A stretch of DNA of 64,000 bases, from NCBI RefSeq assembly GCF_011926545.1, contig NZ_JAATIT010000002.1, positions 62,001 through 126,000 of the forward strand. The letters run 5' to 3'. The notes under the pieces are model-generated. The model did no database searches. It saw nothing but the letters and a program-made list of their open reading frames with translations, and was not told the origin of the DNA. Shown piece after piece: positions 1-64,000 of the stretch; position 1 is the first letter of the stretch, and every line of letters starts with the position of its first letter. The position numbers and the translations under genes were made by a program. The DNA comes from Sphingopyxis italica. GTDB taxonomy: Bacteria > Pseudomonadota > Alphaproteobacteria > Sphingomonadales > Sphingomonadaceae.

Positions 1-647
1 GCGTTGCGCCGCTCCTCGAGCGCGAGCACGACTTCGCCGGCGCGCAGCATCACGACATGGTCCGAAAGATTGGCGATCGCCTCGCGTTGCACCGCGCCCG
101 GCACGGTTTTTTCGGCCGCGCTCATCGCGACGAAGCCGACCATCTCCAGCCCGCTTCCCGGCGTATCGGCGAGCGCCGCGAGCCGCGCCGCGCGCGGCCC
201 CGCGCCGAGCACGAGGATACGGCGACGGAAGGCTTCGGCGCCCGCCGACTGCGTCAGGATCAGGCGGATCACGAACAGCACGCCGATCGCGAAGATCATC
301 GCATAGAGGCTGTTCGCGCGCCACAAAGTCGCGGTCGGCAACAGGAACCCCAGCACCGAAAGAAAGATCACGCCAAGCGAAATCGCGGCGAGCAGACGCG
401 CGGTCGCGAAGCGCATCGAGCGCAGCCCCTCGTTCCCGTACATTCCGGTCGCCATCATCGCGAGCGAATTGGACACGCCGAAGGTCAAAAGCGGCAGCCA
501 GCGGCTCGCGAGCGGCCCGGCATCGAACCCCGCCTGATTCGCGTAAAGATGCCACGCCCCCTCGGCCGAGCCGAGCAGCGCGAAAAATTCGATCAGCGCC
601 AGCCAGACGACGGCGTGCGGGACATAATGTTTGAACAGTCGGAACAT
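1..647 (-). CDS. exopolysaccharide sugar transferase, N-terminal part (partial at left edge)
   Basis: The gene reads leftward from an ATG at 647 and runs off the window without a stop, so only about 215 N-terminal residues are visible. It opens MFRLFKHYVPHAVVWLALIE and shows four hydrophobic stretches at about residues 10-30, 48-66, 82-104 and 110-130. A Rossmann-type segment (ILVLGAGPRAARLAAL) follows. This is the architecture of membrane polyprenyl-phosphate sugar-1-phosphate transferases of the TIGR03013/EpsB type, which start exopolysaccharide repeat units on a lipid carrier. The catalytic bacterial-sugar-transferase domain would lie outside the window. It is divergent from a GDP-mannose pyrophosphorylase gene, consistent with polysaccharide synthesis. 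The family assignment rests on the N-terminal half only. Confidence 0.75.
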   Translation of the reverse strand, partial: MFRLFKHYVPHAVVWLALIEFFALLGSAEGAWHLYANQAGFDAGPLASRWLPLLTFGVSNSLAMMATGMYGNEGLRSMRFATARLLAAISLGVIFLSVLGFLLPTATLWRANSLYAMIFAIGVLFVIRLILTQSAGAEAFRRRILVLGAGPRAARLAALADTPGSGLEMVGFVAMSAAEKTVPGAVQREAIANLSDHVVMLRAGEVVLALEERRN

Positions 648-752
648 GTCGGCGCGATACTACATCCGAGGCGTCAACTGTCGGTTAATTTTACACTTAC
701 CTGTTGCATCATCTATGTCCTGTTCCCCCATATCGTGCGATAGGCCGACCCT

Positions 753-1796
753 ATGACCACCATGATCCAGCCCGTCATATTGTGCGGCGGCGCGGGCACG
801 CGCCTGTGGCCCGAATCGCGCGGCACCCGCGCCAAGCAGTTTCTGCTGCTCCACGGCCAGCGCAGCCTGTTCCGCCAGACCGTCGAGCGCACCCCCGCCG
901 GTCCGGATTTCCTGCCGCCGATCGTGCTGTGCGGCGACGGCCATGTCGCGATGGTCCGCGAACAGATGAACGACCGCGAGGAGGCGCTGCTCGTCGAGCC
1001 GATACCGCGCAACACCGCCGCCGCGATCGCCCTCGCGGTCGCGCAGGCCGACGCCGACACGCTGCTGCTGGTCATGCCGAGCGATCATGTCATCGCCGAC
1101 ATCCCCGCCTTTCACGCAGCGATCGCCAAGGGGGTGCGCCTCGCGCAGCAGGACTGGATCGTCACCTTCGGGATCACCCCCGACAGCCCCGAAACGGGTT
1201 TCGGCTATATCGCCGCCGGCCACCCGCTCGGCGAAGACGGCTTCGCGGTCGACCGCTTCGTCGAAAAGCCTCCGCTTGCCGATGCCGAAGCGATGCTCGC
1301 GGCGGGCGGCTATAGCTGGAACGCCGGCATCTTCCTGTTCCGCGCGGCGCGGATGCGCGACGCGATGCTCACCCATTGCCGTCCGATCTTCGAGGCCGCC
1401 GACAGGGCGCTCGCCGCGGGGATGCGCGACGGCGACGCGCTCTATGCCGACGCCATCGAATTCGCGAAGGCGCCTTCCGATTCGATCGATTATGCCGTCA
1501 TGGAAAAGGACGACCGCGTCGCGGTCGTTCCCGTCGCGATGGGATGGTCCGACCTCGGCTGCTGGCACACGATCCACGCGCTCGCCGAAAAGGACGCGGC
1601 CGACAATGCGGTCACCGGCGACGCATTCCTCCACGACAGCCGCGGCAATCTCGTCCGCGCCGGCGGCAGGCGCGTGTCGATTCTCGGCATGGATAATATC
1701 GCGGTCATCGTCGACGGCGACGATATATTGATCCTCCCGCTCGAACGCTCGCAAGAGGTCCGGGCGGCGGCGAAGGCGCGCGAAAGGAACGCCTAA
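753..1796 (+). CDS. mannose-1-phosphate guanylyltransferase (GDP-mannose pyrophosphorylase)
   Basis: The 347-residue protein makes GDP-mannose from mannose-1-phosphate and GTP, a precursor for exopolysaccharide or lipopolysaccharide. It has the nucleotidyltransferase signature GGAGTRLWP near residue 13, the downstream KQFL motif and a later FVEKP motif. It ends after the pyrophosphorylase domain. The C-terminal phosphomannose-isomerase half of bifunctional ManC/AlgA proteins (about 470 residues) is absent, so it should be monofunctional. A second in-frame ATG at 762 could also start the protein. It is divergent from the sugar transferase and overlaps the aldo/keto reductase tail-to-tail by 4 bases. 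Confidence 0.88.
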   Translation: MTTMIQPVILCGGAGTRLWPESRGTRAKQFLLLHGQRSLFRQTVERTPAGPDFLPPIVLCGDGHVAMVREQMNDREEALLVEPIPRNTAAAIALAVAQADADTLLLVMPSDHVIADIPAFHAAIAKGVRLAQQDWIVTFGITPDSPETGFGYIAAGHPLGEDGFAVDRFVEKPPLADAEAMLAAGGYSWNAGIFLFRAARMRDAMLTHCRPIFEAADRALAAGMRDGDALYADAIEFAKAPSDSIDYAVMEKDDRVAVVPVAMGWSDLGCWHTIHALAEKDAADNAVTGDAFLHDSRGNLVRAGGRRVSILGMDNIAVIVDGDDILILPLERSQEVRAAAKARERNA

Positions 1797-2788
1797 AGCC
1801 GCACCATCCGCATGCCCTGTTCGCCATAGCGGGGACCGCTCGTGCCGCCTTTCGGCGCGGCGGCGTCGATCGCGGCGAGGTCCTCGGCGGTGAGCGTCAC
1901 GTCGGCGGCGCCGACGCTGTCTTCCATCGTCGCGCGGCGCTTGGTGCCGGGGATCGGGACGATGTCGTCGCCTTGCGCGAGCAGCCAGGCGAGCGCGACC
2001 TGCGCCTTCGACACGCCATGCTTGTCCGCGACGGCGCCGATCGCATCGACGATCGCGAGGTTGGCGGGGAGATTCTCGTCCGAATAGCGGGGGTCGTTGC
2101 GGCGCCAGTCGCCCTCGGGAAGCTCGTCGCGGCTGCGCACCGCGCCCGCCAGGAAGCCGCGGCCGAGTGGCGAGTAAGGGACGAAACCGATGCCATGCTC
2201 GCGGCAGACGGGCAGGATTTCGTCCTCGATATCGCGTTCCCAGATCGAATATTCGCTCTGCAGCGCGGCGATCGGCGCGGCTTTCGCGGCGCGGCGCAGC
2301 GTTTCGGGTCCGGCTTCGGAGAGCGCGATGTGGCGGACCTTGCCCTCCTTCACCAGCTCCATCATCCCGCCGACGACCTCCTCGATCGGCACATTGGGAT
2401 CGACGCGGTGCTGGTAGAAAAGGTCGATCGTGTCGATGCCGAGCCGCTGGAGCGAGCCTTCGCAAGCGGCGCGGGCGTTCGCGGGCGAGCCATCGACGCC
2501 GGTGATCTGCTTGCCCTCGAACCGGAAGCCGAATTTGGTCGCGATGACGAGGCCGTCGCGCTTACCCTTGATCGCCTGTCCAAGCAGTTCCTCGTTGCTG
2601 AACGGACCATAGATTTGCGCGGTGTCGAAGAAGGTGACGCCAAGGTCGATCGCGCGGTGGATCGTGCGCGTCGATTCGTCGAGGTCGGCGGTCTCGCCAT
2701 AAAGGATGTTGCCGCCGCGGATCATCGGCATGCAGCCGATGCCGATCGCGGAGACTTCGAGGCCGTGGCCGAGCTTGCGATATTTCAT
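1793..2788 (-). CDS. aldo/keto reductase
   Basis: This 331-residue NADPH-dependent oxidoreductase has the (beta/alpha)8 aldo/keto reductase fold. The order of motifs is canonical: an N-terminal RKLGHGLEVSAIGIGCMPM, the catalytic Asp and Tyr in FFDTAQIYG, the Lys in VIATKFGF, the His in YQHRVD, and the late nucleotide-binding stretch PIPGTKRRATMEDSV. It resembles AKR13-type proteins that reduce small aldehydes and ketones; the substrate cannot be read from sequence. Its ATG overlaps the stop of the symporter gene upstream (ATGA), so the two are probably co-transcribed and translationally coupled. Confidence 0.9.
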   Translation of the reverse strand: MKYRKLGHGLEVSAIGIGCMPMIRGGNILYGETADLDESTRTIHRAIDLGVTFFDTAQIYGPFSNEELLGQAIKGKRDGLVIATKFGFRFEGKQITGVDGSPANARAACEGSLQRLGIDTIDLFYQHRVDPNVPIEEVVGGMMELVKEGKVRHIALSEAGPETLRRAAKAAPIAALQSEYSIWERDIEDEILPVCREHGIGFVPYSPLGRGFLAGAVRSRDELPEGDWRRNDPRYSDENLPANLAIVDAIGAVADKHGVSKAQVALAWLLAQGDDIVPIPGTKRRATMEDSVGAADVTLTAEDLAAIDAAAPKGGTSGPRYGEQGMRMVRL

Positions 2789-4071
2789 GGGATTTCTCCT
2801 ACAGGTTCATTTTCGACGCCGTCGGCGGCATATTTGGTCGCGGCGACGTCGCCGATAACATTGCCGATGGTCCGGAAGATGTCGGGAAAGGTCTCGACCG
2901 CGACGAGCAGCCCCAATGGCGCGACGGGAACCCCCATCGACACCGCGATCGGCGCGATCGAGGTCACGAAGCTGATCGAGCCGGGCAGGCTGACCGAGGA
3001 GAGCGCGGCGGCGATCGCGACCGCGAGGCCGATCGCCATTTCCCACGGCGTCAGTTCGATCCCGAACAGCCACGCGACATAGATGACGACCGCGAGGTTC
3101 ATCGCGGGGCTGGTGAAGCGGAACAAGGCGACCGCGAGCGGCAGCACGACGTCGGCCTTCTTGGGATCGACGCCGAGTTCCTCCGACGATTTCAGCATCG
3201 CGGGCAGGCTGGCGAGCGAGCTTTGCGTGCTGATCGCGACCGCGAGCGTCGGCACCATCGCGCGCAGGAAACGCGGCGGCGCGATACCGACGACGAACCA
3301 GGCGAGCAACAGGCCGAGAATGATGCAGCTGACGCCGATGCCGGAGAGAATCAGCACATAATGGATGAGGCCGCCGAACGCCGCGAACCCCGCCTTGACC
3401 GCGAGCGCATAGCCCAATGCGAACACGCCGATCGGCGCGAGTGCGAGCACCCAGCCGATGACAATCAGCATCGCGTCGCCGAGCGCCTTGAACAGTCCCG
3501 ACAGCGTCGCGCGCGGCACGGGTTCGAGGCGGGTGATCGCGAAGGCGAAGATGGTCGTGAAGACGATCAGCGGCAGGATCGCGGTTTCGGCGGCGGCGGC
3601 GATCGGATTGGTCGGGACGAGCGACAGCAGGAAGTCGCCGAAGCTGGGCGAGGGACCCGCCTCGGTCGTGCCGCCGAGCCCGTGACGCAAAGCTTCGGCG
3701 GCGCCGGCCGAAAGCGGAAAGAGCCGGAGCAGCAGCGGCGTCATCAACAGCGACATCAGTCCCGAGAGGAAGATCGCGCCGAGAAAGGTCATCACCGCGC
3801 GAAAGGCGAGGGTGCCCGCGCGCGCCGCATCGGCGGTGGCGGTGATGCCGGTAATCAGCAGGGCGACGATCAGCGGGACGATCGTCATTTTGAGCGCGTT
3901 GAGCCAGAGCAGGCCGATCGGTTCGATCCACGGCAGCGATGCGGTCCCGGCGGCGGGCGACGCCAGCTCGACGCCGACGCCGAGGAGCATACCGGCGATC
4001 AGCGCCGAAAGGATGAGCCAAGCGGATTTCAAGACGGATTCTCCCGGCGATTTTTCTGGCCAGCTTGCCAA
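2785..4071 (-). CDS. dicarboxylate/amino acid:cation symporter (SLC1/DAACS family)
   Basis: A 428-residue inner-membrane carrier with about eight hydrophobic segments and two re-entrant loops. It is recognised as the glutamate/aspartate/dicarboxylate:cation symporter family by the serine-rich hairpin STQSSLASLP (usually SSSSTLP-like), the TM7 region with TSPAMNLAVVI and the late segment SLPGSISFVTSI. The TM7 motif is usually NMDGT; here the Asp-Gly pair is replaced, so cation or substrate specificity may differ from GltP/DctA. It is the first gene of a two-gene operon with the aldo/keto reductase (4-base overlap). The substrate is not determined. Confidence 0.85.
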   Translation of the reverse strand: MASWPEKSPGESVLKSAWLILSALIAGMLLGVGVELASPAAGTASLPWIEPIGLLWLNALKMTIVPLIVALLITGITATADAARAGTLAFRAVMTFLGAIFLSGLMSLLMTPLLLRLFPLSAGAAEALRHGLGGTTEAGPSPSFGDFLLSLVPTNPIAAAAETAILPLIVFTTIFAFAITRLEPVPRATLSGLFKALGDAMLIVIGWVLALAPIGVFALGYALAVKAGFAAFGGLIHYVLILSGIGVSCIILGLLLAWFVVGIAPPRFLRAMVPTLAVAISTQSSLASLPAMLKSSEELGVDPKKADVVLPLAVALFRFTSPAMNLAVVIYVAWLFGIELTPWEMAIGLAVAIAAALSSVSLPGSISFVTSIAPIAVSMGVPVAPLGLLVAVETFPDIFRTIGNVIGDVAATKYAADGVENEPVGEIP

Positions 4072-4207
4072 GCAAATTTGGGTGACTTAGAGCACCTCCC
4101 GAAACAAACGGGAACCGGTTTTTGGGCCGGGAAATGCTCCGCGGGGGCCATCCCGCGGGAAGCCGGGGCAGGCATTTGCCGGGCCGTGGTCAGGTAGCAG
4201 AGGGAAT

Positions 4208-5545
4208 ATGCGCAAGTTTTTCGGAACCGACGGGATTCGCGGCCTGACCAACCAGGTCCCGATGACGGCGGAGGTCGCGATGCGCGTCGGCATGGCGGCA
4301 GGCGCGCATTTCCTGCGCGGCACGCACAAGCATCGCGTCGTGATCGGCAAAGACACGCGACTGTCGGGCTATATGCTCGAAAACGCGCTCGTCGCGGGCT
4401 TCACCAGCGTTGGCATGGACGTGGTGCAGGTCGGCCCGATGCCGACCCCCGCGATCGCGATGCTGACGCGCTCGATGCGTGCCGACCTCGGCGTGATGAT
4501 CTCGGCGAGCCACAACCCTTTTCGCGACAACGGGATCAAGCTGTTCGGCCCCGACGGCTATAAATTGTCCGACGAGGACGAGGCGCAGATCGAGCATCTG
4601 CTCACCGTCGAGCCGAAGCTCGCCGATGCGGGGCATATCGGGCGCGCCAAGCGCATCGACGACGCGCGCGGCCGCTATATCCATGCGGTGAAGCAAAGCC
4701 TGCCCGAATCGGTGCGCCTCGACGGGCTGCGCATCGTGCTCGATTGCGCCAATGGCGCGGCCTATAACAGCGCGCCGACGGTGTTCTGGGAGCTGGGGGC
4801 CGACGTCGTCGCGATCGGGGTCGAACCCAATGGCACCAACATCAACGACAAATGCGGATCGACCGCGCCCGCGCTGCTTCAGGAAAGTGTCGTCGCGAGC
4901 GGCGCCGATATCGGCATCGCGCTCGACGGCGATGCCGACCGGCTGATCGTCGTCGACGAAAAGGGAACGATCATCGACGGCGATCAGATCATGGGGCTGA
5001 TTGGCGCGAGCTGGGCGCGGCAGGGGCGGCTGAAGGGCGGCGGCGTCGTCGCGACGGTGATGTCGAACCTCGGCCTCGAACGCTTTCTGGAGGGTGAGGG
5101 GCTGCGGCTCGAACGCACCAAGGTCGGCGACCGCTATGTGCTCGAACGGATGAAGGAAGGCGGCTTCAACGTCGGCGGCGAACAATCGGGGCATATGATC
5201 CTGTCGGACCATGCGACGACCGGCGACGGCACGCTCGCGGCGTTGCAACTGCTCGCCGAGCTCGTCGCGGCCGGCAAGCCCGCGAGCGAATTGCTGCACC
5301 AGTTCGACCCGGTGCCGCAGCTTTTGAAGAATGTCCGCTTTGCCGGGGGCAAGCCGCTCGACGACAAGCAGGTCATCGCCGCGATCGCCGAGGGCGAGGC
5401 GGCGCTCAACGGGCGCGGCCGCCTGGTCATCCGTCCGTCGGGCACCGAACCGCTGATCCGCGTGATGGCCGAAGGCGACGATGCCGGGCAGGTCGAGCAG
5501 GTCGTCGACATGATCTGCGACGCGGTGCGCGCTGCGGCGGCATAA
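4208..5545 (+). CDS. glmM: phosphoglucosamine mutase
   Basis: Converts glucosamine-6-phosphate to glucosamine-1-phosphate on the route to UDP-GlcNAc for peptidoglycan and lipid A. The 445-residue length is normal for the family. It starts [12 protein letters not shown], as nearly all GlmM proteins do. The phosphorylated catalytic serine is Ser101 in ISASHNPF, the Mg-binding loop is DGDADR, and the sugar-phosphate loop near the C-terminus is [12 protein letters not shown]. The other UDP-GlcNAc enzymes glmU (28654) and glmS (31864) lie in the same window but in separate transcription units. Confidence 0.97.
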
Positions 5546-5579
5546 CCATTGATTTTGTTAGAACTGAAAGAGATTTATC

Positions 5580-5804
5580 ATGCTTGAAATGCGACCCGAT
5601 TGCGAAAAATGCGGACGCAACCTGCCCGCCGACCTCCATGGCGCCTTCATCTGTTCGATGGAGTGCACTTTCTGCGCGAACTGTGCCGACAAGCTCGACG
5701 AACTCTGTCCCAATTGCGGCGGCGACCTGCTTGACCGGCCGCTCCGCGAAGGTGCGATACTGGCGAAATACCCCGCTTCGACGGAGCGAAAGCATAAGGG
5801 GTGA
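5580..5804 (+). CDS. DUF1272 small zinc-ribbon-like protein
   Basis: This 74-residue cytosolic protein is built around four cysteine pairs (CEKC, CSMEC, CANC, CPNC), the layout of the DUF1272 family, which probably binds zinc. Its molecular role is unknown. It lies 34 bases after glmM, and its stop codon overlaps the GTG start of thiD (GTGA), so it is likely translationally coupled to the downstream ThiD fusion. Confidence 0.85.
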   Translation: MLEMRPDCEKCGRNLPADLHGAFICSMECTFCANCADKLDELCPNCGGDLLDRPLREGAILAKYPASTERKHKG

Positions 5805-6943
5805 CCGCACGCGTCCTGATCATCGCCGGATCGGATAGCGGCGGCGGCGCGGGTATCCAGGCCGACATCAAGGCGGTGACGATGCTCGGCGGCCATGCGA
5901 TGACCGCGATCACCGCGATCACCGCGCAGAACACGCTGGGGGTGCAGGGCGTTCATCCGGTGCCGACCGCGATGGTGCTCGCGCAGATCGACAGCGTCGC
6001 GTCGGACATCGGCGTCGATGCGGTCAAGATCGGCATGATCGGCAGCGCAGAGACCGCTTCGGCGGTGGCTGAGCGATTGTCGCGGCCCGATCTCGCGCAA
6101 GCCGCGCTTGTCTTCGATCCGGTGATGATCGCGACGAGCGGATCGGTGCTCGCCGATGAAGTGACGATCGCGGCGTTCAAGGCGCTGCTCGACCGCGCGA
6201 TGGTCGCGACGCCGAACTTGCCCGAACTCGAAGCCTTGGGCGGCGAGGACGCGGTGCTCGCGCACGGCTGCTCGTTGCTCGTCAAGGGCGGCCATGCCGA
6301 GGGTGAGACGGTGACCGACCGCTTGCTCGAAACGGGCGAGGGCGAGGTTGCGCGCTGGGAAGCGCCGCGGATCGATACCGAGCATAGTCATGGCACCGGC
6401 TGCACGCTGGCGAGCGCGATCGCGTGCGGTTTGGCGCAAGGGATGCCGCTCGAACCCGCGATCGCGCGCGCGCGCGATTTCGTGCGGCTGTCGCTGCTCG
6501 ATGCGCCGGGGTTGGGGCAGGGGCACGGCCCGATGGGGCAGCAGTATGTCCGCAACGACGGGCTGTTCACCGGTCCGGCGCTGAACCAGATGACGCTGCC
6601 CGCGAAGGATTATGCGGTGTCAGTGGCCTTCTACAAGCAGATGGGCCTGAAGCAGATCGTCGATAGTCCTGACAATGGATATGCGCGGTTCGAAGCCGCG
6701 AATGGCGTGACGCTGTCGATCCATGTCGGCGACGGCGCGGCGGGCGGCGCGACGACTTATCTGGAAAGCGGCGCGCTCGACGCGTGGGTCGCGTATCTGG
6801 CGCGGCGCGGCGTGCGCTTCGAGCAGATGCCGAAGGACGAGGAATGGGGCTGGCGCGAGGCGCGGCTGGCCGATCCCGCGGGCAATCGCCTGTGCCTGTA
6901 TCAGGCGGCCGAATATCGGAGGTATCCGCCGTGGCGTATATGA
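5801..6943 (+). CDS. thiD: hydroxymethylpyrimidine (phosphate) kinase fused to a glyoxalase/VOC domain
   Basis: Residues 1 to about 250 are a ribokinase-fold ThiD. It shows the N-terminal [14 protein letters not shown] motif, DPVMIATSG, and the anion-hole/catalytic [12 protein letters not shown]. ThiD phosphorylates HMP and HMP-P for thiamine synthesis. After a short linker (QQYVRNDG) there is a complete vicinal-oxygen-chelate domain, residues about 257-380. It has [20 protein letters not shown] and [11 protein letters not shown], typical of glyoxalase/bleomycin-resistance proteins. Stand-alone ThiD is about 260-270 residues, so the 380-residue protein is a genuine in-frame fusion with no stop between. 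It starts at GTG 5801, overlapping the DUF1272 stop. No thiamine riboswitch is visible. The function of the VOC half is unknown. Confidence 0.88.
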
Positions 6944-6965
6944 TTCCGCAGGCCGCCCCATTCAC

Positions 6966-7047
6966 CCGTTCGTGTCGAGCGAAGTCGAGACACCCTTCGG
7001 CTTTGCGCCACATCGATGGGAATCTCGACTTCGCTCGATGCGAACGG
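6966..7047. repeat. palindromic intergenic repeat, family A
   Basis: Two 25-base arms (6966-6990 and 7023-7047), each containing TCGAGCGAAGTCGAGA or its complement, are inverted around a 32-base loop, with two mismatched positions. The same arms recur at 19474-19553 and 37234-37361, and a variant occurs at 27829-27916. The element lies between the ThiD fusion and rnhB. It adds an in-frame ATG upstream of the real rnhB start. Confidence 0.85.
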
Positions 7048-7076
7048 AAATTGAAGTTCGTTTCGGAGCGACACAA

Positions 7077-7631
7077 ATGATCGTCGGGGTCGACGAAGCC
7101 GGGCGCGGGCCGCTGGCGGGGCCGGTGGTGGCTGCCGCCGTGCTGCTTTGCGAGGGCGGCATCGTGGGGCTCGACGACAGCAAGAAACTTACCGCCAAAC
7201 GCCGCGGCGAGCTGGAGACCCTGATCAAGGCGCGCTGCCGCTGGGGCGTCGGCGAGGCGAGCGTCGAAGAGATCGACCGCATCAATATCCTGCAGGCGAC
7301 CTTCCTCGCGATGACGCGCGCGGTGGAGGCGCTGGGCTTCGATCCGCACGAAGTGCTCGTCGACGGCAACCGGTTGCCCAAATGGCGCTATAGCGCGCGC
7401 GCGATCATCGGCGGCGATGCGCTGCATCCCTGCATTTCGGCGGCGAGCATCCTCGCGAAGGAGCATCGCGACCGCTTCATGGTTGCGATGGCGCGCGACT
7501 ATCCCGGTTTTGGCTGGGAGACCAATATGGGCTATGGCACGGCGCATCATCTCGCGGCGCTGCGGCAACATGGCCCGACGCCGCACCATCGGACCAGTTT
7601 TGCCCCGGTCGCACAAATGCAGCTGGTCTGA
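7077..7631 (+). CDS. rnhB: ribonuclease HII
   Basis: The 184-residue enzyme cleaves RNA in RNA:DNA hybrids, including single embedded ribonucleotides. Its opening motif [12 protein letters not shown] carries the first catalytic Asp/Glu. The later acidic residues are in VDGNRLP and in the [14 protein letters not shown] region. The chosen start is ATG 7077, which places the conserved motif at residues 4-15, as usual. The frame stays open upstream through repeat family A, and an ATG at 7038 would add 13 residues, but that stretch is repeat DNA and not family-like. The protein is somewhat short but complete. Confidence 0.93.
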
Positions 7632-7658
7632 AGCCCGAAAAAAGGGGGGAGGGAGCCG

Positions 7659-8555
7659 ATGAGCAGGGGATTTACGGCCGACGATGTGTCGGCCCAGACC
7701 GGCCGCACCTTCCTCGTCACCGGCGCCAATGCCGGCATCGGCTTTGAAGTTTCCAGGGTATTGGCCGCACGCGGCGCGCATGTGATCCTGGCGTGCCGCG
7801 ACGAAAACAAGGCCGGCGCGGCGATGAACCGCATCCGGGTCGACGTGCCGCAGGCCGAGCTGTCGTTTCAGCCGCTCGACCTCGCCGATCTCGATCAGGT
7901 TCGCGATGCGGCGAAGGTGGTGCTCGCGGGCCCGCGGATCGACGTGCTGGTCAACAATGCCGGCGTGATGATCCCGCCCCGCACGCTGACGAAGCAGGGT
8001 TATGAGCTGCAATTCGGGGTCAATCACCTCGGGACTTTCGCGCTCACCGGGCTGCTCCATCCGCATGTCGACGACCGCATCGTCATCACGGGCAGCATCG
8101 CGCACCGGAACGGGACGATGGATTACAGCGACCTGTCGGCGGCGCGCAGCTATCACAATTGGGCGCGCTACCAGATGAGCAAACTTGCGAACCTGCTCCA
8201 TATGTTCGAGCTCGACCGGCGGCTGAGCGCCGCGGGCCGGGCGACGCAGGCGATCGGGTGCCATCCGGGGGTCGCGCTCACCGAATTGACGCGCCACCTG
8301 CCGCTGCCGCTGCGCACGATGACGCCGCTGGCGTCGCCTTTCTTCAACAGCGCCGCGCAAGGGACGTGGCCGACGTTGCAAGCGGCGACGGGCGCGCATG
8401 TGCAGGGCGGCGACTATCTGGGGCCGCAGGGGCTCGGCGAAGTGTCGGGACGCTCTGGCCCGGCGCGCGCGACGCGCACCGCGCGCGATCCGAAACTCGC
8501 GCGCGAGCTGTGGATGCGCTCGATCGAACTGACCGGGGTAGATCCGGGGATTTGA
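7659..8555 (+). CDS. SDR family oxidoreductase
   Basis: A 298-residue classical/extended short-chain dehydrogenase. The cofactor loop is TGANAGIGFE (TGxxxGxG). The NNAG motif is present (VNNAGVMIPP). The catalytic segment has Ser in ITGSIAHRNG and the YxxxK pair in YQMSKLANLL. The overall layout matches retinol-dehydrogenase/WWOX-like SDRs that use NADP(H). The substrate is unknown. It is preceded by a strong purine-rich ribosome site (ggggggagggag) and lies 27 bases after rnhB. Confidence 0.88.
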   Translation: MSRGFTADDVSAQTGRTFLVTGANAGIGFEVSRVLAARGAHVILACRDENKAGAAMNRIRVDVPQAELSFQPLDLADLDQVRDAAKVVLAGPRIDVLVNNAGVMIPPRTLTKQGYELQFGVNHLGTFALTGLLHPHVDDRIVITGSIAHRNGTMDYSDLSAARSYHNWARYQMSKLANLLHMFELDRRLSAAGRATQAIGCHPGVALTELTRHLPLPLRTMTPLASPFFNSAAQGTWPTLQAATGAHVQGGDYLGPQGLGEVSGRSGPARATRTARDPKLARELWMRSIELTGVDPGI

Positions 8556-8603
8556 CGAAATATTTTTCGCCGGTGAGTCCTCATCGCCACACCACCAGTG
8601 GTT

Positions 8604-8726
8604 GAGTCTCCGAGTCGCGGCCGACTCCATATGCTGTGTCAGACTCCTTTCGTTCTCATCGCGTTAACTATTTCATCACGCGGAATCCCTAGACTCCTGC
8701 GCTTGACGGCGGACTCCGCCTGACTC
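8604..8726 (+). promoter_or_regulatory. cluster of eight GANTC methylation sites in the ccrM upstream region
   Basis: GANTC sites begin at 8604, 8612, 8623, 8642, 8683, 8692, 8712 and 8722, eight in 123 bases. About half a site would be expected by chance. GANTC is the recognition sequence of the CcrM enzyme encoded just downstream. The spacings (8, 11, 19, 41, 9, 20, 10) sit near multiples of ten. A TTAACTAT at 8664 matches the CtrA half-site TTAACCAT with one mismatch. The region probably holds the ccrM promoter and links its transcription to methylation state, as known for Caulobacter ccrM; this is inference. Confidence 0.65.
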
Positions 8727-8760
8727 ATCAGGGCCTTCTTACGAGCAAGGAACGGGGTGA

Positions 8761-9903
<1,143 letters not shown>

Positions 9904-9909
9904 CAATAT

Positions 9910-10008
9910 CGTCATTGCGAGGAGCGAAGCGAAGCGACGCGACAATCCAGAGTTTGCGTAAACCGCTCTGGATTGCCGCCCCCGGCCTTCGCCGGGGTCG
10001 CAATGACG
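9910..10008. repeat. palindromic intergenic repeat, family B
   Basis: The element begins CGTCATTGCGAGGAGCGAAG and ends with the inverse TCGCAATGACG; an inner pair (CAATCCAGAG and CTCTGGATTG) is also inverted. A second copy is at 40651-40735. It lies in the short gap between ccrM and folP. Confidence 0.85.
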
Positions 10009-10023
10009 GGGAGGGATAAGGCG

Positions 10024-11154
10024 ATGTTTGCACCCCTGACCAAGCCCGACCTCGGCAAGACGTGGGAGGACGCGCGCGTCTACCTTCGTCCGACCTGTTT
10101 CGTCGACCGGCCGCACGAGCTGGACGAGGACTGCCTGCGGATCGCCGACACGATGGTCTGGTTCGCTGCGTGGCATGTCAGTTTGCGCGACGATGGCGCG
10201 GTCAAATCGGCGGTCGTGCCGGTCGCCGAACTCGACGGCTGGATCGCCGCGATGCCCGACCGGCTCGCCGAAGCGGCGACGGCGCAGCGGGCCGGCGTGA
10301 CGCGGCCGCGCGGCAACCTGCAACTCGGCGAGCGCGCGATCCGGCTGGGCGAACCGCAGTTGATGGGCATCTTGAACGTCACCCCCGATAGCTTTTCGGA
10401 CGGCGGCAAGCATATCGATGCCGCCGCCGCGACCGAAGCCGGCTTCGCGATGGGCGCTGCGGGCGCGGCGATCATCGACGTCGGCGGCGAGTCGACGCGG
10501 CCCGGCGCGCCGCTGATCTGGGAGGGCGACGAGATCAAGCGCATCGAGGGCGTCGTGTCGGCGCTCGCCAAGGGCGGCGTCGCGGTGTCGGTCGACACGC
10601 GCAAGGCCGCGGTGATGGAGGCCGCGCTCGCGGCGGGGGCGCACATCGTCAACGATATTTCGGCGCTGCGCTACGACGACCGCGCGATGGAGGTGGTGGT
10701 TCGGGCCGGCTGCCCGGTCGTGCTGATGCACGCGCCGTCGGCGAAGAGCGACCCGCACGAGGGCGGGACTTATGCGAATGTCCTGTACGACGTCTACGAC
10801 ATGCTCGCCGAGCGGGTGGCGGCCTGCGTCGCCGCCGGGATCGACCGGGCGAAGATCATCGTCGATCCGGGGCTCGGCTTCGGCAAGGGGGTCGGCGACA
10901 ATCTCGCGCTGGTGAACGGGCTCGCGCTGTTTCACACGCTCGGCTGTCCGATCCTGTTCGGCGCGAGCCGCAAGCGGATGATCGGCGCGCTCGATAACGA
11001 GGCTCCCGCCGATCAAAGGCTCGGCGGCACCGTCGCGCTGCACTATCAGGCGGCGGGGCAGGGCGCGCAGCTGCTGCGCGTCCATGACATCGCCGAGAAC
11101 CGGCAGGCGCTCCGCGTCTGGCGCGGGCTGCGCGACGCGGCGCTGACCGCTTAA
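10024..11154 (+). CDS. folP: dihydropteroate synthase
   Basis: Condenses p-aminobenzoate with the hydroxymethyl-dihydropterin diphosphate in folate synthesis; target of sulfonamides. The TIM-barrel domain starts near residue 110 with MGILNVTPDSFSDGGK. It continues with GGESTRPGA, VSVDTRK, NDIS, the DPGLGFGK loop and SRKRMIG. From ATG 10024 the protein is 376 residues, about 100 longer than the usual DHPS because of an N-terminal extension (residues 1-105) of unknown role. Earlier in-frame ATGs at 9973 and 10003 lie in or against repeat B and were not used. It follows ccrM directly on the same strand. Confidence 0.93.
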   Translation: MFAPLTKPDLGKTWEDARVYLRPTCFVDRPHELDEDCLRIADTMVWFAAWHVSLRDDGAVKSAVVPVAELDGWIAAMPDRLAEAATAQRAGVTRPRGNLQLGERAIRLGEPQLMGILNVTPDSFSDGGKHIDAAAATEAGFAMGAAGAAIIDVGGESTRPGAPLIWEGDEIKRIEGVVSALAKGGVAVSVDTRKAAVMEAALAAGAHIVNDISALRYDDRAMEVVVRAGCPVVLMHAPSAKSDPHEGGTYANVLYDVYDMLAERVAACVAAGIDRAKIIVDPGLGFGKGVGDNLALVNGLALFHTLGCPILFGASRKRMIGALDNEAPADQRLGGTVALHYQAAGQGAQLLRVHDIAENRQALRVWRGLRDAALTA

Positions 11155-11591
11155 TGCCCCTCCCGCTTGCGGGAGGGGCTAGGGGAGGGCGTGTCAGCAG
11201 CGGGCGCCTTGCGAACAGGCTCTCCCCCGACCCCTCCCGCAAGCGGGAGGGGAGAGCTACCCGCCCGCCGCGCCTTCTTTCCACGCGCGACCTCGGTCGC
11301 GAGCGCCTCGAAGCGCGGTTCCCAGGTGCGGCGGAAGCGTTGCACCCACTCGTCGACCTCGTCGAACCGTTCGGGCGCGACGGCATAGAGCCGCCGCCGC
11401 CCCTCGGCCCGCGATGTCGCGAAGCCGCTGTCGCGTAGGATGCGCAGATGCTGCGACACGGCGGGCTGCGAGATGGCGAATTCGGCGGCGATCACCTCGA
11501 CGATCTCGCCCGACGCGCGCTGCCCGTCGGCGAGCAGCTCCAATATGCGGCGGCGGACCGGATCGCCCAGGATGTCGAAGGCGTGGCTCAT
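11151..11591 (-). CDS. ArsR-family transcriptional regulator with repeat-derived C-terminal tail
   Basis: Residues 1 to about 110 form a winged-helix ArsR/SmtB repressor: FDILGDPVRRRILELLADG, then the recognition helix ISQPAVSQHLRILRDSG and the wing RRRLYAV. No metal-binding cysteine pair is seen, so it belongs to the SRPBCC-linked, non-metal subgroup. The remaining 35 or so residues (Pro/Ser/Gly-rich, ending SPSRKREGH) are encoded by palindromic repeat C, and the stop overlaps the folP stop (TTAA). It is the second gene after the SRPBCC gene (ATGA overlap). It probably represses its own operon via the palindrome at 12276-12295. Confidence 0.88.
   Translation of the reverse strand: MSHAFDILGDPVRRRILELLADGQRASGEIVEVIAAEFAISQPAVSQHLRILRDSGFATSRAEGRRRLYAVAPERFDEVDEWVQRFRRTWEPRFEALATEVARGKKARRAGSSPLPLAGGVGGEPVRKAPAADTPSPSPSRKREGH
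11157..11252. repeat. palindromic repeat, family C, overlapping the ArsR 3' end
   Basis: The sequence CCCTCCCGCTTGCGGGAGGG near 11160 and its near-identical partner CCTCCCGCAAGCGGGAGG ending at 11252 form two hairpins bracketing a GC-rich middle. A related but distinct element (family D) occurs at 54991-55110. The left end touches the folP stop. The whole element is translated in the minus frame as the last 30 or so residues of the ArsR protein. Confidence 0.8.
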
Positions 11592-12244
11592 TCGGGCGCG
11601 GCGGCGCCGGTGTAGAAGGCGGTCGTGGTGGTGCCCGCGCGGTTTGCGGCATCCTCGGCGGTGCCATAGGCGATCGATGCGGCGGTCCACGCCTCGCTGC
11701 TCGACGTCGCGAACGCCTTGCCTTCGTCGCTGAGCGGCCAGGTCTCTTCGGCGAAGCGCTCTTGCACCGCGTCGCCGGTTTCGAGGTGCCACGCAAGGCC
11801 GAGCAGCGACAGGTCCCAACCGACCCCGACCGCGCCGGGGCCGAACCTGTCCCAGAATTCCTCCGACTTGTCGTCGAGCGGGGCGATATGCCTGAGCGTG
11901 AGGCGCGTGCTGTCGTCGCCGGTTTCGGCCAGCTCGACCTCGACCCAGCTGATGCCCCCGCCGAATTCCCACGTCAGCGCGAAACTGCGCGGCGGCTCGC
12001 ACGCGGTGACGGTGCCGCCGGCATTGCCCTTGATCTGATATTTTCCGCCAAGGGTGAGGTCGCCCTCGACCGGCGCGAACCAGCGCGGGATGCGCGCCTT
12101 GTCGGTGATCGCGTTCCATAGATCGTCGATGCCCGTCGGATAGGCGCGCGAAGCGACGACCGCGCGCGCCGGCGCGCCATCGTGTGTGACATCCTCGACC
12201 TTGCGGACGACCATCGCGGCCTGGGCGATGGTATCGAACGGCAT
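11588..12244 (-). CDS. SRPBCC/AHSA1-like domain protein
   Basis: A 218-residue cytosolic protein of the START/SRPBCC fold (Activator of Hsp90 ATPase homologue-like). It begins with RAVVASRAYPTGIDDLWNAI and IPRWFAPVEGDLTLGGKYQI, the usual signature. Such proteins bind hydrophobic ligands in a deep cavity; in ArsR-linked pairs their ligand is generally unknown. Start is taken at MPFDTIAQ (12244). An upstream in-frame start at 12277 would run into the operator palindrome. It is first in a two-gene operon with the ArsR regulator. Confidence 0.85.
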   Translation of the reverse strand: MPFDTIAQAAMVVRKVEDVTHDGAPARAVVASRAYPTGIDDLWNAITDKARIPRWFAPVEGDLTLGGKYQIKGNAGGTVTACEPPRSFALTWEFGGGISWVEVELAETGDDSTRLTLRHIAPLDDKSEEFWDRFGPGAVGVGWDLSLLGLAWHLETGDAVQERFAEETWPLSDEGKAFATSSSEAWTAASIAYGTAEDAANRAGTTTTAFYTGAAAPE

Positions 12245-12275
12245 GATGATTCTCCCGATGGGTGTCGGGACAGTC

Positions 12276-12295
12276 ATATAAGTTCAAACTTATAT
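12276..12295 (-). promoter_or_regulatory. ArsR operator palindrome upstream of the SRPBCC-ArsR operon
   Basis: A perfect inverted repeat, ATATAAGTT-CA-AACTTATAT, with 9-base arms and a 2-base centre, lies 32 bases before the SRPBCC start in otherwise GC-rich DNA. Its size, AT-richness and position are typical of ArsR-family operators overlapping the promoter. It is likely the autoregulatory site of the ArsR protein two genes downstream (inference). Confidence 0.7.
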
Positions 12296-12331
12296 ATCAA
12301 GCGCGATCGGCTCGGGCGAGCCAAGCGCGCG

Positions 12332-13822
12332 TCAGGCCGCGGTGTCGATCCCGAGATCGCTCAATTTGCGGTAAAGCGTCGAGCGGCCGATGCCGAGGCG
12401 GCGCGCGACTTCGCTCATCCGGCCGCGATAATGGCCGATCGCGAGGCGGATGACATCGGCCTCGATCTCTTCGAGCGGCCGCAAATTGCCGTCGGGCAGA
12501 TACAGGGTGACGCCGATCGCCTCGCCGTTGATCGCGACGTTGCTGTCGCCGCTCACGCCGCCGCCGAGTGTCGCTTCGATCGCGCGGAAATCGGCGCTGG
12601 TCAGCACGTCGGTCTTGCTTTCGACCGCAGCGCGGAACAGCACATCCTGTAACTGGCGGACATTGCCCGGCCAGGCATAGGCGGCGAGCAGACGCAGCGC
12701 GTCGTCGGTGACCCCGATCGGTCCCATGCCGGGCAGCCCGCCGATGCGCGCGAGCAGGTGGCGTGCAAGCGGGCCGACGTCGCCGCGGCGTTCCGAAAGC
12801 GAGGGCAGAGTGAATTGCGCGCTCGACAGCGCGTAGAACAGATCCTCGCGGAAGTGACCCGCCTCGATCAGCTTGTCGAGCGGGCTGGTGCTCGTCGCGA
12901 TGATGCGCACATCGACGCTCTGGCGGATCGAACCGCCGATCATCTGCACTTCGCCCGAGTTCAGAAATTCGACGAGCTTCGCCTGCGTTTCGAGCGGGAT
13001 GCACTCGACATGGTCGATGATGATGCTGCCGCCGTCGGCCTGCACGAGCCGGCCGACCTGGCGGTCGAACGCGCCCGGAAAGGCGCCGCGTTCGTGGCCG
13101 AACAGCCCCGATCCGATCAGCCCGGGCGAAACCGCCGAACAATCGACCATCACGAGCTGCCCGCGCGCGCGCGGGCTCGCGCTGTGGATGGCGCGGGCGA
13201 AGACTTCCTTGCCGGTGCCGGGCTTGCCGTTGATCATCACCGGCACGCGCGCGCGCGCGGCCTTGGCAGCGATTGCCAGCGCGCTGCGGAAATTGGGGCT
13301 CGACCCGATGATTTCCTCGAAGGCGAGCGGCGCGCGCAGTTTTTCGGTGAGCGGACGAAGCTCGCCCTGCGGGCCGCCGGTCGATACGACGCGGTCGAGC
13401 GCCTCGAGCAGCCGGTCGGGCGCGATCGGTTTCTGGACGAAGTCGCTCGCCCCCGCCCGCATCGCGCCGACCGCGACCTCGACGCCGTTGCGCATCGTGA
13501 TGACGACGAGCGGCAGCGCGGGACGCCAACGGCGCAGTTCGGCGACGAATTCGGAAATATCCATGCCCGGCGCGCCCTGATCGACGAGCACCGCATCGAG
13601 CGCCATGCCTTCCTGCGTGCCGAGCTTGGCGAGCGCGGTGTCGGTGTCGGGCGCGATCACGCTGCGCCAACCGCCGCGCGAGGCCAGCGCGGCGAGAAAG
13701 CGCTGCTGGGCAGGCTCGCTGTCGACGATCATCACCATTCGCGTGTCGCGCGTGTTCGTCATCGTTTCGAATCTGCCCCCTGAATCGGCATTGCTACGGC
13801 TCTGTTCTGCTGTGGGACGCAT
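12332..13822 (-). CDS. receiver-AAA+-Fis regulator, degenerate sigma54-activator type
   Basis: The domain order of an NtrC-class activator is present. Residues about 30-145 are a receiver (MVMIVDSEP, acceptor Asp in AVLVDQ). Residues about 165-390 are the AAA+ ATPase. The end is a Fis helix-turn-helix (SEVARRLGIGRSTLYRKL). The ATPase is abnormal. The sigma54-contacting GAFTGA loop reads GAFPGA, Walker B reads IIIDHVE with His in place of the catalytic Glu, and Walker A reads GKPGTGKE. The FREDLFY segment is retained. It therefore probably does not remodel sigma54 polymerase and may act as a DNA-binding regulator with sigma70, as known for Rhodobacter NtrC. The alternative start at 13762 (MTNTRD) is equally likely. 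Confidence 0.8.
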   Translation of the reverse strand: MRPTAEQSRSNADSGGRFETMTNTRDTRMVMIVDSEPAQQRFLAALASRGGWRSVIAPDTDTALAKLGTQEGMALDAVLVDQGAPGMDISEFVAELRRWRPALPLVVITMRNGVEVAVGAMRAGASDFVQKPIAPDRLLEALDRVVSTGGPQGELRPLTEKLRAPLAFEEIIGSSPNFRSALAIAAKAARARVPVMINGKPGTGKEVFARAIHSASPRARGQLVMVDCSAVSPGLIGSGLFGHERGAFPGAFDRQVGRLVQADGGSIIIDHVECIPLETQAKLVEFLNSGEVQMIGGSIRQSVDVRIIATSTSPLDKLIEAGHFREDLFYALSSAQFTLPSLSERRGDVGPLARHLLARIGGLPGMGPIGVTDDALRLLAAYAWPGNVRQLQDVLFRAAVESKTDVLTSADFRAIEATLGGGVSGDSNVAINGEAIGVTLYLPDGNLRPLEEIEADVIRLAIGHYRGRMSEVARRLGIGRSTLYRKLSDLGIDTAA

Positions 13823-13957
13823 ATCTATCCGATAGGGGTAAAAGGGCGATTAAGGCCAATCCTCTTTTGCCACAGGGGCGTGATGGAGCCAAACCCGCAC
13901 TTGAGCATCGCGAGGTGCGTGGCTAAGACCGGCGCGATAACCGATTCTGGGCGCTGC

Positions 13958-13977
13958 GCTGTGCGTTCGCGCACAGC
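13958..13977 (+). other. UUCG-capped hairpin in the leader of the aa3 subunit IV gene
   Basis: GCTGTGCG-TTCG-CGCACAGC is a perfect 8-bp stem with a UUCG tetraloop, 25 bases before the small oxidase-subunit gene. There is no T-run after it, so it is not an intrinsic terminator. It may stabilise the pnt mRNA 5' end; function unknown. Confidence 0.45.
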
Positions 13978-14002
13978 AAACAGGCGTAATAGGGGAAAAG
14001 CG

Positions 14003-14125
14003 ATGGCACAGCAGGAAATGAAGGCAGCGAACGAAACCTATTCGGGTTTCCTCAGCCTGCTGAAAATCGGGTCGATCATCAGCGCGGTGGCGGTGCTCGT
14101 CGTCGTCCTTCTCCTCGCCTCCTGA
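14003..14125 (+). CDS. aa3-type cytochrome c oxidase subunit IV (small)
   Basis: A 40-residue protein with a short polar N-terminus and one transmembrane helix (IGSIISAVAVLVVVLLL). It matches the bacterial aa3-type cytochrome oxidase subunit IV family (COX4_pro_2, PF07835), which packs against the core oxidase subunits in the inner membrane. ATG 14003 follows a good AGGGGAAAAG ribosome site. The gene lies 13 bases upstream of pntA1 and is probably co-transcribed with it; this pairing is common in sphingomonads. No other oxidase genes are present here. Confidence 0.8.
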   Translation: MAQQEMKAANETYSGFLSLLKIGSIISAVAVLVVVLLLAS

Positions 14126-14138
14126 CCGGGCTTCGCGC

Positions 14139-15260
14139 ATGCGCATCGCCGTTCTGAAGGAACTCGCCGAGGGCGAGGCCCGCGTCGCCGCGACTCCCGA
14201 AACCGTGAAGAAATTCATCGGCCTGGGCGCCGAAGTTGCCATCGAGTCGGGGGCGGGCGTTGAGGCCTCGATCGCCGATGCCGATTATAGCGCCGCGGGT
14301 GCGAGCGTCGGCAGCCGCGCCGACGCGCTGAAGGGCGCGAACATCATCCTCGGCGTGCAGGGCCCCGACCCGAAAAGCGTGTCGGGCTTCGCCGACGGCG
14401 CGTGGCTCGCCGCCGGGCTCAATCCGTTCGGTGAGCGCGCCCGCATCGACGACTATGCCAAGCTCGGGCTCGAGGCGCTGGCGATGGAATTCATGCCGCG
14501 TATCACGCGCGCGCAGTCGATGGACATTCTTTCCAGCCAGGCGAACCTCGCGGGCTACAAGGCGGTGCTGATGGCGGCGAACGCCTATGGCCGCGCCTTT
14601 CCGATGATGATGACCGCCGCGGGCACCGTCAGCGCGGCCAAGGCGTTCGTGATGGGTGTCGGTGTCGCGGGGCTGCAGGCGATCGCGACTGCGCGCCGCC
14701 TCGGCGCACAGGTCAGCGCGACCGACGTGCGCGCCGCGACCAAGGAACAGATCATGTCGCTCGGCGCCAAGCCGATCTTCGTCGAGAGCGTCGCGGGGAT
14801 CGAGGGTGAGGGTGCGGGCGGCTATGCCACCGAAATGTCCGACGAATATAAGGCGGCGCAGGCCGAGCTCGTCTCGTCGCACATCGCCAAACAGGACATT
14901 GTCATCACCACCGCCCTGATCCCGGGGCGCCCCGCGCCGCGGCTGATTTCGGACGCACAGCTTGCGACCATGCGCAGCGGCAGCGTGATCGTCGACATGG
15001 CGGCCGAAAGCGGCGGCAATGTCGAAGGTTCGGTGTCGGGCGAGGCGAAGAAGATCCACGGCGTCACCGTGATCGGCGCGAAGAATATCGCGGCGCTGAT
15101 GCCCGCCGACACCAGCGCGCTGTTCAGCCGCAACCTCTTCAATTTCCTCTCGGCCTTCTGGGATAAGGAGCAGGGCAAGCCCGTGCTCGACGAGGAAATC
15201 GGCAATGCCGTGCGCCTGACGCAGGGCGGCAAGGTCGTGAACGAGCGGCTGCTCGGCTGA
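14139..15260 (+). CDS. pntA: NAD(P)+ transhydrogenase alpha subunit 1 (NAD-binding domain I)
   Basis: The soluble dI part of the proton-translocating transhydrogenase, which reduces NADP+ with NADH using the proton gradient. The 373-residue protein starts MRIAVLKELAEGEARVAATP, like alanine dehydrogenase/PntA. It contains the RITRAQSMDILSSQANLAGY segment and a GVGVAGLQAIATARRLGA nucleotide-binding fold. It ends before any membrane helices, so it is the split (alphaproteobacterial) form whose membrane part is pntA2 at 16798. Unusually, 1.5 kb with two unrelated lipoprotein genes lies between the two halves. Confidence 0.93.
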   Translation: MRIAVLKELAEGEARVAATPETVKKFIGLGAEVAIESGAGVEASIADADYSAAGASVGSRADALKGANIILGVQGPDPKSVSGFADGAWLAAGLNPFGERARIDDYAKLGLEALAMEFMPRITRAQSMDILSSQANLAGYKAVLMAANAYGRAFPMMMTAAGTVSAAKAFVMGVGVAGLQAIATARRLGAQVSATDVRAATKEQIMSLGAKPIFVESVAGIEGEGAGGYATEMSDEYKAAQAELVSSHIAKQDIVITTALIPGRPAPRLISDAQLATMRSGSVIVDMAAESGGNVEGSVSGEAKKIHGVTVIGAKNIAALMPADTSALFSRNLFNFLSAFWDKEQGKPVLDEEIGNAVRLTQGGKVVNERLLG

Positions 15261-15287
15261 CGTCGTCGCTTCGGTGGCCGCCTTCGA

Positions 15288-15692
15288 TCAGGGGGCGGGC
15301 AGCTTGACTTCGGGCAGGCCGGCAAGGTCGGCCTTCGTCATCGTGGTCCGCAAATCGGTGTCGTCGCCGCGCACGATGGTTTTCAACCCGGCGATCGGGA
15401 CATGGACGTAACGATCGGGGTTGCTGTCCTCGATCTCGACCAGCAGCCGGTCGACCTTGTCGCTCGCATCGCGCAGGACCTGCGCGACGTCGCCAAGCTC
15501 CTGGCCATCGGCGCCGACGATTTCGGCGTCGAGCAGCTGCGCCTCGCTCAGCCCGAGCGCCGCCGGGACGGGGCCCGCCACCGTGGCGCTCGTTTCGGCC
15601 GCGCGCTCGAGCTTTTCTTCGGCGGCCTCATTTTTGTCGCCACAGGCCGCGAGGAGCAGGGTCGCACTGGCGAGGATGAGGGGCATGCGCAT
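15288..15692 (-). CDS. PRC-barrel lipoprotein
   Basis: The 134-residue protein has a lipoprotein signal (MRMPLILASATLLLAAC) with cleavage before Cys17. Then comes a charged linker and a PRC-barrel-like domain: LLDAEIVGADGQELGDVAQV, then VDRLLVEIEDSN and YVHVPIAGLK. PRC-barrel domains are compact beta-barrels found in ribosome-maturation, photosynthetic and envelope proteins; the role of exported ones is unknown. It runs opposite to the pnt genes, and is one of two genes separating pntA1 from pntA2. Confidence 0.75.
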   Translation of the reverse strand: MRMPLILASATLLLAACGDKNEAAEEKLERAAETSATVAGPVPAALGLSEAQLLDAEIVGADGQELGDVAQVLRDASDKVDRLLVEIEDSNPDRYVHVPIAGLKTIVRGDDTDLRTTMTKADLAGLPEVKLPAP

Positions 15693-15856
15693 ATCGGTTC
15701 CTTTCTGTTGCTGCGCTTGGAACGCGCCTCTCGCGGCCATGGTTGCGTCGTTGGCCGGTCCGCGCTCGGCGATCGCGCGCCGCCGGTAATATTCCTGTCA
15801 TCAACGCCGTGTTGATGCCGACGCGCGGCCGATTCGGCCGGGACCGTTTAGCGAGG

Positions 15857-16450
15857 ATGACGATGAAGAGCTGTTTTCTGATGGCGTCGGTTGCGGCCGC
15901 GATGCTGCTCGCGGGATGCGGCAAGTCCGACGCACCGGCATCGGACGCCGGCGGCGCCTCGGTCGCCGACGCGATCTCGTCGGGCAGCGCGATGAACGCC
16001 GGGACGACGATCGCCGCGAATGTCGCGGCATCGCCGCTGCACAAGACGCTCGCCGGCGCGCTTCAGACGGCGGGCCTCGCCGCGACGCTGTCGGGCGCGG
16101 GGCCGTTCACGCTCTTTGCGCCGACCGACGCCGGATTTACGCAGGTGCCGCCGGTGACGCGCGACGGATGGATGCGCCCGGCGCAGAAGGCGGTGCTCGC
16201 GGGCGTGCTCAACTATCATATCGTCCCGGGCAAGCTGACCGCCGCCGATCTGACCGCGAAGATCGCCGAGGGCGGCGGCAAGGCCGTGCTCACCACCGCC
16301 GGCGGGCAGGAACTGACCGCGACGAAAAGCGGCAATGCGATCGTGCTGACGAGCAGCAGCGGCAACAAGGCGGCGGTGACCGGCGCCGATCTCGCGCAGT
16401 CGAACGGCGTCGTCCATGTCATCGATGCAGTGTTGGTGCCGGCGATGTAG
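15857..16450 (+). CDS. fasciclin-domain lipoprotein
   Basis: A 197-residue protein with lipobox LLAGC near residue 20 and one fasciclin (FAS1) domain. The first conserved block is TIAANVAASPLHKTLAGAL, then GPFTLFAPTDAGF, then LNYHIVPGKL and the terminal NGVVHVIDAVLVP. FAS1 domains mediate adhesion or act as secreted housekeeping proteins in bacteria. ATG 15857 is followed by a second Met (MTMK). It sits between the PRC-barrel lipoprotein (divergent) and pntA2, and is probably followed by the terminator at 16678-16722. Confidence 0.88.
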   Translation: MTMKSCFLMASVAAAMLLAGCGKSDAPASDAGGASVADAISSGSAMNAGTTIAANVAASPLHKTLAGALQTAGLAATLSGAGPFTLFAPTDAGFTQVPPVTRDGWMRPAQKAVLAGVLNYHIVPGKLTAADLTAKIAEGGGKAVLTTAGGQELTATKSGNAIVLTSSSGNKAAVTGADLAQSNGVVHVIDAVLVPAM

Positions 16451-16514
16451 ACGGCTTGCGGTCGGTGCGATGCCGACCGGTGGGTTTCGGCCGGAAGCTG
16501 CCCTTTCCTTACTT

Positions 16515-16586
16515 CGTCATTCCCGCGAAAGCGGGAACCCAGCGAGCAACCGTCGCTACTGGGTTCCCGCTTTCGCGGGAATGACG
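16515..16586. repeat. palindromic intergenic repeat, family E
   Basis: CGTCATTCCCGCGAAAGCGG and its inverse at 16567-16586 form a long stem. The arms continue with GGAACCCAG/CTGGGTTCC around a short loop. Related elements are at 55160-55238 (near-identical arms), 22359-22436 and 47116-47197 (diverged). The 347-base gap between the fasciclin gene and pntA2 holds this repeat and the terminator at 16678. Confidence 0.85.
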
Positions 16587-16677
16587 AGGGTTGCAGAGTG
16601 GCAACGTCCGCTCCACCCCCAACAAAGACGTTCGATTGCCCAAGCCCAAGGCGTCGACAATGATATTTTATGTCGAA

Positions 16678-16722
16678 AGGCGCCCGCATTTCTCTCCTTG
16701 CGAAACGCGGGCGCCTCTTTTT
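16678..16722 (+). terminator. intrinsic terminator upstream of pntA2
   Basis: AGGCGCCCGC (16678-16687) pairs perfectly with GCGGGCGCCT (16707-16716) and is followed by C and five T. It lies 76 bases before pntA2 and would stop transcripts arriving from the fasciclin gene. Because no clear promoter was seen between it and pntA2, it could also act as an attenuator. Confidence 0.7.
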
Positions 16723-16797
16723 CCCGCTTTGGAGTCGACAGGTCGGACCGCGCGCGGCAAGAGGTGCGCGAAACGGAATCAGCAGGGGAGCGAGCCC

Positions 16798-17079
16798 GTG
16801 GATTTTATCGCGATTTTTTCGATTTTCGTACTTGCGTGCTTCGTCGGCTATTTCGTCGTCTGGTCGGTGACCCCGGCGCTGCACACGCCGCTGATGAGCG
16901 TCACCAATGCCATTTCCTCGGTCATCATCGTCGGCGCGCTGATTGCGAGCGCCGCCGCGGGATCGGCCTCGTCGAAATGGCTCGGCCTTGCCGCGGTCGT
17001 GATGGCGAGCATCAATATTTTCGGCGGTTTCGCCGTCACGGCGCGCATGTTGGCGATGTACAAGAAGAAGGAGCGCTGA
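16798..17079 (+). CDS. pntA2: NAD(P) transhydrogenase alpha subunit 2 (membrane part)
   Basis: A 93-residue membrane protein with three transmembrane helices ([34 protein letters not shown], and a third around [14 protein letters not shown]). This is the dII part of the transhydrogenase alpha chain, which helps form the proton channel. The start is GTG 16798 (VDFIAIFS) with an AGGGGAG ribosome site 9 bases upstream. It is coupled to pntB (one base between TGA and ATG). It is separated from pntA1 by 1.5 kb, which is unusual. Confidence 0.9.
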
Positions 17080-17080
17080 G

Positions 17081-18640
17081 ATGGAATTCCAGTCGATCCT
17101 TTCCGCCGTCACCGGCGGCCACGGCGCCGTGAACCCTTGGGCGGCGACCGCCTATCTGATCGCGGGCGTCTTCTTCATCCTTGCGCTGCGCGGGCTATCG
17201 AGCCCGGCTTCGTCGCAGCGCGGCAACCGTTTCGGCATGGCGGGGATGACGATCGCGGTCGTCACGACACTCCTGACGCATGTGCCTTGGAAAACTGGCG
17301 ATGCGACGAACAGTTTCGCCGGGGTCGATCCGGTCGCGATGGCCGAGATTCTCGGTGCTATCGCGATCGGCGCCGTCATCGGTATTGTGATGGCGCGTAA
17401 GATCGCGATGACCGCAATGCCGCAGCTCGTCGCGGCGTTCCACAGCCTCGTCGGTCTTGCTGCGGTCGCGGTTGGAGCTGCGGCCTTTCTGAACCCGGAA
17501 GCCTTCGGGATCGGGATGAGCGTATTGTTCACCGACTATGCTGGTTCTGGCGGAGCGATCGTCGGGGGTGATCGGGTCGAATGGATCAATTCGGTCAGCG
17601 CGATCGAAATGGGGCTCGGCGTGGCAATCGGCGCGATCACCTTTTCCGGATCGGTCATCGCCTTCCTCAAATTGAACGGAAATATGTCGGGCGCACCAAT
17701 CATGCTGCCCGGACGGCACATTATCAATCTTGGAACCCTCGTCGCCATCTTGGCTTTGATCGGAGTGTTCGCCAGCGGCTATCAGCCGCAATGGCTGTTC
17801 TGGACGATCATGGGGCTCAGCTTCGCGATCGGTTTCCTGCTGATCATCCCGATCGGCGGCGCCGACATGCCGGTCGTCGTGTCGATGCTCAACAGCTATT
17901 CGGGCTGGGCCGCGGCGGCGATGGGCTTCACGCTCGGCAACACCGCGATGATCATCACCGGCGCGCTCGTCGGCTCGTCGGGTGCGATCCTGTCGTACAT
18001 CATGTGCCGCGCGATGAACCGCAGCTTCATCAGCGTGATCGCCGGCGGCTTCGGCGGCGACGATGCGGCGGCGGGCGCGGGCGGTTCAAAGGAACAGCGC
18101 CCGTGGAAGCCGGGCAGCGCCGAAGACGCCGCCTTCCTGATGAGCCAGGCCGAGAATGTCATCATCGTTCCCGGTTACGGCATGGCCGTCGCGCAGGCGC
18201 AGCACACGCTGCGCGAAATGGCCGACCAGCTCAAGAAGGAAGGCGTGAACGTCAAATATGCGATCCACCCGGTCGCAGGGCGTATGCCGGGCCATATGAA
18301 CGTCCTGCTCGCCGAGGCGAATGTTCCCTATGACGAGGTGTTCGAGCTGGAGGACATCAACGGCGAGTTCGCCCAGTGCGACGTTGCTTTCGTCATCGGC
18401 GCGAACGATGTGACCAACCCGGCGGCGAAAACCGACAAGACGTCGCCGATTTACGGCATGCCCGTGCTCGACGTCGAAAAGGCGAAGACGGTGCTGTTCG
18501 TGAAGCGCTCGATGGGCGGGGTCGGCTATGCCGGCGTCGACAACGACGTTTTCTATATGGACCAGACGATGATGCTGCTCGGCGATGCGAAGAAGATGGC
18601 CGACGATATCGTCAAGGCGCTGAGCGGCAGCGGGCATTGA
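17081..18640 (+). CDS. pntB: NAD(P)+ transhydrogenase beta subunit
   Basis: The 519-residue protein supplies most transmembrane helices (residues about 20-320) and the NADP(H)-binding dIII domain, which begins after the linker with ENVIIVPGYGMAVAQAQH. It has AIHPVAGRMPGHMNVLLAEA, VIGANDVTNPAA and the terminal VKRSMGGVGYAGVDN. All are standard for PntB. It is about 50 residues longer than E. coli PntB. A hydrophilic stretch near residues 148-165 before VSAIEMGLGVAIGAITFSGS accounts for part of this. It is followed by a very strong perfect hairpin at 18664-18743. Confidence 0.95.
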   Translation: MEFQSILSAVTGGHGAVNPWAATAYLIAGVFFILALRGLSSPASSQRGNRFGMAGMTIAVVTTLLTHVPWKTGDATNSFAGVDPVAMAEILGAIAIGAVIGIVMARKIAMTAMPQLVAAFHSLVGLAAVAVGAAAFLNPEAFGIGMSVLFTDYAGSGGAIVGGDRVEWINSVSAIEMGLGVAIGAITFSGSVIAFLKLNGNMSGAPIMLPGRHIINLGTLVAILALIGVFASGYQPQWLFWTIMGLSFAIGFLLIIPIGGADMPVVVSMLNSYSGWAAAAMGFTLGNTAMIITGALVGSSGAILSYIMCRAMNRSFISVIAGGFGGDDAAAGAGGSKEQRPWKPGSAEDAAFLMSQAENVIIVPGYGMAVAQAQHTLREMADQLKKEGVNVKYAIHPVAGRMPGHMNVLLAEANVPYDEVFELEDINGEFAQCDVAFVIGANDVTNPAAKTDKTSPIYGMPVLDVEKAKTVLFVKRSMGGVGYAGVDNDVFYMDQTMMLLGDAKKMADDIVKALSGSGH

Positions 18641-18663
18641 GTTTCTGCGCCTGACGGCGCAGG

Positions 18664-18743
18664 CGGCACCGGCCCGCTCCCCCACCCGGCCTCCCATAGT
18701 TTGCTATTTTAGGGAGGCCGGGTGGGGGAGCGGGCCGGTGCCG
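18664..18743. repeat. perfect 32-bp inverted repeat between pntB and the racemase gene
   Basis: The arms 18664-18695 and 18712-18743 are exact reverse complements (each with CCCCCACCCGGCC or its complement). They flank a 16-base AT-rich loop, the only AT-rich bases in the element. It begins 24 bases after pntB and ends 18 bases before the racemase ATG. It may act as a transcriptional or mRNA-processing boundary, but the exactness suggests a recently inserted palindromic element. No other copy was recognised in the window. Confidence 0.85.
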
Positions 18744-18760
18744 CGACCAACGGAGGAATT

Positions 18761-19459
18761 ATGCGTAAAATCGGCCTGATCGGGGGAATGAGCTGGGCGT
18801 CGACCGAGCTTTATTACCGCCATCTCAACAAGGGGGTGCAAAAGCGCCTCGGCACCGCCTGTTCGGCGCCGATCCTGTTGGAGAGCCTGAACTATTGCGA
18901 GCTGTCGCGCATCACCACGGCCGAGCAATGGACGCATGCCAAGGAGGTGCTGATCGCTTCGGCGCAGCGGCTGGAGGCGGCGGGCGCGACCGCGCTGATG
19001 ATCGCGGCCAATTCGATGCACAAGGTCGCCGAGGATGTCGCCGCGGCGATCTCGATCCCGATCCTCCATATCGTCGACGAGACCGGCGAGAAGATGAAGG
19101 CCGACGGGATCAAGGCGGCGGCGGTGATCGGCACGCGGGGCGTAATGACCGAACCATGGTTCCGCCAGCGGCTCGTCCGCCACGGGCTGACGCTCGCCCC
19201 CTATGACACGAGCCGCGCCGACGAGATCGACCGGATCATCTATGAGGAGCTGATGCTCGGCAAGGTCAACGAAAGCTCGCGCCGCACGATGAAGACCTTC
19301 ATCACCGACATCGCGAAGCAGGACGTGCAGGCGGTGGTGCTCGCCTGCACCGAACTGGTGATGCTGGTCGATACAGATGCCAATGTCCTGCCGATCTACG
19401 ACACGACGCGCATTCACGTCGCGGCGGGCGTGGATTGGGTTTTGGGCGAAAACTCGTAA
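18761..19459 (+). CDS. aspartate/glutamate racemase family protein
   Basis: A 232-residue cofactor-independent racemase-fold protein: MRKIGLIGGMSWASTELYYR at the start, the ESLNYCEL segment, and the C-terminal catalytic Cys in VVLACTEL. The partner catalytic position, Cys in aspartate racemases (CNTxH) or Thr in YgeA-type enzymes (TNTMH), is Ala here (AANSMHKV). Two-base racemisation may therefore be impaired or altered. The start ATG 18761 has a GGAGGAAT ribosome site. The family is clear, the activity is not. Confidence 0.85.
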   Translation: MRKIGLIGGMSWASTELYYRHLNKGVQKRLGTACSAPILLESLNYCELSRITTAEQWTHAKEVLIASAQRLEAAGATALMIAANSMHKVAEDVAAAISIPILHIVDETGEKMKADGIKAAAVIGTRGVMTEPWFRQRLVRHGLTLAPYDTSRADEIDRIIYEELMLGKVNESSRRTMKTFITDIAKQDVQAVVLACTELVMLVDTDANVLPIYDTTRIHVAAGVDWVLGENS

Positions 19460-19473
19460 GCGGGCCAATATTT

Positions 19474-19553
19474 CCGTTCGCATCGAGCGAAGTCGAGATG
19501 CCCATCGGACCCTTATGCCTTATGGGTGTCTCGACTTCGCTCGACACGAACGG
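19474..19553. repeat. palindromic intergenic repeat, family A (inverted copy)
   Basis: The arms 19474-19498 and 19529-19553 match those of the element at 6966-7047 but in the opposite orientation (CATCGAGCG on the left, CTCGACACG on the right). It lies in the convergent gap between the racemase and the DUF2147 gene and may double as a bidirectional stem-loop. Confidence 0.85.
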
Positions 19554-19568
19554 AACATAAAAGGGCGA

Positions 19569-19982
19569 TTATCCGACCCGCGTCCACGTGACGGTGCGGC
19601 AGAATACCGACACGCAGCCCTTCATCGTCAGCTTGTTGCCTTTTACCCGCAGGTGGGCGTTGTAATAGCGGCCGTCCTCGGGACTATAGCCTTCGCCCTT
19701 CCAGCCGTCGCCATGCGGCACGAGATCCCAATAGATCTGCAGCCCCTCGACCATGCGGCCGCGCTTCGCCTTGTCGGGGTTGCGCTCGTCGCGCTGGCCG
19801 CCGGCGGGCTCCTTGATCAGAAGTTCGGCGACGCGGCCGCACATCTTCGCGCCGCACTTCGTCATCGCAACGATGCCCTTGCCGTCGTCGGTTTTCCAGC
19901 GTCCCGACAGCGGCGCGGGCGCCGCCGCGACCGCTGGCGCGGCAATCAAGGCGACAAGCGCCAGTCCCATTCTGTGAATCAA
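19569..19982 (-). CDS. secreted DUF2147 protein
   Basis: A 137-residue exported protein with a signal peptide (GLALVALIAAPAVAAAPAP) and a DUF2147 domain. It has GRWKTDDGKGIVAMTKCGAK with a cysteine pair (KCGAKMCG), then YNAHLRVKGNKLTMKGC and a terminal CRTVTWTRV. The family is periplasmic or outer-surface and uncharacterised in most bacteria. It is divergent from the beta-helix protein gene, with 96 bases between starts. A second Met at 19970 could be the true start. Confidence 0.85.
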   Translation of the reverse strand: MIHRMGLALVALIAAPAVAAAPAPLSGRWKTDDGKGIVAMTKCGAKMCGRVAELLIKEPAGGQRDERNPDKAKRGRMVEGLQIYWDLVPHGDGWKGEGYSPEDGRYYNAHLRVKGNKLTMKGCVSVFCRTVTWTRVG

Positions 19983-20078
19983 GCGACCTCTCCCCGGTTA
20001 GCTACACATATGTCAGCAACATCGCTTGGCTTCCGTCAAGTCTTGCAGCATGCTCCCGCAAAATCAGGGGAGAGACAT

Positions 20079-21296
20079 ATGCGATTCCATGGCCTCAGCC
20101 ACCACGCGGCGACGCTTTGCATCGTGGCGGCGCTTGCCGCCCAGCCGGCGGCGGCGAAAGTGATCAGCGTCAGTGCGACAACGCCCGATGCCAATGAAAA
20201 GCTGCAAGAAGCGCTGATCCTCGCCGAGCCGGGCGATACGGTGCAACTGGACGCCGGCACCTGGACGCTGACCGACGGCCTGTCGCTCGACGTCGCGAAT
20301 GTCACGGTGCGCGGCGCCGGGGCGGGTGCAGGCGGGTCGGTCCTCGACTTTGCAGGGCAGCAGGGCGCGGGCGAAGGGCTGCTCGTCACCTCCGACGATG
20401 TGCTGCTCACCGAATTCGCGGTGCTCAACACGAAGGGCGACGGGATCAAGTCGAAGGGCGCCGACCGCATCGTCTATCACAAGCTGCGCGTCGAATGGAC
20501 CGCCGGGCCAAAGGAAACGAACGGCGCCTATGGCATCTATCCGGTCGAAAGCACCGACGTGCTGATCGACAGCGTCTATGTCCGCGGCGCGTCGGACGCC
20601 GGCATATACGTCGGCCAGTCGAAGAATATCGTCGTCCGCGATTCGATCGCGACCGAGAATGTCGCGGGGATCGAGATCGAGAACAGCTATGACGCCGATG
20701 TCCACGACAATATCGCGACGAAAAACACCGGCGGAATCCTGGTGTTCGACCTGCCGAGCCTGCCGATGCAGGGCGGGCACAATGTCCGCGTTTTCGAAAA
20801 TGTCGTGAACGACAACAGCACGCCCAATTTCGCGCCGAAGGGCAATATCGTCGCGAGCGTACCGACGGGCACCGGGGTGCTCGTGATGGCGAACCGCAAT
20901 GTCGAGATTTTCGACAATGTCTTCGACAATAACGGCACCACCAATGTGATGATCGTCGGCTATCGCTACGAGCATAAGGACCCGAAATATCAGCCGCTGC
21001 CTCGCGCAATCGTCGTACGCGGCAACCAGCATGGCAAGGCGGGCTATGCGCCCAAATTCCCCGGCGGCGAGCAGATCGCGGCGGCGATGGGCGGCAGCAT
21101 TCCGCCGATATTGTGGGATGGCGCGGGCGACGCGGTCGTGCTCGATCCGGTCGGGGTTCTGTCGCTGAATCTGCCCGACGTGGCGACGCCGCAGAGCGAA
21201 GCGAAGCCCGCACCCGTCGACTTGTCGAAGGGAACGGTTCCGGCGGCGCTGCCGGCGATCACGCTGCCCGAAAGCATGGAGGCGAAGGTCCGGTGA
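20079..21296 (+). CDS. secreted parallel beta-helix protein (TIGR03805-like)
   Basis: A 405-residue exported protein. It has a signal peptide (residues 1-26, ending QPAAA), then right-handed parallel beta-helix repeats of about 22 residues between residues 60 and 310, with recurring Asn/Asp/Gly turns such as VDVHDN-type rungs (DADVHDNIATKNTGG, FDNVFDNNGTTN). Such solenoids bind or cleave polysaccharides; no lyase catalytic set was identified. A Pro/Ala-rich tail follows. Its stop overlaps the GTG of the diheme cytochrome gene. From memory, TIGR03805 and TIGR03806 proteins occur as such neighbouring pairs; their joint function is unknown. Confidence 0.8.
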   Translation: MRFHGLSHHAATLCIVAALAAQPAAAKVISVSATTPDANEKLQEALILAEPGDTVQLDAGTWTLTDGLSLDVANVTVRGAGAGAGGSVLDFAGQQGAGEGLLVTSDDVLLTEFAVLNTKGDGIKSKGADRIVYHKLRVEWTAGPKETNGAYGIYPVESTDVLIDSVYVRGASDAGIYVGQSKNIVVRDSIATENVAGIEIENSYDADVHDNIATKNTGGILVFDLPSLPMQGGHNVRVFENVVNDNSTPNFAPKGNIVASVPTGTGVLVMANRNVEIFDNVFDNNGTTNVMIVGYRYEHKDPKYQPLPRAIVVRGNQHGKAGYAPKFPGGEQIAAAMGGSIPPILWDGAGDAVVLDPVGVLSLNLPDVATPQSEAKPAPVDLSKGTVPAALPAITLPESMEAKVR

Positions 21297-22318
21297 GACG
21301 CGTTTTCGCCGCGCTGGCCGCGGCGCTGCTCTGTTCGAGCGGCGGGGCGACCGTGCCATTACCCGACGGCAAGCAGCGCGTCATCGAAAGTGACGCGATC
21401 CCGCAAAAACTTTCTGCGTTCGGCCTCTTTCCGTTCGGTCCCGAGGCGCCGCTGGTGAGTTTCAGCTATACGCTGCGCACGTCGCTGTTCAGCGACTATA
21501 CCGACAAGCATCGTTTCGTCTCAATTCCCGACGGCAAGCAGGCGAGGGTGCTGGCCGACGGCACGATCGAGTTTCCGGTGGGAACGGTGCTGATCAAAAG
21601 CTTCGGCTGGGCCGACGTGAACGAAGGCCGGCCGGTCGAGACGCGACTGTTAATCCACCGCGCTTCGGGCTGGGTTGCGCTGCCATATATCTGGGATGCC
21701 GACGGCAAGGACGCGACGTTGGCGCTTGGCGGACGCCGTGTTCCCGTGACCTTCAAGAGTCCGGGCGGTGATGTCCACACCATCCGCTATGGGGTGCCGA
21801 ACAAAAATCAATGCAAGGAATGCCATAGCCTGAACGGCGCGATCGTGCCGATTGGTCCGAAAGCGCGCAATTTCATATTCCCTGACGAGATCAAGACGAT
21901 GCGCTCAGTATATTTCGAGAATCCGGCGGCGCTGAGGCCCATCATGCCGCAATGGGACGATCCCAAGGCGGGCAGCGTAGAAACCCGCGCCCGCGCCTAT
22001 CTCGACGTCAATTGCGCGCATTGCCACAATCCCGCGGGCAGCGCGTCGAACAGCGGGCTGTTCCTGCGCTGGACCGACGATCCGACCGGCGTCAACTATG
22101 GTATCGGCAAGCGGCCGACGGCGGCAGGGCGCGGCAGCGGCGGGATGGAATTCGCGATCGCACCGGGCGATCCCGACGACAGTTTCCTCATCTATCGCCT
22201 CGAAAGCACCGATCCCGGCATCGCGATGCCCGAGGTCGGGCGATCGACAGTGCACAAGGAGGGCGCGGCGCTACTCCGGCAATGGATTGCCGAGATGCCG
22301 AAGGATGCGCGGAATTAG
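21293..22318 (+). CDS. diheme c-type cytochrome, SO2930/HNE_0200 family (TIGR03806-like)
   Basis: A 341-residue periplasmic protein beginning at GTG 21293, overlapping the preceding stop. It has a signal peptide (FAALAAALLCSSGGA), then a beta-rich N-terminal region (SFSYTLRTSLFSDYTDKHRF, PVGTVLIKSFGW). Two heme c-binding motifs follow, CKECH near residue 180 and CAHCH near residue 240. A late MPEVGRSTVHKEGAALLRQW offers Met/His ligands. It is presumably exported and hemylated by the Ccm system. Paired with the beta-helix protein it may form an envelope redox or polysaccharide-related system; this is inference. Confidence 0.82.
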   Translation: MRRVFAALAAALLCSSGGATVPLPDGKQRVIESDAIPQKLSAFGLFPFGPEAPLVSFSYTLRTSLFSDYTDKHRFVSIPDGKQARVLADGTIEFPVGTVLIKSFGWADVNEGRPVETRLLIHRASGWVALPYIWDADGKDATLALGGRRVPVTFKSPGGDVHTIRYGVPNKNQCKECHSLNGAIVPIGPKARNFIFPDEIKTMRSVYFENPAALRPIMPQWDDPKAGSVETRARAYLDVNCAHCHNPAGSASNSGLFLRWTDDPTGVNYGIGKRPTAAGRGSGGMEFAIAPGDPDDSFLIYRLESTDPGIAMPEVGRSTVHKEGAALLRQWIAEMPKDARN

Positions 22319-22358
22319 GCATTGATCAGGGTTGAACGAAACCCATCCCACTCATATT

Positions 22359-22436
22359 CGTCGTCCCGGCGAAGGCCGGGATCTCACCCTTGCGGCCTGA
22401 CGCATCGTCGAGATCCCGGCCTTCGCCGGGATGACG
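22359..22436. repeat. palindromic intergenic repeat, family E variant
   Basis: CGTCGTCCCGGCGAAGGCCG on the left and CGGCCTTCGCCGGGATGACG on the right form a long stem after the diheme cytochrome gene and just before maiA. It is a diverged relative of the elements at 16515 and 55160. Confidence 0.8.
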
Positions 22437-22461
22437 ATCAAATGGGGACGCGCTGAACCTT

Positions 22462-23094
22462 ATGACCAATCTCGTCCTCCACGATTATTTCCGTTCCTCG
22501 GCCAGCTTTCGCGTCCGCATCGCGCTGAACCTCAAGGGGCTCGACTATGATCGCGTCGAGGTCAGCCTGATCGCGGGCGAGCAGCGCAGCGACGCCTTTC
22601 TCGAACAGAATGCGCAGGGCTTTGTCCCGATGCTCGTCGTCGATGGCGAACCGATCATCCAGAGCATGGCGATCATCGACTGGCTCGACCGCGCCTATCC
22701 CGAACCGCGGCTGATCCCCGAGGACGCGATGCCGCGCGCGGTCGCGCTCGCGCGCGCGCAGGTGATTGCGAGCGACATCCATCCGCTCAACAATCTCCGC
22801 GTGCTCAAATATCTGAAGCGCGACCTTGGGCTCAACGAGCAGACCAAGGACCGCTGGTATCGCCACTGGATCGTCGAAGGCTTCGACGCGCTGGAAGCGA
22901 TGGCGGGCGAGGGGCGCTTCCTTGGCGGCGATACGCCGGGGATCGCCGACTGCTGCCTCATCCCGCAGATGTATAATGCACGGCGGTTCGACACCCCGCT
23001 CGACGATTATCCGCGATTGGTCGCGATCGACGCGGCGTGCATGGAGCATGACGCGTTCAAGAAGGCGCATCCCGACGCGGTCAAGCCCGCGTGA
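22462..23094 (+). CDS. maiA: maleylacetoacetate isomerase (zeta-class GST)
   Basis: Isomerises maleylacetoacetate to fumarylacetoacetate in tyrosine/homogentisate catabolism using glutathione. The 210-residue protein has the zeta-GST N-terminal signature YFRSSASFRVRIALNLKGL (SSxS active site, here SSAS rather than SSCS), QGFVPMLVVDGEPIIQSMAI for glutathione binding, and an all-helical C-terminal half. The remaining catabolic genes are not adjacent. Its stop overlaps the GTG of the TonB-receptor gene. Confidence 0.9.
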   Translation: MTNLVLHDYFRSSASFRVRIALNLKGLDYDRVEVSLIAGEQRSDAFLEQNAQGFVPMLVVDGEPIIQSMAIIDWLDRAYPEPRLIPEDAMPRAVALARAQVIASDIHPLNNLRVLKYLKRDLGLNEQTKDRWYRHWIVEGFDALEAMAGEGRFLGGDTPGIADCCLIPQMYNARRFDTPLDDYPRLVAIDAACMEHDAFKKAHPDAVKPA

Positions 23095-25133
23095 TCCGCC
23101 TTCTGACGGGGACCCTCGCGCTGGCGCTGCCTGCGGCGGCGATGGCCGAGGAAAGGGAAGACAAGGAGATCGTCATCCCGGCGCGGGTGGTTTCCCGCGA
23201 AGAGATCGTCGTTTCGGGAAGCGGGATGCTCCGGGCGCCGAACAGCGACCTCGTCCAATCCTCGGCGATCCTGCTCGATGTCGACCCGGGCTTCGGCGCG
23301 CGCGTCGAGAACAGGCTCCGCGATGAAGCTGGGATCGTCCAGTTCCGCCGCTCCGACGGCCGCTCGGCGCATCCGACGAGTCAGGGCGTGACGCTCCGCG
23401 GCCTCGGCGGCAATGCGTCGAGCCGCGCGCTGGTGACATTGGACGGCGTGCCGCAGGCCGATCCGTTCGGCGGCTGGGTCGCGTGGAGCGCCTATGACGC
23501 GATCAACCTCGGCGGCATCGTCGTGACGCGCGGCGGCGGGAGCGGCGCCGACGGTCCCGGCGCGCTGGCGGGGACGATCGGCCTCCATTCGACGATGACC
23601 GACGGCGCCGAAGCGAGTCTCGCCTATGGCAGCCGCGACGGCTGGGACGCGTCGGCGTCGGTCGGTGGCGAGATCGGCGGCGGGCAGGTCGCCGTAGATG
23701 GCCGCTACAGCCGCGGCGACGGATTCATCCCCGTCGCGCAGGGCCAGCGCGGCGAGGCCGACCGCGCGGCGCCCTATGAGCAGGGCGGGCTAGGACTTCG
23801 CCTGCGTTTCGATGCCGGCGACGCCAGCCGGATCGAGGCGAGCGTCCGTGGCTTCTCCGACCGGCGCGACCGCGGGGTCGATTTCACGGCGAGCAGGACC
23901 GACGGCCTCGATGCCAGCGTGCGGTTCGTCCACGACCCCGCTGGTGCGACCCAATGGCTCGCGCTCGGCTATATCCAGCTCCGCGATTTCGAGAGCGGCT
24001 TCGCGAGCGTCGGGGCGGGGCGCGACAGCGCGAACCCCGTCTTGTTCCAGCGCATCCCTGCGACCGGTATCGGCGGTCGCTTCGAACTGCGTCCCGCGAT
24101 CGGCGACGCCAATCCGCTGCGTATCGGCGCCGACTGGCGGCGCACGGTCGGGCGGACCGAGGAGGATTTCTTTTTCACCGACGGCATTCCCGGCCGCCAC
24201 CGCATGGCGGGGGGGAGCAGCGACACCGTCGGGGTATTCGCCGAATGGACCTCGGGCAACCGCTATGACGGCTTCCTCTGGACGCTGAGCGGGCGGGTCG
24301 ATCGCTGGTGGCTCGGCACCGGGCATCGGATCGAGCGCAATCGCGGCGGCGGGCCGGTCATCACCGACCTCGACTTTGCCGCGCGGCAGGGGTGGGAAGG
24401 TAGCGGACGCGCGGGCGTGCGCTGGACGTCGGATAGCGTTTCGCTGCGCGCCGCCGCCTATCGCGGCTGGCGCCTACCGACGCTCAACGAGCTTTACCGC
24501 CCGTTCCGCGTCGGTGCCGAGACGACGATGGCGAACGAGATGCTGAAGCCCGAACGGCTGTGGGGCGGCGAGGTCGGCGCCGATTGGGAAAGCGGCGGCA
24601 CGAAATTGTCGGCGACGCTGTTCGCCAACCGCCTGACGAACGCGATCGCCAATGTGACGCTCGCGCCGAACCTCAACCAGCGGCAGAATCTGGACGCGAT
24701 CGACAGCAAGGGCGTCGAGGTGGCGGCCGAACAGCGGATCGGACCCGCGACGCTGCGCGCCACCTATGCCTTTACCGATGCCGAAGTGGACGCCTCGGGC
24801 GGTGCGGCAACGCTCGACGGCCGCCGTCCGGCGCAGATCGCCAAGCATGGCGGCAGCGTGTCGCTGCGCAGCCATACGCAAGGCCCCTTGGGCGGCTTCG
24901 CGACGCTGCGCTATATCGGCAGGCAGAATGAGGATGATCTCGGGCTCCTCGCGCTCGATGATGCGCTGACGCTCAACGCCGGGCTGTCATGGCGGTTCAG
25001 CGATGCGGTCAGCATCGAGGCGCGCGGCGAAAATCTGTTCGACGAACTGGTCCCGGCGGCGATCTCCTCATCGGGCATCGTCGAGCGCGCGACGCCGCGC
25101 ACCTTGTGGATCGGCGCGCGCCTGTCTTTCTGA
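23091..25133 (+). CDS. TonB-dependent outer-membrane receptor
   Basis: A 680-residue outer-membrane transporter. It has a signal peptide (LLTGTLALALPAAAMA) and a short mature N-terminus with a possible TonB box near REEIVVSG. The plug domain covers about residues 60-180 (SQGVTLRGLGGNASSRALVTLDGVP, GALAGTIGL). A 22-strand barrel region runs to a C-terminal aromatic residue (IGARLSF). Such receptors import siderophores, cobalamin or carbohydrates; the substrate is not deducible. It starts at GTG 23091 inside the maiA stop, an unexpected coupling. Confidence 0.88.
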   Translation: MIRLLTGTLALALPAAAMAEEREDKEIVIPARVVSREEIVVSGSGMLRAPNSDLVQSSAILLDVDPGFGARVENRLRDEAGIVQFRRSDGRSAHPTSQGVTLRGLGGNASSRALVTLDGVPQADPFGGWVAWSAYDAINLGGIVVTRGGGSGADGPGALAGTIGLHSTMTDGAEASLAYGSRDGWDASASVGGEIGGGQVAVDGRYSRGDGFIPVAQGQRGEADRAAPYEQGGLGLRLRFDAGDASRIEASVRGFSDRRDRGVDFTASRTDGLDASVRFVHDPAGATQWLALGYIQLRDFESGFASVGAGRDSANPVLFQRIPATGIGGRFELRPAIGDANPLRIGADWRRTVGRTEEDFFFTDGIPGRHRMAGGSSDTVGVFAEWTSGNRYDGFLWTLSGRVDRWWLGTGHRIERNRGGGPVITDLDFAARQGWEGSGRAGVRWTSDSVSLRAAAYRGWRLPTLNELYRPFRVGAETTMANEMLKPERLWGGEVGADWESGGTKLSATLFANRLTNAIANVTLAPNLNQRQNLDAIDSKGVEVAAEQRIGPATLRATYAFTDAEVDASGGAATLDGRRPAQIAKHGGSVSLRSHTQGPLGGFATLRYIGRQNEDDLGLLALDDALTLNAGLSWRFSDAVSIEARGENLFDELVPAAISSSGIVERATPRTLWIGARLSF

Positions 25134-25221
25134 TGTTCGCGCCATTCCGGCCTTCACAGGCTCAAAACAGGCGATAGGATAGGCCTCGCCGGGATCGAAC
25201 AAGCTGTGGGATTATAAGGCA

Positions 25222-25668
25222 ATGGCCGCGAAGAAGCTGAATCTCGATAATTTTCTGCCCTATCGCCTGTCGATCGCATCGAACGCCCTGTCGAGCCGGA
25301 TCGCCGCCGAATATGAGAATCGCTTCGGTTTGAAGATTCCCGAGTGGCGGCTGATGGCGGTGCTCGGCGAGGGCCGGCCGAAGACGCAGCGCGAACTTGT
25401 CGCCGCGACGCGCATGGACAAGGTGACGGTCAATCGCGCCGCCAAGGCTCTCGCGGATCGCCAGTTGATCGCGCGCCAGGCGCATGAGGCCGATGGGCGC
25501 TCGCATCATCTCGAGCTCACCGAAACCGGCCGTTCGCTCTATGACGCGATCGTGCCGGCGGCGCTCGCGAGCGAGGCGCAGCTCGAATCGAACATCAGCG
25601 CGGCCGAACGCGCGACGATGATGGCGATCCTCGCCAAACTGACCGCCGCCGCCGAAGATTATGGCTGA
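25222..25668 (+). CDS. MarR-family transcriptional regulator
   Basis: A 148-residue winged-helix repressor. The recognition region is TQRELVAATRMDKVTVNRAAKAL, followed by the wing DRQLIARQAHEADGRSHHLEL and a dimerisation helix. It ends inside the start of the PqqD-like gene (8-base overlap), so it is the first gene of a four-gene operon and probably controls it. The ligand is unknown. Confidence 0.9.
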   Translation: MAAKKLNLDNFLPYRLSIASNALSSRIAAEYENRFGLKIPEWRLMAVLGEGRPKTQRELVAATRMDKVTVNRAAKALADRQLIARQAHEADGRSHHLELTETGRSLYDAIVPAALASEAQLESNISAAERATMMAILAKLTAAAEDYG

Positions 25669-25942
25669 TCGCGCCTATCGCGCCGCGCCCGCCGATACGC
25701 TGCGTATCGAGCCGCTCGGCGAGCTGACCGCGATTTTCGACCGGCGATCGATGCAGACGCATCTCGTCGTGTCGCCCGTGCCCGAAATATTGGACGCGAT
25801 GGGCGCCGACGCCTGCACGCCCGCGCACGTCGCCGAGCGGCTGGCCGCGCTGTTCGATATGGAAAGCGCCGAGGAGGCGCAGCCGATCCTCGCCGAGCGG
25901 CTTTCGGAACTCGCCGCGATGGGACTGGTGGAGCGCGCGTGA
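25661..25942 (+). CDS. PqqD-like peptide chaperone of the HPr-rel-A system
   Basis: A 93-residue protein with the PqqD fold. It has the N-terminal strand TLRIEPLGELTAIFDRRSMQTHLV, the helix VPEILDAM, and a terminal LAAMGLVERA. PqqD-like proteins bind leader peptides of ribosomally made modified peptides. The gene is followed by an HprK-related kinase and a nucleotidyltransferase in the order known for HPr-rel-A clusters (TIGR04353/TIGR04352). Both boundaries overlap the neighbours, giving tight translational coupling. No precursor peptide gene was identified nearby. Confidence 0.78.
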   Translation: MADRAYRAAPADTLRIEPLGELTAIFDRRSMQTHLVVSPVPEILDAMGADACTPAHVAERLAALFDMESAEEAQPILAERLSELAAMGLVERA

Positions 25943-26805
25943 GGCATAGCGCGCGCATCGCGGTCGGCCCGGTGCAATTTCGCATCGGCAGCGATTGGGC
26001 CGGCCCGGTCGCCGCGCTCGAACGGCTTTATGCGGCCTATCCGCAGGACGATATGCGCCCCGCCGACGCGACGGTGCGGCTGTTCGCGGCGCGGCCGTGG
26101 CGGCGCTGGCTGCGGCCGTCGGTGCATATCGGCGGCGATTTCATCGTCCCCGGCGCGCTGCCGCTGCCGCTGTCGATGGGGCTGCTCGCCGCCGAGATGG
26201 GGATGAACTTGCAGGTTGCGCTCGGCTGGCGGCGGCACCTGCTGCTTCACGCGAGCGCGGTCGCAAGGGACGGCCGCGCGCTGATCATGTCGGGCGAATC
26301 GGGATCGGGCAAATCGACGCTCGCTGCGCTGCTGGGCGAGGACGACTGGCGGCTGATGGGCGACGAGTTCACGCTGATCGACCCGGCGGGCGGCGATGCC
26401 TTTGCCTTTCCGCGCGCGGTGAGCCTCAAGAACGAAGCCATTGCAGAAGTCGCGGCGCGCGTCGATCCGGCGCGGCTTGGGCCTTTGCTCGCGGGGACCC
26501 CGAAGGGCGACATCCGCCACCTGATCCCGCGCGCCGACGCGGTCGCCGCGATGCACGCGCCCGCGCGCCCCGCGCTGCTCCTCTTCCCGCGCTTCGGCGG
26601 CGCGGCCGGCATTGAACCGATGGGCGAGGGCGAGGCCTTCGTCCGGCTGACCGAAGCGTCGACCAATTATGTCGCGCTCGGCGAGGCTGGATTTGCGGCG
26701 CTGACGCGGATGGTCCGCGAAACGCCGGCGTTCGGCATCACCTATCCCGACAGCGCGGCGGGGATCGCGCTGGTCGAAGAATTATGGGCGGAGGCGGCGC
26801 GGTGA
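25939..26805 (+). CDS. HprK-related kinase A
   Basis: A 288-residue P-loop protein related to HPr kinase/phosphorylase. Walker A is GESGSGKST at residues 119-127, preceded by LLLHASAV. A Walker-B-like MGDEFTLID is at residues 140-148. It lacks the DRTA-type phosphatase hallmark of true HprK, and no HPr gene is close. It belongs to the HPr-rel-A system, where the phosphorylated target is unknown. It begins at GTG 25939 overlapping the PqqD-like stop and ends overlapping the nucleotidyltransferase start. Confidence 0.82.
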   Translation: MRHSARIAVGPVQFRIGSDWAGPVAALERLYAAYPQDDMRPADATVRLFAARPWRRWLRPSVHIGGDFIVPGALPLPLSMGLLAAEMGMNLQVALGWRRHLLLHASAVARDGRALIMSGESGSGKSTLAALLGEDDWRLMGDEFTLIDPAGGDAFAFPRAVSLKNEAIAEVAARVDPARLGPLLAGTPKGDIRHLIPRADAVAAMHAPARPALLLFPRFGGAAGIEPMGEGEAFVRLTEASTNYVALGEAGFAALTRMVRETPAFGITYPDSAAGIALVEELWAEAAR

Positions 26806-27821
26806 GCGCCGTCGCCGCCTTCGTCGACCTGCTCGCCGGGCGGCGCGACGCCGCGACGCTGGGGCCGCGTGACTGGGACGGCCTGATCGGCGTCGCGCGC
26901 AGCGAAGCGATGCTCGCGACGCTCGCGCACCGGCTTGACGGCGCCGCCGTCCCGCCCGCAGTCGCCGCGCTGTTCGCCGACCAGCGGGCGGCGGCGGAGG
27001 TCGCGCAGCGCCAAGCCTTGTGGGAAGCCGAGATGGCGCGCCGCGCGCTCGCGCCGGTCGGGATCGAATTCGTACTGCTGAAGGGCGCGGCCTATGCCGC
27101 CGCGGATATGACGTGCGCGGCGGGGCGCCAGATCGGCGACCTCGATATCCTCGTGCTCGGGGCCGACATTCGCCGCGCCGAAAATGCGCTGCTCAAGGCG
27201 GGCTGGGAATGGGTCAAGTCGGACCCCTATGACGATCATTATTACCGCGCACACATGCACGAGCTGCCGCCGATGATTCACTCGGGCCGCGACCGCATGA
27301 TCGACGTCCATCACACGATCCTGCCAAAGACGCACCGGATCACACCCGACGCGCTCGCGCTGGTCAGCGATGCGGTGACGAGCGGCGGCGGCTTTGCGGT
27401 GCTGCAACCGACCGATATGGCGGTGCATTGCGCGGCGCACATGCTCGCCGACGGCGATCTGCAGGGGGGCTTACGCAACCTGTGGGATTTTCACCTGATG
27501 ACGCGAGGTTTCGCGGCGGCCGATCCTGGGTTTTGGAGGCAGCTCGACGGCCGGGCGGCGTTGCACGGGCTGCAGGATGCGGTGCACCGTGCCGCGCGGC
27601 TGTCGCGCGACCTTTATGGCGCGGCGCTGCCGGGCGGATGGGACCGGCAGGATCCCGCTGATATCTGGTTCCGCCGCCGCCTGCTCGCGCGCGACGATTG
27701 GGGGCGGGTGACGCAGCCGCTGCTCGAACAGGCTTTCTACATCCGCTCGCACTGGCTGCGCATGCCGCCGGCGATGCTCGCGAAGCATCTCTGGACGAAA
27801 TGGCAGAAACAGCATTCGTAA
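26802..27821 (+). CDS. nucleotidyltransferase-fold protein of the HPr-rel-A operon
   Basis: The 339-residue protein contains a nucleotidyltransferase-family core. FVLLKGAAYAAADMTCAAGR and QIGDLDILVLGAD supply the G-x-DxD metal site. Then comes MIDVHHTILPKTHRI and a helical C-terminal half with HCAAHMLADGDLQGGLRNLWD. Similar proteins transfer AMP or a nucleotide to a protein or small molecule; the target here is unknown. GTG 26802 overlaps the kinase stop in the same GTGA manner as the kinase start, so it is preferred over ATG 26784. It is the last gene of the operon; repeat A' follows. Confidence 0.82.
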   Translation: MSAVAAFVDLLAGRRDAATLGPRDWDGLIGVARSEAMLATLAHRLDGAAVPPAVAALFADQRAAAEVAQRQALWEAEMARRALAPVGIEFVLLKGAAYAAADMTCAAGRQIGDLDILVLGADIRRAENALLKAGWEWVKSDPYDDHYYRAHMHELPPMIHSGRDRMIDVHHTILPKTHRITPDALALVSDAVTSGGGFAVLQPTDMAVHCAAHMLADGDLQGGLRNLWDFHLMTRGFAAADPGFWRQLDGRAALHGLQDAVHRAARLSRDLYGAALPGGWDRQDPADIWFRRRLLARDDWGRVTQPLLEQAFYIRSHWLRMPPAMLAKHLWTKWQKQHS

Positions 27822-27828
27822 CCCATGC

Positions 27829-27916
27829 CCGTTCGCCCTGAGCTTGTCGAAGGGCTGTTCTTTTCCTTATGCGATCAAAAGAAAGAACGGTCCTTCGACA
27901 AGCTCAGGACAAACGG
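27829..27916. repeat. palindromic intergenic repeat, family A'
   Basis: The outer arms begin CCGTTCGCCCTGAGCTTGTC and end with the inverse GACAAGCTCAGGACAAACGG. An inner GTTCTTT/AAAGAAC pair forms a second stem. The element lies at the convergent end of the nucleotidyltransferase and gph genes. Confidence 0.8.
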
Positions 27917-27931
27917 ATAATTTGGAGCGGG

Positions 27932-28594
27932 TCAGAGCCGCGCGAGCAGCGGGACCAACTCGTCGAAATGATCGATCACATGGTCGGCGCCCAGCTCGCC
28001 CGCGGGCCGGTCGAGAAAGCCGAAGCTGACCGCGACGCTCGGCACGCCCGCATGTTTCGCCGCCATGACGTCATAAATGCTGTCGCCGATGAAGACAGCG
28101 CGCCCGCCGCCGCACCGCTCGATCATCGCGCGGATCGGCTCGGGCGAGGGTTTGCGTGCTCCCACCGTGTCGCCGCCGATGATCGTCGCCATGCGGTCGG
28201 CGAGGTCCAGTCCGCCGAGCAGTTGCCGCGCGAGCCCCTCAAGCTTGTTGGTCACGACCGCGGTGCGCACGCCCAGCGCATCGAGCCCGTCGAGCGCGGC
28301 GACGACGCCCGGAAAGGGACGGCTGTGGACCGCGATATGCGCTTCGTAAAAGCGCAGCAGTTCGGGATAGAGCCCTTCGACCGCGCCATCGGGGACGCCG
28401 CCCGAAGCGCGCAGCCCCTCCTCGAGCATATGCTTCGCGCCGCGCCCGATCATCGGCCGCACCGCCGCCTCGGCGAGCGGCGCGCGATCCATTTGCGCGA
28501 GCGTATGATTGACCGCCGCGGCAAGGTCGCCGAGCGTGTCGAGGAGGGTGCCGTCGAGATCGAAGCCGACGATCGCAAAAGGAAATCCGTTCAT
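27932..28594 (-). CDS. gph: phosphoglycolate phosphatase-type HAD hydrolase
   Basis: A 220-residue HAD subfamily IA phosphatase. Motif I is GFDLDGTLLDT (nucleophile and acid/base Asp), motif II VVTNK, motif III Lys in ARKPSPEP, motif IV FIGDSIYD. Gph recycles 2-phosphoglycolate formed by oxygenase reactions and DNA 3'-end repair. The helical cap is complete. It is divergent from glmU, with about 60 bases between starts. Other HAD substrates remain possible. Confidence 0.85.
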   Translation of the reverse strand: MNGFPFAIVGFDLDGTLLDTLGDLAAAVNHTLAQMDRAPLAEAAVRPMIGRGAKHMLEEGLRASGGVPDGAVEGLYPELLRFYEAHIAVHSRPFPGVVAALDGLDALGVRTAVVTNKLEGLARQLLGGLDLADRMATIIGGDTVGARKPSPEPIRAMIERCGGGRAVFIGDSIYDVMAAKHAGVPSVAVSFGFLDRPAGELGADHVIDHFDELVPLLARL

Positions 28595-28653
28595 CCGCCG
28601 CGCATGGCGCGATGCTCTGGAAACCGCAATGATTTGCTGGCATGGCAGCGCGC

Positions 28654-30009
28654 ATGAGCAACCCCATCGCCGCCATCATCCTTGCCGCGGGCAAGGGCAC
28701 CCGCATGAAATCCGACCTGCACAAGGTGCTGCACCCGATCGCGGGGCGGCCGATGCTGCTGCACCTGCTCGACAGCTTCGCGGCGCTGCCGCCCGCCGCG
28801 ACGGTCGTCGTCGTGGGTGACCGGCGCGAACAGATCGAAAGCGCGCTGGCGGGCACCGGCGCGAGCGTCGCGGTGCAGGATCCGCAACTCGGCACCGCGC
28901 ACGCGGCATTGCAGGCAAAGGGCGCGCTCGCCGGTTTCGCGGGCACCGTGCTCGTCTGTTTCGGCGATTGTCCGATGCTGACCGCCGATACGGTGCGGCG
29001 GCTGTGCGGCGCGCTCGATGCTGGCGCGACAGTCGCCGTGCTCGGTTTTCGTCCGCGCGATGCCGCCGCCTACGGCCGTATCGTCGCCGATCCCGACGGC
29101 AATGTTCTCAAGATGGTCGAATATAAGGATGCGTCGCCCGAGGAGCGGGCGGTCGATCTGTGCAATTCGGGCGTGATCGTCGCCCATGCGCGCGACATGT
29201 GGCGCCTGCTCGAAGCCGTCGGCAACGACAATGCCCAGCGCGAATATTATCTGCCCGACGTCGCGACGGGGGCGATTGCCGAAGGCGCGCGCGTCGTCGT
29301 GATCGAGACCGACGCCGCCGAGGTGGCCGGGGTGAACAGCCGCGCCGAACTCGCCGGACTGGAAGGCGAGTGGCAGGCGCAGCGTCGCCGGCGGGCGATG
29401 GACGAGGGGGCGTCGCTGATCGCGCCCGATACCGTCTGGTTCTCATGGGATACCGAGCTCGGCCGCGACGTGACGATGGAACCCAATGTCTTTTTCGGCC
29501 CTGGGGTGACGGTCGCGGACGGGGTGAAGATCCGCGCCAACAGCCATATCGAAGGCGCGACGATCGGCGCGGGCTGCGAAGTCGGTCCGTTCGCCCGGCT
29601 CCGACCCGGCACGATTCTCGGCGAAAAGGCGAAGATCGGCAATTTCGTCGAGACGAAGAAAGCGGTTCTCGGCGAGGGCGCGAAGGCGAACCATCTGACC
29701 TATCTGGGCGATGTCAGCGTCGGTGCCGCCGCGAATATCGGCGCGGGCACGATCACCTGCAATTATGACGGCTATTTCAAATATAGGACCGAGATCGGCG
29801 AGCGTGCCTTCATCGGATCGAACAGCGCGCTCGTCGCGCCGGTCCGGATCGGCGCCGACGCGATCGTCGCGGCGGGCAGCGCGGTCACGCGCGACGTCGC
29901 CGACGGCGAGCTTCGCCTTGTGCGCGGCGAGCAGCTGGTCAAGCCCGGCTGGGCCGACCGCTTCCACGACGCGATGCGCAAGAAGAAAGCGGCGGAGAAA
30001 AAGGCGTGA
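28654..30009 (+). CDS. glmU: bifunctional GlmU (N-acetyltransferase / uridylyltransferase)
   Basis: Makes UDP-GlcNAc from glucosamine-1-phosphate in two steps. The N-terminal uridylyltransferase begins IAAIILAAGKGTRMKSDLHK. It contains GTAHAAL and CFGDCPMLTADT. The C-terminal half is a left-handed beta-helix acetyltransferase, with hexapeptide repeats from about residue 255 and the conserved ANHLTYLGDVSVG and GTITCNYDG. At 451 residues it is full length. An earlier ATG at 28642 would add four residues. It overlaps the start of a 104-residue hypothetical gene. Confidence 0.97.
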   Translation: MSNPIAAIILAAGKGTRMKSDLHKVLHPIAGRPMLLHLLDSFAALPPAATVVVVGDRREQIESALAGTGASVAVQDPQLGTAHAALQAKGALAGFAGTVLVCFGDCPMLTADTVRRLCGALDAGATVAVLGFRPRDAAAYGRIVADPDGNVLKMVEYKDASPEERAVDLCNSGVIVAHARDMWRLLEAVGNDNAQREYYLPDVATGAIAEGARVVVIETDAAEVAGVNSRAELAGLEGEWQAQRRRRAMDEGASLIAPDTVWFSWDTELGRDVTMEPNVFFGPGVTVADGVKIRANSHIEGATIGAGCEVGPFARLRPGTILGEKAKIGNFVETKKAVLGEGAKANHLTYLGDVSVGAAANIGAGTITCNYDGYFKYRTEIGERAFIGSNSALVAPVRIGADAIVAAGSAVTRDVADGELRLVRGEQLVKPGWADRFHDAMRKKKAAEKKA

Positions 30010-30320
30010 ACAACCGTTATGATGACAAACCCTTCCTGCGCTTCGTCGATGCGTGGGTGCTGAAGGCGATCGGCCATCTCGACGAAGCGACCGAAAATTA
30101 TTGCGAGGCGATGGTCCCGCAGCTCGAACAAAGCTTTGGCGCGAAGGGAAGCTGGGAGCAGATCGTCGAGCAGCAGATGAAGTTCGGCCCCGAACTGCCG
30201 GCGCAGATCCGGAAGATCTGGACCGACGGCAAGGCGCGCTTCGCCGAAGGCAATGGCGAGGCGCCCGACCCGGTGCAATTCGCGATGATCTTCGTCGACC
30301 GCAATTTCGGGCGCGCCTGA
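30006..30320 (+). CDS. conserved hypothetical protein following glmU
   Basis: A 104-residue, soluble, acidic and aromatic-rich protein of unknown function. It begins at GTG 30006 within the glmU stop (4-base overlap), so it is likely co-translated with glmU. Predicted helices dominate (FLRFVDAWVLKAIGHLDE, QIVEQQMKFGPEL). There is no signal peptide or cysteine motif. The coupling and clean codon use argue that it is a real gene. Confidence 0.7.
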   Translation: MNNRYDDKPFLRFVDAWVLKAIGHLDEATENYCEAMVPQLEQSFGAKGSWEQIVEQQMKFGPELPAQIRKIWTDGKARFAEGNGEAPDPVQFAMIFVDRNFGRA

Positions 30321-30360
30321 CCGGCGAACCGAAAGCCGATCGCCGCGCCGGCGCCGGCCG

Positions 30361-31135
30361 CTAACAAGTCCGAACGTCGGTCGCGGTCAAGGCTTTCGTC
30401 GCGCATTGGAGCTTGCTCGTCGCTTCCTCCTCGGCGTTGGCGGTGGCCTTGGAAAGCGCGATGACCGCGCTGGCGATCGTGCCGGCGCGAAAATAGGCGT
30501 CGAGGTCCGCCATCGCCGCGGTGAGCGGATAATCCTTATACTCCGATTTCATCCCCGCGAGGATCGGCAGATGCGCGGTCTTCCGGTCCGCCCGCATCGC
30601 GTTGATCAGCGCGGGGCCTGTCTGCTCGTAATAAAAGGCTTCGTTCGCGAGAGTCTGGGTGCTGCCGGTGAAGGTCGCAAGCGCCGAAAGAACCGTTTTG
30701 ACGCCGGTGGCGTCGATCAAGGTCGCGCCCGTTTCGAAGGCCGATCGCGTGGCGCCGACGTAGAAATCCGCCTTGGCTCGTCCCGCGAGAAGATTTCCTT
30801 CATATGCACTGTAATTATGATTGATGATGAACATCAAATCGTTGATCACCAAGTCGCGAAAATTCCGGCATTTCACCAGTTCGACGCTATTGTTCGCGGT
30901 TACGTGATCGCGGCATTTTTCATAGAAATCGAGCCAGCTTCCGGCTTTCGCGACCGGCATCGATGTCCCGCTCCGCGTAACGGCGTCCAGATATTTGTTC
31001 GCAATGACCTCGATGGCGCCGTCGCTAAACGGTTTTTTTGGGAATTGCCGCGACCCCCTGACCGCCAACACTGGCACAAGCGGCCGTCATAGCCGTAAGG
31101 CTAGACAACAAGATCAGCCGAATCATCTGCTTCAT
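30361..31135 (-). CDS. putative lipoprotein interrupted by a frameshift at an A7 run
   Basis: A complete lipoprotein signal lies in one frame from ATG 31135: MKQMIRLILLSSLTAMTAAC, with a GGGGGAA ribosome site upstream. That frame ends at a TAG after IPKKTV. The mature domain of about 230 residues continues in the next frame from 31046 down to the stop at 30361. Removing one base from the seven-A run on the coding strand (T7 on the plus strand, 31033-31039) joins the two parts seamlessly as IPKKPFSDGAIEV. It is therefore a recent frameshift, a sequencing error, or a site of slippage. The mature part is helical, with a few cysteines, and matches no family I recognise. Confidence 0.65.
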
Positions 31136-31224
31136 TTCCCCCATCTCCCCTCGTTACTGACGCTATCATCAATCGGAAGTGGATCAATGGCTTCCGCTTC
31201 GATTTCCCATCCGATCCGGCAGCA

Positions 31225-31252
31225 TTGACTTGATATCACGATATGATATCGA
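31225..31252 (+). promoter_or_regulatory. vapBC promoter with embedded operator
   Basis: TTGACT (31225-31230) and TATCGA (31247-31252) are spaced 16 bases apart. Between and overlapping them is the inverted repeat GATATCA-CGATA-TGATATC (31232-31250). The -10 box ends only 6 bases before the antitoxin ATG and there is no ribosome site. The transcript may therefore be leaderless, with VapB-VapC binding the palindrome to autoregulate. This is inferred from sequence only. Confidence 0.55.
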
Positions 31253-31258
31253 ATTGCG

Positions 31259-31483
31259 ATGCGCTTCCTCGCGGACATTCCGGACAATGATATCCAATGG
31301 CTCGAGGCGCTCGCCGCCGAACAGGGTGTCTCGCGCGCCGAGCTGGTCCGGCGGGCGGTGGCCGCTTATCGCGCCGATGTGTCGGGCGACGCGATCGACA
31401 ATGCGTTCGGCATCTGGCGCGACCGCACCGACATCGGCGACGGGCTGAAATATCAGCGCCGCCTCAGGGGCAAGCGCGAATGA
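31259..31483 (+). CDS. vapB: ribbon-helix-helix antitoxin (VapB/CopG-like)
   Basis: A 74-residue protein with an N-terminal ribbon-helix-helix DNA-binding fold (MRFLADIPDNDIQWLEALAA, then SRAELVRRAVAAYRAD). Its charged C-terminal tail probably wraps the toxin. ATGA overlap with the PIN toxin gene gives tight coupling, as usual for type II toxin-antitoxin pairs. It likely represses its own promoter through the palindrome at 31232-31250. Confidence 0.85.
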   Translation: MRFLADIPDNDIQWLEALAAEQGVSRAELVRRAVAAYRADVSGDAIDNAFGIWRDRTDIGDGLKYQRRLRGKRE

Positions 31484-31848
31484 TCGACGCGCAGTTCGAC
31501 AGCGACATATTGATCGATGCGCTGAACGGCGTCGAGGCGGCGCGCGCGGAAATCCGCCGCGCCGGACGCAAAAGCGTCAGCCGCGTCAGCTGGACCGAGG
31601 TGATGTCGGCCGCCGACGCGCAGACGCTGAAGGCGGTCGAGGCGTTCCTCGGTTGCTTTCAGGTCGAGGAGATCGGCGACGCGGTCGCGCGCCGCGCCGC
31701 GGCGCTCCGCGCCGAGCGCAAGGGCTTGACCTTGGCCGACGCTTTCGTACTGGCGACCGCGCAGATCGGCGGACGCATCCTCGTCACACGCAATATCAAG
31801 ATATTTCCGGCATCGATGCCGGGTATTCGCGTCCCCTACACGCTATAA
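31480..31848 (+). CDS. vapC: PIN-domain toxin (VapC-like ribonuclease)
   Basis: The 122-residue PIN-domain protein carries the expected acidic active-site residues: Asp in DSDILIDAL, Glu in SWTEVM, Asp in LTLADAFVLATA, and the terminal VTRNIKIF. VapC toxins cleave specific RNAs, often initiator tRNA or rRNA, and are held inactive by the adjacent antitoxin. Located between the frameshifted lipoprotein and glmS; it ends 15 bases before glmS. Confidence 0.88.
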   Translation: MIDAQFDSDILIDALNGVEAARAEIRRAGRKSVSRVSWTEVMSAADAQTLKAVEAFLGCFQVEEIGDAVARRAAALRAERKGLTLADAFVLATAQIGGRILVTRNIKIFPASMPGIRVPYTL

Positions 31849-31863
31849 AGAAAGCCAGAATCC

Positions 31864-33687
31864 ATGTGCGGAATTATCGGAATCATCGGCACGGCCCAGG
31901 TGGCGGACCGCCTCGTCGAGGGGCTTCGGCGCATGGAATATCGCGGCTATGACTCGGCGGGGGTGTGTACGGTCGAGGGCGGGCAGCTGATCCGGCGCCG
32001 CGCCGAAGGCAAGCTCGGCAATCTGGTGAAGGAGCTGGCGGGCAATCCGGCGCCCGGCACCGTCGGCATCGCGCACACGCGCTGGGCGACGCACGGCGCG
32101 CCGACGACGAGTAACGCGCACCCGCACGCGACGGGCGAGGTCGCGCTGGTCCACAATGGCATCATCGAGAATTTCAAGCCGCTGCGCGAGGCGCTGCAGG
32201 CGCGCGGGCACAAATTCGAAAGCGAGACCGACACCGAGGTCGTCGCGCATCTCGTCAGCGAACAGGTCGAGGCGGGCAAGTCGCCGCAGGATGCGGTAAA
32301 GGCCGTGCTGCCGCAGCTTCGCGGCGCCTTCGCGCTCGCGATCGCCTTTCGCCAGCATCCCGAACTGCTGATCGGCGCGCGCCTCGGCTCGCCGCTCGTC
32401 GTCGGTTATGGCGAGGGGGAAACCTATCTGGGCAGCGATGCTTTGGCCTTGGCGCCGCTGACGCAGAAGATCGCCTATCTCGACGAAGGCGACTGGGTCG
32501 TCATCACGCGCGAGGGCGCGCAGATTTACGATGCCGAAAACAACCCCGTGACGCGCGAGGTCACCACCAGCGGCGTCACCGCCGCGGCGGTTGAGAAGGG
32601 CAATTACCGCCACTTCATGCAGAAGGAGATTTTCGAGCAGCCGACGGTGGTCGCGCAGACGCTCTCCTCCTACATCCGCCCGCTCGAACAGACGGTCGCG
32701 CTGCCGCAGATGGATTTCGACCTGTCGAAGATCGATCGCATCACCATCGTCGCGTGCGGCACCAGCTTCTATGCCGGCATGGTCGCCAAATATTGGTTCG
32801 AGACCTTTGCGCGCGTGCCCGTCGACATCGATGTCGCGTCGGAGTTTCGCTACCGCGATCCGGTGCTGGCACCCGGCGGGCTCGCGCTCTTCATTTCGCA
32901 GTCGGGCGAGACCGCCGACACGCTCGCGGCGCTGCGCCATTGCAAGGCGAACGGCCAGACGATCGCGGTCGTCGTCAACGTGCCGACGAGCAGCATGGCG
33001 CGCGAGGCCGACCTGCTGCTGCCGACCCACGCGGGGCCTGAAATCGGCGTCGCCTCGACCAAGGCCTTCACCTGCCAGCTCGCGGTGCTCGCCGCGCTTG
33101 CCGCGCACCTCGCGCTAAAAAAGGGCAAGCTCAGCGCCGCCGAAGAGCGCGAGATCGTCAAGCATCTGATCGAAGCGCCCGCCGCGCTCAACGCCGCGCT
33201 TGCGCATGACGAGGATATCGCGGCGATGGCGCACCTCGTCGCCCCCGCGCGCGATGTGCTCTACCTCGGCCGCGGCCCCGACTATCCGCTCGCCCTCGAA
33301 GGCGCGCTCAAGCTCAAGGAAATCAGCTACATCCACGCCGAAGGCTATGCGTCGGGCGAGATGAAGCACGGCCCGATCGCGCTGATCGACGAGGCGGTCC
33401 CAGTGATCGTCCTCGCGCCGTCGGGCCCGCTGTTCGAAAAGACCGTCAGCAACATGCAGGAAGTCATGGCGCGCGGCGGCAAGGTCGTGCTGATCAGCGA
33501 CGCCGAAGGGCTCGCCGAAGCGGGCGAGGGCTGCATGGCGACGATCGAGATGCCCAAAGTCCACCCGCTGATCGCGCCTTTGGTGTACGCGGTGCCGGTT
33601 CAGCTGCTCGCCTATCATGTGGCGGTGGCGAAGGGGACCGACGTCGATCAACCGCGCAATCTCGCGAAATCGGTAACGGTGGAATAG
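31864..33687 (+). CDS. glmS: glutamine-fructose-6-phosphate aminotransferase (isomerizing)
   Basis: The first committed step to UDP-GlcNAc: fructose-6-phosphate plus glutamine to glucosamine-6-phosphate. The 607-residue protein starts MCGIIGIIG, with the amidotransferase nucleophile Cys2, followed by GYDSAGV and IAHTRWATHG. Two SIS sugar-isomerase domains follow (CGTSFYAG, FISQSGETADTLAAL; YLGRGPDYPLALEGALKLKEISYIHA is split across the second). It ends QPRNLAKSVTVE as usual. No glmS ribozyme is visible upstream, where VapC lies only 15 bases away. Confidence 0.97.
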   Translation: MCGIIGIIGTAQVADRLVEGLRRMEYRGYDSAGVCTVEGGQLIRRRAEGKLGNLVKELAGNPAPGTVGIAHTRWATHGAPTTSNAHPHATGEVALVHNGIIENFKPLREALQARGHKFESETDTEVVAHLVSEQVEAGKSPQDAVKAVLPQLRGAFALAIAFRQHPELLIGARLGSPLVVGYGEGETYLGSDALALAPLTQKIAYLDEGDWVVITREGAQIYDAENNPVTREVTTSGVTAAAVEKGNYRHFMQKEIFEQPTVVAQTLSSYIRPLEQTVALPQMDFDLSKIDRITIVACGTSFYAGMVAKYWFETFARVPVDIDVASEFRYRDPVLAPGGLALFISQSGETADTLAALRHCKANGQTIAVVVNVPTSSMAREADLLLPTHAGPEIGVASTKAFTCQLAVLAALAAHLALKKGKLSAAEEREIVKHLIEAPAALNAALAHDEDIAAMAHLVAPARDVLYLGRGPDYPLALEGALKLKEISYIHAEGYASGEMKHGPIALIDEAVPVIVLAPSGPLFEKTVSNMQEVMARGGKVVLISDAEGLAEAGEGCMATIEMPKVHPLIAPLVYAVPVQLLAYHVAVAKGTDVDQPRNLAKSVTVE

Positions 33688-33708
33688 GATCAGCATCGCG
33701 GAGGGGGT

Positions 33709-34653
33709 ATGGCGTCCGGGTTAGTCGACATCGGTATTGCGCTGGTAGTGATCGTGCTGATCGCAGCGATGGTAGTCATTCTTCATCGCCGCGCTCCGCA
33801 GCAGGCGGAAGATGGTCCGGAGAACGAGGCCTATCGTGCATATACGCGCGAATTCGACTGCATTCTCACTGCGGCTTCTGTGCCCACAAGTTTGCTGGAG
33901 ATCAGCCCCGATGGCAAAAAGGGATATCTCGAAAAGGATGATCGGCAGTGGCACCTCCAGATCGAGCGCGCCGAAGGCAATTATGACCGGCTCGGAGATT
34001 TGGGGCCGCTGGAAGCACATGAAGGCGGCGAACTCTGCGATGCCGCTGTGCTGCTCATGGTCGATCAATCGGGTTCGATGCGTGGCGAACCAATGGCGTG
34101 GGTCGCGGCAGGGGTGCGGCGCCTCTCGGAGGAGTTGGGAAGACGCGGCGCGAGTGTCGCGGTCGTCGGCTATACGACCGCTGGCTGGCATGGCGGCTTA
34201 ACGCGGCGCAAATGGCTGGACGAGGGAAAGCCGCCCAGACCCGGGCGCTTATGCGCCCTGCTTCATATTCTTTACCAGCCGTTCGACAGTGGGGCACTTG
34301 ATACGAACGACTGGCGGCAAATGCTGAACCCCGATGTCCTGCGCGAAAATGTCGACGGGGAGGCCCTGGAATGGGGTGTCGATCAGCTAAAAAGCCGCCT
34401 CGAACGGCGACGCATCCTCCTCGTGGTGAGCGACGGCGCGCCCGTTGACGATTCGACCCTCATGGCTAATGGCCCTTCTTACATGCATCGGCATTTCCTG
34501 CAGGTGCGCGACGCGATTCTGGAGGCGAAAGAACTGGAATTGCTGGCGATCGGCGCGGACTTTCGCGTCTCTGAATTTTATACTGTCTCGCGCGATGCCG
34601 TCGACGCCGGTACGCTGGTCGAGGCGGGACTGGAGCTGGTGACGACGCGATGA
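33709..34653 (+). CDS. membrane-anchored CobT-like VWA domain protein
   Basis: The 314-residue protein begins with one membrane helix (DIGIALVVIVLIAAMVVIL), then a linker. From about residue 110 it carries a von Willebrand A domain with an intact MIDAS (VDQSGSMRGEP, SDGAPVDDSTL). The whole VWA part, including GRLCALLHILYQ, LRENVDGEALEWGVDQL and ELLAIG, closely resembles the C-terminal domain of the cobaltochelatase subunit CobT (CobT_C family). The N-terminal chelatase part is missing, and no cobalamin gene is nearby. It may have been re-purposed as a membrane-bound metal-dependent binding module. Codon use looks less biased than its neighbours. It starts at ATG 33709 after GGAGGGGG. Confidence 0.78.
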   Translation: MASGLVDIGIALVVIVLIAAMVVILHRRAPQQAEDGPENEAYRAYTREFDCILTAASVPTSLLEISPDGKKGYLEKDDRQWHLQIERAEGNYDRLGDLGPLEAHEGGELCDAAVLLMVDQSGSMRGEPMAWVAAGVRRLSEELGRRGASVAVVGYTTAGWHGGLTRRKWLDEGKPPRPGRLCALLHILYQPFDSGALDTNDWRQMLNPDVLRENVDGEALEWGVDQLKSRLERRRILLVVSDGAPVDDSTLMANGPSYMHRHFLQVRDAILEAKELELLAIGADFRVSEFYTVSRDAVDAGTLVEAGLELVTTR

Positions 34654-34681
34654 CGAGTATGGGCAGTATGGCGCAGTCGAA

Positions 34682-35095
34682 ATGAGCTGGAACACGACAT
34701 GCCACTGCAGCGCCGTCTCGGTGCGGCTCGCGAAGGCGCCCGAAGAGATCGCCGAGTGCAACTGCTCGCTCTGCTTCTCGCACGGCATCCTGTGGAGCTA
34801 TATGTCCCCGCGCGATGTCGTGATCGAGGGTGAGACGCGAACCTATAATCGCGCCGATCGCGAAAACCCCAATTCGGACCTGCATTTCTGCGCGACCTGC
34901 GGCTGCACGACACACTGGTCGGCAACCGCCGGGCTGATCGAACGCATGGGCGGCGAGGTCGACCTGATGGGCGTGAACATGCGCCTGTTCGCCCCGTCGC
35001 AGCTCAGTGGGTTGAAGCTCGTCTTTCCCGACGGGCGCGGCTGGTCGGGCGAGGGGGCGTGGGGCTATGCGCGCGAGCATGAGGTCATGCGCTGA
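34682..35095 (+). CDS. GFA family zinc-binding protein
   Basis: A 137-residue protein of the GFA/CENP-V family with the typical cysteine sets: CHCSAV at the start, CNCSLCFSHG, and CATCGCTTHW. The family includes glutathione-dependent formaldehyde-activating enzyme and S-(hydroxymethyl)glutathione synthase-like proteins, though most members are uncharacterised. It lies 28 bases downstream of the VWA gene on the same strand. Function is assigned by fold only. Confidence 0.88.
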   Translation: MSWNTTCHCSAVSVRLAKAPEEIAECNCSLCFSHGILWSYMSPRDVVIEGETRTYNRADRENPNSDLHFCATCGCTTHWSATAGLIERMGGEVDLMGVNMRLFAPSQLSGLKLVFPDGRGWSGEGAWGYAREHEVMR

Positions 35096-35114
35096 CGCGT
35101 GCGACGCCGGAATG

Positions 35115-35303
35115 TCACTCCGCCGCGTTCGCCTGCTCCAGAATCGATGCGGCGATGTCCTCGATCTTGCCGGCGACGAGTAGGGGCGCGCCGCCGACCA
35201 TGCCGACCTGCGTCTGGCCATTTTCATAGTCGCGGAGCCAGGCGACATTTTCGGCGACGACGAGATAATTGCCGCCGCGCGATTTGAGTTCGATGAATTT
35301 CAT
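35115..35303 (-). CDS. conserved 62-residue hypothetical protein
   Basis: A small cytosolic protein, MKFIELKSRGGNYLVVAENV at the start, then a glycine-rich MVGGAPLLVAGKIEDI and a C-terminal helix. It has no cysteines, signal or membrane segment. ATG 35303 is preceded by AGGAGACATCCC, a good ribosome site, and an upstream extension would overlap the HAD gene on the other strand. The two-strand plus helix layout suggests a small SH3- or FlbD-like fold, but no function is known. Confidence 0.7.
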   Translation of the reverse strand: MKFIELKSRGGNYLVVAENVAWLRDYENGQTQVGMVGGAPLLVAGKIEDIAASILEQANAAE

Positions 35304-35361
35304 GGGATGTCTCCTGTTCATCGAGGCTCTAGGCGGCAAGTATGAAGATTGTAGGATTCGC

Positions 35362-36027
35362 ATGAGCTTCGCTGCCATCATCTTCGATTTCGACGGCGTC
35401 GTCGCGGACAGCGAGGTGCGCGCCAACCTGTCGCTGGCCGAGAGCCTGACCGCCGCCGGCATGTCCGCGACTTATGACGAGTGCCTGCGCGACTATTATG
35501 GCCATAACTGGCAGGAAACCGAGCGACGGATCGTCGCGCGCTACGGCCGGCCGCTGCCGGCAGATTTCCGCGAGACGCACCGGACGCGCGCGCGGGCGCG
35601 CTATATGGAGGGTTTCGATGCTGTCGCCGGTGTCGCCGATTTCCTGGGGACGCTCGGCGCCACGCCGCGCGCGATCGCCTCGTCGAGCCGTGCCGAATAT
35701 ATCGGCTGGGCGCTCGGGCTGTTCGGCCTCGCGCATCATTTCGGCGAGCATGTCTACAGCGCCGACGGCTGGGATCGCGGCAAGCCGTTTCCCGACATCT
35801 ATCTCGCCGCCGCCAAGGGGCTGGGGGTCGATCCCGCGGCGTGCCTCGCGATTGAGGATTCGCCGACGGGGGCCGAGGCCGCGATCGCGGCGGGTATGAC
35901 GGTCGTCGGCTTCTGCGGCGCGGGGCATATCGTCGACCGGGCGGCGCATGGCGCGATGCTGCGCGAAGTCGGGGTGCATCATGTGGCGATGGCGTTCCAT
36001 GAGATCGCGATCCTCCCTGTCGCGTAG
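35362..36027 (+). CDS. HAD-IA family hydrolase
   Basis: A 221-residue HAD phosphatase: motif I IIFDFDGVVADSE, motif II with ASSSRAEYIG, motif III Lys in RGKPFPDIY, motif IV AIEDSPTGAEAA. The overall pattern is that of beta-phosphoglucomutase/phosphatase-like proteins of the YcjU/Gph subgroup, which act on sugar phosphates. The stop (TAG at 36025) lies inside a palindromic repeat, which encodes the final residues (LPVA). It is divergent from the 62-residue gene. Confidence 0.85.
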   Translation: MSFAAIIFDFDGVVADSEVRANLSLAESLTAAGMSATYDECLRDYYGHNWQETERRIVARYGRPLPADFRETHRTRARARYMEGFDAVAGVADFLGTLGATPRAIASSSRAEYIGWALGLFGLAHHFGEHVYSADGWDRGKPFPDIYLAAAKGLGVDPAACLAIEDSPTGAEAAIAAGMTVVGFCGAGHIVDRAAHGAMLREVGVHHVAMAFHEIAILPVA

Positions 36028-36205
36028 CGATGGGGAGGGGGAGTGCAGGGTTGGATTGCCCCCGGCAATCCAAGTCCGGTCCGGGGGACTGGACGGCCCA
36101 GCACTTTCGCGAAGCGAATGGTGGAGGGGCCGCGACGTCGCGCTATTGCCCCTCCGTCAGCGGCTACGCCGCTGCCACCTCCCCATGGCTTCGCCACAGG
36201 GAGGA
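36012..36205. repeat. long imperfect inverted repeat overlapping the HAD gene end
   Basis: The left arm (CCTCCCTGTCGCGTAGCGAT, then GGGGAGGGGG) and right arm (CCCCTCCGTC ... CCCCATGGCTTCGCCACAGG) are inverted across about 195 bases. It supplies the HAD stop codon. The 326-base gap from 36028 to the dienelactone hydrolase gene at 36354 contains this element and a leader with no other recognised feature. Confidence 0.7.
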
Positions 36206-36353
36206 GCTAAGCGGCAAAAACCGCTGTCCTAAAAAGCGGGCGTGAATTAGCTTCGCGCTTCGTTCGATCCCGATCACGGGACGAAACAGCAAATCGCGAG
36301 TGAAGTTGCGTTATTTTCCGCGACTTTGCCGAATGCCCCCAAGGAGAGCCAGC

Positions 36354-37229
36354 ATGTGTACCGAGAAGATGGAAGCCGATCGCGACCGCGCCGGAATGCC
36401 CGTCGCGCGCCGCAGCTTCACCGCGCTCGCGGGGGCGGGCGCGTTGATGGCGGCGCTGCCGGCGCGCGCGATGGCGGCGGGGCCGGTGAAGGGGCGCGAC
36501 GTCACGATCAAGACCGATGACGGCATTTGCGACGCCTATTTCGTCGCGCCGGCGGAGGGCAAGCACCCGGGGGTGCTGGTGTGGCCCGACATTCGCGGGC
36601 TGCGCCCCGCCTTTCGCCAGATGGCCGACCGGCTCGCTGGCGAGGGCTATGCGGTGCTGACGGTGAATCCCTTCTACCGCTGGCAGAAATCGCCGGTGGT
36701 CGATGCCGCGAACGACTGGGGCAATCCCGCGGTGCGCGAAAAGCTGTTCGGCTATCTCAAGCAGCTCACCAAGCCGGTCGTCGAGACCGACGCGAAAGCG
36801 CATCTCGCCTTCCTCGACGCGCAGGGCGAGGTCGATACGAAGCGCAAGATCGGCACCACCGGCTATTGCATGGGCGGGCCGATGGTCATCTACACCGCGG
36901 CGCTGAAGCCCGACCGCGTCGGCGCGGCGGCGAGCTTTCATGGCGGCGGGGTGGGCACCGACAAGCCCGACAGCCCGCACCTGCTGATCCCCGCGACCAA
37001 CGCGGGCTATCTTTTCGCGATCGCCGAGGATGACGACAAGGAAGCGCCGAACGAGAAGGTGCTGCTGAAATCGGTGCTCGAACCGCGCTCGCAGTGGCAC
37101 GAGGTCGAGGTCTATCCGGCCCAGCACGGCTGGTGCCCGCCCGATGGCCGCGTCTATAACGAAGCGGCGGCGGAGAAGGCGTGGGCGCGGATGCTCGAAC
37201 TGTTCAAGGCCGAATTGAAGCCCGCTTAG
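36354..37229 (+). CDS. dienelactone hydrolase family protein
   Basis: A 291-residue alpha/beta hydrolase, probably exported by the Tat route, given ARRSFTALAGAGALMAALPA near residues 18-37. The hydrolase region has the nucleophile elbow GYCMGG (Cys in the DLH family) and a late His in AQHGW; the acidic residue is in the AIAEDDDKE region. DLH enzymes open dienelactones or act as carboxymethylenebutenolidases. Many exported homologues have unknown substrates. ATG 36354 follows AAGGAGAG. Confidence 0.85.
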   Translation: MCTEKMEADRDRAGMPVARRSFTALAGAGALMAALPARAMAAGPVKGRDVTIKTDDGICDAYFVAPAEGKHPGVLVWPDIRGLRPAFRQMADRLAGEGYAVLTVNPFYRWQKSPVVDAANDWGNPAVREKLFGYLKQLTKPVVETDAKAHLAFLDAQGEVDTKRKIGTTGYCMGGPMVIYTAALKPDRVGAAASFHGGGVGTDKPDSPHLLIPATNAGYLFAIAEDDDKEAPNEKVLLKSVLEPRSQWHEVEVYPAQHGWCPPDGRVYNEAAAEKAWARMLELFKAELKPA

Positions 37230-37233
37230 TTTT

Positions 37234-37361
37234 CCGTTCGTGTCGAGCCCTTCGACTGCCTTGACAGGCGCTCAGGATAAACTTCGACCTGCGGTCGAAG
37301 TCGAGACGCGCTTAAGGCGTGCACGACCGAGGGGCATCTCGACTTCGCTCGATGCGAACGG
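37234..37361. repeat. palindromic repeat, family A, with a nested insertion
   Basis: The outer arms match family A (CCGTTCGTGTCGAGC on the left, GCTCGATGCGAACGG on the right). The centre is extended by a second segment containing TTCGACCTGCGGTCGAAGTC, giving 128 bases instead of about 82. This looks like one element inserted in another or a longer form. It separates the dienelactone hydrolase and DUF411 genes. Confidence 0.75.
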
Positions 37362-37372
37362 CGAGAAAAAAC

Positions 37373-37840
37373 TTAGTGTGCGTGCGTGCCGCCGCTCGCG
37401 GCGTAGCTCGCATAAACGCGCTGGCCGCCGGGGCCGAAGGTCATGACCTTATAGGCTTCGCGGTGGTCGCCATGCTCCATGCCCGGCGATCCGACCGGCA
37501 TGCCGGCGACGGCAAGGCCCTTCACCCCCTTGGGCTTTTCGCGAAGCAGGCGGGCGATCTCTTTCGCGGGCACATGCCCCTCGATCACATAGCCGCCGAC
37601 GAGCACGGTATGGCAGCTGCGCAGCGCCTGCGGCACGCCCTGCTTGTCCTTCACCGCGGCCATGTCGGGCGAATTGACGATCACCGCCTTCTGCCCGAAC
37701 GAGCTCTTCACCTGCTCGAGCCATTTGAGGCAGCAGCCGCAACCCGCGTCGCGAAACATCGTCGGGTTAGCGGCATGCGCGGTGCCGATGACGGCGGAAA
37801 AGGCGGCGAGGGCGAAAAACGTGCGGCGGACAGGAGTCAT
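37373..37840 (-). CDS. DUF411 exported metal-binding-type protein
   Basis: A 155-residue periplasmic protein. A signal peptide (FFALAAFSAVIGTAHA) precedes FRDAGCGCCLKW, the cysteine cluster of the DUF411 (CopG-like copper/metal-linked) family. Then follow LRSCHTVLVGGYVIEGHVPA and VAGMPVGSPGMEHGD, with Met/His residues suited to copper. DUF411 proteins often occur in copper-resistance loci; no other copper gene is adjacent. The gene runs from ATG 37840. Confidence 0.9.
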   Translation of the reverse strand: MTPVRRTFFALAAFSAVIGTAHAANPTMFRDAGCGCCLKWLEQVKSSFGQKAVIVNSPDMAAVKDKQGVPQALRSCHTVLVGGYVIEGHVPAKEIARLLREKPKGVKGLAVAGMPVGSPGMEHGDHREAYKVMTFGPGGQRVYASYAASGGTHAH

Positions 37841-37887
37841 CGCAAATCCTTTTGGAAGAGATGGCCGCGAACCTATAGGGCGATACC

Positions 37888-38457
37888 ATGAAAGTCCATT
37901 TCATCCGGACGGGTGATCGCCGCTATGGCGTGCGGATCGAGCGCGACGCGACGCCGTCGCTCGTCATGGACCCGGCGCCGGGATTCGATCCCGACCTGCC
38001 GCACGACATGGTGCATTTCGCCGTCGAGGCCGCGCTCGGGCTCAAGTCCGGCGTGTTCGGGCAAATCGCGGCGGGGGGCAATGCGGGCTCGTTCCACATC
38101 GGCGGCCCCGACGGCGGCGACGCCCGCGAACATCGCCGCGCGGCGCGCAAGCAGGCCTCGAAAGGTCAGAAGCTGGTCCAAGCGCAGGGGCGCGACGGCG
38201 AATTGTCCGAAATCGCGGCCTTCCTGTTCGACGTCGCCTGGCGCAGCGGCCAGCGCCCCGACGGCCCAGCGCAGCGCGCGGCACTGGGCGAGGCCGAACG
38301 GGTGCGGGCAACGCTCAGCGCCGACGAACGCGCGCGGATCGACGCGGTGCGGCCGCAGGTATTCGAGGATTTCGAGCGGTTGTCTCAGGCTTGGCGCGGG
38401 TTGCGGGTCGGCGAGGCGCTGGTTCTCGAATGGCCGTCAGGTCAGCCCATCGGGTAA
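37888..38457 (+). CDS. conserved hypothetical protein
   Basis: A 189-residue soluble protein, MKVHFIRTGDRRYGVRIERD at the start, with HDMVHFAVEAALGLKSGVFG (a possible HDxxH-like pair) and a helical C-terminal half. There is no signal peptide or membrane segment. I do not recognise the family. It is divergent from the DUF411 gene (47 bases) and its last 16 bases overlap the end of the convergent aldo/keto reductase. Confidence 0.6.
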   Translation: MKVHFIRTGDRRYGVRIERDATPSLVMDPAPGFDPDLPHDMVHFAVEAALGLKSGVFGQIAAGGNAGSFHIGGPDGGDAREHRRAARKQASKGQKLVQAQGRDGELSEIAAFLFDVAWRSGQRPDGPAQRAALGEAERVRATLSADERARIDAVRPQVFEDFERLSQAWRGLRVGEALVLEWPSGQPIG

Positions 38458-39458
38458 AGGATGTCCTTGCTGACCTTGTGTAGCGCCTTCATCACGTCGC
38501 CCTCCAGCACCAGTTCCATCGCGTCGAGGATCGGGTCGAGCTGATCTTCGGCGCTGACCCCGACGATCGTCGAGGCGACGAAGTCGTGCTGCTTCGACCA
38601 GGCGGTCGCCATCGTCACCGGGTGCAAGCCGGCCCCCTCGGCAATCTTGAGGTAACGCTCGGTCGCCGCGAGGCTCTTGTCGTTGACGAAGCGGCGTCCC
38701 ATCGCGGCCTGCCGCCCCTCCATCTTGAGGTAGCGCGAGAAACGCGCGCCCTCGGGGGTCGCGCCGCCCTGATATTTGCCCGACAGCACCCCGCCCGCGA
38801 GCGGCGAATAGGGGATCAGGCTGACGCCTTCCTGCCGGCACACCTGCGCCAGCTCGTCATCGAAGCGGCGGTTGTTGAGGCTGAAATTATTCTGGATCGT
38901 GTGATAGCGCGCGCCGCCGAGCCGGTCGGACGCGGCGAGCGATTTCATCAGACCCCAGCTGGTCTCGTTCGAGCAGCCGAGGATGCGGACCTTGCCGGCA
39001 CGCACCAGTTCGTCCAGCGCGTCCATCATCTCGTCATAGGGCGCGTCATGGTCGGGCCAATGCGTCTGATAAAGGTCGATATAGTCGGTCTGGAGCCGCG
39101 TCAGGCTGTCGTCGATGGCCTGGACGATATTCTTGCGGTCGAGCGCGGTCATGCCGTTCCGGCACGGCGACTTGAACCAGACATGGCTCGGCCCCGATAC
39201 TTTGGTGGCGAGGATGATAGCGTCGCGCGGCTTGGTCTTCATCCAGCGCCCGACGATTTCCTCGGTGCGGCCGACCCACTTGATATCGGGCGGCACCGGA
39301 TAACCCTCTGCGGTGTCATAGAAATTGATCCCGGCGTCGAAGCAGCGGTCGAGCACGCGGAACGCCGTTGCCTCGTCGGCCTGGCTGCCGAAGGTCATCG
39401 TTCCCATGCAGATGTCGGACACATGGATGGCGCTTTGGCCGAGGCGGCGGCTTCGCAT
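38442..39458 (-). CDS. aldo/keto reductase (Tas-like)
   Basis: A 338-residue NADPH-dependent reductase of the Tas/YajO-like subgroup. The active-site Asp and Tyr are in INFYDTAEGY, Lys in ILATKVSG, His in YQTHWPDHD, and the cofactor end is VGVSAEDQLDPI. It contains the long loop VPPDIKWVGRTEE typical of Tas proteins. The physiological substrate is unknown. It is not similar enough to the reductase at 1793 to suggest a recent duplication. It overlaps the preceding hypothetical gene tail-to-tail. Confidence 0.9.
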   Translation of the reverse strand: MRSRRLGQSAIHVSDICMGTMTFGSQADEATAFRVLDRCFDAGINFYDTAEGYPVPPDIKWVGRTEEIVGRWMKTKPRDAIILATKVSGPSHVWFKSPCRNGMTALDRKNIVQAIDDSLTRLQTDYIDLYQTHWPDHDAPYDEMMDALDELVRAGKVRILGCSNETSWGLMKSLAASDRLGGARYHTIQNNFSLNNRRFDDELAQVCRQEGVSLIPYSPLAGGVLSGKYQGGATPEGARFSRYLKMEGRQAAMGRRFVNDKSLAATERYLKIAEGAGLHPVTMATAWSKQHDFVASTIVGVSAEDQLDPILDAMELVLEGDVMKALHKVSKDILYPMG

Positions 39459-39519
39459 GGCTCTGTTCTCCGGTCAGAAGGGGAGCGCCGTCTTTAGGTT
39501 GCAAGCGGCAACCTTGCAA

Positions 39520-40110
39520 TCAGATGAGGAGCGCGAGCGACCCCACGAGCAGCGCCGCCATCGTCCAGTTGAACGCCTTCAGCCGCGCCGGGCTCGACAG
39601 CCAGCCGCGCAGCGACACGCCCATCACCGCCCACAGGCTGGTCGAGGGCAGGTTGATGATCCCGAAGATCACCGCGACGAGCAGCACCGCGGCGAAATTG
39701 CGGTCGGGCGCGTAGAGCGCGATCGCGGTGAGCGCCATCGACCAGGCCTTGGGGTTCACCCACTGGAACATCACCGCCTGGAAAAAGCTCATCGGCTTGC
39801 CGCGCGCGCTACCCGCGGTATCGGGCGCCGCGGCATTGGCGATCTTCCAGGCCAGCCACAGCAGATAGGCGACGCTCACCACCTTGAGTATGATATTGAG
39901 CACCGGAAACAGGTCGAACAACCCCATCAGCCCGACGCCGACGAGCACGATCATCAGTGTGAAGCCGATGCCCACACCCAAGGCGTGCGGCACGGTGTGG
40001 CGCAGCCCGAAATTGGCGCCCGACGCCATCAGCATCATATTGTTCGGTCCCGGCGTGATCGACGAGACGAGCGCGAAGGCGGAGAGCGCGGCGAGGGTGG
40101 TTTGTTCCAT
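39520..40110 (-). CDS. LysE-family amino-acid exporter
   Basis: A 196-residue inner-membrane protein with six hydrophobic helices. The signature is LVSSITPGPNNMMLMASGANFG near the N-terminus, with WVNPKAWSMALTAIAL in the middle. LysE/RhtB proteins export lysine, threonine or homoserine-type compounds. The adjacent divergent Lrp-type regulator probably senses an amino acid and controls it. Start is taken at MEQTT (ATG 40110). Confidence 0.9.
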   Translation of the reverse strand: MEQTTLAALSAFALVSSITPGPNNMMLMASGANFGLRHTVPHALGVGIGFTLMIVLVGVGLMGLFDLFPVLNIILKVVSVAYLLWLAWKIANAAAPDTAGSARGKPMSFFQAVMFQWVNPKAWSMALTAIALYAPDRNFAAVLLVAVIFGIINLPSTSLWAVMGVSLRGWLSSPARLKAFNWTMAALLVGSLALLI

Positions 40111-40175
40111 GGCGCGCAATATAATGCGTTTCGATGCGCGACGGATTGCAAAGATGGGCCGCGTTCGGCTAGATT

Positions 40176-40637
40176 ATGCAATCCATGATCAAGATCGATG
40201 CCATCGGCCGCAGGATATTGCGCGAATTGTCGCGCGACGGGCGAATCTCGAACCTCGAACTCGCCGACCGTGTGGGGCTGTCACCCTCGGCGTGCCTGCG
40301 CCGCGTGCAGGAACTCGAACGCAGCGGGGTGATCAAGGGGTATCGCGCGGTGATCGACCCCGCGAAGCTCGGGCTGACCTTCCTCGCCTATGTCACCGTC
40401 GGCCTGTCGTCGCACACCAAGAAGTCGCAAGCCGGTTTCGAAGCCGCGATGGCCGAGGCGCCCGAAGTACGCGAGTGCCACAATATCACCGGCACAATCG
40501 AATATCTGTTGCGCGTCGAGACCGAGGATCTGGCATCTTACAAGCATTTTCACACCGAAGTGCTCGGCGTGCTGCCGCAGGTCCATTCGATCACCACCTA
40601 TGTGCTGATGGATTCGCCCAAGGACGAGCGGGCGTAG
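40176..40637 (+). CDS. Lrp/AsnC-family transcriptional regulator
   Basis: A 153-residue protein: N-terminal helix-turn-helix (DAIGRRILRELSRDGRISNL, LSPSACLRRVQELERSG) and a C-terminal RAM amino-acid-sensing domain (ECHNITGTIEYLLRVETED). It is divergent from the LysE exporter with only 65 bases between starts. It is therefore probably the local activator responding to the exported amino acid. A second ATG at 40185 (MIKID) is an alternative start. Confidence 0.9.
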   Translation: MQSMIKIDAIGRRILRELSRDGRISNLELADRVGLSPSACLRRVQELERSGVIKGYRAVIDPAKLGLTFLAYVTVGLSSHTKKSQAGFEAAMAEAPEVRECHNITGTIEYLLRVETEDLASYKHFHTEVLGVLPQVHSITTYVLMDSPKDERA

Positions 40638-40650
40638 GTCCAAAATTTAT

Positions 40651-40735
40651 CGTCATTGCGAGGAGCCGAAGGCGACGTGGCAATCAAGAGCCCGCGTAAA
40701 CCGCCCTGGATTGCTTCGCTTCGCTCGCAATGACG
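40651..40735. repeat. palindromic intergenic repeat, family B
   Basis: Same arms as the element at 9910-10008: CGTCATTGCGAGGAGC on the left and GCTCGCAATGACG on the right, with CGTAAACCGC also shared. It lies between the Lrp-type and LLM genes. Confidence 0.85.
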
Positions 40736-40780
40736 AGGTGAGAGGTTGAACCCGACGCACCGCCACCGCATATCCGTTGC

Positions 40781-41767
40781 ATGACGAAACTCTCTTTCCT
40801 CGACCTCGTGCCCGTCACCGATACCGGCACGATCTCGCAATCCCTCGCCAACGCCGCCGATCTCGCCCGCCATGCCGAGGCGCTCGGCTATGGACGCTAT
40901 TGGGTCGCCGAGCATCACGGCATGACAGGGATCGCGAGCGCCGCGACCTCGGTGGTGCTCGCGCACATCGGGCACGCCACCGATAGCATTCGCATCGGGT
41001 CGGCCGGCATCATGCTCCCCAACCATGCGCCGATGGTGATCGCCGAGCAGTTCGGGACGCTCGAGGCGCTTTTTCCCGGGCGTATCGATCTGGGCCTGGG
41101 ACGCGCGCCGGGGTCGGATCAGCGCGTCGCCCGCGCCTTGCGCCGCACGCTCGCCAGCGACGAGCGCCAGTTTCCGCAGGATGTGCTGGAATTGCAGGCG
41201 TTTCTGGCGGGTGACGTGCAACTCGGCATCACCGCGGTGCCGGGTGCCGGCACGTATATCCCGCTGTGGATATTGGGCTCGAGCACCTTCGGCGCGCAGC
41301 TCGCGGCGATGCTCGGGCTGCCTTACGCGTTCGCCAGCCATTTCGCGCCCGACGCGCTTGACGAGGCGCTCGACATCTATCGCCGCCAGTTCAAGCCGTC
41401 GGCACAGCTTGCCGAGCCCTATGCCGCCGCGGCGTTCAACGTCTTCGCGGCGGACACGCGCGAAGAGGCCGAACTGCTGGCATCGTCGCAGCAGCAGGCC
41501 TTCGTCGCGCTCCGCACCGGCAATCCGGGCAAGATGCAGCCGCCGCTTGCCGGCTATAAGGACAGCCTGCCGCCCAATGCGCGGGCGATCCTCGATCATG
41601 TTCTGCAATGTTCGGCGGTCGGCACCGCCGACGACATCGCGGCGGGCCTCAAGGCCTTTCAGGCGCGCACCGGCGTTGATGAGATCATCGTCGCATCGTC
41701 GATGTACGATCATACCGCGCGCAAGCATTCGCTCGCGCTCGCCATGCAGGCTGCGAAGTCGCTCTAA
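40781..41767 (+). CDS. LLM-class flavin-dependent oxidoreductase
   Basis: A 328-residue bacterial-luciferase-like protein of the YhbW type. It opens with [19 protein letters not shown], then [20 protein letters not shown] and [20 protein letters not shown], and [15 protein letters not shown]. Such enzymes use FMN or F420; alkanal or alkanesulfonate oxidation is typical, but the substrate here is unknown. A putative terminator or argD leader follows 54 bases after the stop. Confidence 0.9.
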
Positions 41768-41775
41768 CCCCTGTG

Positions 41776-41805
41776 TTGACGCGGCTCCGGCCACGGCAGT
41801 ATAGG
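41776..41805 (+). promoter_or_regulatory. putative sigma70 promoter of argD
   Basis: TTGACG (41776-41781) and TATAGG (41800-41805) are separated by 18 bases, in the gap between the LLM gene and argD. The predicted start would be near 41812, only about 10 bases before the terminator-like hairpin at 41821-41846. Promoter match is good for an alphaproteobacterium but untested. Confidence 0.5.
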
Positions 41806-41820
41806 AGCGGCCCGACCAAG

Positions 41821-41846
41821 GGCGGCCCATCCGGGGTCGCCTTTTT
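41821..41846 (+). terminator. intrinsic terminator or attenuator hairpin before argD
   Basis: GGCGGCCC pairs with GGGTCGCC (one G-U pair) around a 5-base loop and is followed by TTTTT. It ends 24 bases before the argD ATG and lies downstream of the putative promoter. It may therefore be the LLM gene terminator, or an attenuator of argD. Confidence 0.6.
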
Positions 41847-41870
41847 ACTTTTGACCGAAAGGTGCCTGCC

Positions 41871-43058
41871 ATGACGATCACGCCGCTGATGCCCGTATAC
41901 CCCCGGTGTGCTGTGCGTCCGGTGCGCGGCGAGGGCGCGTATCTGATCGGCGAGCGAGGCGAGCGTTATCTCGACTTCGCGAGCGGCATCGCGGTCAACC
42001 TGCTCGGGCACGGCCACCCGCATTTGACAAAGGCGATCCAGGAGCAGGCGGCGACGCTGATGCACGTGTCGAACCTCTACGGCAGTCCGCAGGGCGAAGC
42101 CTATGCCGCGCGGCTCGTCGAGAACACCTTCGCCGACACGGTCTTTCTGACCAACTCGGGCGCCGAGGCGGTCGAATGCGCGATCAAGACCGCGCGCGCC
42201 TATCATTCGAGCGCGGGCAATCCCGAAAAGCACAATCTGATCACCTTCAACAACGCTTTCCACGGCCGCACGCTCGGCACGATTTCGGCGACCAACCAGG
42301 AGAAGCTGCGCAAGGGTTTCGACCCGCTGCTGCCGGGCTTCGCCTATGCGCCGTTCGACGACATCAACGCCGCGCTCGATCTGGTCGACGATAATACGGC
42401 CGGCTTCCTCGTCGAGCCGATCCAGGGCGAGGGCGGCATCCGCCCCGCGTCGCAGCCCTTCCTTCAGGCGCTGCGCGACATCTGCGACAAGCGCGACCTG
42501 ATGCTGATATTCGACGAGGTTCAGTGCGGCGTCGCGCGTACCGGCCATCTTTATGCCTATGAGCATTTCGGCGTCACCCCCGACATCATGGCGAGCGCGA
42601 AGGGCATCGGCGGCGGCTTCCCGATGGGCGCCTGCCTCGCGACCGAAAAGGCCGCGCGCGGCATGGTGATCGGCACCCACGGGTCGACCTATGGCGGTAA
42701 CCCGCTTGCCTGCGCGGCGGGACAGGCGGTGCTCGACGTCGTGCTGGAGGAAGGCTTCCTCGAGCAGGTCAAAGCGACCGGCGAACGGCTGCGCGGCGCG
42801 CTCGAACAGCTGATCCCGAACCACGATCATCTGTTCGACAGCGTGCGCGGCGTCGGGCTGATGCTCGGGCTCAAGCTCAATTCGGACAGCCGCGCCTTCG
42901 TCGCGCATCTGCGCGACAATCACGGGCTGCTCACCGTCGCGGCGGGCGAAAATGTCGTCCGCGTGCTGCCGCCGCTCAACATCGACGACAGCCACATCGC
43001 CGAATTCATCGAGAAATTGTCGGCGGGCGCGGCGAGCTACACGCCGCCCGAATCCTGA
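41871..43058 (+). CDS. argD: acetylornithine aminotransferase
   Basis: PLP enzyme that makes N-acetylornithine in arginine synthesis, and often succinyl-diaminopimelate in lysine synthesis. The 395-residue protein has YLDFASGIAVNLLGHGHP, TNSGAEAVECAIKTAR, FHGRTLGTISAT, IFDEVQCGV, and the PLP-lysine in SAKGIGGGFPMGA. The true start is ATG 41871 (MTITPLMPVYPRC); an upstream GTG at 41862 was not used. It is followed, after a perfect palindrome, by argF. Confidence 0.95.
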   Translation: MTITPLMPVYPRCAVRPVRGEGAYLIGERGERYLDFASGIAVNLLGHGHPHLTKAIQEQAATLMHVSNLYGSPQGEAYAARLVENTFADTVFLTNSGAEAVECAIKTARAYHSSAGNPEKHNLITFNNAFHGRTLGTISATNQEKLRKGFDPLLPGFAYAPFDDINAALDLVDDNTAGFLVEPIQGEGGIRPASQPFLQALRDICDKRDLMLIFDEVQCGVARTGHLYAYEHFGVTPDIMASAKGIGGGFPMGACLATEKAARGMVIGTHGSTYGGNPLACAAGQAVLDVVLEEGFLEQVKATGERLRGALEQLIPNHDHLFDSVRGVGLMLGLKLNSDSRAFVAHLRDNHGLLTVAAGENVVRVLPPLNIDDSHIAEFIEKLSAGAASYTPPES

Positions 43059-43074
43059 GGCGGCCGCGAGGGGG

Positions 43075-43168
43075 CGATAAATAGGGACAGTCCCTATTTA
43101 ATTTGCGAACTGTCCGCTTGTCGATTGGGCGCTGCGGACAATTAAATAGGGACTGTCCCTATTTATCG
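43075..43168. repeat. perfect 28-bp inverted repeat between argD and argF
   Basis: The arms 43075-43102 and 43141-43168 are exact reverse complements, each itself containing the nested palindrome AAATAGGGACAGTCCCTATTT or its flipped form. A second pair, TGTCCGC/GCGGACA, sits inside. This AAATAGGGAC-type palindrome resembles REP elements linked to TnpA-REP transposases. The repeat splits what would otherwise be an argD-argF operon. Confidence 0.85.
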
Positions 43169-43181
43169 AGACGAGGTGGAT

Positions 43182-44105
43182 ATGCGGCATTTCCTGAATC
43201 TGTCCGACGCGGGCGGGGATGCGGTGGCCGCGATGCTGTCCGACGCGATCGATCGCAAGGCGGCGCGGCAGGGTTGGCCGAAGGCGAAGCCCGACGCCGA
43301 CAAGCCGCTCGCCGACCATGTGCTCGCGATGGTGTTCGAAAAGAATTCGACGCGCACCCGCGCCTCGTTCGACATCGCGATCCGCCAGCTAGGCGGGACG
43401 CCGATGATCCTCGACGCCGGCACGACCCAGCTCGGCCGCGGCGAGACGATCGCCGACACCGCGCGCGTGCTGTCGCGCTATGCTGACGCGATCATGATCC
43501 GCACCGACGACCATGCCAAGGCCGAGCAACTCGCCGAATATGCCAGCGTCCCGGTGATCAACGGCCTGACCGATCTGTCGCACCCGTGCCAGATCGTCGC
43601 CGACCTGCTCACGATCGTCGAAAGCGGCAAGGCGTTGCCCGGGCTCGAACTCGCGTGGCTCGGCGACGGCAACAATGTCCTCGCTTCGCTGATCGAGGCG
43701 GCGGGGCTGTTCGGCTTTCATGTCCGCGCGGGGGTGCCGCAGGGCTATGAGCCCGATACGGGCTTCGTCGAGGCCGCGCGCGCCAAGGGCGTTCGCGTCG
43801 ACATCATGCGCGACGCGCGCGAGGCGGTGGCGGGTGCCGACCTCGTCGTCACCGACACCTGGGTGTCGATGGGGCAGGACCATGCCCACAACAAAATCGC
43901 GGCGATGGCGCCTTATCAGGTCGACGAGCATTTGATGGCGCGCGCCAAGGGCGATGCGATCTTCCTCCATTGCCTGCCCGCGCACCGCGGCGACGAGGTC
44001 GTCGATGCGGTGATCGACGGCGCGCAGTCGCGCGTCTGGGACGAAGCCGAAAACCGCGTCCATGCGCAGAAATCGATCCTGCTCTGGGCGCTCGGAAAAT
44101 TGTGA
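43182..44105 (+). CDS. argF: ornithine carbamoyltransferase
   Basis: Carbamoylates ornithine to citrulline. The 307-residue length is typical. The carbamoyl-phosphate site is KNSTRTR and the ornithine loop includes HPCQ. The late motif is [16 protein letters not shown] 43182 begins the conserved [11 protein letters not shown] 43176 is an alternative in the same frame. It follows argD with only a palindrome between, and precedes hslO. Confidence 0.96.
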
Positions 44106-44115
44106 GCCTAAAGAC

Positions 44116-45039
44116 GTGAGCGAGACCATCGAAACCTGGTTCGACCAGCCGTTGCTGTTCACCATTGCCGAGCGCCATGTGCGCGGGCGGCTGGTGCGGC
44201 TCGGGCCGGCGCTCCAGACGATCATCGGCGCGCATAATTATCCGCCCGTCGCCGAAAAGCTGCTGGCCGAGGCGCTGGTGCTCACCGTGCTGCTCGGCTC
44301 GACGCTCAAGGACGAGAACGGCCAGATGACGCTGCAGGCGCAGACCGGCGGCGGCCCGATCGAGCTGCTCGTCTGCGATTATCGCGGCGGCGAACTGCGC
44401 GGCTATCTCAAGTTCGATGCCGAGCGGCTGGCCGAGGTCGGGGCCGACCCGACGCTGTTCGCGCTGTTCGGCGAAGGCTTCCTCGCGATCACCTTCGACC
44501 AGGCGACCACCGGCGAACGCTATCAGGGCATCGTCCCGCTCGAAGGCACCTCGATCGGCGAGGCGGCCGAACATTATTTCGAACAATCCGAGCAGATTTC
44601 GAGCCTGATCAAGCTCTCGGCGCGCCACGATCCCGAGGCGGGCTGCCTCGCCGGCGGACTGCTGCTCCAGCATCTTCCCGAAGGCGAGGTCGGGCGCGAC
44701 CGGTTGCACGTTCGCCACGACAATCCCGAATGGGACCATGCCAAGGCGATCGCGACGACGCTCAAGGACGAGGAACTCACCGATCCCGCGACCTCGCTCG
44801 AAACGCTGGCGTGGCGGCTGTTCCACGAGGATGAAGTGCGCGTCGAGCCCGGCGTGACGGTGTCGCGCGGGTGCCGGTGCAGCACCGGATATTTCGCCGG
44901 GGTGCTCGCGCAATTCCCCGAGGCCGAGCGCGCCGACATGGCAGATGAAAATGGCAGGATCGTAGTAGACTGCGCCTTTTGCTCGCGCTTCTTCCCGATC
45001 CCGCTCGACGAGATCGCGACGCACGATCGCATCGAATAG
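44116..45039 (+). CDS. hslO: Hsp33 redox-regulated chaperone
   Basis: Holdase chaperone activated by oxidation. The 307-residue protein ends with the zinc-binding cysteine pair set CRC (residues about 254-256) and CAFC (about 287-290), the CxC...CxxC redox switch. The N-terminal part has FDQPLLFTIAERHVRGRLVR and TTGERYQGIVPLEG. GTG 44116 starts it, 10 bases after argF; an earlier Met would extend into argF. Cotranscription with argF is likely. Confidence 0.95.
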   Translation: MSETIETWFDQPLLFTIAERHVRGRLVRLGPALQTIIGAHNYPPVAEKLLAEALVLTVLLGSTLKDENGQMTLQAQTGGGPIELLVCDYRGGELRGYLKFDAERLAEVGADPTLFALFGEGFLAITFDQATTGERYQGIVPLEGTSIGEAAEHYFEQSEQISSLIKLSARHDPEAGCLAGGLLLQHLPEGEVGRDRLHVRHDNPEWDHAKAIATTLKDEELTDPATSLETLAWRLFHEDEVRVEPGVTVSRGCRCSTGYFAGVLAQFPEAERADMADENGRIVVDCAFCSRFFPIPLDEIATHDRIE

Positions 45040-45164
45040 GCCGAATCCGGCGACGAGATGGGTGAATTCAGCGCCAAGTGGTTGAAAAGGGGCCGCTGCA
45101 TGATTAGCTATGGGCAACGGGGTCGCATCCAGCCCGCGTGCGGGCGGTCAATGGACAGGTGAAA

Positions 45165-45572
45165 ATGGCGATCTTCTCTCCCTTCATACGATATTCTTTG
45201 CTGGCGCTCGGCCTTGCGGGCGCCGCCACCGCGGTGCCGGCACAGGCGCCGTCGCTGGCGATGCTCGACCGGCTCGAAAAGGGCAGTTGGCAGCTGCGCG
45301 AACGCGGCAAGGACACGGTCGTCCAGACGATCTGCATCGGCGACGCGCGGCGGATGATCCAGGTCTATCACCCGGGCGCGACCTGTTCGCGCTATGTGAT
45401 CGAGGATACGCCGAATTCGGTGACCGTCCATTATACCTGCCCGGGCGCGGGGCACGGCCGCACGACCATCCGCAGCGAAACGAACCGGCTGGTCCAGATC
45501 GACACGCAGGGCATCGCCGAGGGCAGGCCCTTCTCGCAGGCGATCGAGGCGCGGCGCACGGGCGGCTGCTGA
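45165..45572 (+). CDS. secreted small protein, DUF3617-like
   Basis: A 135-residue exported protein with a signal peptide (YSLLALGLAGAATAVPAQA). The mature domain has GSWQLRERGKD, CIGDARRMIQVYHPG, CSRYVIEDTPNSVTVHYTC and a terminal GGC. The Trp-x-Leu-Arg opening and paired cysteines resemble the DUF3617 family of periplasmic proteins, function unknown. ATG 45165 (MAIFSP) is chosen; an upstream in-frame ATG at 45138 is possible. Confidence 0.65.
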   Translation: MAIFSPFIRYSLLALGLAGAATAVPAQAPSLAMLDRLEKGSWQLRERGKDTVVQTICIGDARRMIQVYHPGATCSRYVIEDTPNSVTVHYTCPGAGHGRTTIRSETNRLVQIDTQGIAEGRPFSQAIEARRTGGC

Positions 45573-45580
45573 TCCACGCG

Positions 45581-45599
45581 CTAACGCGATGTTAACCAT
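45581..45599 (+). promoter_or_regulatory. CtrA-like box upstream of the queC leader
   Basis: CTAA-N7-TTAA at 45581-45595 matches the CtrA full site TTAA-N7-TTAA at all but one base. It overlaps an exact TTAACCAT half-site (45592-45599). CtrA is the alphaproteobacterial cell-cycle regulator. This AT-rich motif stands out in GC-rich DNA directly before the transcribed leader described next. Binding is inferred only. Confidence 0.5.
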
Positions 45600-45609
45600 T
45601 GGGAGCTAG

Positions 45610-45702
45610 ACGGGGGACAAGACATGCTTCGTATGTCTTCTCCCTAACGGCTGTCATGCCGAACTGGGCCGTGCGGCGACCGCCTCGCGGCCCGTTTCTT
45701 TT
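45610..45702 (+). ncRNA. candidate small RNA or terminator-controlled leader before queC
   Basis: Two structures follow the CtrA-like box. The first is AAGACAT-GCTTCGT-ATGTCTT (45619-45639), a perfect 7-bp stem extended outward by GGG/CCC. The second is an intrinsic terminator at 45666-45693 (GGGCCGTGCGGC pairing with GCCTCGCGGCCC with a few mismatches) followed by TTTCTTTT. No open reading frame of useful length lies here. It looks like a free-standing sRNA of about 90 nt or an attenuated leader of queC; it does not match the preQ1 riboswitch core I know. Confidence 0.35.
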
Positions 45703-45752
45703 GGTGCGCCGCAGCACTTGCGCCCCCAGCGGAGCGGGCCTATCTGGCGCCG

Positions 45753-46451
45753 ATGCAGCAAGTTTCCGGAAAAACCGTGATCGTCCTTCTGTCGGGCGGG
45801 CTCGACTCGATGGTGTGCGCGGGCCTCGCGCGCGAAGCGGGCGCGCGCATCGTCGCGCTGACGATCGATTATAATCAGCGCCATCGCGTCGAGCTGGAAT
45901 CGGCGTCGCGCATCGCGGACTATGTCGGCGCCGCCGAACATATCGTGTTGCCGCTCGACCTGCGCCGTTTCGGCGGTTCGGCGCTCACCGCCGACATCGA
46001 CGTGCCCAAGGACGGCGTTCCCGAAGTGGAGGGGGGCGCCGATGTGCCGATCACCTATGTCCCCGCGCGCAATCTCATTTTCCTGTCGCTGACGCTCGGG
46101 CTCGCCGAGGCACGGGCGGCGCAGGACATCGTCATCGGGGTCAATGCGCTCGACTATTCGGGCTATCCCGACTGCCGCCCCGAATTCATCCAGGGCTTCG
46201 AAAAGCTCGCGGCGCTCGCTACGCGCGATGGCGACCAGGGCGTCGAGTTCCGCATCCACGCGCCGCTCCAGCATATGACCAAGGCCGATATCGCCGCCGA
46301 AGCGGCGCGGCTCGGCATGGACGCGGGGATGAGCTGGTCGTGCTACGACCCGACGCCCGAAGGGCTGCACTGCGGGTCGTGCGACAGCTGCCGCCTCCGG
46401 TCGAAGGGCTTCGCCGACGCGGGACTCGCCGACCCGACGCGCTACGCCTGA
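45753..46451 (+). CDS. queC: 7-cyano-7-deazaguanine synthase
   Basis: Converts 7-carboxy-7-deazaguanine to preQ0 with ATP and ammonia, for queuosine tRNA modification (or DNA modification). The 232-residue protein has the PP-loop VLLSGGLDSMVC near the N-terminus, TIDYNQRHRVELE, VGVNALDYSGYPDCRPEF-type content, and a C-terminal zinc site CxxC set in HCGSCDSCRLR. It forms an operon with queE (4-base gap). A possible regulated leader lies upstream. Confidence 0.96.
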   Translation: MQQVSGKTVIVLLSGGLDSMVCAGLAREAGARIVALTIDYNQRHRVELESASRIADYVGAAEHIVLPLDLRRFGGSALTADIDVPKDGVPEVEGGADVPITYVPARNLIFLSLTLGLAEARAAQDIVIGVNALDYSGYPDCRPEFIQGFEKLAALATRDGDQGVEFRIHAPLQHMTKADIAAEAARLGMDAGMSWSCYDPTPEGLHCGSCDSCRLRSKGFADAGLADPTRYA

Positions 46452-46455
46452 CGCG

Positions 46456-47088
46456 ATGGTCTACGCGGTCAAAGAGATTTTCCTCACCCTGCAGGGCGAG
46501 GGCGCGCAGACGGGCCGCCGCGCGGTGTTCTGCCGCTTTGCCGGCTGCAATTTGTGGACGGGGCGCGAAAAGGATCGCGCCAAGGCGGTCTGCCAATTCT
46601 GCGATACCGATTTCGTCGGCACCGACGGGACCTTGGGCGGCAAGTATAAATCGGCCGCGGCGCTCGCCGACGTCATCGCCCAAAGCTGGGGCGAGGGAAG
46701 CGACGACCGCTATGTCGTGCTCACCGGCGGCGAGCCGATGCTGCAGGTCGACGACGCGCTGGTGGGGGCGCTGCACGACCGCGGCTTCACCATCGCGATC
46801 GAAAGCAACGGCACGCTTCCGATCCCGCGCAGCATCGACTGGATCTGCGTCAGCCCGAAGGCGGGGAGCGAACTGGTGCAGACGAGCGGCGACGAATTGA
46901 AGCTCGTCTGGCCGCAGCCCGGCAGCGACGTCGCGCGGCTCGCGGCGCTCGACTTCAAACATCTGCTCGTCCAGCCGCTCGACGATCCGAACGCGAGTGC
47001 CAATGTGCAGGCGTGCATCGATCTGGTGATGGACGATCCGCGCTGGCGCCTGTCGCTCCAGACGCACAAGCATCTGGGGCTGCGTTAG
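46456..47088 (+). CDS. queE: 7-carboxy-7-deazaguanine synthase (radical SAM)
   Basis: Radical-SAM enzyme upstream of QueC in 7-deazaguanine synthesis. The 210-residue protein has the QueE-specific CX14CX2C iron-sulfur motif: Cys in FAGCNLW followed by AVCQFCDTDF. It also has FLTLQGEGAQTGRRAVF, VVLTGGEPMLQ and the terminal SLQTHKHLGLR, as in other QueE. It starts 4 bases after queC. Confidence 0.95.
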   Translation: MVYAVKEIFLTLQGEGAQTGRRAVFCRFAGCNLWTGREKDRAKAVCQFCDTDFVGTDGTLGGKYKSAAALADVIAQSWGEGSDDRYVVLTGGEPMLQVDDALVGALHDRGFTIAIESNGTLPIPRSIDWICVSPKAGSELVQTSGDELKLVWPQPGSDVARLAALDFKHLLVQPLDDPNASANVQACIDLVMDDPRWRLSLQTHKHLGLR

Positions 47089-47115
47089 GGCTGCTCATCC
47101 TTGATTGAAGTCCCC

Positions 47116-47197
47116 GTGTCCCCGCGAAGGCGGGGACCCATCTCCTGCCGGTTCAAACTCGCGCGGACCGGAGATGGGCTCCCGCCTTCGCGGGAGC
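47116..47197. repeat. palindromic intergenic repeat, family E variant
   Basis: GTGTCCCCGCGAAGGCGGGG and the inverse CTCCCGCCTTCGCGGGAG form the stems, with ACCCATCTCC/GGAGATGGG as a second inner stem. It lies at the convergent end of queE and the lipoprotein gene. Confidence 0.75.
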
Positions 47198-47236
47198 GCA
47201 CAGCCTTTTCAATCAAAGTCGATCAAGCATCAGGCG

Positions 47237-47575
47237 TTATTCGGCCTTTTTTGCCGCACTATCGTCGGCAATCGCCTTTTTCGCGACCGGCATGTCGACC
47301 GCTTCGGGGTCGTCATCGGCGTCGCTTTCGCTCGCGACTTCATCGCTCGCCTCTTCGGCCTTCGGCGCGTCCTTCTTCGTTTCGTCCTCGGGCACGCTGT
47401 TGTCGACCGCGGTGCCGTCGCTCGCCGCATTGTCGAGGATGATCATCGAATCGCTCACCGATCCGGGCTGGACCTCGACCGCGTCGAGCGTGGTGGTCGA
47501 TTTGCCCTTGCTGTCCCCGCCGCCGCAGGCAGCGAGAGCGAGGAGGGGGAGCGAGGCGAGAATGATGCGGGTCAT
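47237..47575 (-). CDS. small acidic lipoprotein
   Basis: A 112-residue protein: lipoprotein signal with lipobox LLALAAC near residue 15 (MTRIILASLPLLALAACGGG), then a low-complexity mature region rich in Asp, Glu, Ser, Ala and Lys (DADDDPEAVD, AKKAIADDSAAKKAE). No domain is recognised. Such tails may bind peptidoglycan or cations. It is probably transcribed with or just after lipB (11-base gap). Confidence 0.75.
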   Translation of the reverse strand: MTRIILASLPLLALAACGGGDSKGKSTTTLDAVEVQPGSVSDSMIILDNAASDGTAVDNSVPEDETKKDAPKAEEASDEVASESDADDDPEAVDMPVAKKAIADDSAAKKAE

Positions 47576-47586
47576 GGCAGGGGTTC

Positions 47587-48240
47587 CTAGTCCGTCGGCC
47601 GAAGCTTGTCGAGAAAGGCGGCAAGCGTCCGGGCTAGCGCCGCGTCGACCTCGGCGAAGCTCGCCGCCTTGCCGAGCGCGGCGAGGCTGGTTACCGGGAA
47701 CTCCGCAATGCCGCATGGCACGATACCGCCGAAATGCGCCAGATCAGGCGCGACGTTGAGCGAAAAGCCGTGCATCGTCGCCCAGCGTTTCACGCGCACG
47801 CCGATCGCGCCGATCTTGGCCTCGCGGCCCTGCGCATCGTCGGTCCAGATGCCAATCCGCCCCTCCGCCCGCCGTGCCTCGACACCCAGAAGCGCGAGCG
47901 CGTCGATCACCCAGCCTTCGAGCGCCGCGACATAGGCGCGCACGTCGCGCCCGCGCCGCGTCAGGTCGAGCTGGACATAGCCGACGCGCTGGCCCGGCCC
48001 GTGATAGGTATAGCGCCCGCCGCGCCCCGCGTCGTAAACCGGGAATTGCGGGTTGAGCAGCTCGGCGGGATCGGCGCTCGTCCCTGCGGTATAAAGCGGC
48101 GGATGCTCGATCAGCCAGATGCGCTCGCCAGCTGCTCCGGCGTGGATCGCGGCGGCGCGCGCCTCCATGTCGGCGAGCGCCGTATCATAGTCGGTCAGGC
48201 CGGGGCTGATCGTCCAATCGGGCGGGGGAAGGCGGGGCAT
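47587..48240 (-). CDS. lipB: octanoyltransferase
   Basis: Moves octanoyl groups from acyl-carrier protein to lipoyl domains, the first step of endogenous lipoate assembly. The 217-residue protein has the family pattern: [37 protein letters not shown], active-site Lys in [11 protein letters not shown] and Cys in [15 protein letters not shown]. Start is ATG 48240; an upstream extension of the open frame is not family-like. It is divergent from the membrane protein gene at 48374. Confidence 0.95.
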
Positions 48241-48373
48241 CGTGCCGGCTATCTGGCCCGCCGCGGCCTTCGGCGCAAGGCCCCCCGGCGCGCATGGGCG
48301 ACGGGGCTGGACAGATGCGCCGAACATCGTCACCTTCGCCCGTAACGGGGAACCAGAAAATGACGGGGTATCA

Positions 48374-49117
48374 ATGGTAAAATTCGACATGGGTGCGGCG
48401 TGGGACGATGCGATGACGTTGGTGCGGGCGCATCTGCCCCTGACCGGCGTTCTCGCAGGCCTCTTCTTTTTCCTGCCCGGAATAGCCGCCGCGCTTCTGG
48501 GGCCCGCACCGCTGGTGCCGCCCGACAACGCCACGCCCGACCAGATCAGCACATTATTGTGGGAGCAGATGCGGCAGCAACTGCCCTGGCTTGGCGCGGT
48601 GATGATCGCCTCGACGCTCGGATCGATCGCGATCCTGCGCTTGTGGCTCGCGCGATCGGGGACGAGCGTCGGCGAAGCGCTCGGCTTCGCATTCGTCATG
48701 ATCCCGACCATGATCATTTTGTTTGTGGTTCAATCCGTCCTGTTCGGGATCGCTGCGCTGCTGCTGATCATTCCCGCGCTCTATTTGATCGGACGGTTCG
48801 CGGCGGTTTATCCGCTTCTGACCGACCGGAATCTGAAAAATCCGTTCGCCGCGTTGACGGGCAGTTGGCAATTGACCAGCGGTAACGGGTGGCGGATCGC
48901 CTTGTTCGTGATCCTGTTTATGATCGCGCTGCTCGTCATCACGATGATCGTCGGCGCCGTGACCGGCATTTTCGGTCCGCATGGTTCGTTCGGCTATGTG
49001 ATCGGGAGCGTGATCAATTCGGCGGTATCGGCGGCTTTTGGCCTGCTCAACACCGCGGTTCTGGCGGCTATTTATCGCCAACTCGCCGTGCGCACCTCGG
49101 GCGAGGTGTTCCAGTAA
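48374..49117 (+). CDS. multi-pass membrane protein, tandem paralogue 1
   Basis: A 247-residue integral membrane protein with about six hydrophobic segments ([55 protein letters not shown]). It ends with the short cytosolic motif RTSGEVFQ. The central [28 protein letters not shown] is typical of uncharacterised membrane proteins with a glycerophosphodiester-phosphodiesterase-membrane-like fold. No function can be given. It shares its C-terminal pattern with the next gene. Confidence 0.7.
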
Positions 49118-49178
49118 GATAAAAACAATGTTGGGGTCGATTGCAATGGAGTGACATTCAGCAACAGGGGGAAGTGAC

Positions 49179-50060
49179 ATGATGAAAATGAGTATCGGGG
49201 CGGCTTTTTCCGAAACCTTCGCGTTTCTGAAGGCCAATTGGATGCAAATGCTGATGTGGGTGGGCGGCGCGCTCGTCGTCGTCGGGCTGCTCGGCTATTT
49301 GTTCCTCGGATCGACCTTTTCGGCGATGGCGATGGCGCCCAACGACCCGTCGCTGATCATGGGGGCTTTCGGCAAGATCATGCTGTTCGCGCTGATCGCC
49401 GCGGTCATTTTCTATGGCGTGTCGATGCTGATCTGGCGCGGCGGCATGTATCCCGGCGAAGCGCCCAATTTTGCCTGGGCGTTCCAGGCCGGGCCGGCGC
49501 TCGCCTTTGGCATGATGGTCATTATGATCGCCGCCTATATCGTCATCTTCATCGTCATGTTCATTATGACGCTGATCTTCGGCGCGGCCCTCGGCGGAAT
49601 GGGCGGATTGTCCCCGGCGGCGTTCGAATCGGGCGGTGCCGGCGCGATCGGCGGCGGGGCGATCTTGCTGATGATCATCCTCTATGTCGCGATGATCGTC
49701 TTTCTGCTGTGGGTGCAGGGGCGCTTCATAGTCGCCGGACCGGTGATGGCCGAACGCCTGACGCGCAATCCGGTGACGGGTCTCGGCGAATCGTGGCGGC
49801 TCACCGGTCCTTCGCAATGGGTGATCGTCGGCTTCTACCTGCTCTTCACGATCGGCGTGTTCGTCTATGCGCTGGTCGCGGGGATGATCTTCGGCGGCAT
49901 TCTCGGCGCGATCGCGGGTGGATCGGTCGTCGGCGCGATGCTGACGATGATCGTGATGGCGGCGCTCGTCTATCTGCCGATCATCATGATCTCCTTCTCG
50001 GTGCCCGTCGGCGTCTATCGCGCCATCGCACCGCGCGCGTCGGGCGACGTTTTCGCCTGA
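49179..50060 (+). CDS. multi-pass membrane protein, tandem paralogue 2
   Basis: A 293-residue integral membrane protein with six or more hydrophobic segments (MLMWVGGALVVVGLLGYLFL, MVIMIAAYIVIFIVMFIMTL, LTMIVMAALVYLPIIMISF). It shares WVQGRFIVAGPVMAERLTRNP, GESWRLTGPSQW and a terminal RASGDVFA with the equivalent places of the preceding protein ([37 protein letters not shown]). The two are therefore diverged tandem duplicates. A clear intrinsic terminator follows. Function unknown. Confidence 0.7.
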   Translation: MMKMSIGAAFSETFAFLKANWMQMLMWVGGALVVVGLLGYLFLGSTFSAMAMAPNDPSLIMGAFGKIMLFALIAAVIFYGVSMLIWRGGMYPGEAPNFAWAFQAGPALAFGMMVIMIAAYIVIFIVMFIMTLIFGAALGGMGGLSPAAFESGGAGAIGGGAILLMIILYVAMIVFLLWVQGRFIVAGPVMAERLTRNPVTGLGESWRLTGPSQWVIVGFYLLFTIGVFVYALVAGMIFGGILGAIAGGSVVGAMLTMIVMAALVYLPIIMISFSVPVGVYRAIAPRASGDVFA

Positions 50061-50082
50061 TCCTGCGTCGCTACAGGAGAGA

Positions 50083-50111
50083 AGGGCGCTCCGGAAACGG
50101 GGCGCCCTTTT
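50083..50111 (+). terminator. intrinsic terminator after the second membrane paralogue
   Basis: AGGGCGCTCC (50083-50092) pairs with GGGGCGCCCT (50099-50108) around a 6-base loop and is followed by TTTT. It lies 23 bases after the gene and just before the convergent hemF end. Confidence 0.75.
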
Positions 50112-50115
50112 CGCG

Positions 50116-50976
50116 TCAGGCCCATTTGGCGAGCGGCGGCAGGCTCATCAGGATGGCGTCGATATTGCCGCCGGTCTTGAGCCCGAACAATGTCCCGCGA
50201 TCGTAGACGAGGTTGAACTCGGCATAACGGCCGCGCCAGATCAGTTGTTCCTCGCGTTCGGCGTCGGTGAAGGGCAGACCCATGCGGCGGCGCACGATCT
50301 CAGGGAAGATGTCGAGGAACGCCTCGCCGACCGCCTGCGTCAGCTGGAAATTGCGGTCATATTCGGCGTCGTCGCCGCACTCGAGATGGTCGTAAAAGAT
50401 TCCTCCGACACCGCGGTGGACGCCGCGGTGCGGGATATAGAAATAATCCTCGGCCCATTTGGCATAACGTTCATAGACCTCGGGGCCAAAGGGCGCGCAG
50501 GCGGCGCGCAGCCGCGCGTGAAAGGCGTCGGTGTCCTCCTGGTAAGGGATCGGCGGGTTGAGATCGGCGCCGCCGCCGAACCAACGCTTGGTCGTCGCGA
50601 GGAAACGCGTGTTCATATGCACCGCGGGAACATGCGGGTTCGCCATATGCGCGACGAGGCTGATTCCGGTGGCAAAGAAGTTCGGGTCCTCGCCCGCGCC
50701 GTGGATGGACGCGGCGAAGTCGGGCGCGAACTGGCCGGCTACGGTCGAGACATTGACGCCGACCTTTTCGAAGACCCGGCCGGTCATCACGCCGCGCACG
50801 CCGCCGCCGCCGTCGCCGGGCGCCAGCTCCTCGGCCTCGCGATCCCACGGCGTATAGGAAAAGCGCGCGTCGCTGCCCGCCTCGGCCTCAATCGCCTCGA
50901 ACTCGGCGCAGATGCGGTCGCGAAGCGATTCGAACCAGGTGCGCGCCGTCTGTTGCTGCGGGTCGAGCGAGATCAT
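50116..50976 (-). CDS. hemF: oxygen-dependent coproporphyrinogen III oxidase
   Basis: Decarboxylates coproporphyrinogen III to protoporphyrinogen IX in heme synthesis, using O2. The 286-residue protein contains the HemF blocks WDREAEELAPGDGGGGVRGV, FATGISLVAHMANPHVPAVH, RWFGGGADLNPPIPYQEDT, YFYIPHRGVHRGVGGIFYDH and the C-terminal GGNIDAILMSLPPLAKW. ATG 50976 overlaps the trmL stop (ATGA), so it is in an operon with trmL, which lies upstream. Confidence 0.96.
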   Translation of the reverse strand: MISLDPQQQTARTWFESLRDRICAEFEAIEAEAGSDARFSYTPWDREAEELAPGDGGGGVRGVMTGRVFEKVGVNVSTVAGQFAPDFAASIHGAGEDPNFFATGISLVAHMANPHVPAVHMNTRFLATTKRWFGGGADLNPPIPYQEDTDAFHARLRAACAPFGPEVYERYAKWAEDYFYIPHRGVHRGVGGIFYDHLECGDDAEYDRNFQLTQAVGEAFLDIFPEIVRRRMGLPFTDAEREEQLIWRGRYAEFNLVYDRGTLFGLKTGGNIDAILMSLPPLAKWA

Positions 50977-51431
50977 GCGGGAAAGCCTTTCGTTTGCCTG
51001 AGCGCCTCGGCGAGCGCGATGCCAGCCGCGACCGCGACATTCAAGGATCGAAAGCCGGGCTGCATCGGAATCGCGACCCGCGCGGCGACGGCATCGTGAA
51101 CATGGTGCGGCACGCCGGCGCTCTCCGACCCGAAAAGCAGGACGTCGCCCGCGCCGAACTCGAAATCGGGAAGCGGCGTCGCGCCCGCGGTCGTCAGCAG
51201 GACGACGCGCTGCCCGCCGATCACGGACCATTGCCGGAACGCGTCCCATCCCGGGTGCCGCCGGACGTTGGCGCGCACGGCATAATCCATGCCAGCCCGC
51301 TTGAGCGCGGCGTCGCCGAACGGAAAACCGCAGGGTTCGATGATATGCGCCGGCGCGCCGAAACAGGCGGCGGTGCGCAGGATCGTGCCGACATTGCCGG
51401 CGATGTCGGGCTGAAACAGGGCGATTTCCAT
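50973..51431 (-). CDS. trmL: tRNA (cytidine/uridine(34)-2'-O)-methyltransferase
   Basis: A 152-residue SPOUT-family enzyme that methylates the wobble base of leucine tRNAs. It has the TrmL pattern EIALFQPDIAGNVGTILRTA, then LLFGSESAGVPHHVHDA and RSLNVAVAAGIALAEALRQ, which form the trefoil-knot SAM site. First gene of the trmL-hemF operon, divergent from petA. Confidence 0.93.
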   Translation of the reverse strand: MEIALFQPDIAGNVGTILRTAACFGAPAHIIEPCGFPFGDAALKRAGMDYAVRANVRRHPGWDAFRQWSVIGGQRVVLLTTAGATPLPDFEFGAGDVLLFGSESAGVPHHVHDAVAARVAIPMQPGFRSLNVAVAAGIALAEALRQTKGFPA

Positions 51432-51653
51432 GGTGCCGCCATAACGGCGAAGGCGCCGCGAATCGAGAGGCTTGGCTGCATGGGGGCGAGCCGGCGACGG
51501 AAGGGGAAATTGCCTGTTGGCAAGCCCGGACAGTGCGGCTATCAGGCCCGCAATTCCCGGAGGGGCCGCCGGGTTGTGCGCTTTCGTGCGCGTGCAACAG
51601 GGGCGGCCATTACTTCGAGAACTTTGTTAGTTCACCCATGCAAGGGCAGTCGA

Positions 51654-52211
51654 ATGGCCAGTGAATCTGAACTCAACGCCGGTATCGAGGATGGCGTACG
51701 CCGCCGGGATTTCATCAATATTGCGGCAGTGAGTTTCGCTGGTGTCGGTTCGGTCGCGGTGGTGCTGCCGCTGCTCAACCAGATGAACCCGTCGGCCGAC
51801 GTGCTCGCGCTGTCGACGACCGAAATCGACATTTCGGCGATCCAGCCGGGACAGGCGATCAAGACCAGCTGGCGCAAGCAGCCCGTGTTCGTGCGCAATC
51901 TCGTTGCCAAGGAAATCGCCGAGGCCAAGGCCGTTCCGCTCGGCGACCTGCGCGACCCCGAAACGATCGACCAGCGCACCAAGCCCGGCAAGGAAAACTG
52001 GCTGATCACGCTGGGCGTCTGCACCCACCTCGGCTGCGTGCCGCTCGGTGCCGCGGAAGGCGAGAACAAGGGCGATTTCGGCGGTTATTTCTGCCCGTGC
52101 CACGGTTCGCACTATGACACCGCGGCGCGCATCCGTAAGGGCCCGGCACCCAAGAATCTGGTCGTGCCGCCCTATGATTTCACCAGCGACACCGTCGTGA
52201 CGATCGGCTGA
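51654..52211 (+). CDS. petA: ubiquinol-cytochrome c reductase Rieske iron-sulfur subunit
   Basis: The Rieske subunit of complex III. The 185-residue protein has a Tat-like N-terminus ([20 protein letters not shown]) with one membrane anchor, then a 2Fe-2S cluster domain with CTHLGC and CPCHGSHYD. The start is ATG 51654 (MASESELN). It is first of the petABC operon, 13 bases before petB. The upstream trmL is divergent. Confidence 0.96.
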
Positions 52212-52224
52212 GGAGCGAGATAAG

Positions 52225-53511
52225 ATGAGCTTTCCCTGGGCCAAACCCTATGAACCGACGCATCCGCTGATGAAGTGGATGGACGAGAAGCTGCCGATTC
52301 CGCGCCTCGTCTATAATGCCACGGGCCCCGGCTATCCGGTCCCGCGCAACCTCAATTATTTCTGGAACTTCGGCGTTCTCGCCGGCGCCGCGCTGATGAT
52401 CCAGATCATCACGGGTATCGTTCTGGCGATGCACTATGCCGCGAACGCAAGCGTCGCGTTCAACTCGGTCGAGCATATCATGCGCGACGTGAACGCCGGC
52501 TGGTTCATCCGCTACGCGCATATGAACGGCGCGAGCATGTTCTTCATCGTCGTCTATCTCCACATCTTCCGCGGCCTTTATTACGGTTCGTACAAGGCGC
52601 CGCGCGAAATGGTGTGGCTGCTCGGCGTCGTGATCTTCCTGCTGATGATGGCGACCGCCTTCATGGGCTATGTCCTGCCGTGGGGTCAGATGAGCTTCTG
52701 GGGCGCGCAGGTGATCACCGGCTTCTTCTCGGCGATCCCGCTGGTGGGCGAACCGGTGCGCCAGTGGCTGCTCGGCGGCTTCGTCCCCGACAATGCCACG
52801 CTCAACCGTTTCTTCTCGCTGCACTATCTGCTGCCGTTCGTGATCCTGGGTGTCATCATCCTGCACATCTGGGCGCTGCACATTCCGGGTTCGTCGAACC
52901 CGACGGGCATCGAGGTGAAGGGCGAACAGGACACCGTCCCGTTCCACCCCTATTACACCGCGAAGGACGGCTTCGGCGTCGGCGTCTTCCTGCTGATCTT
53001 CGTCGCGCTGACCTTCTTCAGCCCGAATATGCTCGGCCACGCCGATAACTATATCCCGGCGAACTCGCTCTCGACCCCGGCGCATATCGTTCCCGAATGG
53101 TATTTCCTGCCCTTCTACGCGATCCTGAAGGCGTTCACCTTCAACTTCCTGTGGATCGACGCGAAGCTGTGGGGCGTCATCGCGATGTTCGCATCGATCG
53201 CGCTGCTGTTTTTCCTGCCCTGGCTCGACAGCTCGCCGGTCAAATCGTCGAACTATCGTCCGCTGTACCGCATCTTCTTCTGGATCCTCGTCATCGACGT
53301 GCTGCTCCTCGGCTGGTGCGGCATGCAACCCGCGGAGCAGCCGTGGGTGATCCTCAGCCAGATCGGTGCGATCTATTATTTCGCGCACTTCCTGGTGATC
53401 CTGCCGATCGTGTCGCGGATCGAACGCCCGCTTCCGATGCCGAATTCGATCACCGAAGCGGTCCTCGCCAAACACGCCACCGACGCGCCGTCGGCTTCGG
53501 CAACGGCCTGA
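52225..53511 (+). CDS. petB: cytochrome b of the bc1 complex
   Basis: The 428-residue integral membrane subunit with eight transmembrane helices carrying the two b-hemes and quinol/quinone sites. Visible motifs include [54 protein letters not shown] and [18 protein letters not shown]. The Qo-site segment is [20 protein letters not shown]. Middle gene of petABC. Confidence 0.97.
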
Positions 53512-53542
53512 GCGCCGGACTTTAATAGGAGCTGATACAGCC

Positions 53543-54355
53543 ATGGTTCGTCCGCTCGGTTTTCTCGTCGGTCTCGGTTTCATTACCGCGCTGGTGCTCG
53601 CGATCCTCACGACACCGCTCAGCAATGAAGCCAATGCCGCGCACGAGTTTCACAAGCATCCCAAGCATCTGAAGCTGGCCAGCGACGGCATTGTCCTGCC
53701 GCACTGGGACCAGGCGCAACTGCAGCGCGGGATGCAGGTGTACAGGGAAGTCTGCTCGGCCTGTCACAGCCTGAGCCTCGTTGCGTTCCGCGATATTCAG
53801 GATCTCGGCTATACCGAGGGCCAGGTGAAGACCTTCGCCAAGGGTTTCCAGGTGCCGTCGATCAACCCCGACACGGGTGAACCGGCGACACGCGACGGCA
53901 TGCCGTCGGATTATTTCCCGTCGCCCTATGCGAACGAGGTCGCCGCGCGCGCCGCGAACAACAATGCGCTGCCGCCCGATCTCTCGCTGATCACCAAGGC
54001 GCGCGAGGGCGGCAAGGACTATGTCTATTCGCTGCTGACGGGCTTCCAGAACCCGCCGAAGAATCTTCCCGCGGAGCTGAAGCCGGGCACGGGGCTGCAC
54101 TACAACCCCTATTTCGCGAACCTCAACCTCGCGATGGCGCCGCCGCTGACCAAGGGTCAGGTCACATATGCAGACGGCACCGAGGCTTCGGTCGATCAAA
54201 TGGCCAAGGACGTCACCGCGTTCCTCGTCTGGACCGCCGAGCCGAAGCTGATCAAGCGCATCCAGGTCGGCTATGCCGTCTTCTTCTTCCTGCTGATCTT
54301 CACGGTGCTGACCTATCTGTCGTATCGGAACATCTGGGCCGACAAGAAGCATTGA
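53543..54355 (+). CDS. petC: cytochrome c1
   Basis: The 270-residue heme c subunit of complex III. A signal segment (LGFLVGLGFITALVLAIL) is followed by the heme-binding CSACH in REVCSACHSLSLVAFRD and PDLSLITKAREGGKDYVYSLL. A C-terminal anchor helix (GYAVFFFLLIFTVLTYLSY) ends the protein. It closes the petABC operon; apt follows at 34 bases and may be co-transcribed. Confidence 0.96.
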   Translation: MVRPLGFLVGLGFITALVLAILTTPLSNEANAAHEFHKHPKHLKLASDGIVLPHWDQAQLQRGMQVYREVCSACHSLSLVAFRDIQDLGYTEGQVKTFAKGFQVPSINPDTGEPATRDGMPSDYFPSPYANEVAARAANNNALPPDLSLITKAREGGKDYVYSLLTGFQNPPKNLPAELKPGTGLHYNPYFANLNLAMAPPLTKGQVTYADGTEASVDQMAKDVTAFLVWTAEPKLIKRIQVGYAVFFFLLIFTVLTYLSYRNIWADKKH

Positions 54356-54389
54356 TCGATACGGGCAAGGGAAGGGCGATTGTGACCAC

Positions 54390-54944
54390 ATGATCGCCCT
54401 TCCGCCCCGTCCGGACCTCGACCTCGCGTCGCTGGTCCGCACGATCCCCGATTTTCCAAAGCCGGGCATCCAGTTTCGCGACATCACGACGCTGATCGGC
54501 GATGCCGCCGGTTTCAGCGAGAGCGTGCGCCGGCTGAGCGCGCGCGCCGCGACCTATCGCCCCGATCTCATCGTCGCGGTCGAAGCGCGCGGCTTCCTGT
54601 TCGGCGCCGCGATGGCGACCGCGATGGGCCTCGGCGTGGTCCCGGTGCGCAAGGCGGGCAAGCTGCCCGGCGTCACGATCGGTGTCGATTACGAACTCGA
54701 ATATGGCGTCGACCGCCTCGAACTGCACGAAGGGGCGGTGTTGCCGGGGCACCGCGTCATCCTCGTCGACGATCTGCTCGCGACCGGCGGGACGATCCTT
54801 GCCACCACCGCCCTGATGCGGAGCGTCGGCGCCGAAGTCGCGGCGGCGCTGTTCGTCATCGACCTTCCCGATCTCGGCGGGTCACAGCGTCTCGCGGCGG
54901 CGGGGCTGACGTGCGAAACGCTGATCGCCTTCGACGGGGATTAA
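54390..54944 (+). CDS. apt: adenine phosphoribosyltransferase
   Basis: Salvages adenine to AMP. The 184-residue protein has the phosphoribosyltransferase fold, with PGIQFRDITTLIGDA and the PRPP-binding motif VILVDDLLATGGTILAT. It is slightly longer than the typical 170-180 residues. It lies 34 bases after petC. The 395-base gap that follows (54945-55339) is occupied by two palindromic repeats and the convergent DUF1134 terminator. Confidence 0.93.
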   Translation: MIALPPRPDLDLASLVRTIPDFPKPGIQFRDITTLIGDAAGFSESVRRLSARAATYRPDLIVAVEARGFLFGAAMATAMGLGVVPVRKAGKLPGVTIGVDYELEYGVDRLELHEGAVLPGHRVILVDDLLATGGTILATTALMRSVGAEVAAALFVIDLPDLGGSQRLAAAGLTCETLIAFDGD

Positions 54945-54990
54945 CGCCCGCGATGCCAGTGGGTCGGTTTTGGGGTGGAGAGCTGCCATA

Positions 54991-55110
54991 GCCCTCTCCC
55001 CTTCAGGGGAGATGGTTGGGAGAGGGGGCCGAAGCGGCTCATGCCCCTCTCAACTTCGGCTAGCCGGTAAAACCGGCAAGCCTTCGTATCTCTCCCCTGA
55101 AGGGGAGAGA
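54991..55110. repeat. palindromic repeat, family D
   Basis: CCCTCTCCCCTTCAGGGGAG on the left and TCTCCCCTGAAGGGGAGAGA on the right bracket a central GGTAAAACCGGCAAG segment, with further inverted stretches near 55010 and 55045. It belongs to the CCCTCTCCCCTTCAGGGGAG class of genomic palindromes, distinct from repeat E which follows. Confidence 0.75.
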
Positions 55111-55159
55111 GCAATTACGCTTCGGCCGCAATCGGTCGCTACCGGCTATTCCCCATTTT

Positions 55160-55238
55160 CGTCATTCCCGCGAAAGCGGGAGCCCAGGGATGGGCCAGCC
55201 TGCGCGCGCTCTGGGTTCCCGCTTTCGCGGGGATGACG
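55160..55238. repeat. palindromic intergenic repeat, family E
   Basis: CGTCATTCCCGCGAAAGCGG on the left and CCGCTTTCGCGGGGATGACG on the right. It matches the element at 16515-16586 closely, with one substitution near the end. It lies between repeat D and the DUF1134 terminator. Confidence 0.85.
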
Positions 55239-55285
55239 AGGTCGGGGAGGCAACTGCCGGCCGCTGGCAGTCATCCCGCGCAAAG

Positions 55286-55311
55286 AAAAAAGCCCGCGCC
55301 GAAGCGCGGGC
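55286..55311 (-). terminator. intrinsic terminator of the DUF1134 gene (minus strand)
   Basis: On the minus strand GCCCGCGC-TTCG-GCGCGGGC, a perfect 8-bp stem with UUCG loop, is followed by TTTTTT. It lies 28 bases after the stop of the DUF1134 gene. Confidence 0.9.
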
Positions 55312-55339
55312 CTCGCCCCCGTGGCAAGCGGGCCGTTCG

Positions 55340-56122
55340 TCAGAAGGGCAGCCAATTCTGCTTCTTGCGGAATTTCATATAGCCGATGTTCGCGCCGAGC
55401 CGCGCGCCGACCCCGACGCGGATCGGGATCAGCACCACATCGTCGCGGCGCAGATAGCTCGCGTTGAAGCCGCCGACCAGATAGGCGGCGCCTTCGCCCG
55501 CCGGATAACGCCTGTAGAGGTCCTCGCTGTCGAAAAGATTATAGACGAGGATGAAGGTGTTGGCCGCATTGGCGCCCGCGTCGAAACCGATCGACGGGCC
55601 GGTCCAGTAAGCGGGAAGTTCGCCCTCGACCTTGTGGTGGAGCGTTCCCGACCCATAGCGCACCCCGAACACCAGTGCCCCGCCGGCTTCGCGCCCGACG
55701 ATATAGGCGTTGGGCTCGCCCTGCTCCTTGAGGATGTCCTCAATCAACCCCGCCAGGCCCTGCGCACCCTTGCCGAAGATGCCTTCGGCGGCACCGATCA
55801 GATCGTCCTGCTTGTAGGTCGAGCTATCATCGGCGGCGACGTCGGTGGCGGTCATGTCGGCGGGGGCGTTGGTCGGCGCCACAGTGCCGTCGACCGGCAC
55901 CTCGCTCGTCTGCTGATCGCCGGTCGCGAGGTCGCTGTCGTAAGAGAGGTTCGTCGTCGTCGTGCTGGTCACCGGCGGCGGCGCCGGATTGTCGAGGTCG
56001 GAATCGATCTGCATGTTGCTGGGGTCGATCTCGCGCATCTGTGCCGCCGCGGGCAGCGGGGTCAGCGCGAGGCCGAGCGATGCCATCGCCGCAAAGGCAA
56101 GGCTGGTGAACGTCTTCCGCAT
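55340..56122 (-). CDS. DUF1134 (EipA-like) envelope protein
   Basis: A 260-residue exported protein. A signal peptide (residues 1-27, ending LPAAAQ) precedes a disordered Thr/Ser/Asp-rich linker (residues about 30-105), then a compact DUF1134 domain. The domain includes DLIGAAEGIFGKGAQGLAGL, GREAGGALVFGVRYGSGTL, PSIGFDAGANAANTFILVYN and LGANIGYMKFRKKQNW. DUF1134 includes Brucella EipA, needed for envelope integrity. The long disordered linker is unusual. ATG 56122; strong terminator at 55286. Confidence 0.9.
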   Translation of the reverse strand: MRKTFTSLAFAAMASLGLALTPLPAAAQMREIDPSNMQIDSDLDNPAPPPVTSTTTTNLSYDSDLATGDQQTSEVPVDGTVAPTNAPADMTATDVAADDSSTYKQDDLIGAAEGIFGKGAQGLAGLIEDILKEQGEPNAYIVGREAGGALVFGVRYGSGTLHHKVEGELPAYWTGPSIGFDAGANAANTFILVYNLFDSEDLYRRYPAGEGAAYLVGGFNASYLRRDDVVLIPIRVGVGARLGANIGYMKFRKKQNWLPF

Positions 56123-56365
56123 ATTGGACCCCCAAAAATCGAACCGCGCCGTTACGGCGAAACCTGCGTTAATCATGACTCGCTTTGGCGCGCGGGCAAT
56201 GAACGGGCGATGACCCGAGTCGAATTTGCGCCGGATCGAATCATTCGGGCGACGAAAGGACAGCGGCGGCACGAAAAAAGCACAATCTTTGGCGTTGCGG
56301 GGCGCGAAGCGCATGGCTATAGCGACCCGCCTAGGCCAGACTGCCGTTAGCGCGGCAGACCATGC

Positions 56366-56458
56366 GGAGACGTGGGTGAGTGGCTGAAACCAACGGTTTG
56401 CTAAACCGTCGTACTGGTAAATCCGGTACCGAGGGTTCGAATCCCTCCGTCTCCGCCA
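56366..56458 (+). tRNA. tRNA-Ser (anticodon GCT)
   Basis: The cloverleaf is complete: acceptor GGAGACG/CGTCTCC with discriminator G and an encoded CCA at 56456-56458. The anticodon loop TTGCTAA places GCT at 56400-56402. There is a long class-II variable arm (CGTACTGGTAAATCCGGTAC) and a T-arm GAGGGTTCGAATCCCTC. It reads AGC/AGU codons. Its 3' end abuts the integrase gene, identifying it as the insertion site of the island to the right. Confidence 0.97.
56430..56458. other. presumed left attachment site (attL) in the tRNA-Ser 3' end
   Basis: The 3' part of the tRNA (T-arm to CCA) is the usual core for P4-type integrases, which insert so that the tRNA stays intact. The integrase reads away from the tRNA with only a short gap. 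No second copy of this sequence is present to the right within the window, so attR should lie beyond 64000. Confidence 0.55.
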
Positions 56459-56570
56459 CCTTTGCAAACTTTCCAGTTCGCGCCCGTTCACACATCGTTG
56501 ATTTTCTGCGGTTATTTCGGCCAATCAGTATTGGGCTTGTTCGCGCCGGTTCGCGGGCGTCCATGCAAAT

Positions 56571-56615
56571 CCATGGTACAGGCCATGGTATCGGTTCGGA
56601 CATCCATGGTATCGG
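56571..56615 (+). repeat. short direct repeats before the integrase start
   Basis: CCATGGTAC (56571), CCATGGTATCGG (56583) and CCATGGTATCGG (56604) are spaced 12 and 21 bases apart, the last overlapping the chosen start codon. Preceding CCATGCAAAT is a weaker relative. They may be arm-type or excisionase binding sites, or part of integrase autoregulation. Confidence 0.45.
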
Positions 56616-58087
56616 AGACTGCCGTGCTTAACGACGGGAAGATCAAAGCGGCGAAGGCGCGCGAATCTGCTTATCGCCTCGGAGATAGTAGGCAGCTCTA
56701 TCTCCTGATTACGCCATCTGGCGGCAAGCACTGGCGAATGAACTACACCTTTGGGCGGAATTCCGCGGGAAAGCTTGTTCAGAAGACGCTGAGTTTTGGT
56801 TCTTATCCTGCTGTCAGCCTCTTGGACGCGCGCGCTAAGCGCGATGAAGCCAAGCGAGTACTGAGCCAGGGAAGGGACCCAACGGAAGAGCGCAGGGCCG
56901 TTGAACGGGCCGAGGCTCTCGAGAGGCAGAATAGTTTTCGCGCGGCCACCGAAGCCTGGTTCGAGCTTCAGAGCGGATGGTCTCTCCAGAAGCTGCGCGA
57001 ATCAGCAATGGAGAACGAAGGCAAATGGTCGCATCTCCATGCCGACATTTGGACTGTCGACCCCCTCGCTCGTTGGTCGGCAGTTCACTCACGCGATGTC
57101 TGGGTGAGCTTGGAACGCGATGTTCTGCCTGTGATCGGGGACGAACCGATCGCCAAATTGAAGGCGCCAGCAATTCTGGCTCTGTTACGAAACGTCGAAA
57201 ACCGCGGCGCGATCGAGACTGCGCACCGTCTGCGGCAGCGAATTTCAGCGGTGTTTGTGTATGGGATCGCCGCTGGCCTTTGTGACAGCGATCCTGTCGC
57301 CACGCTTTCAAAAGCCTTGAAGCCTGTTCCTGAGTCAAAGCACCAACCATCGATAGTCGACGAACAGCCCGACCAAGCCGGACGAATCACTGCCGTTCGT
57401 CAGATGTTGTTGGATTGCGAAGCGCAGCGTTGCCGAGCGCAGACCAAACTCGCGCTTCGATTGCTTGCTCTAACCGCAGTGCGGCCCGGGGATCTCATCG
57501 GTGCACGCTGGACCGAGTTTTTCGATCTCGGCGGCAATGAGCCGACCTGGATAATTCCGGCTGTGCGAATGAAGGGGACAAAGGCCAGGAAGGACAGCTC
57601 TGACTTTGATCATCATGTCCCCCTCTCGATGCAGGCCGTGGACGTACTGAATCAGCTCAGGCGTCTGACCGGCAAGTTCCTGTTTTGCTTTCCTGGCGAA
57701 CGGCAGGCTAATCGCCCGATATCGGAGAACACACTGAGGGCGCTCCTCATTCGGGCCGATTATCATCAGCGCCACGTCCCGCATGGGTTTCGCGCTGCTT
57801 TTTCAACCATCATGAATGAGCGCGCCAAGGAGCTGGGAAATGATGGCGATCGTGCCGTTATTGATTTGATGCTGGCTCACGTTCCGCAGGCGTTGGGCGA
57901 ACGAAACTCTCCCGGTACGCTGGTTTCGGGTTCCGAGGATGCTTACAATCGCGCGGCCTATAGGCCACGCCGCAGGCAGCTCGCGCAGGAATGGGCCGAT
58001 ATCCTATTCGATGGCTTCTGGCCGGCGGAAACCCTGCTAGATGGACCGATTCGATGGGCGGCAACCGGCCCAGGAAGGCCGCGGTAG
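56606..58087 (+). CDS. int: P4-type tyrosine integrase
   Basis: A tyrosine recombinase that inserts the island at tRNA-Ser. The 493-residue protein begins SETAVLNDGKIKAAKARESA, then YRLGDSRQLYLLITPSGGKH, the N-terminal arm-binding domain usual for P4/CTnscr-type integrases. The catalytic residues are in TAVRPGDLIGARW (Arg), HGFRAAFS (His-x-x-Arg), LAHVP (His) and AYNRAAYRPRRR (Tyr). It is longer than typical (about 400) because of inserted loops near residues 110-150 and before the Tyr box. The open frame continues upstream to 56462, but conserved sequence starts at ATG 56606. Confidence 0.92.
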   Translation: MVSETAVLNDGKIKAAKARESAYRLGDSRQLYLLITPSGGKHWRMNYTFGRNSAGKLVQKTLSFGSYPAVSLLDARAKRDEAKRVLSQGRDPTEERRAVERAEALERQNSFRAATEAWFELQSGWSLQKLRESAMENEGKWSHLHADIWTVDPLARWSAVHSRDVWVSLERDVLPVIGDEPIAKLKAPAILALLRNVENRGAIETAHRLRQRISAVFVYGIAAGLCDSDPVATLSKALKPVPESKHQPSIVDEQPDQAGRITAVRQMLLDCEAQRCRAQTKLALRLLALTAVRPGDLIGARWTEFFDLGGNEPTWIIPAVRMKGTKARKDSSDFDHHVPLSMQAVDVLNQLRRLTGKFLFCFPGERQANRPISENTLRALLIRADYHQRHVPHGFRAAFSTIMNERAKELGNDGDRAVIDLMLAHVPQALGERNSPGTLVSGSEDAYNRAAYRPRRRQLAQEWADILFDGFWPAETLLDGPIRWAATGPGRPR

Positions 58088-58113
58088 CTCAATCTTTTGC
58101 TGCTCCAACAATT

Positions 58114-58527
58114 TCATTGTGACCGCTGCTCATCTCGCCAGCGATTTATCTCCACAAGACTCCATCTCGAAGATGTCCCTCCCGGTTTATAAGGCTTCGG
58201 AAATTTTTGCTGGCGGATTAGGGCATAAATCCGAGTTTTTCCGATGCCCGCGATGCGTTTGACAACGTTGAGCGAAACGAGAGGATCGTCGACCTCGGCC
58301 GGAGTCGATATGACCTCGAGAGAATTGGCCCTCGTGTTGCATCTTAGGCACGGTGTGGTCACCATGAACTGGTCTAGGTGTCTTTCCTCCATCGCAGCAG
58401 CTATCAATTTCAAAGCGGCTGGGCTGGTGGAGATCAATTTAGCCAGCTCTTCCGCGAGGCCGGTTGTGCCGCCATCGCTGTGCGCCGTAGACTTTGGCTT
58501 ATGGAGGCTGTTGGCTGTTGAGTTCAT
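58114..58527 (-). CDS. AlpA-like helix-turn-helix regulator
   Basis: A 137-residue DNA-binding protein. The C-terminal 55 residues (LVSLNVVKRIAGIGKTRIYA, then FPKPYKPGGTSSRWSLVEIN and RWRDEQ) are a complete AlpA/MerR-like winged helix, the phage/island regulator family that controls integrase or excisionase expression. The 80-residue N-terminal extension (with CLRCNTR and a helical region) is unusual for AlpA, which is normally about 70 residues. It is convergent with int and lies next to a 586-base gene-poor stretch. Confidence 0.85.
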   Translation of the reverse strand: MNSTANSLHKPKSTAHSDGGTTGLAEELAKLISTSPAALKLIAAAMEERHLDQFMVTTPCLRCNTRANSLEVISTPAEVDDPLVSLNVVKRIAGIGKTRIYALIRQQKFPKPYKPGGTSSRWSLVEINRWRDEQRSQ

Positions 58528-59113
58528 ACCCTAAACATAGTTCTAGGATGATATCGATCACCGGGGGGTGACATCGCGACAATGTTGAATTCTACTAACC
58601 AGCGGCTCGAAGTTATTTGACGCGTCGGCGGCTTCGCGCCTCACGTCGGCCGTTCCGACCTAGCTCGCGCCGTTCCCGAAAGCGGCCATTAGATGGGGGC
58701 ATGGGCACCGACTTCTCGCCTAAGGTCGGTCATCCAACCCAGTCCGCCGCTCGCCGAAAAAGCGGACTTCAGTTGGCTCATGAGAGTGCGGCCGCATTTT
58801 TGGACTGTTCAGAACGGCAGGTTGAAAAGAGCGTGACCTCAAGCGGTCTTCTTTTGGATCGTTAGATAATCTGCTTTGGGAGCAGAGGGTGGTCGCCTCC
58901 ATCCCCGTCTCAGCGTCACGGTTTTTAAGTGGTAAACGTCGTGCACAATCGTTCTCCTTGTGCACCCAGCGACAGCGAGGATTTTCCCTCTGCACCTTCG
59001 GTCGAGGAGCGCGGCGCTTGTTGAAATTTTCCCGACAACCTACAACGCCTGTTTGTTTAGGATCGAAGCGGCTAAGGCTATAAGGCTTGTTGCCGAGTGA
59101 ATTTGGGGGTTAG
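58528..59113. other. 586-base gene-poor stretch of the island
   Basis: No supported coding sequence was found between the AlpA-like and mod genes. The open frames here lack family-like features and ribosome sites. Two sub-structures are visible: AGTCCGC...GCGGACT (58741-58768) and GTGCACAA-TCGTTCTCC-TTGTGCAC (58941-58965), the latter a perfect 8-bp inverted repeat suitable as an operator. The AAAGCGGAC-type fragments look like decayed dispersed repeats. The mod promoter probably lies near TATAAG at about 59079. Confidence 0.55.
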
Positions 59114-60640
59114 GTGCCGATACTCGATTGGATGACGCGCGGTGATGATGTTCGCGCGGCTGCGGGGGTTCCGTATCGGCTGCTGGACGCGGTGCCCGCG
59201 TTGGACGGCGGCAATGCGACCGCCGAAAATATGCTTATTCAGGGCGACAACCTCGACGCTCTGAAGGCGCTGCTTCCCTATTACAAGGGCGCGGTGAAGT
59301 GCATCTATATCGATCCGCCCTACAACACGCGCTCTGCCTTCGAACATTATGATGACAATCTGGAGCACAGCCAGTGGCTGGCGATGATCTATCCGCGTCT
59401 GGTGCTGCTGCGTGACCTGCTAGCCGAAGACGGCAGCATCTGGGTTTCGATCGACGACAATGAGGGGCATTACCTCAAGGTCATTATGGACGAAGTATTT
59501 GGGCGCAAAAATTTCATCGTCAACGTGCTGTGGCAAAAGCGGATTGGGCCTGACAACAGATTGGCTATCGGAGATGCCCACGACCATATTCACGTTTACG
59601 GCAAGTCCGCCCCGCGTTTTCTAACGACTGCGAACCGGCTGACACTGACCGCCGAGCAGGTGGCGGAGTTTCGTAATCCTGACAATGACCCAAAGGGACC
59701 TTGGACCTCATCCTCAAACTTCTCGGCACAAGGTTATCGGCCTAATCAGATGTATGTAATCACTACGCCCGGCGGGGCGGAGTATTCGCCACCACCAGGT
59801 CGCTGTTGGGTCACCATCGAATCTGAATATCTCAAACTCCGCGCTGACGGCAGACTTTGGTTTGGTCGCGATGGTATGGGGATGCCACGGAAAAAGGTTT
59901 ATCTGAATGAGCAGCAAGGAAGGGTAAGTTGGTCATGGTGGACCAACTCTGAGGTTGGCAATACGCAAGAGTCGAAACGAGAGATCAATGCTTTGTTCGG
60001 CTCAGCCGACGCCTTCGACACACCTAAACCCGAACGCCTGATGCAGCGCATTTTGCACATCGCCAGCAACCCTGGCGATCTCGTGCTCGACAGCTTCCTT
60101 GGGTCTGGAACGACCGCGGCAGTGGCGCACAAGATGGGACGGCGCTGGATCGGCATCGAGATGGGCAACCATGCCGAAACCCACTGCAAGCCGCGGCTCG
60201 ACAAGGTGATTGCGGGCGAACAGGGCGGCGTGTCCGAAGCGGTCGGCTGGACCGGCGGTGGCGGCTATCGCTTCTATCGCCTCGGCGCGCCGGTATTCGA
60301 CGCCGACGGGCACATAACGGCCGATATCGCCTTCGCGACTCTCGCCGCGCACATTTGGCTCAGCGAGACCGGCACCCCGCTGACCAAGGCTGCCGACACC
60401 CCCTTGTTGGGCGTGCATGAAGGCATGGCCTATGCGTTGCTTTATAACGGCATCCTGGGCGACCGGTCGGTCAGCGGTGGCAACGTGTTGACAGCCACAT
60501 TGCTCGCGCGGCTACGCGAGGAGAGCCGCTGGGACGGCCCGATGACGGTCTATGGCGAATGGAGCAAGCTGGGTGCGGCCCGACTGGCGGACGCAGACGT
60601 GAGGTTCAAGCAGACCCCGTATGATGTGAGGGAACGCTGA
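59114..60640 (+). CDS. mod: type III restriction-modification DNA methyltransferase (Mod)
   Basis: A 508-residue beta-class N6-adenine (or N4-cytosine) methyltransferase that also supplies sequence recognition for the whole type III complex. Motif IV DPPYNT is at about residues 67-72 and the SAM motif FLGSGTTAAVAHKMGR is near residue 327. Between them lies a target-recognition domain (about residues 130-310). The start is GTG 59114 (VPILDWMTRGDD). Its stop and the res ATG overlap by one base (TGATGG), so mod and res are coupled. Confidence 0.93.
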   Translation: MPILDWMTRGDDVRAAAGVPYRLLDAVPALDGGNATAENMLIQGDNLDALKALLPYYKGAVKCIYIDPPYNTRSAFEHYDDNLEHSQWLAMIYPRLVLLRDLLAEDGSIWVSIDDNEGHYLKVIMDEVFGRKNFIVNVLWQKRIGPDNRLAIGDAHDHIHVYGKSAPRFLTTANRLTLTAEQVAEFRNPDNDPKGPWTSSSNFSAQGYRPNQMYVITTPGGAEYSPPPGRCWVTIESEYLKLRADGRLWFGRDGMGMPRKKVYLNEQQGRVSWSWWTNSEVGNTQESKREINALFGSADAFDTPKPERLMQRILHIASNPGDLVLDSFLGSGTTAAVAHKMGRRWIGIEMGNHAETHCKPRLDKVIAGEQGGVSEAVGWTGGGGYRFYRLGAPVFDADGHITADIAFATLAAHIWLSETGTPLTKAADTPLLGVHEGMAYALLYNGILGDRSVSGGNVLTATLLARLREESRWDGPMTVYGEWSKLGAARLADADVRFKQTPYDVRER

Positions 60641-63228
60641 TGGAACTGAAGGATTATCAGCTCCGCGCGCTAGATGCACTGAGGACCTTTCTGGACCAAG
60701 CGGCAATACGCGATCATGCCCACGCTTATACAGCCGCCTGTGCAGTGGGCCAACCGGGCGCCTATGCTGCGACCTATTCCCCGTTAGCTGGGCTGCCGGA
60801 CGTTCCCTATTGCTGCCTTCGCCTGCCGACCGGCGGCGGCAAAACCTTGCTCGCCGCCCATGCAATCGGCGTGGCGCGGGACACCTATCTCGCCCGGCGA
60901 TTCCCGGTCGTGCTATGGCTCGTCACTTCAACCACCATTGCTGAGCAAACGCTGGGCGCGCTCAGAAAGGTGAGCCATCCTTATCGGCAAGCGTTGGAAA
61001 CGGCCTTTGGTGGTGCTGTGCGCGTCTATGGCATCGATGAGCGAAGGCAGCTTCGCCCGCAAGACATGGCGGATGCGACGACCGTGATCGTTTCGACCGT
61101 GCAGGCGTTCCGCGTGCGCAACGCCGAAGATCGCAACGTCTATCTCGACGACGAGGAACTAGAACCGCACTTCGCCACGCTGCCCACCAGTGCCGATGTT
61201 ACCCGGCACGAGGATGGCCCGCGCCGGGGCAAGCCGATCGCCAGCTTTGCCAATCTGATGAAGTTGCATCGTCCGCTTGTGATCGTTGATGAGGCGCACA
61301 ATTTCACCTCCACCCTTTCCGGTGAGACGATGGGGCGCATCGCGCCTGCAGCGGTCGTGGAGTTTACGGCGACACCTGTGCGCTCGAACGTCATCGTGTC
61401 CGCCACTGCCGCGGAGTTGAAGGCAGCGGACATGATCAAGCTGCCGATCCACCTTTCGCAGCATGGCAGCTGGCAGCAGGCGATCGCACACGCAATTGAT
61501 AATCGTGCTTGGCTCGAAGGCATTGCCGTCCGAGACGGCGGCGGTATTCGACCAATCGCGCTCTATCAGGCGCAGCCCGCGCGCGAAGGCGCCGAAGCGA
61601 CCGTGGATGTCGTCAGACGTCACCTGATCGAAGATTGCCGTATCCCAGAGGACCGGATCGCGGTGGCCACGGGCAACCAACGTGAGCTAGATGGTATCGA
61701 CCTATTCGATCCGGCCTGCACGATTGAGCACGTCATCACCGTCGATGCCTTGAAAGAAGGTTGGGACTGCTCCTTCGCCTATGTGTTCTGTTCGCTTGCC
61801 AGCATTCGCAGCGGCGGCGCCGTGGAGCAGTTGCTCGGCCGCGTGCTGCGCATGCCGTTCGCAACGCGACGCTCGTCAGAGGAACTGAACCGCGCCTATG
61901 CCCACGTATCCGAGCGCAATTTCTTTGATGCAGCCGAGGGCTTGAAAGATCGACTTACCGAAATGGGCTTCGATGAGCGCACAGCACTGGAGGCGATCGT
62001 CGAACAGCCCGCGACTTTCGAGTGGCGCGAAGACCAATCGCTGTTCACGCGGCCGGAGTTGCCTGTGCTGCACGTCCGGGACCGGCCCGATCAGAGCAAT
62101 TGGACCCCCGAGATGGTCGCTGCAACCCGGATGGCAGATGACGGAGCAGGTGGAGTTGCGATCACATTCGATACGTCTGCACCGGACGAGGTGCTCCGCG
62201 AAGTAGTCACAGCAGTTACAAGCGCCGAAGTCACGCCGACGACGGCGGTGGAGGCTTTTATCGCCCGTCGCGCGGAGTCGCTATCACCTGCTGAGCAGGG
62301 CGAGGTCCTGACGTTGCCCCGGTTGGCGATTGAGCGGGATGGGCAGCTCGAAATCGTCTTCCCCGAGACGCTGGTCGACGTGGGAGGATGGGATCTCCGG
62401 CAGGTCGACACAGGCCTGCCCGGCTTTGCTTTGACCGAGCGCCCCGACACATTCGAGATGGATGTGGATGGCGACCAGGTGGTCTACAATCGCATCGACG
62501 CCGCCGCCGAATTGGCGCTCGACGACGCGACCGATTGGGACGTGGCCGCGCTGTCTCGTTGGCTTGATCGCACGACGCGCCAGCGCGACGTCTCCCAGCC
62601 TATATTTCTCGAGTATTGCCGGCGCGTTGTTGAAGGGGTTGTGGAGCGTATCCCGCTGGCGCAGCTTGTGCGCGGTAAATTTGCGCTGCGAAGGGCCATC
62701 ATCGCAAAAATCGTACAGCAACGCCGCGAAGCCGGCATGCGGGGCGTACAGTTGTTGATGACGGATATCGCACCTGTTCTTTCCTTGGGTGACAACGGCT
62801 TCAGCTTCTCAAAGGCTGGCTATGATCCGCGCACGCCGTATTCGGGGCCGTGGCGACCACGGAAGCATTTGTTCGCGCAGGTCGGCGACCTGAGGCATGG
62901 CGGTGAAGAATGGATGGCCGCGGTGCAGATCGACGACCACCCGGCTGTGCACCGTTGGGTTCGGAACGTTGATCGGACAACTTGGTCCTATGCACTGCCA
63001 ACCTCGACAGACCTGTTCTACCCCGACTTCGTCGGCGAACTTACTGATGGGCGTAAGCTCATCGTCGAATACAAAGGGGCTGACCGGACGGACAACGCGG
63101 ACAGCCGCGAGAAAAGGAACATTGGAGCGCGGTTGCAGGAGGTCAGCGAGGGCAAGGTCGTGTTCCTTTGGGCGGAATTGGATCGCAACGGGTCCGTCAA
63201 TCGACAGATCGACGCAGCGATCGAGTGA
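60640..63228 (+). CDS. res: type III restriction endonuclease helicase subunit (Res)
   Basis: The 862-residue restriction subunit. It has a superfamily 2 helicase domain with Walker A LPTGGGKT (near residue 62), Walker B/DEAH in VIVDEAHNF (near 216), FTATPVRS, and the helicase motif VI region GGAVEQLLGRVLRMP. A long middle region is followed by a C-terminal PD-(D/E)xK-type nuclease: FYPDFVGEL and LIVEYKGAD. It translocates or signals along DNA to cut near unmethylated Mod sites. Together with mod it forms a complete type III system on the island. Confidence 0.94.
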   Translation: MELKDYQLRALDALRTFLDQAAIRDHAHAYTAACAVGQPGAYAATYSPLAGLPDVPYCCLRLPTGGGKTLLAAHAIGVARDTYLARRFPVVLWLVTSTTIAEQTLGALRKVSHPYRQALETAFGGAVRVYGIDERRQLRPQDMADATTVIVSTVQAFRVRNAEDRNVYLDDEELEPHFATLPTSADVTRHEDGPRRGKPIASFANLMKLHRPLVIVDEAHNFTSTLSGETMGRIAPAAVVEFTATPVRSNVIVSATAAELKAADMIKLPIHLSQHGSWQQAIAHAIDNRAWLEGIAVRDGGGIRPIALYQAQPAREGAEATVDVVRRHLIEDCRIPEDRIAVATGNQRELDGIDLFDPACTIEHVITVDALKEGWDCSFAYVFCSLASIRSGGAVEQLLGRVLRMPFATRRSSEELNRAYAHVSERNFFDAAEGLKDRLTEMGFDERTALEAIVEQPATFEWREDQSLFTRPELPVLHVRDRPDQSNWTPEMVAATRMADDGAGGVAITFDTSAPDEVLREVVTAVTSAEVTPTTAVEAFIARRAESLSPAEQGEVLTLPRLAIERDGQLEIVFPETLVDVGGWDLRQVDTGLPGFALTERPDTFEMDVDGDQVVYNRIDAAAELALDDATDWDVAALSRWLDRTTRQRDVSQPIFLEYCRRVVEGVVERIPLAQLVRGKFALRRAIIAKIVQQRREAGMRGVQLLMTDIAPVLSLGDNGFSFSKAGYDPRTPYSGPWRPRKHLFAQVGDLRHGGEEWMAAVQIDDHPAVHRWVRNVDRTTWSYALPTSTDLFYPDFVGELTDGRKLIVEYKGADRTDNADSREKRNIGARLQEVSEGKVVFLWAELDRNGSVNRQIDAAIE

Positions 63229-63363
63229 AGAATTGATTCGGGATGAGCTAAGCGAAATACAGCGGCTGAGGGTGAATGGCGGCAATTAGAAGTAAGCTGA
63301 TACCTTAAGCGGGTGCTCAACTCCTTGAGCTCAATGGTTAAAGGCGACTGAGATCGGCGATGA

Positions 63364-64000
63364 ATGAAATTTGACCTCGAGCGGATCAAGGCGATCCCGA
63401 TAGCCACGGTTGCATCGGACCTTGGCTTCGTTCTCTCCCCTAAGGGAGCGGGACGATGCCGCTTTCCTGGTCATCCAGATCAACGACCTTCGTTTTCCCT
63501 GCGTCCAGCCAGCAATGGTTTCAATTGCTTTGGCTGTCAGCGTTCCGGAAGCGTAATTGACTTGGTGATGGCGATGAACAGTATCGATTTCGCTCCTGCC
63601 TGCCGCTGGCTCAATGATAACTATCTCAGCGGAAATGGCGCTTTGTCGCGTTCGCGGGCCCCCCGATTAAAATCTACAGAGACACTGCCGGTATCGGTGC
63701 AACCTTCGTCTCACAGGGTTGACCCTGAGATCTATGGTTGGATCCTTGACCAGTCGCCGCTTACCGAGAGCGGCCGATCCTACCTTCAACGAAGAGCATT
63801 CAGTGCAGAAACGATTGCACACTTTCAAATTGGTCAGATCGGTGACCGCGCAACATTGTGGCGATCGGCGATAGCAACATTTGGAATGGCGCGTTTGGAT
63901 GGAGCAGGTCTCGTTATTGAGGGGCGCTACGGGCCCCTCCTTTGTTTCCCTTCTCAATACCTTCTCTTTCCGTTCTTGCAGGACGGAAGCGTCGTTTACC
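63364..64000 (+). CDS. CHC2 zinc-finger DNA primase (partial at right edge)
   Basis: Starts at ATG 63364 and runs off the right end with 212 codons visible. The N-terminal zinc-finger is primase-like: CRFPGHPDQRPSFSL then FNCFGCQRSGSVIDLVM. The first half has Cys-x4-His instead of the Cys-x2-His of DnaG. The next 130 residues (including SPLTESGRSYLQRRAFSAET) match the start of the domain that precedes Toprim. Such primases are common on phages, plasmids and integrative elements for replicating the excised circle. Preceded by 135 bases with no recognised feature. Confidence 0.8.
   Translation, partial: MKFDLERIKAIPIATVASDLGFVLSPKGAGRCRFPGHPDQRPSFSLRPASNGFNCFGCQRSGSVIDLVMAMNSIDFAPACRWLNDNYLSGNGALSRSRAPRLKSTETLPVSVQPSSHRVDPEIYGWILDQSPLTESGRSYLQRRAFSAETIAHFQIGQIGDRATLWRSAIATFGMARLDGAGLVIEGRYGPLLCFPSQYLLFPFLQDGSVVY

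Follow-up and report, generated by a model that had tools for sequence, protein, structure and literature searches.

On what do the products of four interlocking genes in Sphingopyxis italica act? The genes lie in a window of 64,000 nucleotides, the whole stretch of DNA that was analysed, and a sequence-only reading had described them as a MarR-controlled HPr-rel-A operon with an unknown substrate. In order, they are:

25222..25668, + strand: MarR-family regulator gene (MarR_2 PF12802, 48.5 bits; cut-off 27)
25661..25942, + strand: PqqD-like RRE protein gene (TIGR04353, 47.0 bits; cut-off of 35 passed)
25939..26805, + strand: HprK-related kinase A gene, GTG start (TIGR04352, 224.9 bits; cut-off of 200 passed)
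26802..27821, + strand: PF14907 nucleotidyltransferase gene, GTG start (PF14907, 179.0 bits; cut-off 31.2)

The HPr-rel-A cassette and its enzymes

The coordinates confirm the chain of overlaps read from the sequence, with 8 bases shared by the MarR and PqqD-like genes, 4 by the PqqD-like and kinase genes, and 4 by the kinase and nucleotidyltransferase genes; an alternative in-frame ATG at 26784 would extend this last overlap to 22. The last three genes (PqqD-like, kinase, and PF14907) constitute the cassette that NCBI names "HPr-rel-A", a label borne out by the kinase and the PqqD-like protein, which both exceed the curated TIGR04352 and TIGR04353 cut-offs. The suggestion of one tightly coupled machine also held up across 101 kinase-centred loci (the window, 20 taken by place, and 80 from a scan; L040 and L068 probably represent one genome), in which the genes co-occur rather than meeting only rarely, the PqqD-like gene being detectable in 93 and the transferase gene in 97. 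The transferase gene is displaced in L055 and L133. All 53 members of profile set A4 match the TIGR04353 family at E 0.1 or better. The MarR gene overlaps the PqqD-like gene here, but its cluster is found in only 5/101 loci, all of them Sphingopyxis-type (5 of the 38 sphingomonad loci), which places it outside the conserved system. The earlier interpretation is thus partly supported: the machine and the protein classes were right, and the marginality of MarR and a partner protein, described below, were missed.

The catalytic residues of the kinase are intact. Its Walker A motif is invariant, with G124, K125, and T127 identical in 101/101 loci, and His104 and Asp142 are likewise present in 101/101 and Glu143 in 100/101, and its earlier description as an HprK-like kinase was right. 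For the nucleotidyltransferase, which accounts for every PF14907 match in the genome, the predicted DxD core is equally well preserved, both Asp residues being kept in 97/97 and one more Asp being shared by 99% of these. We propose on the basis of sequence that the kinase may be a protein kinase and, by analogy, that the PF14907 enzyme would build on the phosphate by adding a nucleotide or sugar; as a class, the "peptide-modifying or protein-phosphorylation system" suggested earlier was judged right.

The sequence-only reading had predicted an enzyme devoid of the phosphorylase hallmark. The profile of the kinase resembles those of HPr kinases around the P-loop, which could also point to a phosphorylation switch whose target is the PTS protein HPr or some other regulator. 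This similarity is, however, limited to one segment of about 55 residues around the P-loop, over which the kinase, including the preceding His, aligns with the HPr kinases 2qmh, 1jb1, and 1ko7, and Hpr_kinase_C scores 10.8 bits in the window kinase, under the 33.3 cut-off. HPr is not encoded nearby, as had been noted: its gene is found on a different contig, where a second HprK-like match, a weak one, lies about 1.7 kb away. The kinase family, moreover, tracks the small protein introduced below, and we consider such a switch extremely improbable.

The AlphaFold2 model of the PqqD-like protein (pLDDT 92.8) has its best PDB matches in the TbiB1-leader complex 5v1v, the lasso B1 protein 6jx3, and PqqD 5sxy, with Z 10.4 for the TbiB1-leader complex (rmsd 2.7, 86 aligned) and Z 9.9 for the lasso B1-leader complex (rmsd 2.9, 85 aligned). 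Together with the TIGR04353 score, these matches to leader-binding lasso B1 proteins back the PqqD-like (RRE-type) identity and predict an RRE fold. A fold match does not prove function; we propose that the protein may bind the small protein's leader.

A small partner protein with a Tat-type signal

The DNA directly 5' of the PqqD-like gene codes, in relatives, for a small protein bearing a twin-arginine (Tat-type) signal. The sequence-only reading had called for a search for a conserved small ORF co-occurring with the cassette, and this unannotated partner, which adjoins the cassette in most loci examined, is what such a search recovered. The remark that no precursor is visible is true for the window but false for the genome, which encodes the small protein at G000:C2:455425-455811, about 366 kb from the cassette (193.9 bits, in a genome outside the training set). 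Its signal, PSRRRMLALGAVGVSAALTIRPAFA followed by Q, contains a twin arginine, a hydrophobic stretch, and an A-x-A-type site (cleavage site placed by eye), features from which we infer export by Tat.

The association of the small protein with the cassette is well supported. Among 298 Sphingomonadaceae genomes, the small protein was found in 95/100 kinase-positive and 0/198 kinase-negative genomes (32/32 and 0/64, respectively, by genus), and in the four examined (L195-L198) of the five kinase-only genomes, which include G442, a diverged copy lies directly upstream. Phylum-wide, in 249 genomes, the corresponding values were 45/48 and 4/201 (20/22 and 4/109 by genus), the matches in the kinase-negative genomes G171, G156, G222, and G227 being weak, at E 1e-4 to 2e-4. 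For this set, scored without profile A2, the six sphingomonad members were taken from the sphingomonad search; 8 of the 12 A6 profile rows derive from genomes within the phylum set, and sensitivity is partly circular because the A5 and A6 profiles were built from kinase-linked loci.

Adjacency follows the same pattern. Members of the small-protein family lie upstream in 33/38 sphingomonad loci, the other five being Sphingopyxis-type, and across all types the upstream leader scored over the best of 3241 control segments in 89/101 loci, and in 57/69 of those not used for training. A strict twin-arginine pattern occurred in 75/101 upstream zones vs 82/897 control zones, with zones mis-set in 13 loci. 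The 12 loci with no above-control upstream leader comprise the five Sphingopyxis-type loci, two at contig ends (L118 and L123), L043, L045, L048, L049, and L115; L043 has a leader by eye, L045 a weak candidate, and L048 and L049 sub-cut-off kinases. L067 has a small protein upstream.

In the Sphingopyxis-type loci, the MarR gene sits where other sphingomonads have the gene for the small signal-bearing protein. The cassette here retains the HAD-GlmU-GlmS genes downstream, as in other sphingomonads, which speaks against its relocation, and the small-protein gene retains the PhoR side of the neighbourhood. Each thus keeps its own flank, which would place the break between the PqqD-like gene and that of the small protein; a rearrangement probably split the ancestral neighbourhood at this point, leaving MarR before the cassette. 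The orientation of sphingomonad small-protein genes, divergent from a phoR-like gene, prompted the idea of Pho regulation; in the 400-base regions preceding 28 small-protein genes and MarR, the closest matches to CTGTCATNNNNCTGTCAT differed from it at 4-6 positions (raw counts), and the idea was dropped.

One might argue that operon inheritance has simply kept old neighbours together and that cassette and small protein have no functional tie, given that most loci have them side by side and that relatedness inflates genome counts. Both genes have nevertheless been kept after separation in the window genome, G214, G364, G464, and G532, where they are separated by at least 163 kb or sit on separate contigs, and across the phylum sample leader and co-occurrence persist despite variation in the mature sequence. 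We therefore find this account very unlikely.

A shared leader and probable modification before export

The signal segment is common to small-protein types whose mature parts differ. A simple leader regex matched 46/69 control genes and was useless, and profile tests were used instead. A type II leader model scored every one of the 12 type Ib leaders and of the 11 diverged sphingomonad ones over all 143 controls; for ordinary sphingomonad leaders, 9/21 were over every control and 20/21 over the 95th percentile. Applied to the other loci, a type II-only leader model put 53/81 above every control, and aligning the profiles of types II and Ib covered the leader and nothing else. At the sequence level, this arrangement of a shared leader before different core regions is that of RiPP-like precursors.

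Beyond the leader, type I small proteins carry a Ser 1-11 residues from the end in 44/44 (some chosen partly by this motif). As the C-terminal [ST]C..S motif occurs in 0/20 type II proteins, a single universal acceptor is unsupported. The AlphaFold2 model of one type I protein (mean pLDDT 66.6, residues 1-42 under 50) has a fairly confident mature region; it matched nothing in the PDB with E under 0.001, which does not imply a new fold, and the sequence itself found nothing better than E 0.32 there. For the members scanned, no match to a curated family was credible, and the two records examined label the protein next to the cassette a "hypothetical protein".

We consider it probable that a leader-guided kinase/nucleotidyltransferase pair acts on the small protein in the cytoplasm, modifying it ahead of export by Tat, and infer binding, reaction, acceptor, Tat dependence, order of events, and with them the biological role of the HPr-rel-A machine as follows. 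First, the PqqD-like RRE protein would bind the precursor at its N-terminal segment, which is also the twin-arginine signal. Second, the HprK-like kinase would phosphorylate a conserved hydroxyl residue, the best guess for type I being the Ser of the C-terminal [ST]-C-x-x-S. Third, the PF14907 enzyme would add a nucleotide or sugar to the phosphate, as PsmK/PsmN are reported to do on lasso precursors. Lastly, Tat would export the finished protein and signal peptidase would remove the leader. The precursors, at about 120-280 residues and, in the one type I protein modelled, with a fairly confident mature region, are unlike most RiPP precursors, which speaks against modification. The incomplete recovery of other leaders by the type II model and the 12 loci with no above-control leader upstream also count against this reading.

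The same twin-arginine signals could mean instead that the PqqD-like protein serves as a Tat chaperone dedicated to the small protein, which would then be an exported partner rather than a substrate, with the kinase and transferase acting elsewhere, for example on a cell-envelope sugar or lipid. A sugar role is suggested by the neighbours and was counted against the modification reading: GlmU and GlmS clusters each occur downstream of the cassette in 22/38 sphingomonad loci, the window included; many beta/gamma loci hold, by eye, glycosyltransferase-, asparagine synthase-, and other polysaccharide-like genes; and four Sphingobium loci have a polysaccharide-type cluster gene between the small-protein and PqqD-like genes. 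Yet the family keeps company with the small protein in lineages whose surrounding genes differ considerably, PqqD/RRE folds typically belong to systems that modify precursors, and a kinase and nucleotidyltransferase acting on precursor peptides have direct precedent in portions of PMC8498205 and PMC9266682. On balance, a chaperone role seems unlikely, and we continue to favour modification of the small protein.

Relation to known systems

The gene order PqqD-like, kinase, nucleotidyltransferase is the same as that annotated for HPr-rel-A (NCBIfam) in Sphingomonas parapaucimobilis. The TIGR04352/TIGR04353 model names, however, give no substrate, and Sphingopyxis differs in having the cassette split from the small-protein gene with MarR in front; the small Tat-signal protein, which we propose as a fourth HPr-rel-A member, is present in the window genome but unlinked. 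No paper describing the system came up in the literature searched, whether under HPr-rel-A, HprK-related kinase A, TIGR04352/TIGR04353, or RRE with HPr kinase.

There is also a close likeness to lasso tailoring (PadeK, ThcoK, SyanK; PsmK/PsmN), which shares the PqqD-like RRE, the His-Lys-Asp HprK-like kinase, the nucleotidyltransferase, and a leader-bearing precursor. Portions of PMC8498205 and PMC9266682 report that PsmK/PsmN put a phosphate and then a nucleotide or sugar on lasso precursors and that the target of lasso kinases is the C-terminal Ser, and a His-Lys-Asp-Asp kinase motif is reported in part of PMC9266682. In contrast, the last Asp of the motif as reported there is Glu here, and the precursor bears an export signal and runs to about 120-280 residues. 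Neither a B2-type protease nor an Asn-synthetase-like cyclase lies beside the cassette: PF13471 is found only on contigs C1 and C4, which also hold the strong PF00733 matches, the sole C2 match (31.3 bits) lying about 18 kb from the cassette.

Tailoring in trans, with the cassette supplying kinase, transferase, and B1-like protein for lasso peptides encoded elsewhere, would fit the joint occurrence of Transglut_core3 and Asn_synthase at C1:889198-891218 and C4:97161-99064, as in lasso clusters, and clusters of this kind may hold such kinases and transferases, going by portions of PMC8498205 and PMC9266682. The cassette's contig is nonetheless without a Transglut_core3 match, and the distribution of the kinase follows the small protein (95/100 vs 0/198), which makes this highly improbable.

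A leader that is also an export signal recalls RiPP-lipoprotein hybrids (e.g. DybA) and some bufferins, for which part of PMC12636315 describes a signal-peptide precursor, cytoplasmic modification, and then export. Those systems, as described there, use MNIO oxidative enzymes and lipoprotein-type signals, whereas here a kinase and nucleotidyltransferase accompany a Tat-like signal; "Tat" and "twin-arginine" have 0 occurrences in the main text of PMC12636315 and PMC12452194.

The HPr-rel-A kinase is present in about a third of the sampled Sphingomonadaceae (100/298) and about a fifth of the phylum-wide sample (48/249), and a partner that co-occurs almost one to one makes its "substrate unknown" status experimentally approachable. 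If the signal peptide is the recognition leader too, export and leader-guided modification would be joined in one segment. We tentatively suggest, as a possibility rather than an expectation, that these loci may belong to a widespread unrecognised class in Pseudomonadota, in which the Tat signal would be the RRE-bound leader, a kinase and nucleotidyltransferase would install a phospho-nucleotide or phospho-sugar before export, and one leader would serve several unrelated mature domains.

The cassette and its spread

Direct reading of the window bore out the four genes described in the sequence-only reading, a MarR gene followed by PqqD-like, HprK-related kinase and nucleotidyltransferase genes with overlaps of 8, 4 and 4 bases. 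The HPr-rel-A label also stands, with the PqqD-like protein and the kinase scoring above the cut-offs of the NCBI curated families TIGR04353 and TIGR04352, respectively. The last protein, proposed to be a nucleotidyltransferase with a DxD core, is a member of PF14907, and both DxD aspartates are kept in 97 of 97 loci. The kinase locus is 87–91% identical to the closest named loci among the matches listed (two Sphingopyxis and one Sphingomonadaceae bacterium), and the genome carrying the window (G000) is by sequence Sphingopyxis-type.

G000:C2:87222-89821, the cassette
Window 27830-27919, strong inverted repeat directly 3' of the nucleotidyltransferase stop (CCCTGAGCTTGTCGAAGG ... CCTTCGACAAGCTCAGG), terminator- or REP-like by eye

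The kinase family was detected in 48 of 249 phylum-wide genomes (46 exceeding the family cut-off) and in 100 of 298 Sphingomonadaceae genomes. We compared 101 loci around the kinase, namely the window, 20 taken by place, and the best 80 of 180 loci from a scan of named genomes. The gene set does co-occur, with the PqqD-like gene detectable in 93 and the transferase gene in 97 of these loci, nearly always in the order PqqD-like gene, kinase, transferase. Kinase residues His104, Gly124, Lys125, Thr127 and Asp142 are identical in all 101 loci, and Glu143 in 100. Lasso-peptide kinases are described with a His-Lys-Asp-Asp catalytic motif (PMC9266682), whereas the HPr-rel-A kinase has Glu where the last Asp of that motif stands; in our reading of the alignment, the residues of the two kinases would be equivalent. 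A role of the cassette in HPr or PTS regulation was also weighed, as was service in trans to two loci of G000 that lie away from the cassette and have the look of lasso-peptide loci (C1:889198-891218 and C4:97161-99064, L204-L208), where Transglut_core3 and Asn_synthase matches occur together.

A small protein upstream of the PqqD-like gene

The main new result is what stands 5' of the PqqD-like gene. One small-protein family precedes it in 33 of 38 sphingomonad loci, the other five being the Sphingopyxis-type ones, including the window. The motif [ST]-C-[FY]-x-S is present at the C-terminus of 32 of the 32 sphingomonad proteins initially listed, a family first gathered by motif and then extended by profile. 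Different small proteins occupy the same place in beta- and gammaproteobacteria: type Ib, with S-C-[WYL]-x-S at or near the C-terminal end, and type II, whose start is of the C..PSG..SGN type and which lacks the C-terminal Ser motif. Every small protein aligned carries an N-terminal twin-arginine signal, from which we infer that the protein is Tat-dependent. Both annotated records viewed call it a 'hypothetical protein', and no credible family was recovered for six proteins in Pfam (best E 0.15), ten in NCBIfam (best E 0.04), or 20 type II members (best Pfam E 0.068, an usher model at 0.0013, TAT-signal models at 0.0017 and 0.094).

Across Sphingomonadaceae, the small protein was found in 95 of 100 kinase-positive versus 0 of 198 kinase-negative genomes (Fisher 1.5e-72), and in the phylum set a type I, Ib or II match (E <= 1e-3) was found in 45 of 48 versus 4 of 201 (Fisher 4e-41), p-values that are too small because the genomes are related; by genus, the counts are 32/32 versus 0/64 and 20/22 versus 4/109. 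Four of the five Sphingomonadaceae exceptions (L195-L198) were examined, and all have a diverged relative directly upstream; the fifth is G442. The phylum-wide misses comprise two genomes whose kinases score below the cut-off (G040, G091) and a third that is 57% complete (G189), and all four kinase-negative matches have E 1e-4 or weaker. The profiles were drawn from loci that carry the kinase, and 8 of the 12 type Ib rows belong to genomes inside the phylum set. How often they hit kinase-positive genomes is thus partly predetermined, whereas the near lack of matches among kinase-negative ones does not follow from how the profiles were made. Simple neighbourhood of small protein and cassette was weighed as another explanation.

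Several loci show additional features. Four Sphingobium loci (L075, L078, L081, L082) have an extra gene of ~386-392 codons between the small-protein and PqqD-like genes, which clusters with glycosyltransferase-like genes (named by eye) of beta loci. On a Vibrio alfacsensis plasmid, the stretch separating a type II-like small protein from the kinase is unannotated but holds a PqqD-sized open frame (L200:5687-5974); annotation may overlook the system's small RRE genes. Second or unlinked type Ib proteins occur on contigs other than the kinase's (G185:C66:1826-2293; G022:C159, G069:C56, G081:C72, G125:C91), some of which may merely reflect broken assemblies. Genes for a secreted protease, assigned by eye to the trypsin-like family, turn up repeatedly near the cassettes of beta/gamma loci (cluster 15, 13 loci, including L043, L099, L117 and L127).

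The separated copy in G000

G000 encodes its own small protein, far from the cassette, with no curated-family match at 1e-4. It begins MENSDIPAG, followed by the signal PSRRRMLALGAVGVSAALTIRPAFA, and its C-terminal end is SGFTCFASITTSR.

G000:C2:455425-455811, small-protein gene, 193.9 bits
Window 22462-23094, maleylacetoacetate isomerase, ~2.1 kb before the cassette
L179:8362-9402, where the displaced small-protein gene adjoins a fumarylacetoacetate hydrolase-like gene (by eye; no NCBIfam match), conserved in L180-L183

As in Sphingomonas, the small-protein gene and a histidine kinase gene (best family PhoR, 285.9 bits versus a cut-off of 334.2) are transcribed divergently, and the cassette is still followed by HAD-type, GlmU and GlmS genes, as it is in other sphingomonads. 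Because the small gene retains the PhoR side and the cassette the HAD/GlmU/GlmS side, the ancestral gene order seems to have been broken between the small-protein and PqqD-like genes, with both parts keeping their own flanks and the MarR gene ending up before the cassette. Small gene and cassette are still together in G422 and G500, of the same genus. The hydrolase-like and isomerase neighbours are possibly halves of one old operon, the other rearrangement partner.

A shared leader and a proposed mechanism

Judged from sequence, the leader is common to the small-protein types and the mature part is not. In profile comparisons, alignment is confined to the leader between types II and Ib, and to the leader plus the first Cys between the sphingomonad family and Ib. 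When a leader model was built on type II only, none of 143 control segments scored as high as any of the 12 type Ib or 11 diverged sphingomonad leaders; ordinary sphingomonad leaders exceeded all controls in only 9 of 21 cases and the 95th percentile in 20 of 21. With a model from all sources, the upstream leader exceeded the best of 3241 control segments in 89 of 101 loci (57 of 69 outside the training set), and with the type II model in 53 of 81, the controls being signal-like segments in general and not proven Tat signals, for which whole-genome searches are the better control.

The predicted structure of the window's PqqD-like protein is of high confidence (pLDDT 92.8), and its top PDB match is the lasso protein TbiB1 with leader bound (Foldseek probability 1.00, E 0.008; VIA-align Z 10.4, rmsd 2.7 across 86 residues); the other best matches are a second leader-bound lasso B1, PqqD, and domains from further RiPP enzymes. 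Proteins outside RiPP pathways reach Z 6-9 as well, and thus the fold alone is no proof of leader binding. The most serious alternative is that the PqqD-like protein is a Tat chaperone and the enzymes act on envelope sugars, given that sphingomonads have GlmU/GlmS after the cassette and that many beta/gamma loci contain genes which look polysaccharide-type by eye.

In lasso systems, HprK-like kinases are reported to phosphorylate the C-terminal Ser of precursor peptides, and PsmN to add one or two hexose units to the phosphorylated Ser, although it may instead add a nucleotide that a host enzyme then replaces with sugar (PMC8498205, PMC9266682). By the same logic, the cassette's kinase and nucleotidyltransferase would act on the small exported protein. 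A Ser lies 1-11 residues from the C-terminal end in 44 of 44 type I proteins; the C-terminal motif partly guided the choice of type Ib and of the first sphingomonad set, and the 11 diverged-and-own proteins were chosen by profile. Since type II lacks this motif, a Ser close to the start of the mature part may be the acceptor instead. Tat export would suit a protein needing completion in the cytoplasm.

The cassette already carries an NCBI name, and our literature search found no paper on it. New in this analysis are the partner protein, its occurrence in trans in G000, and the common leader.
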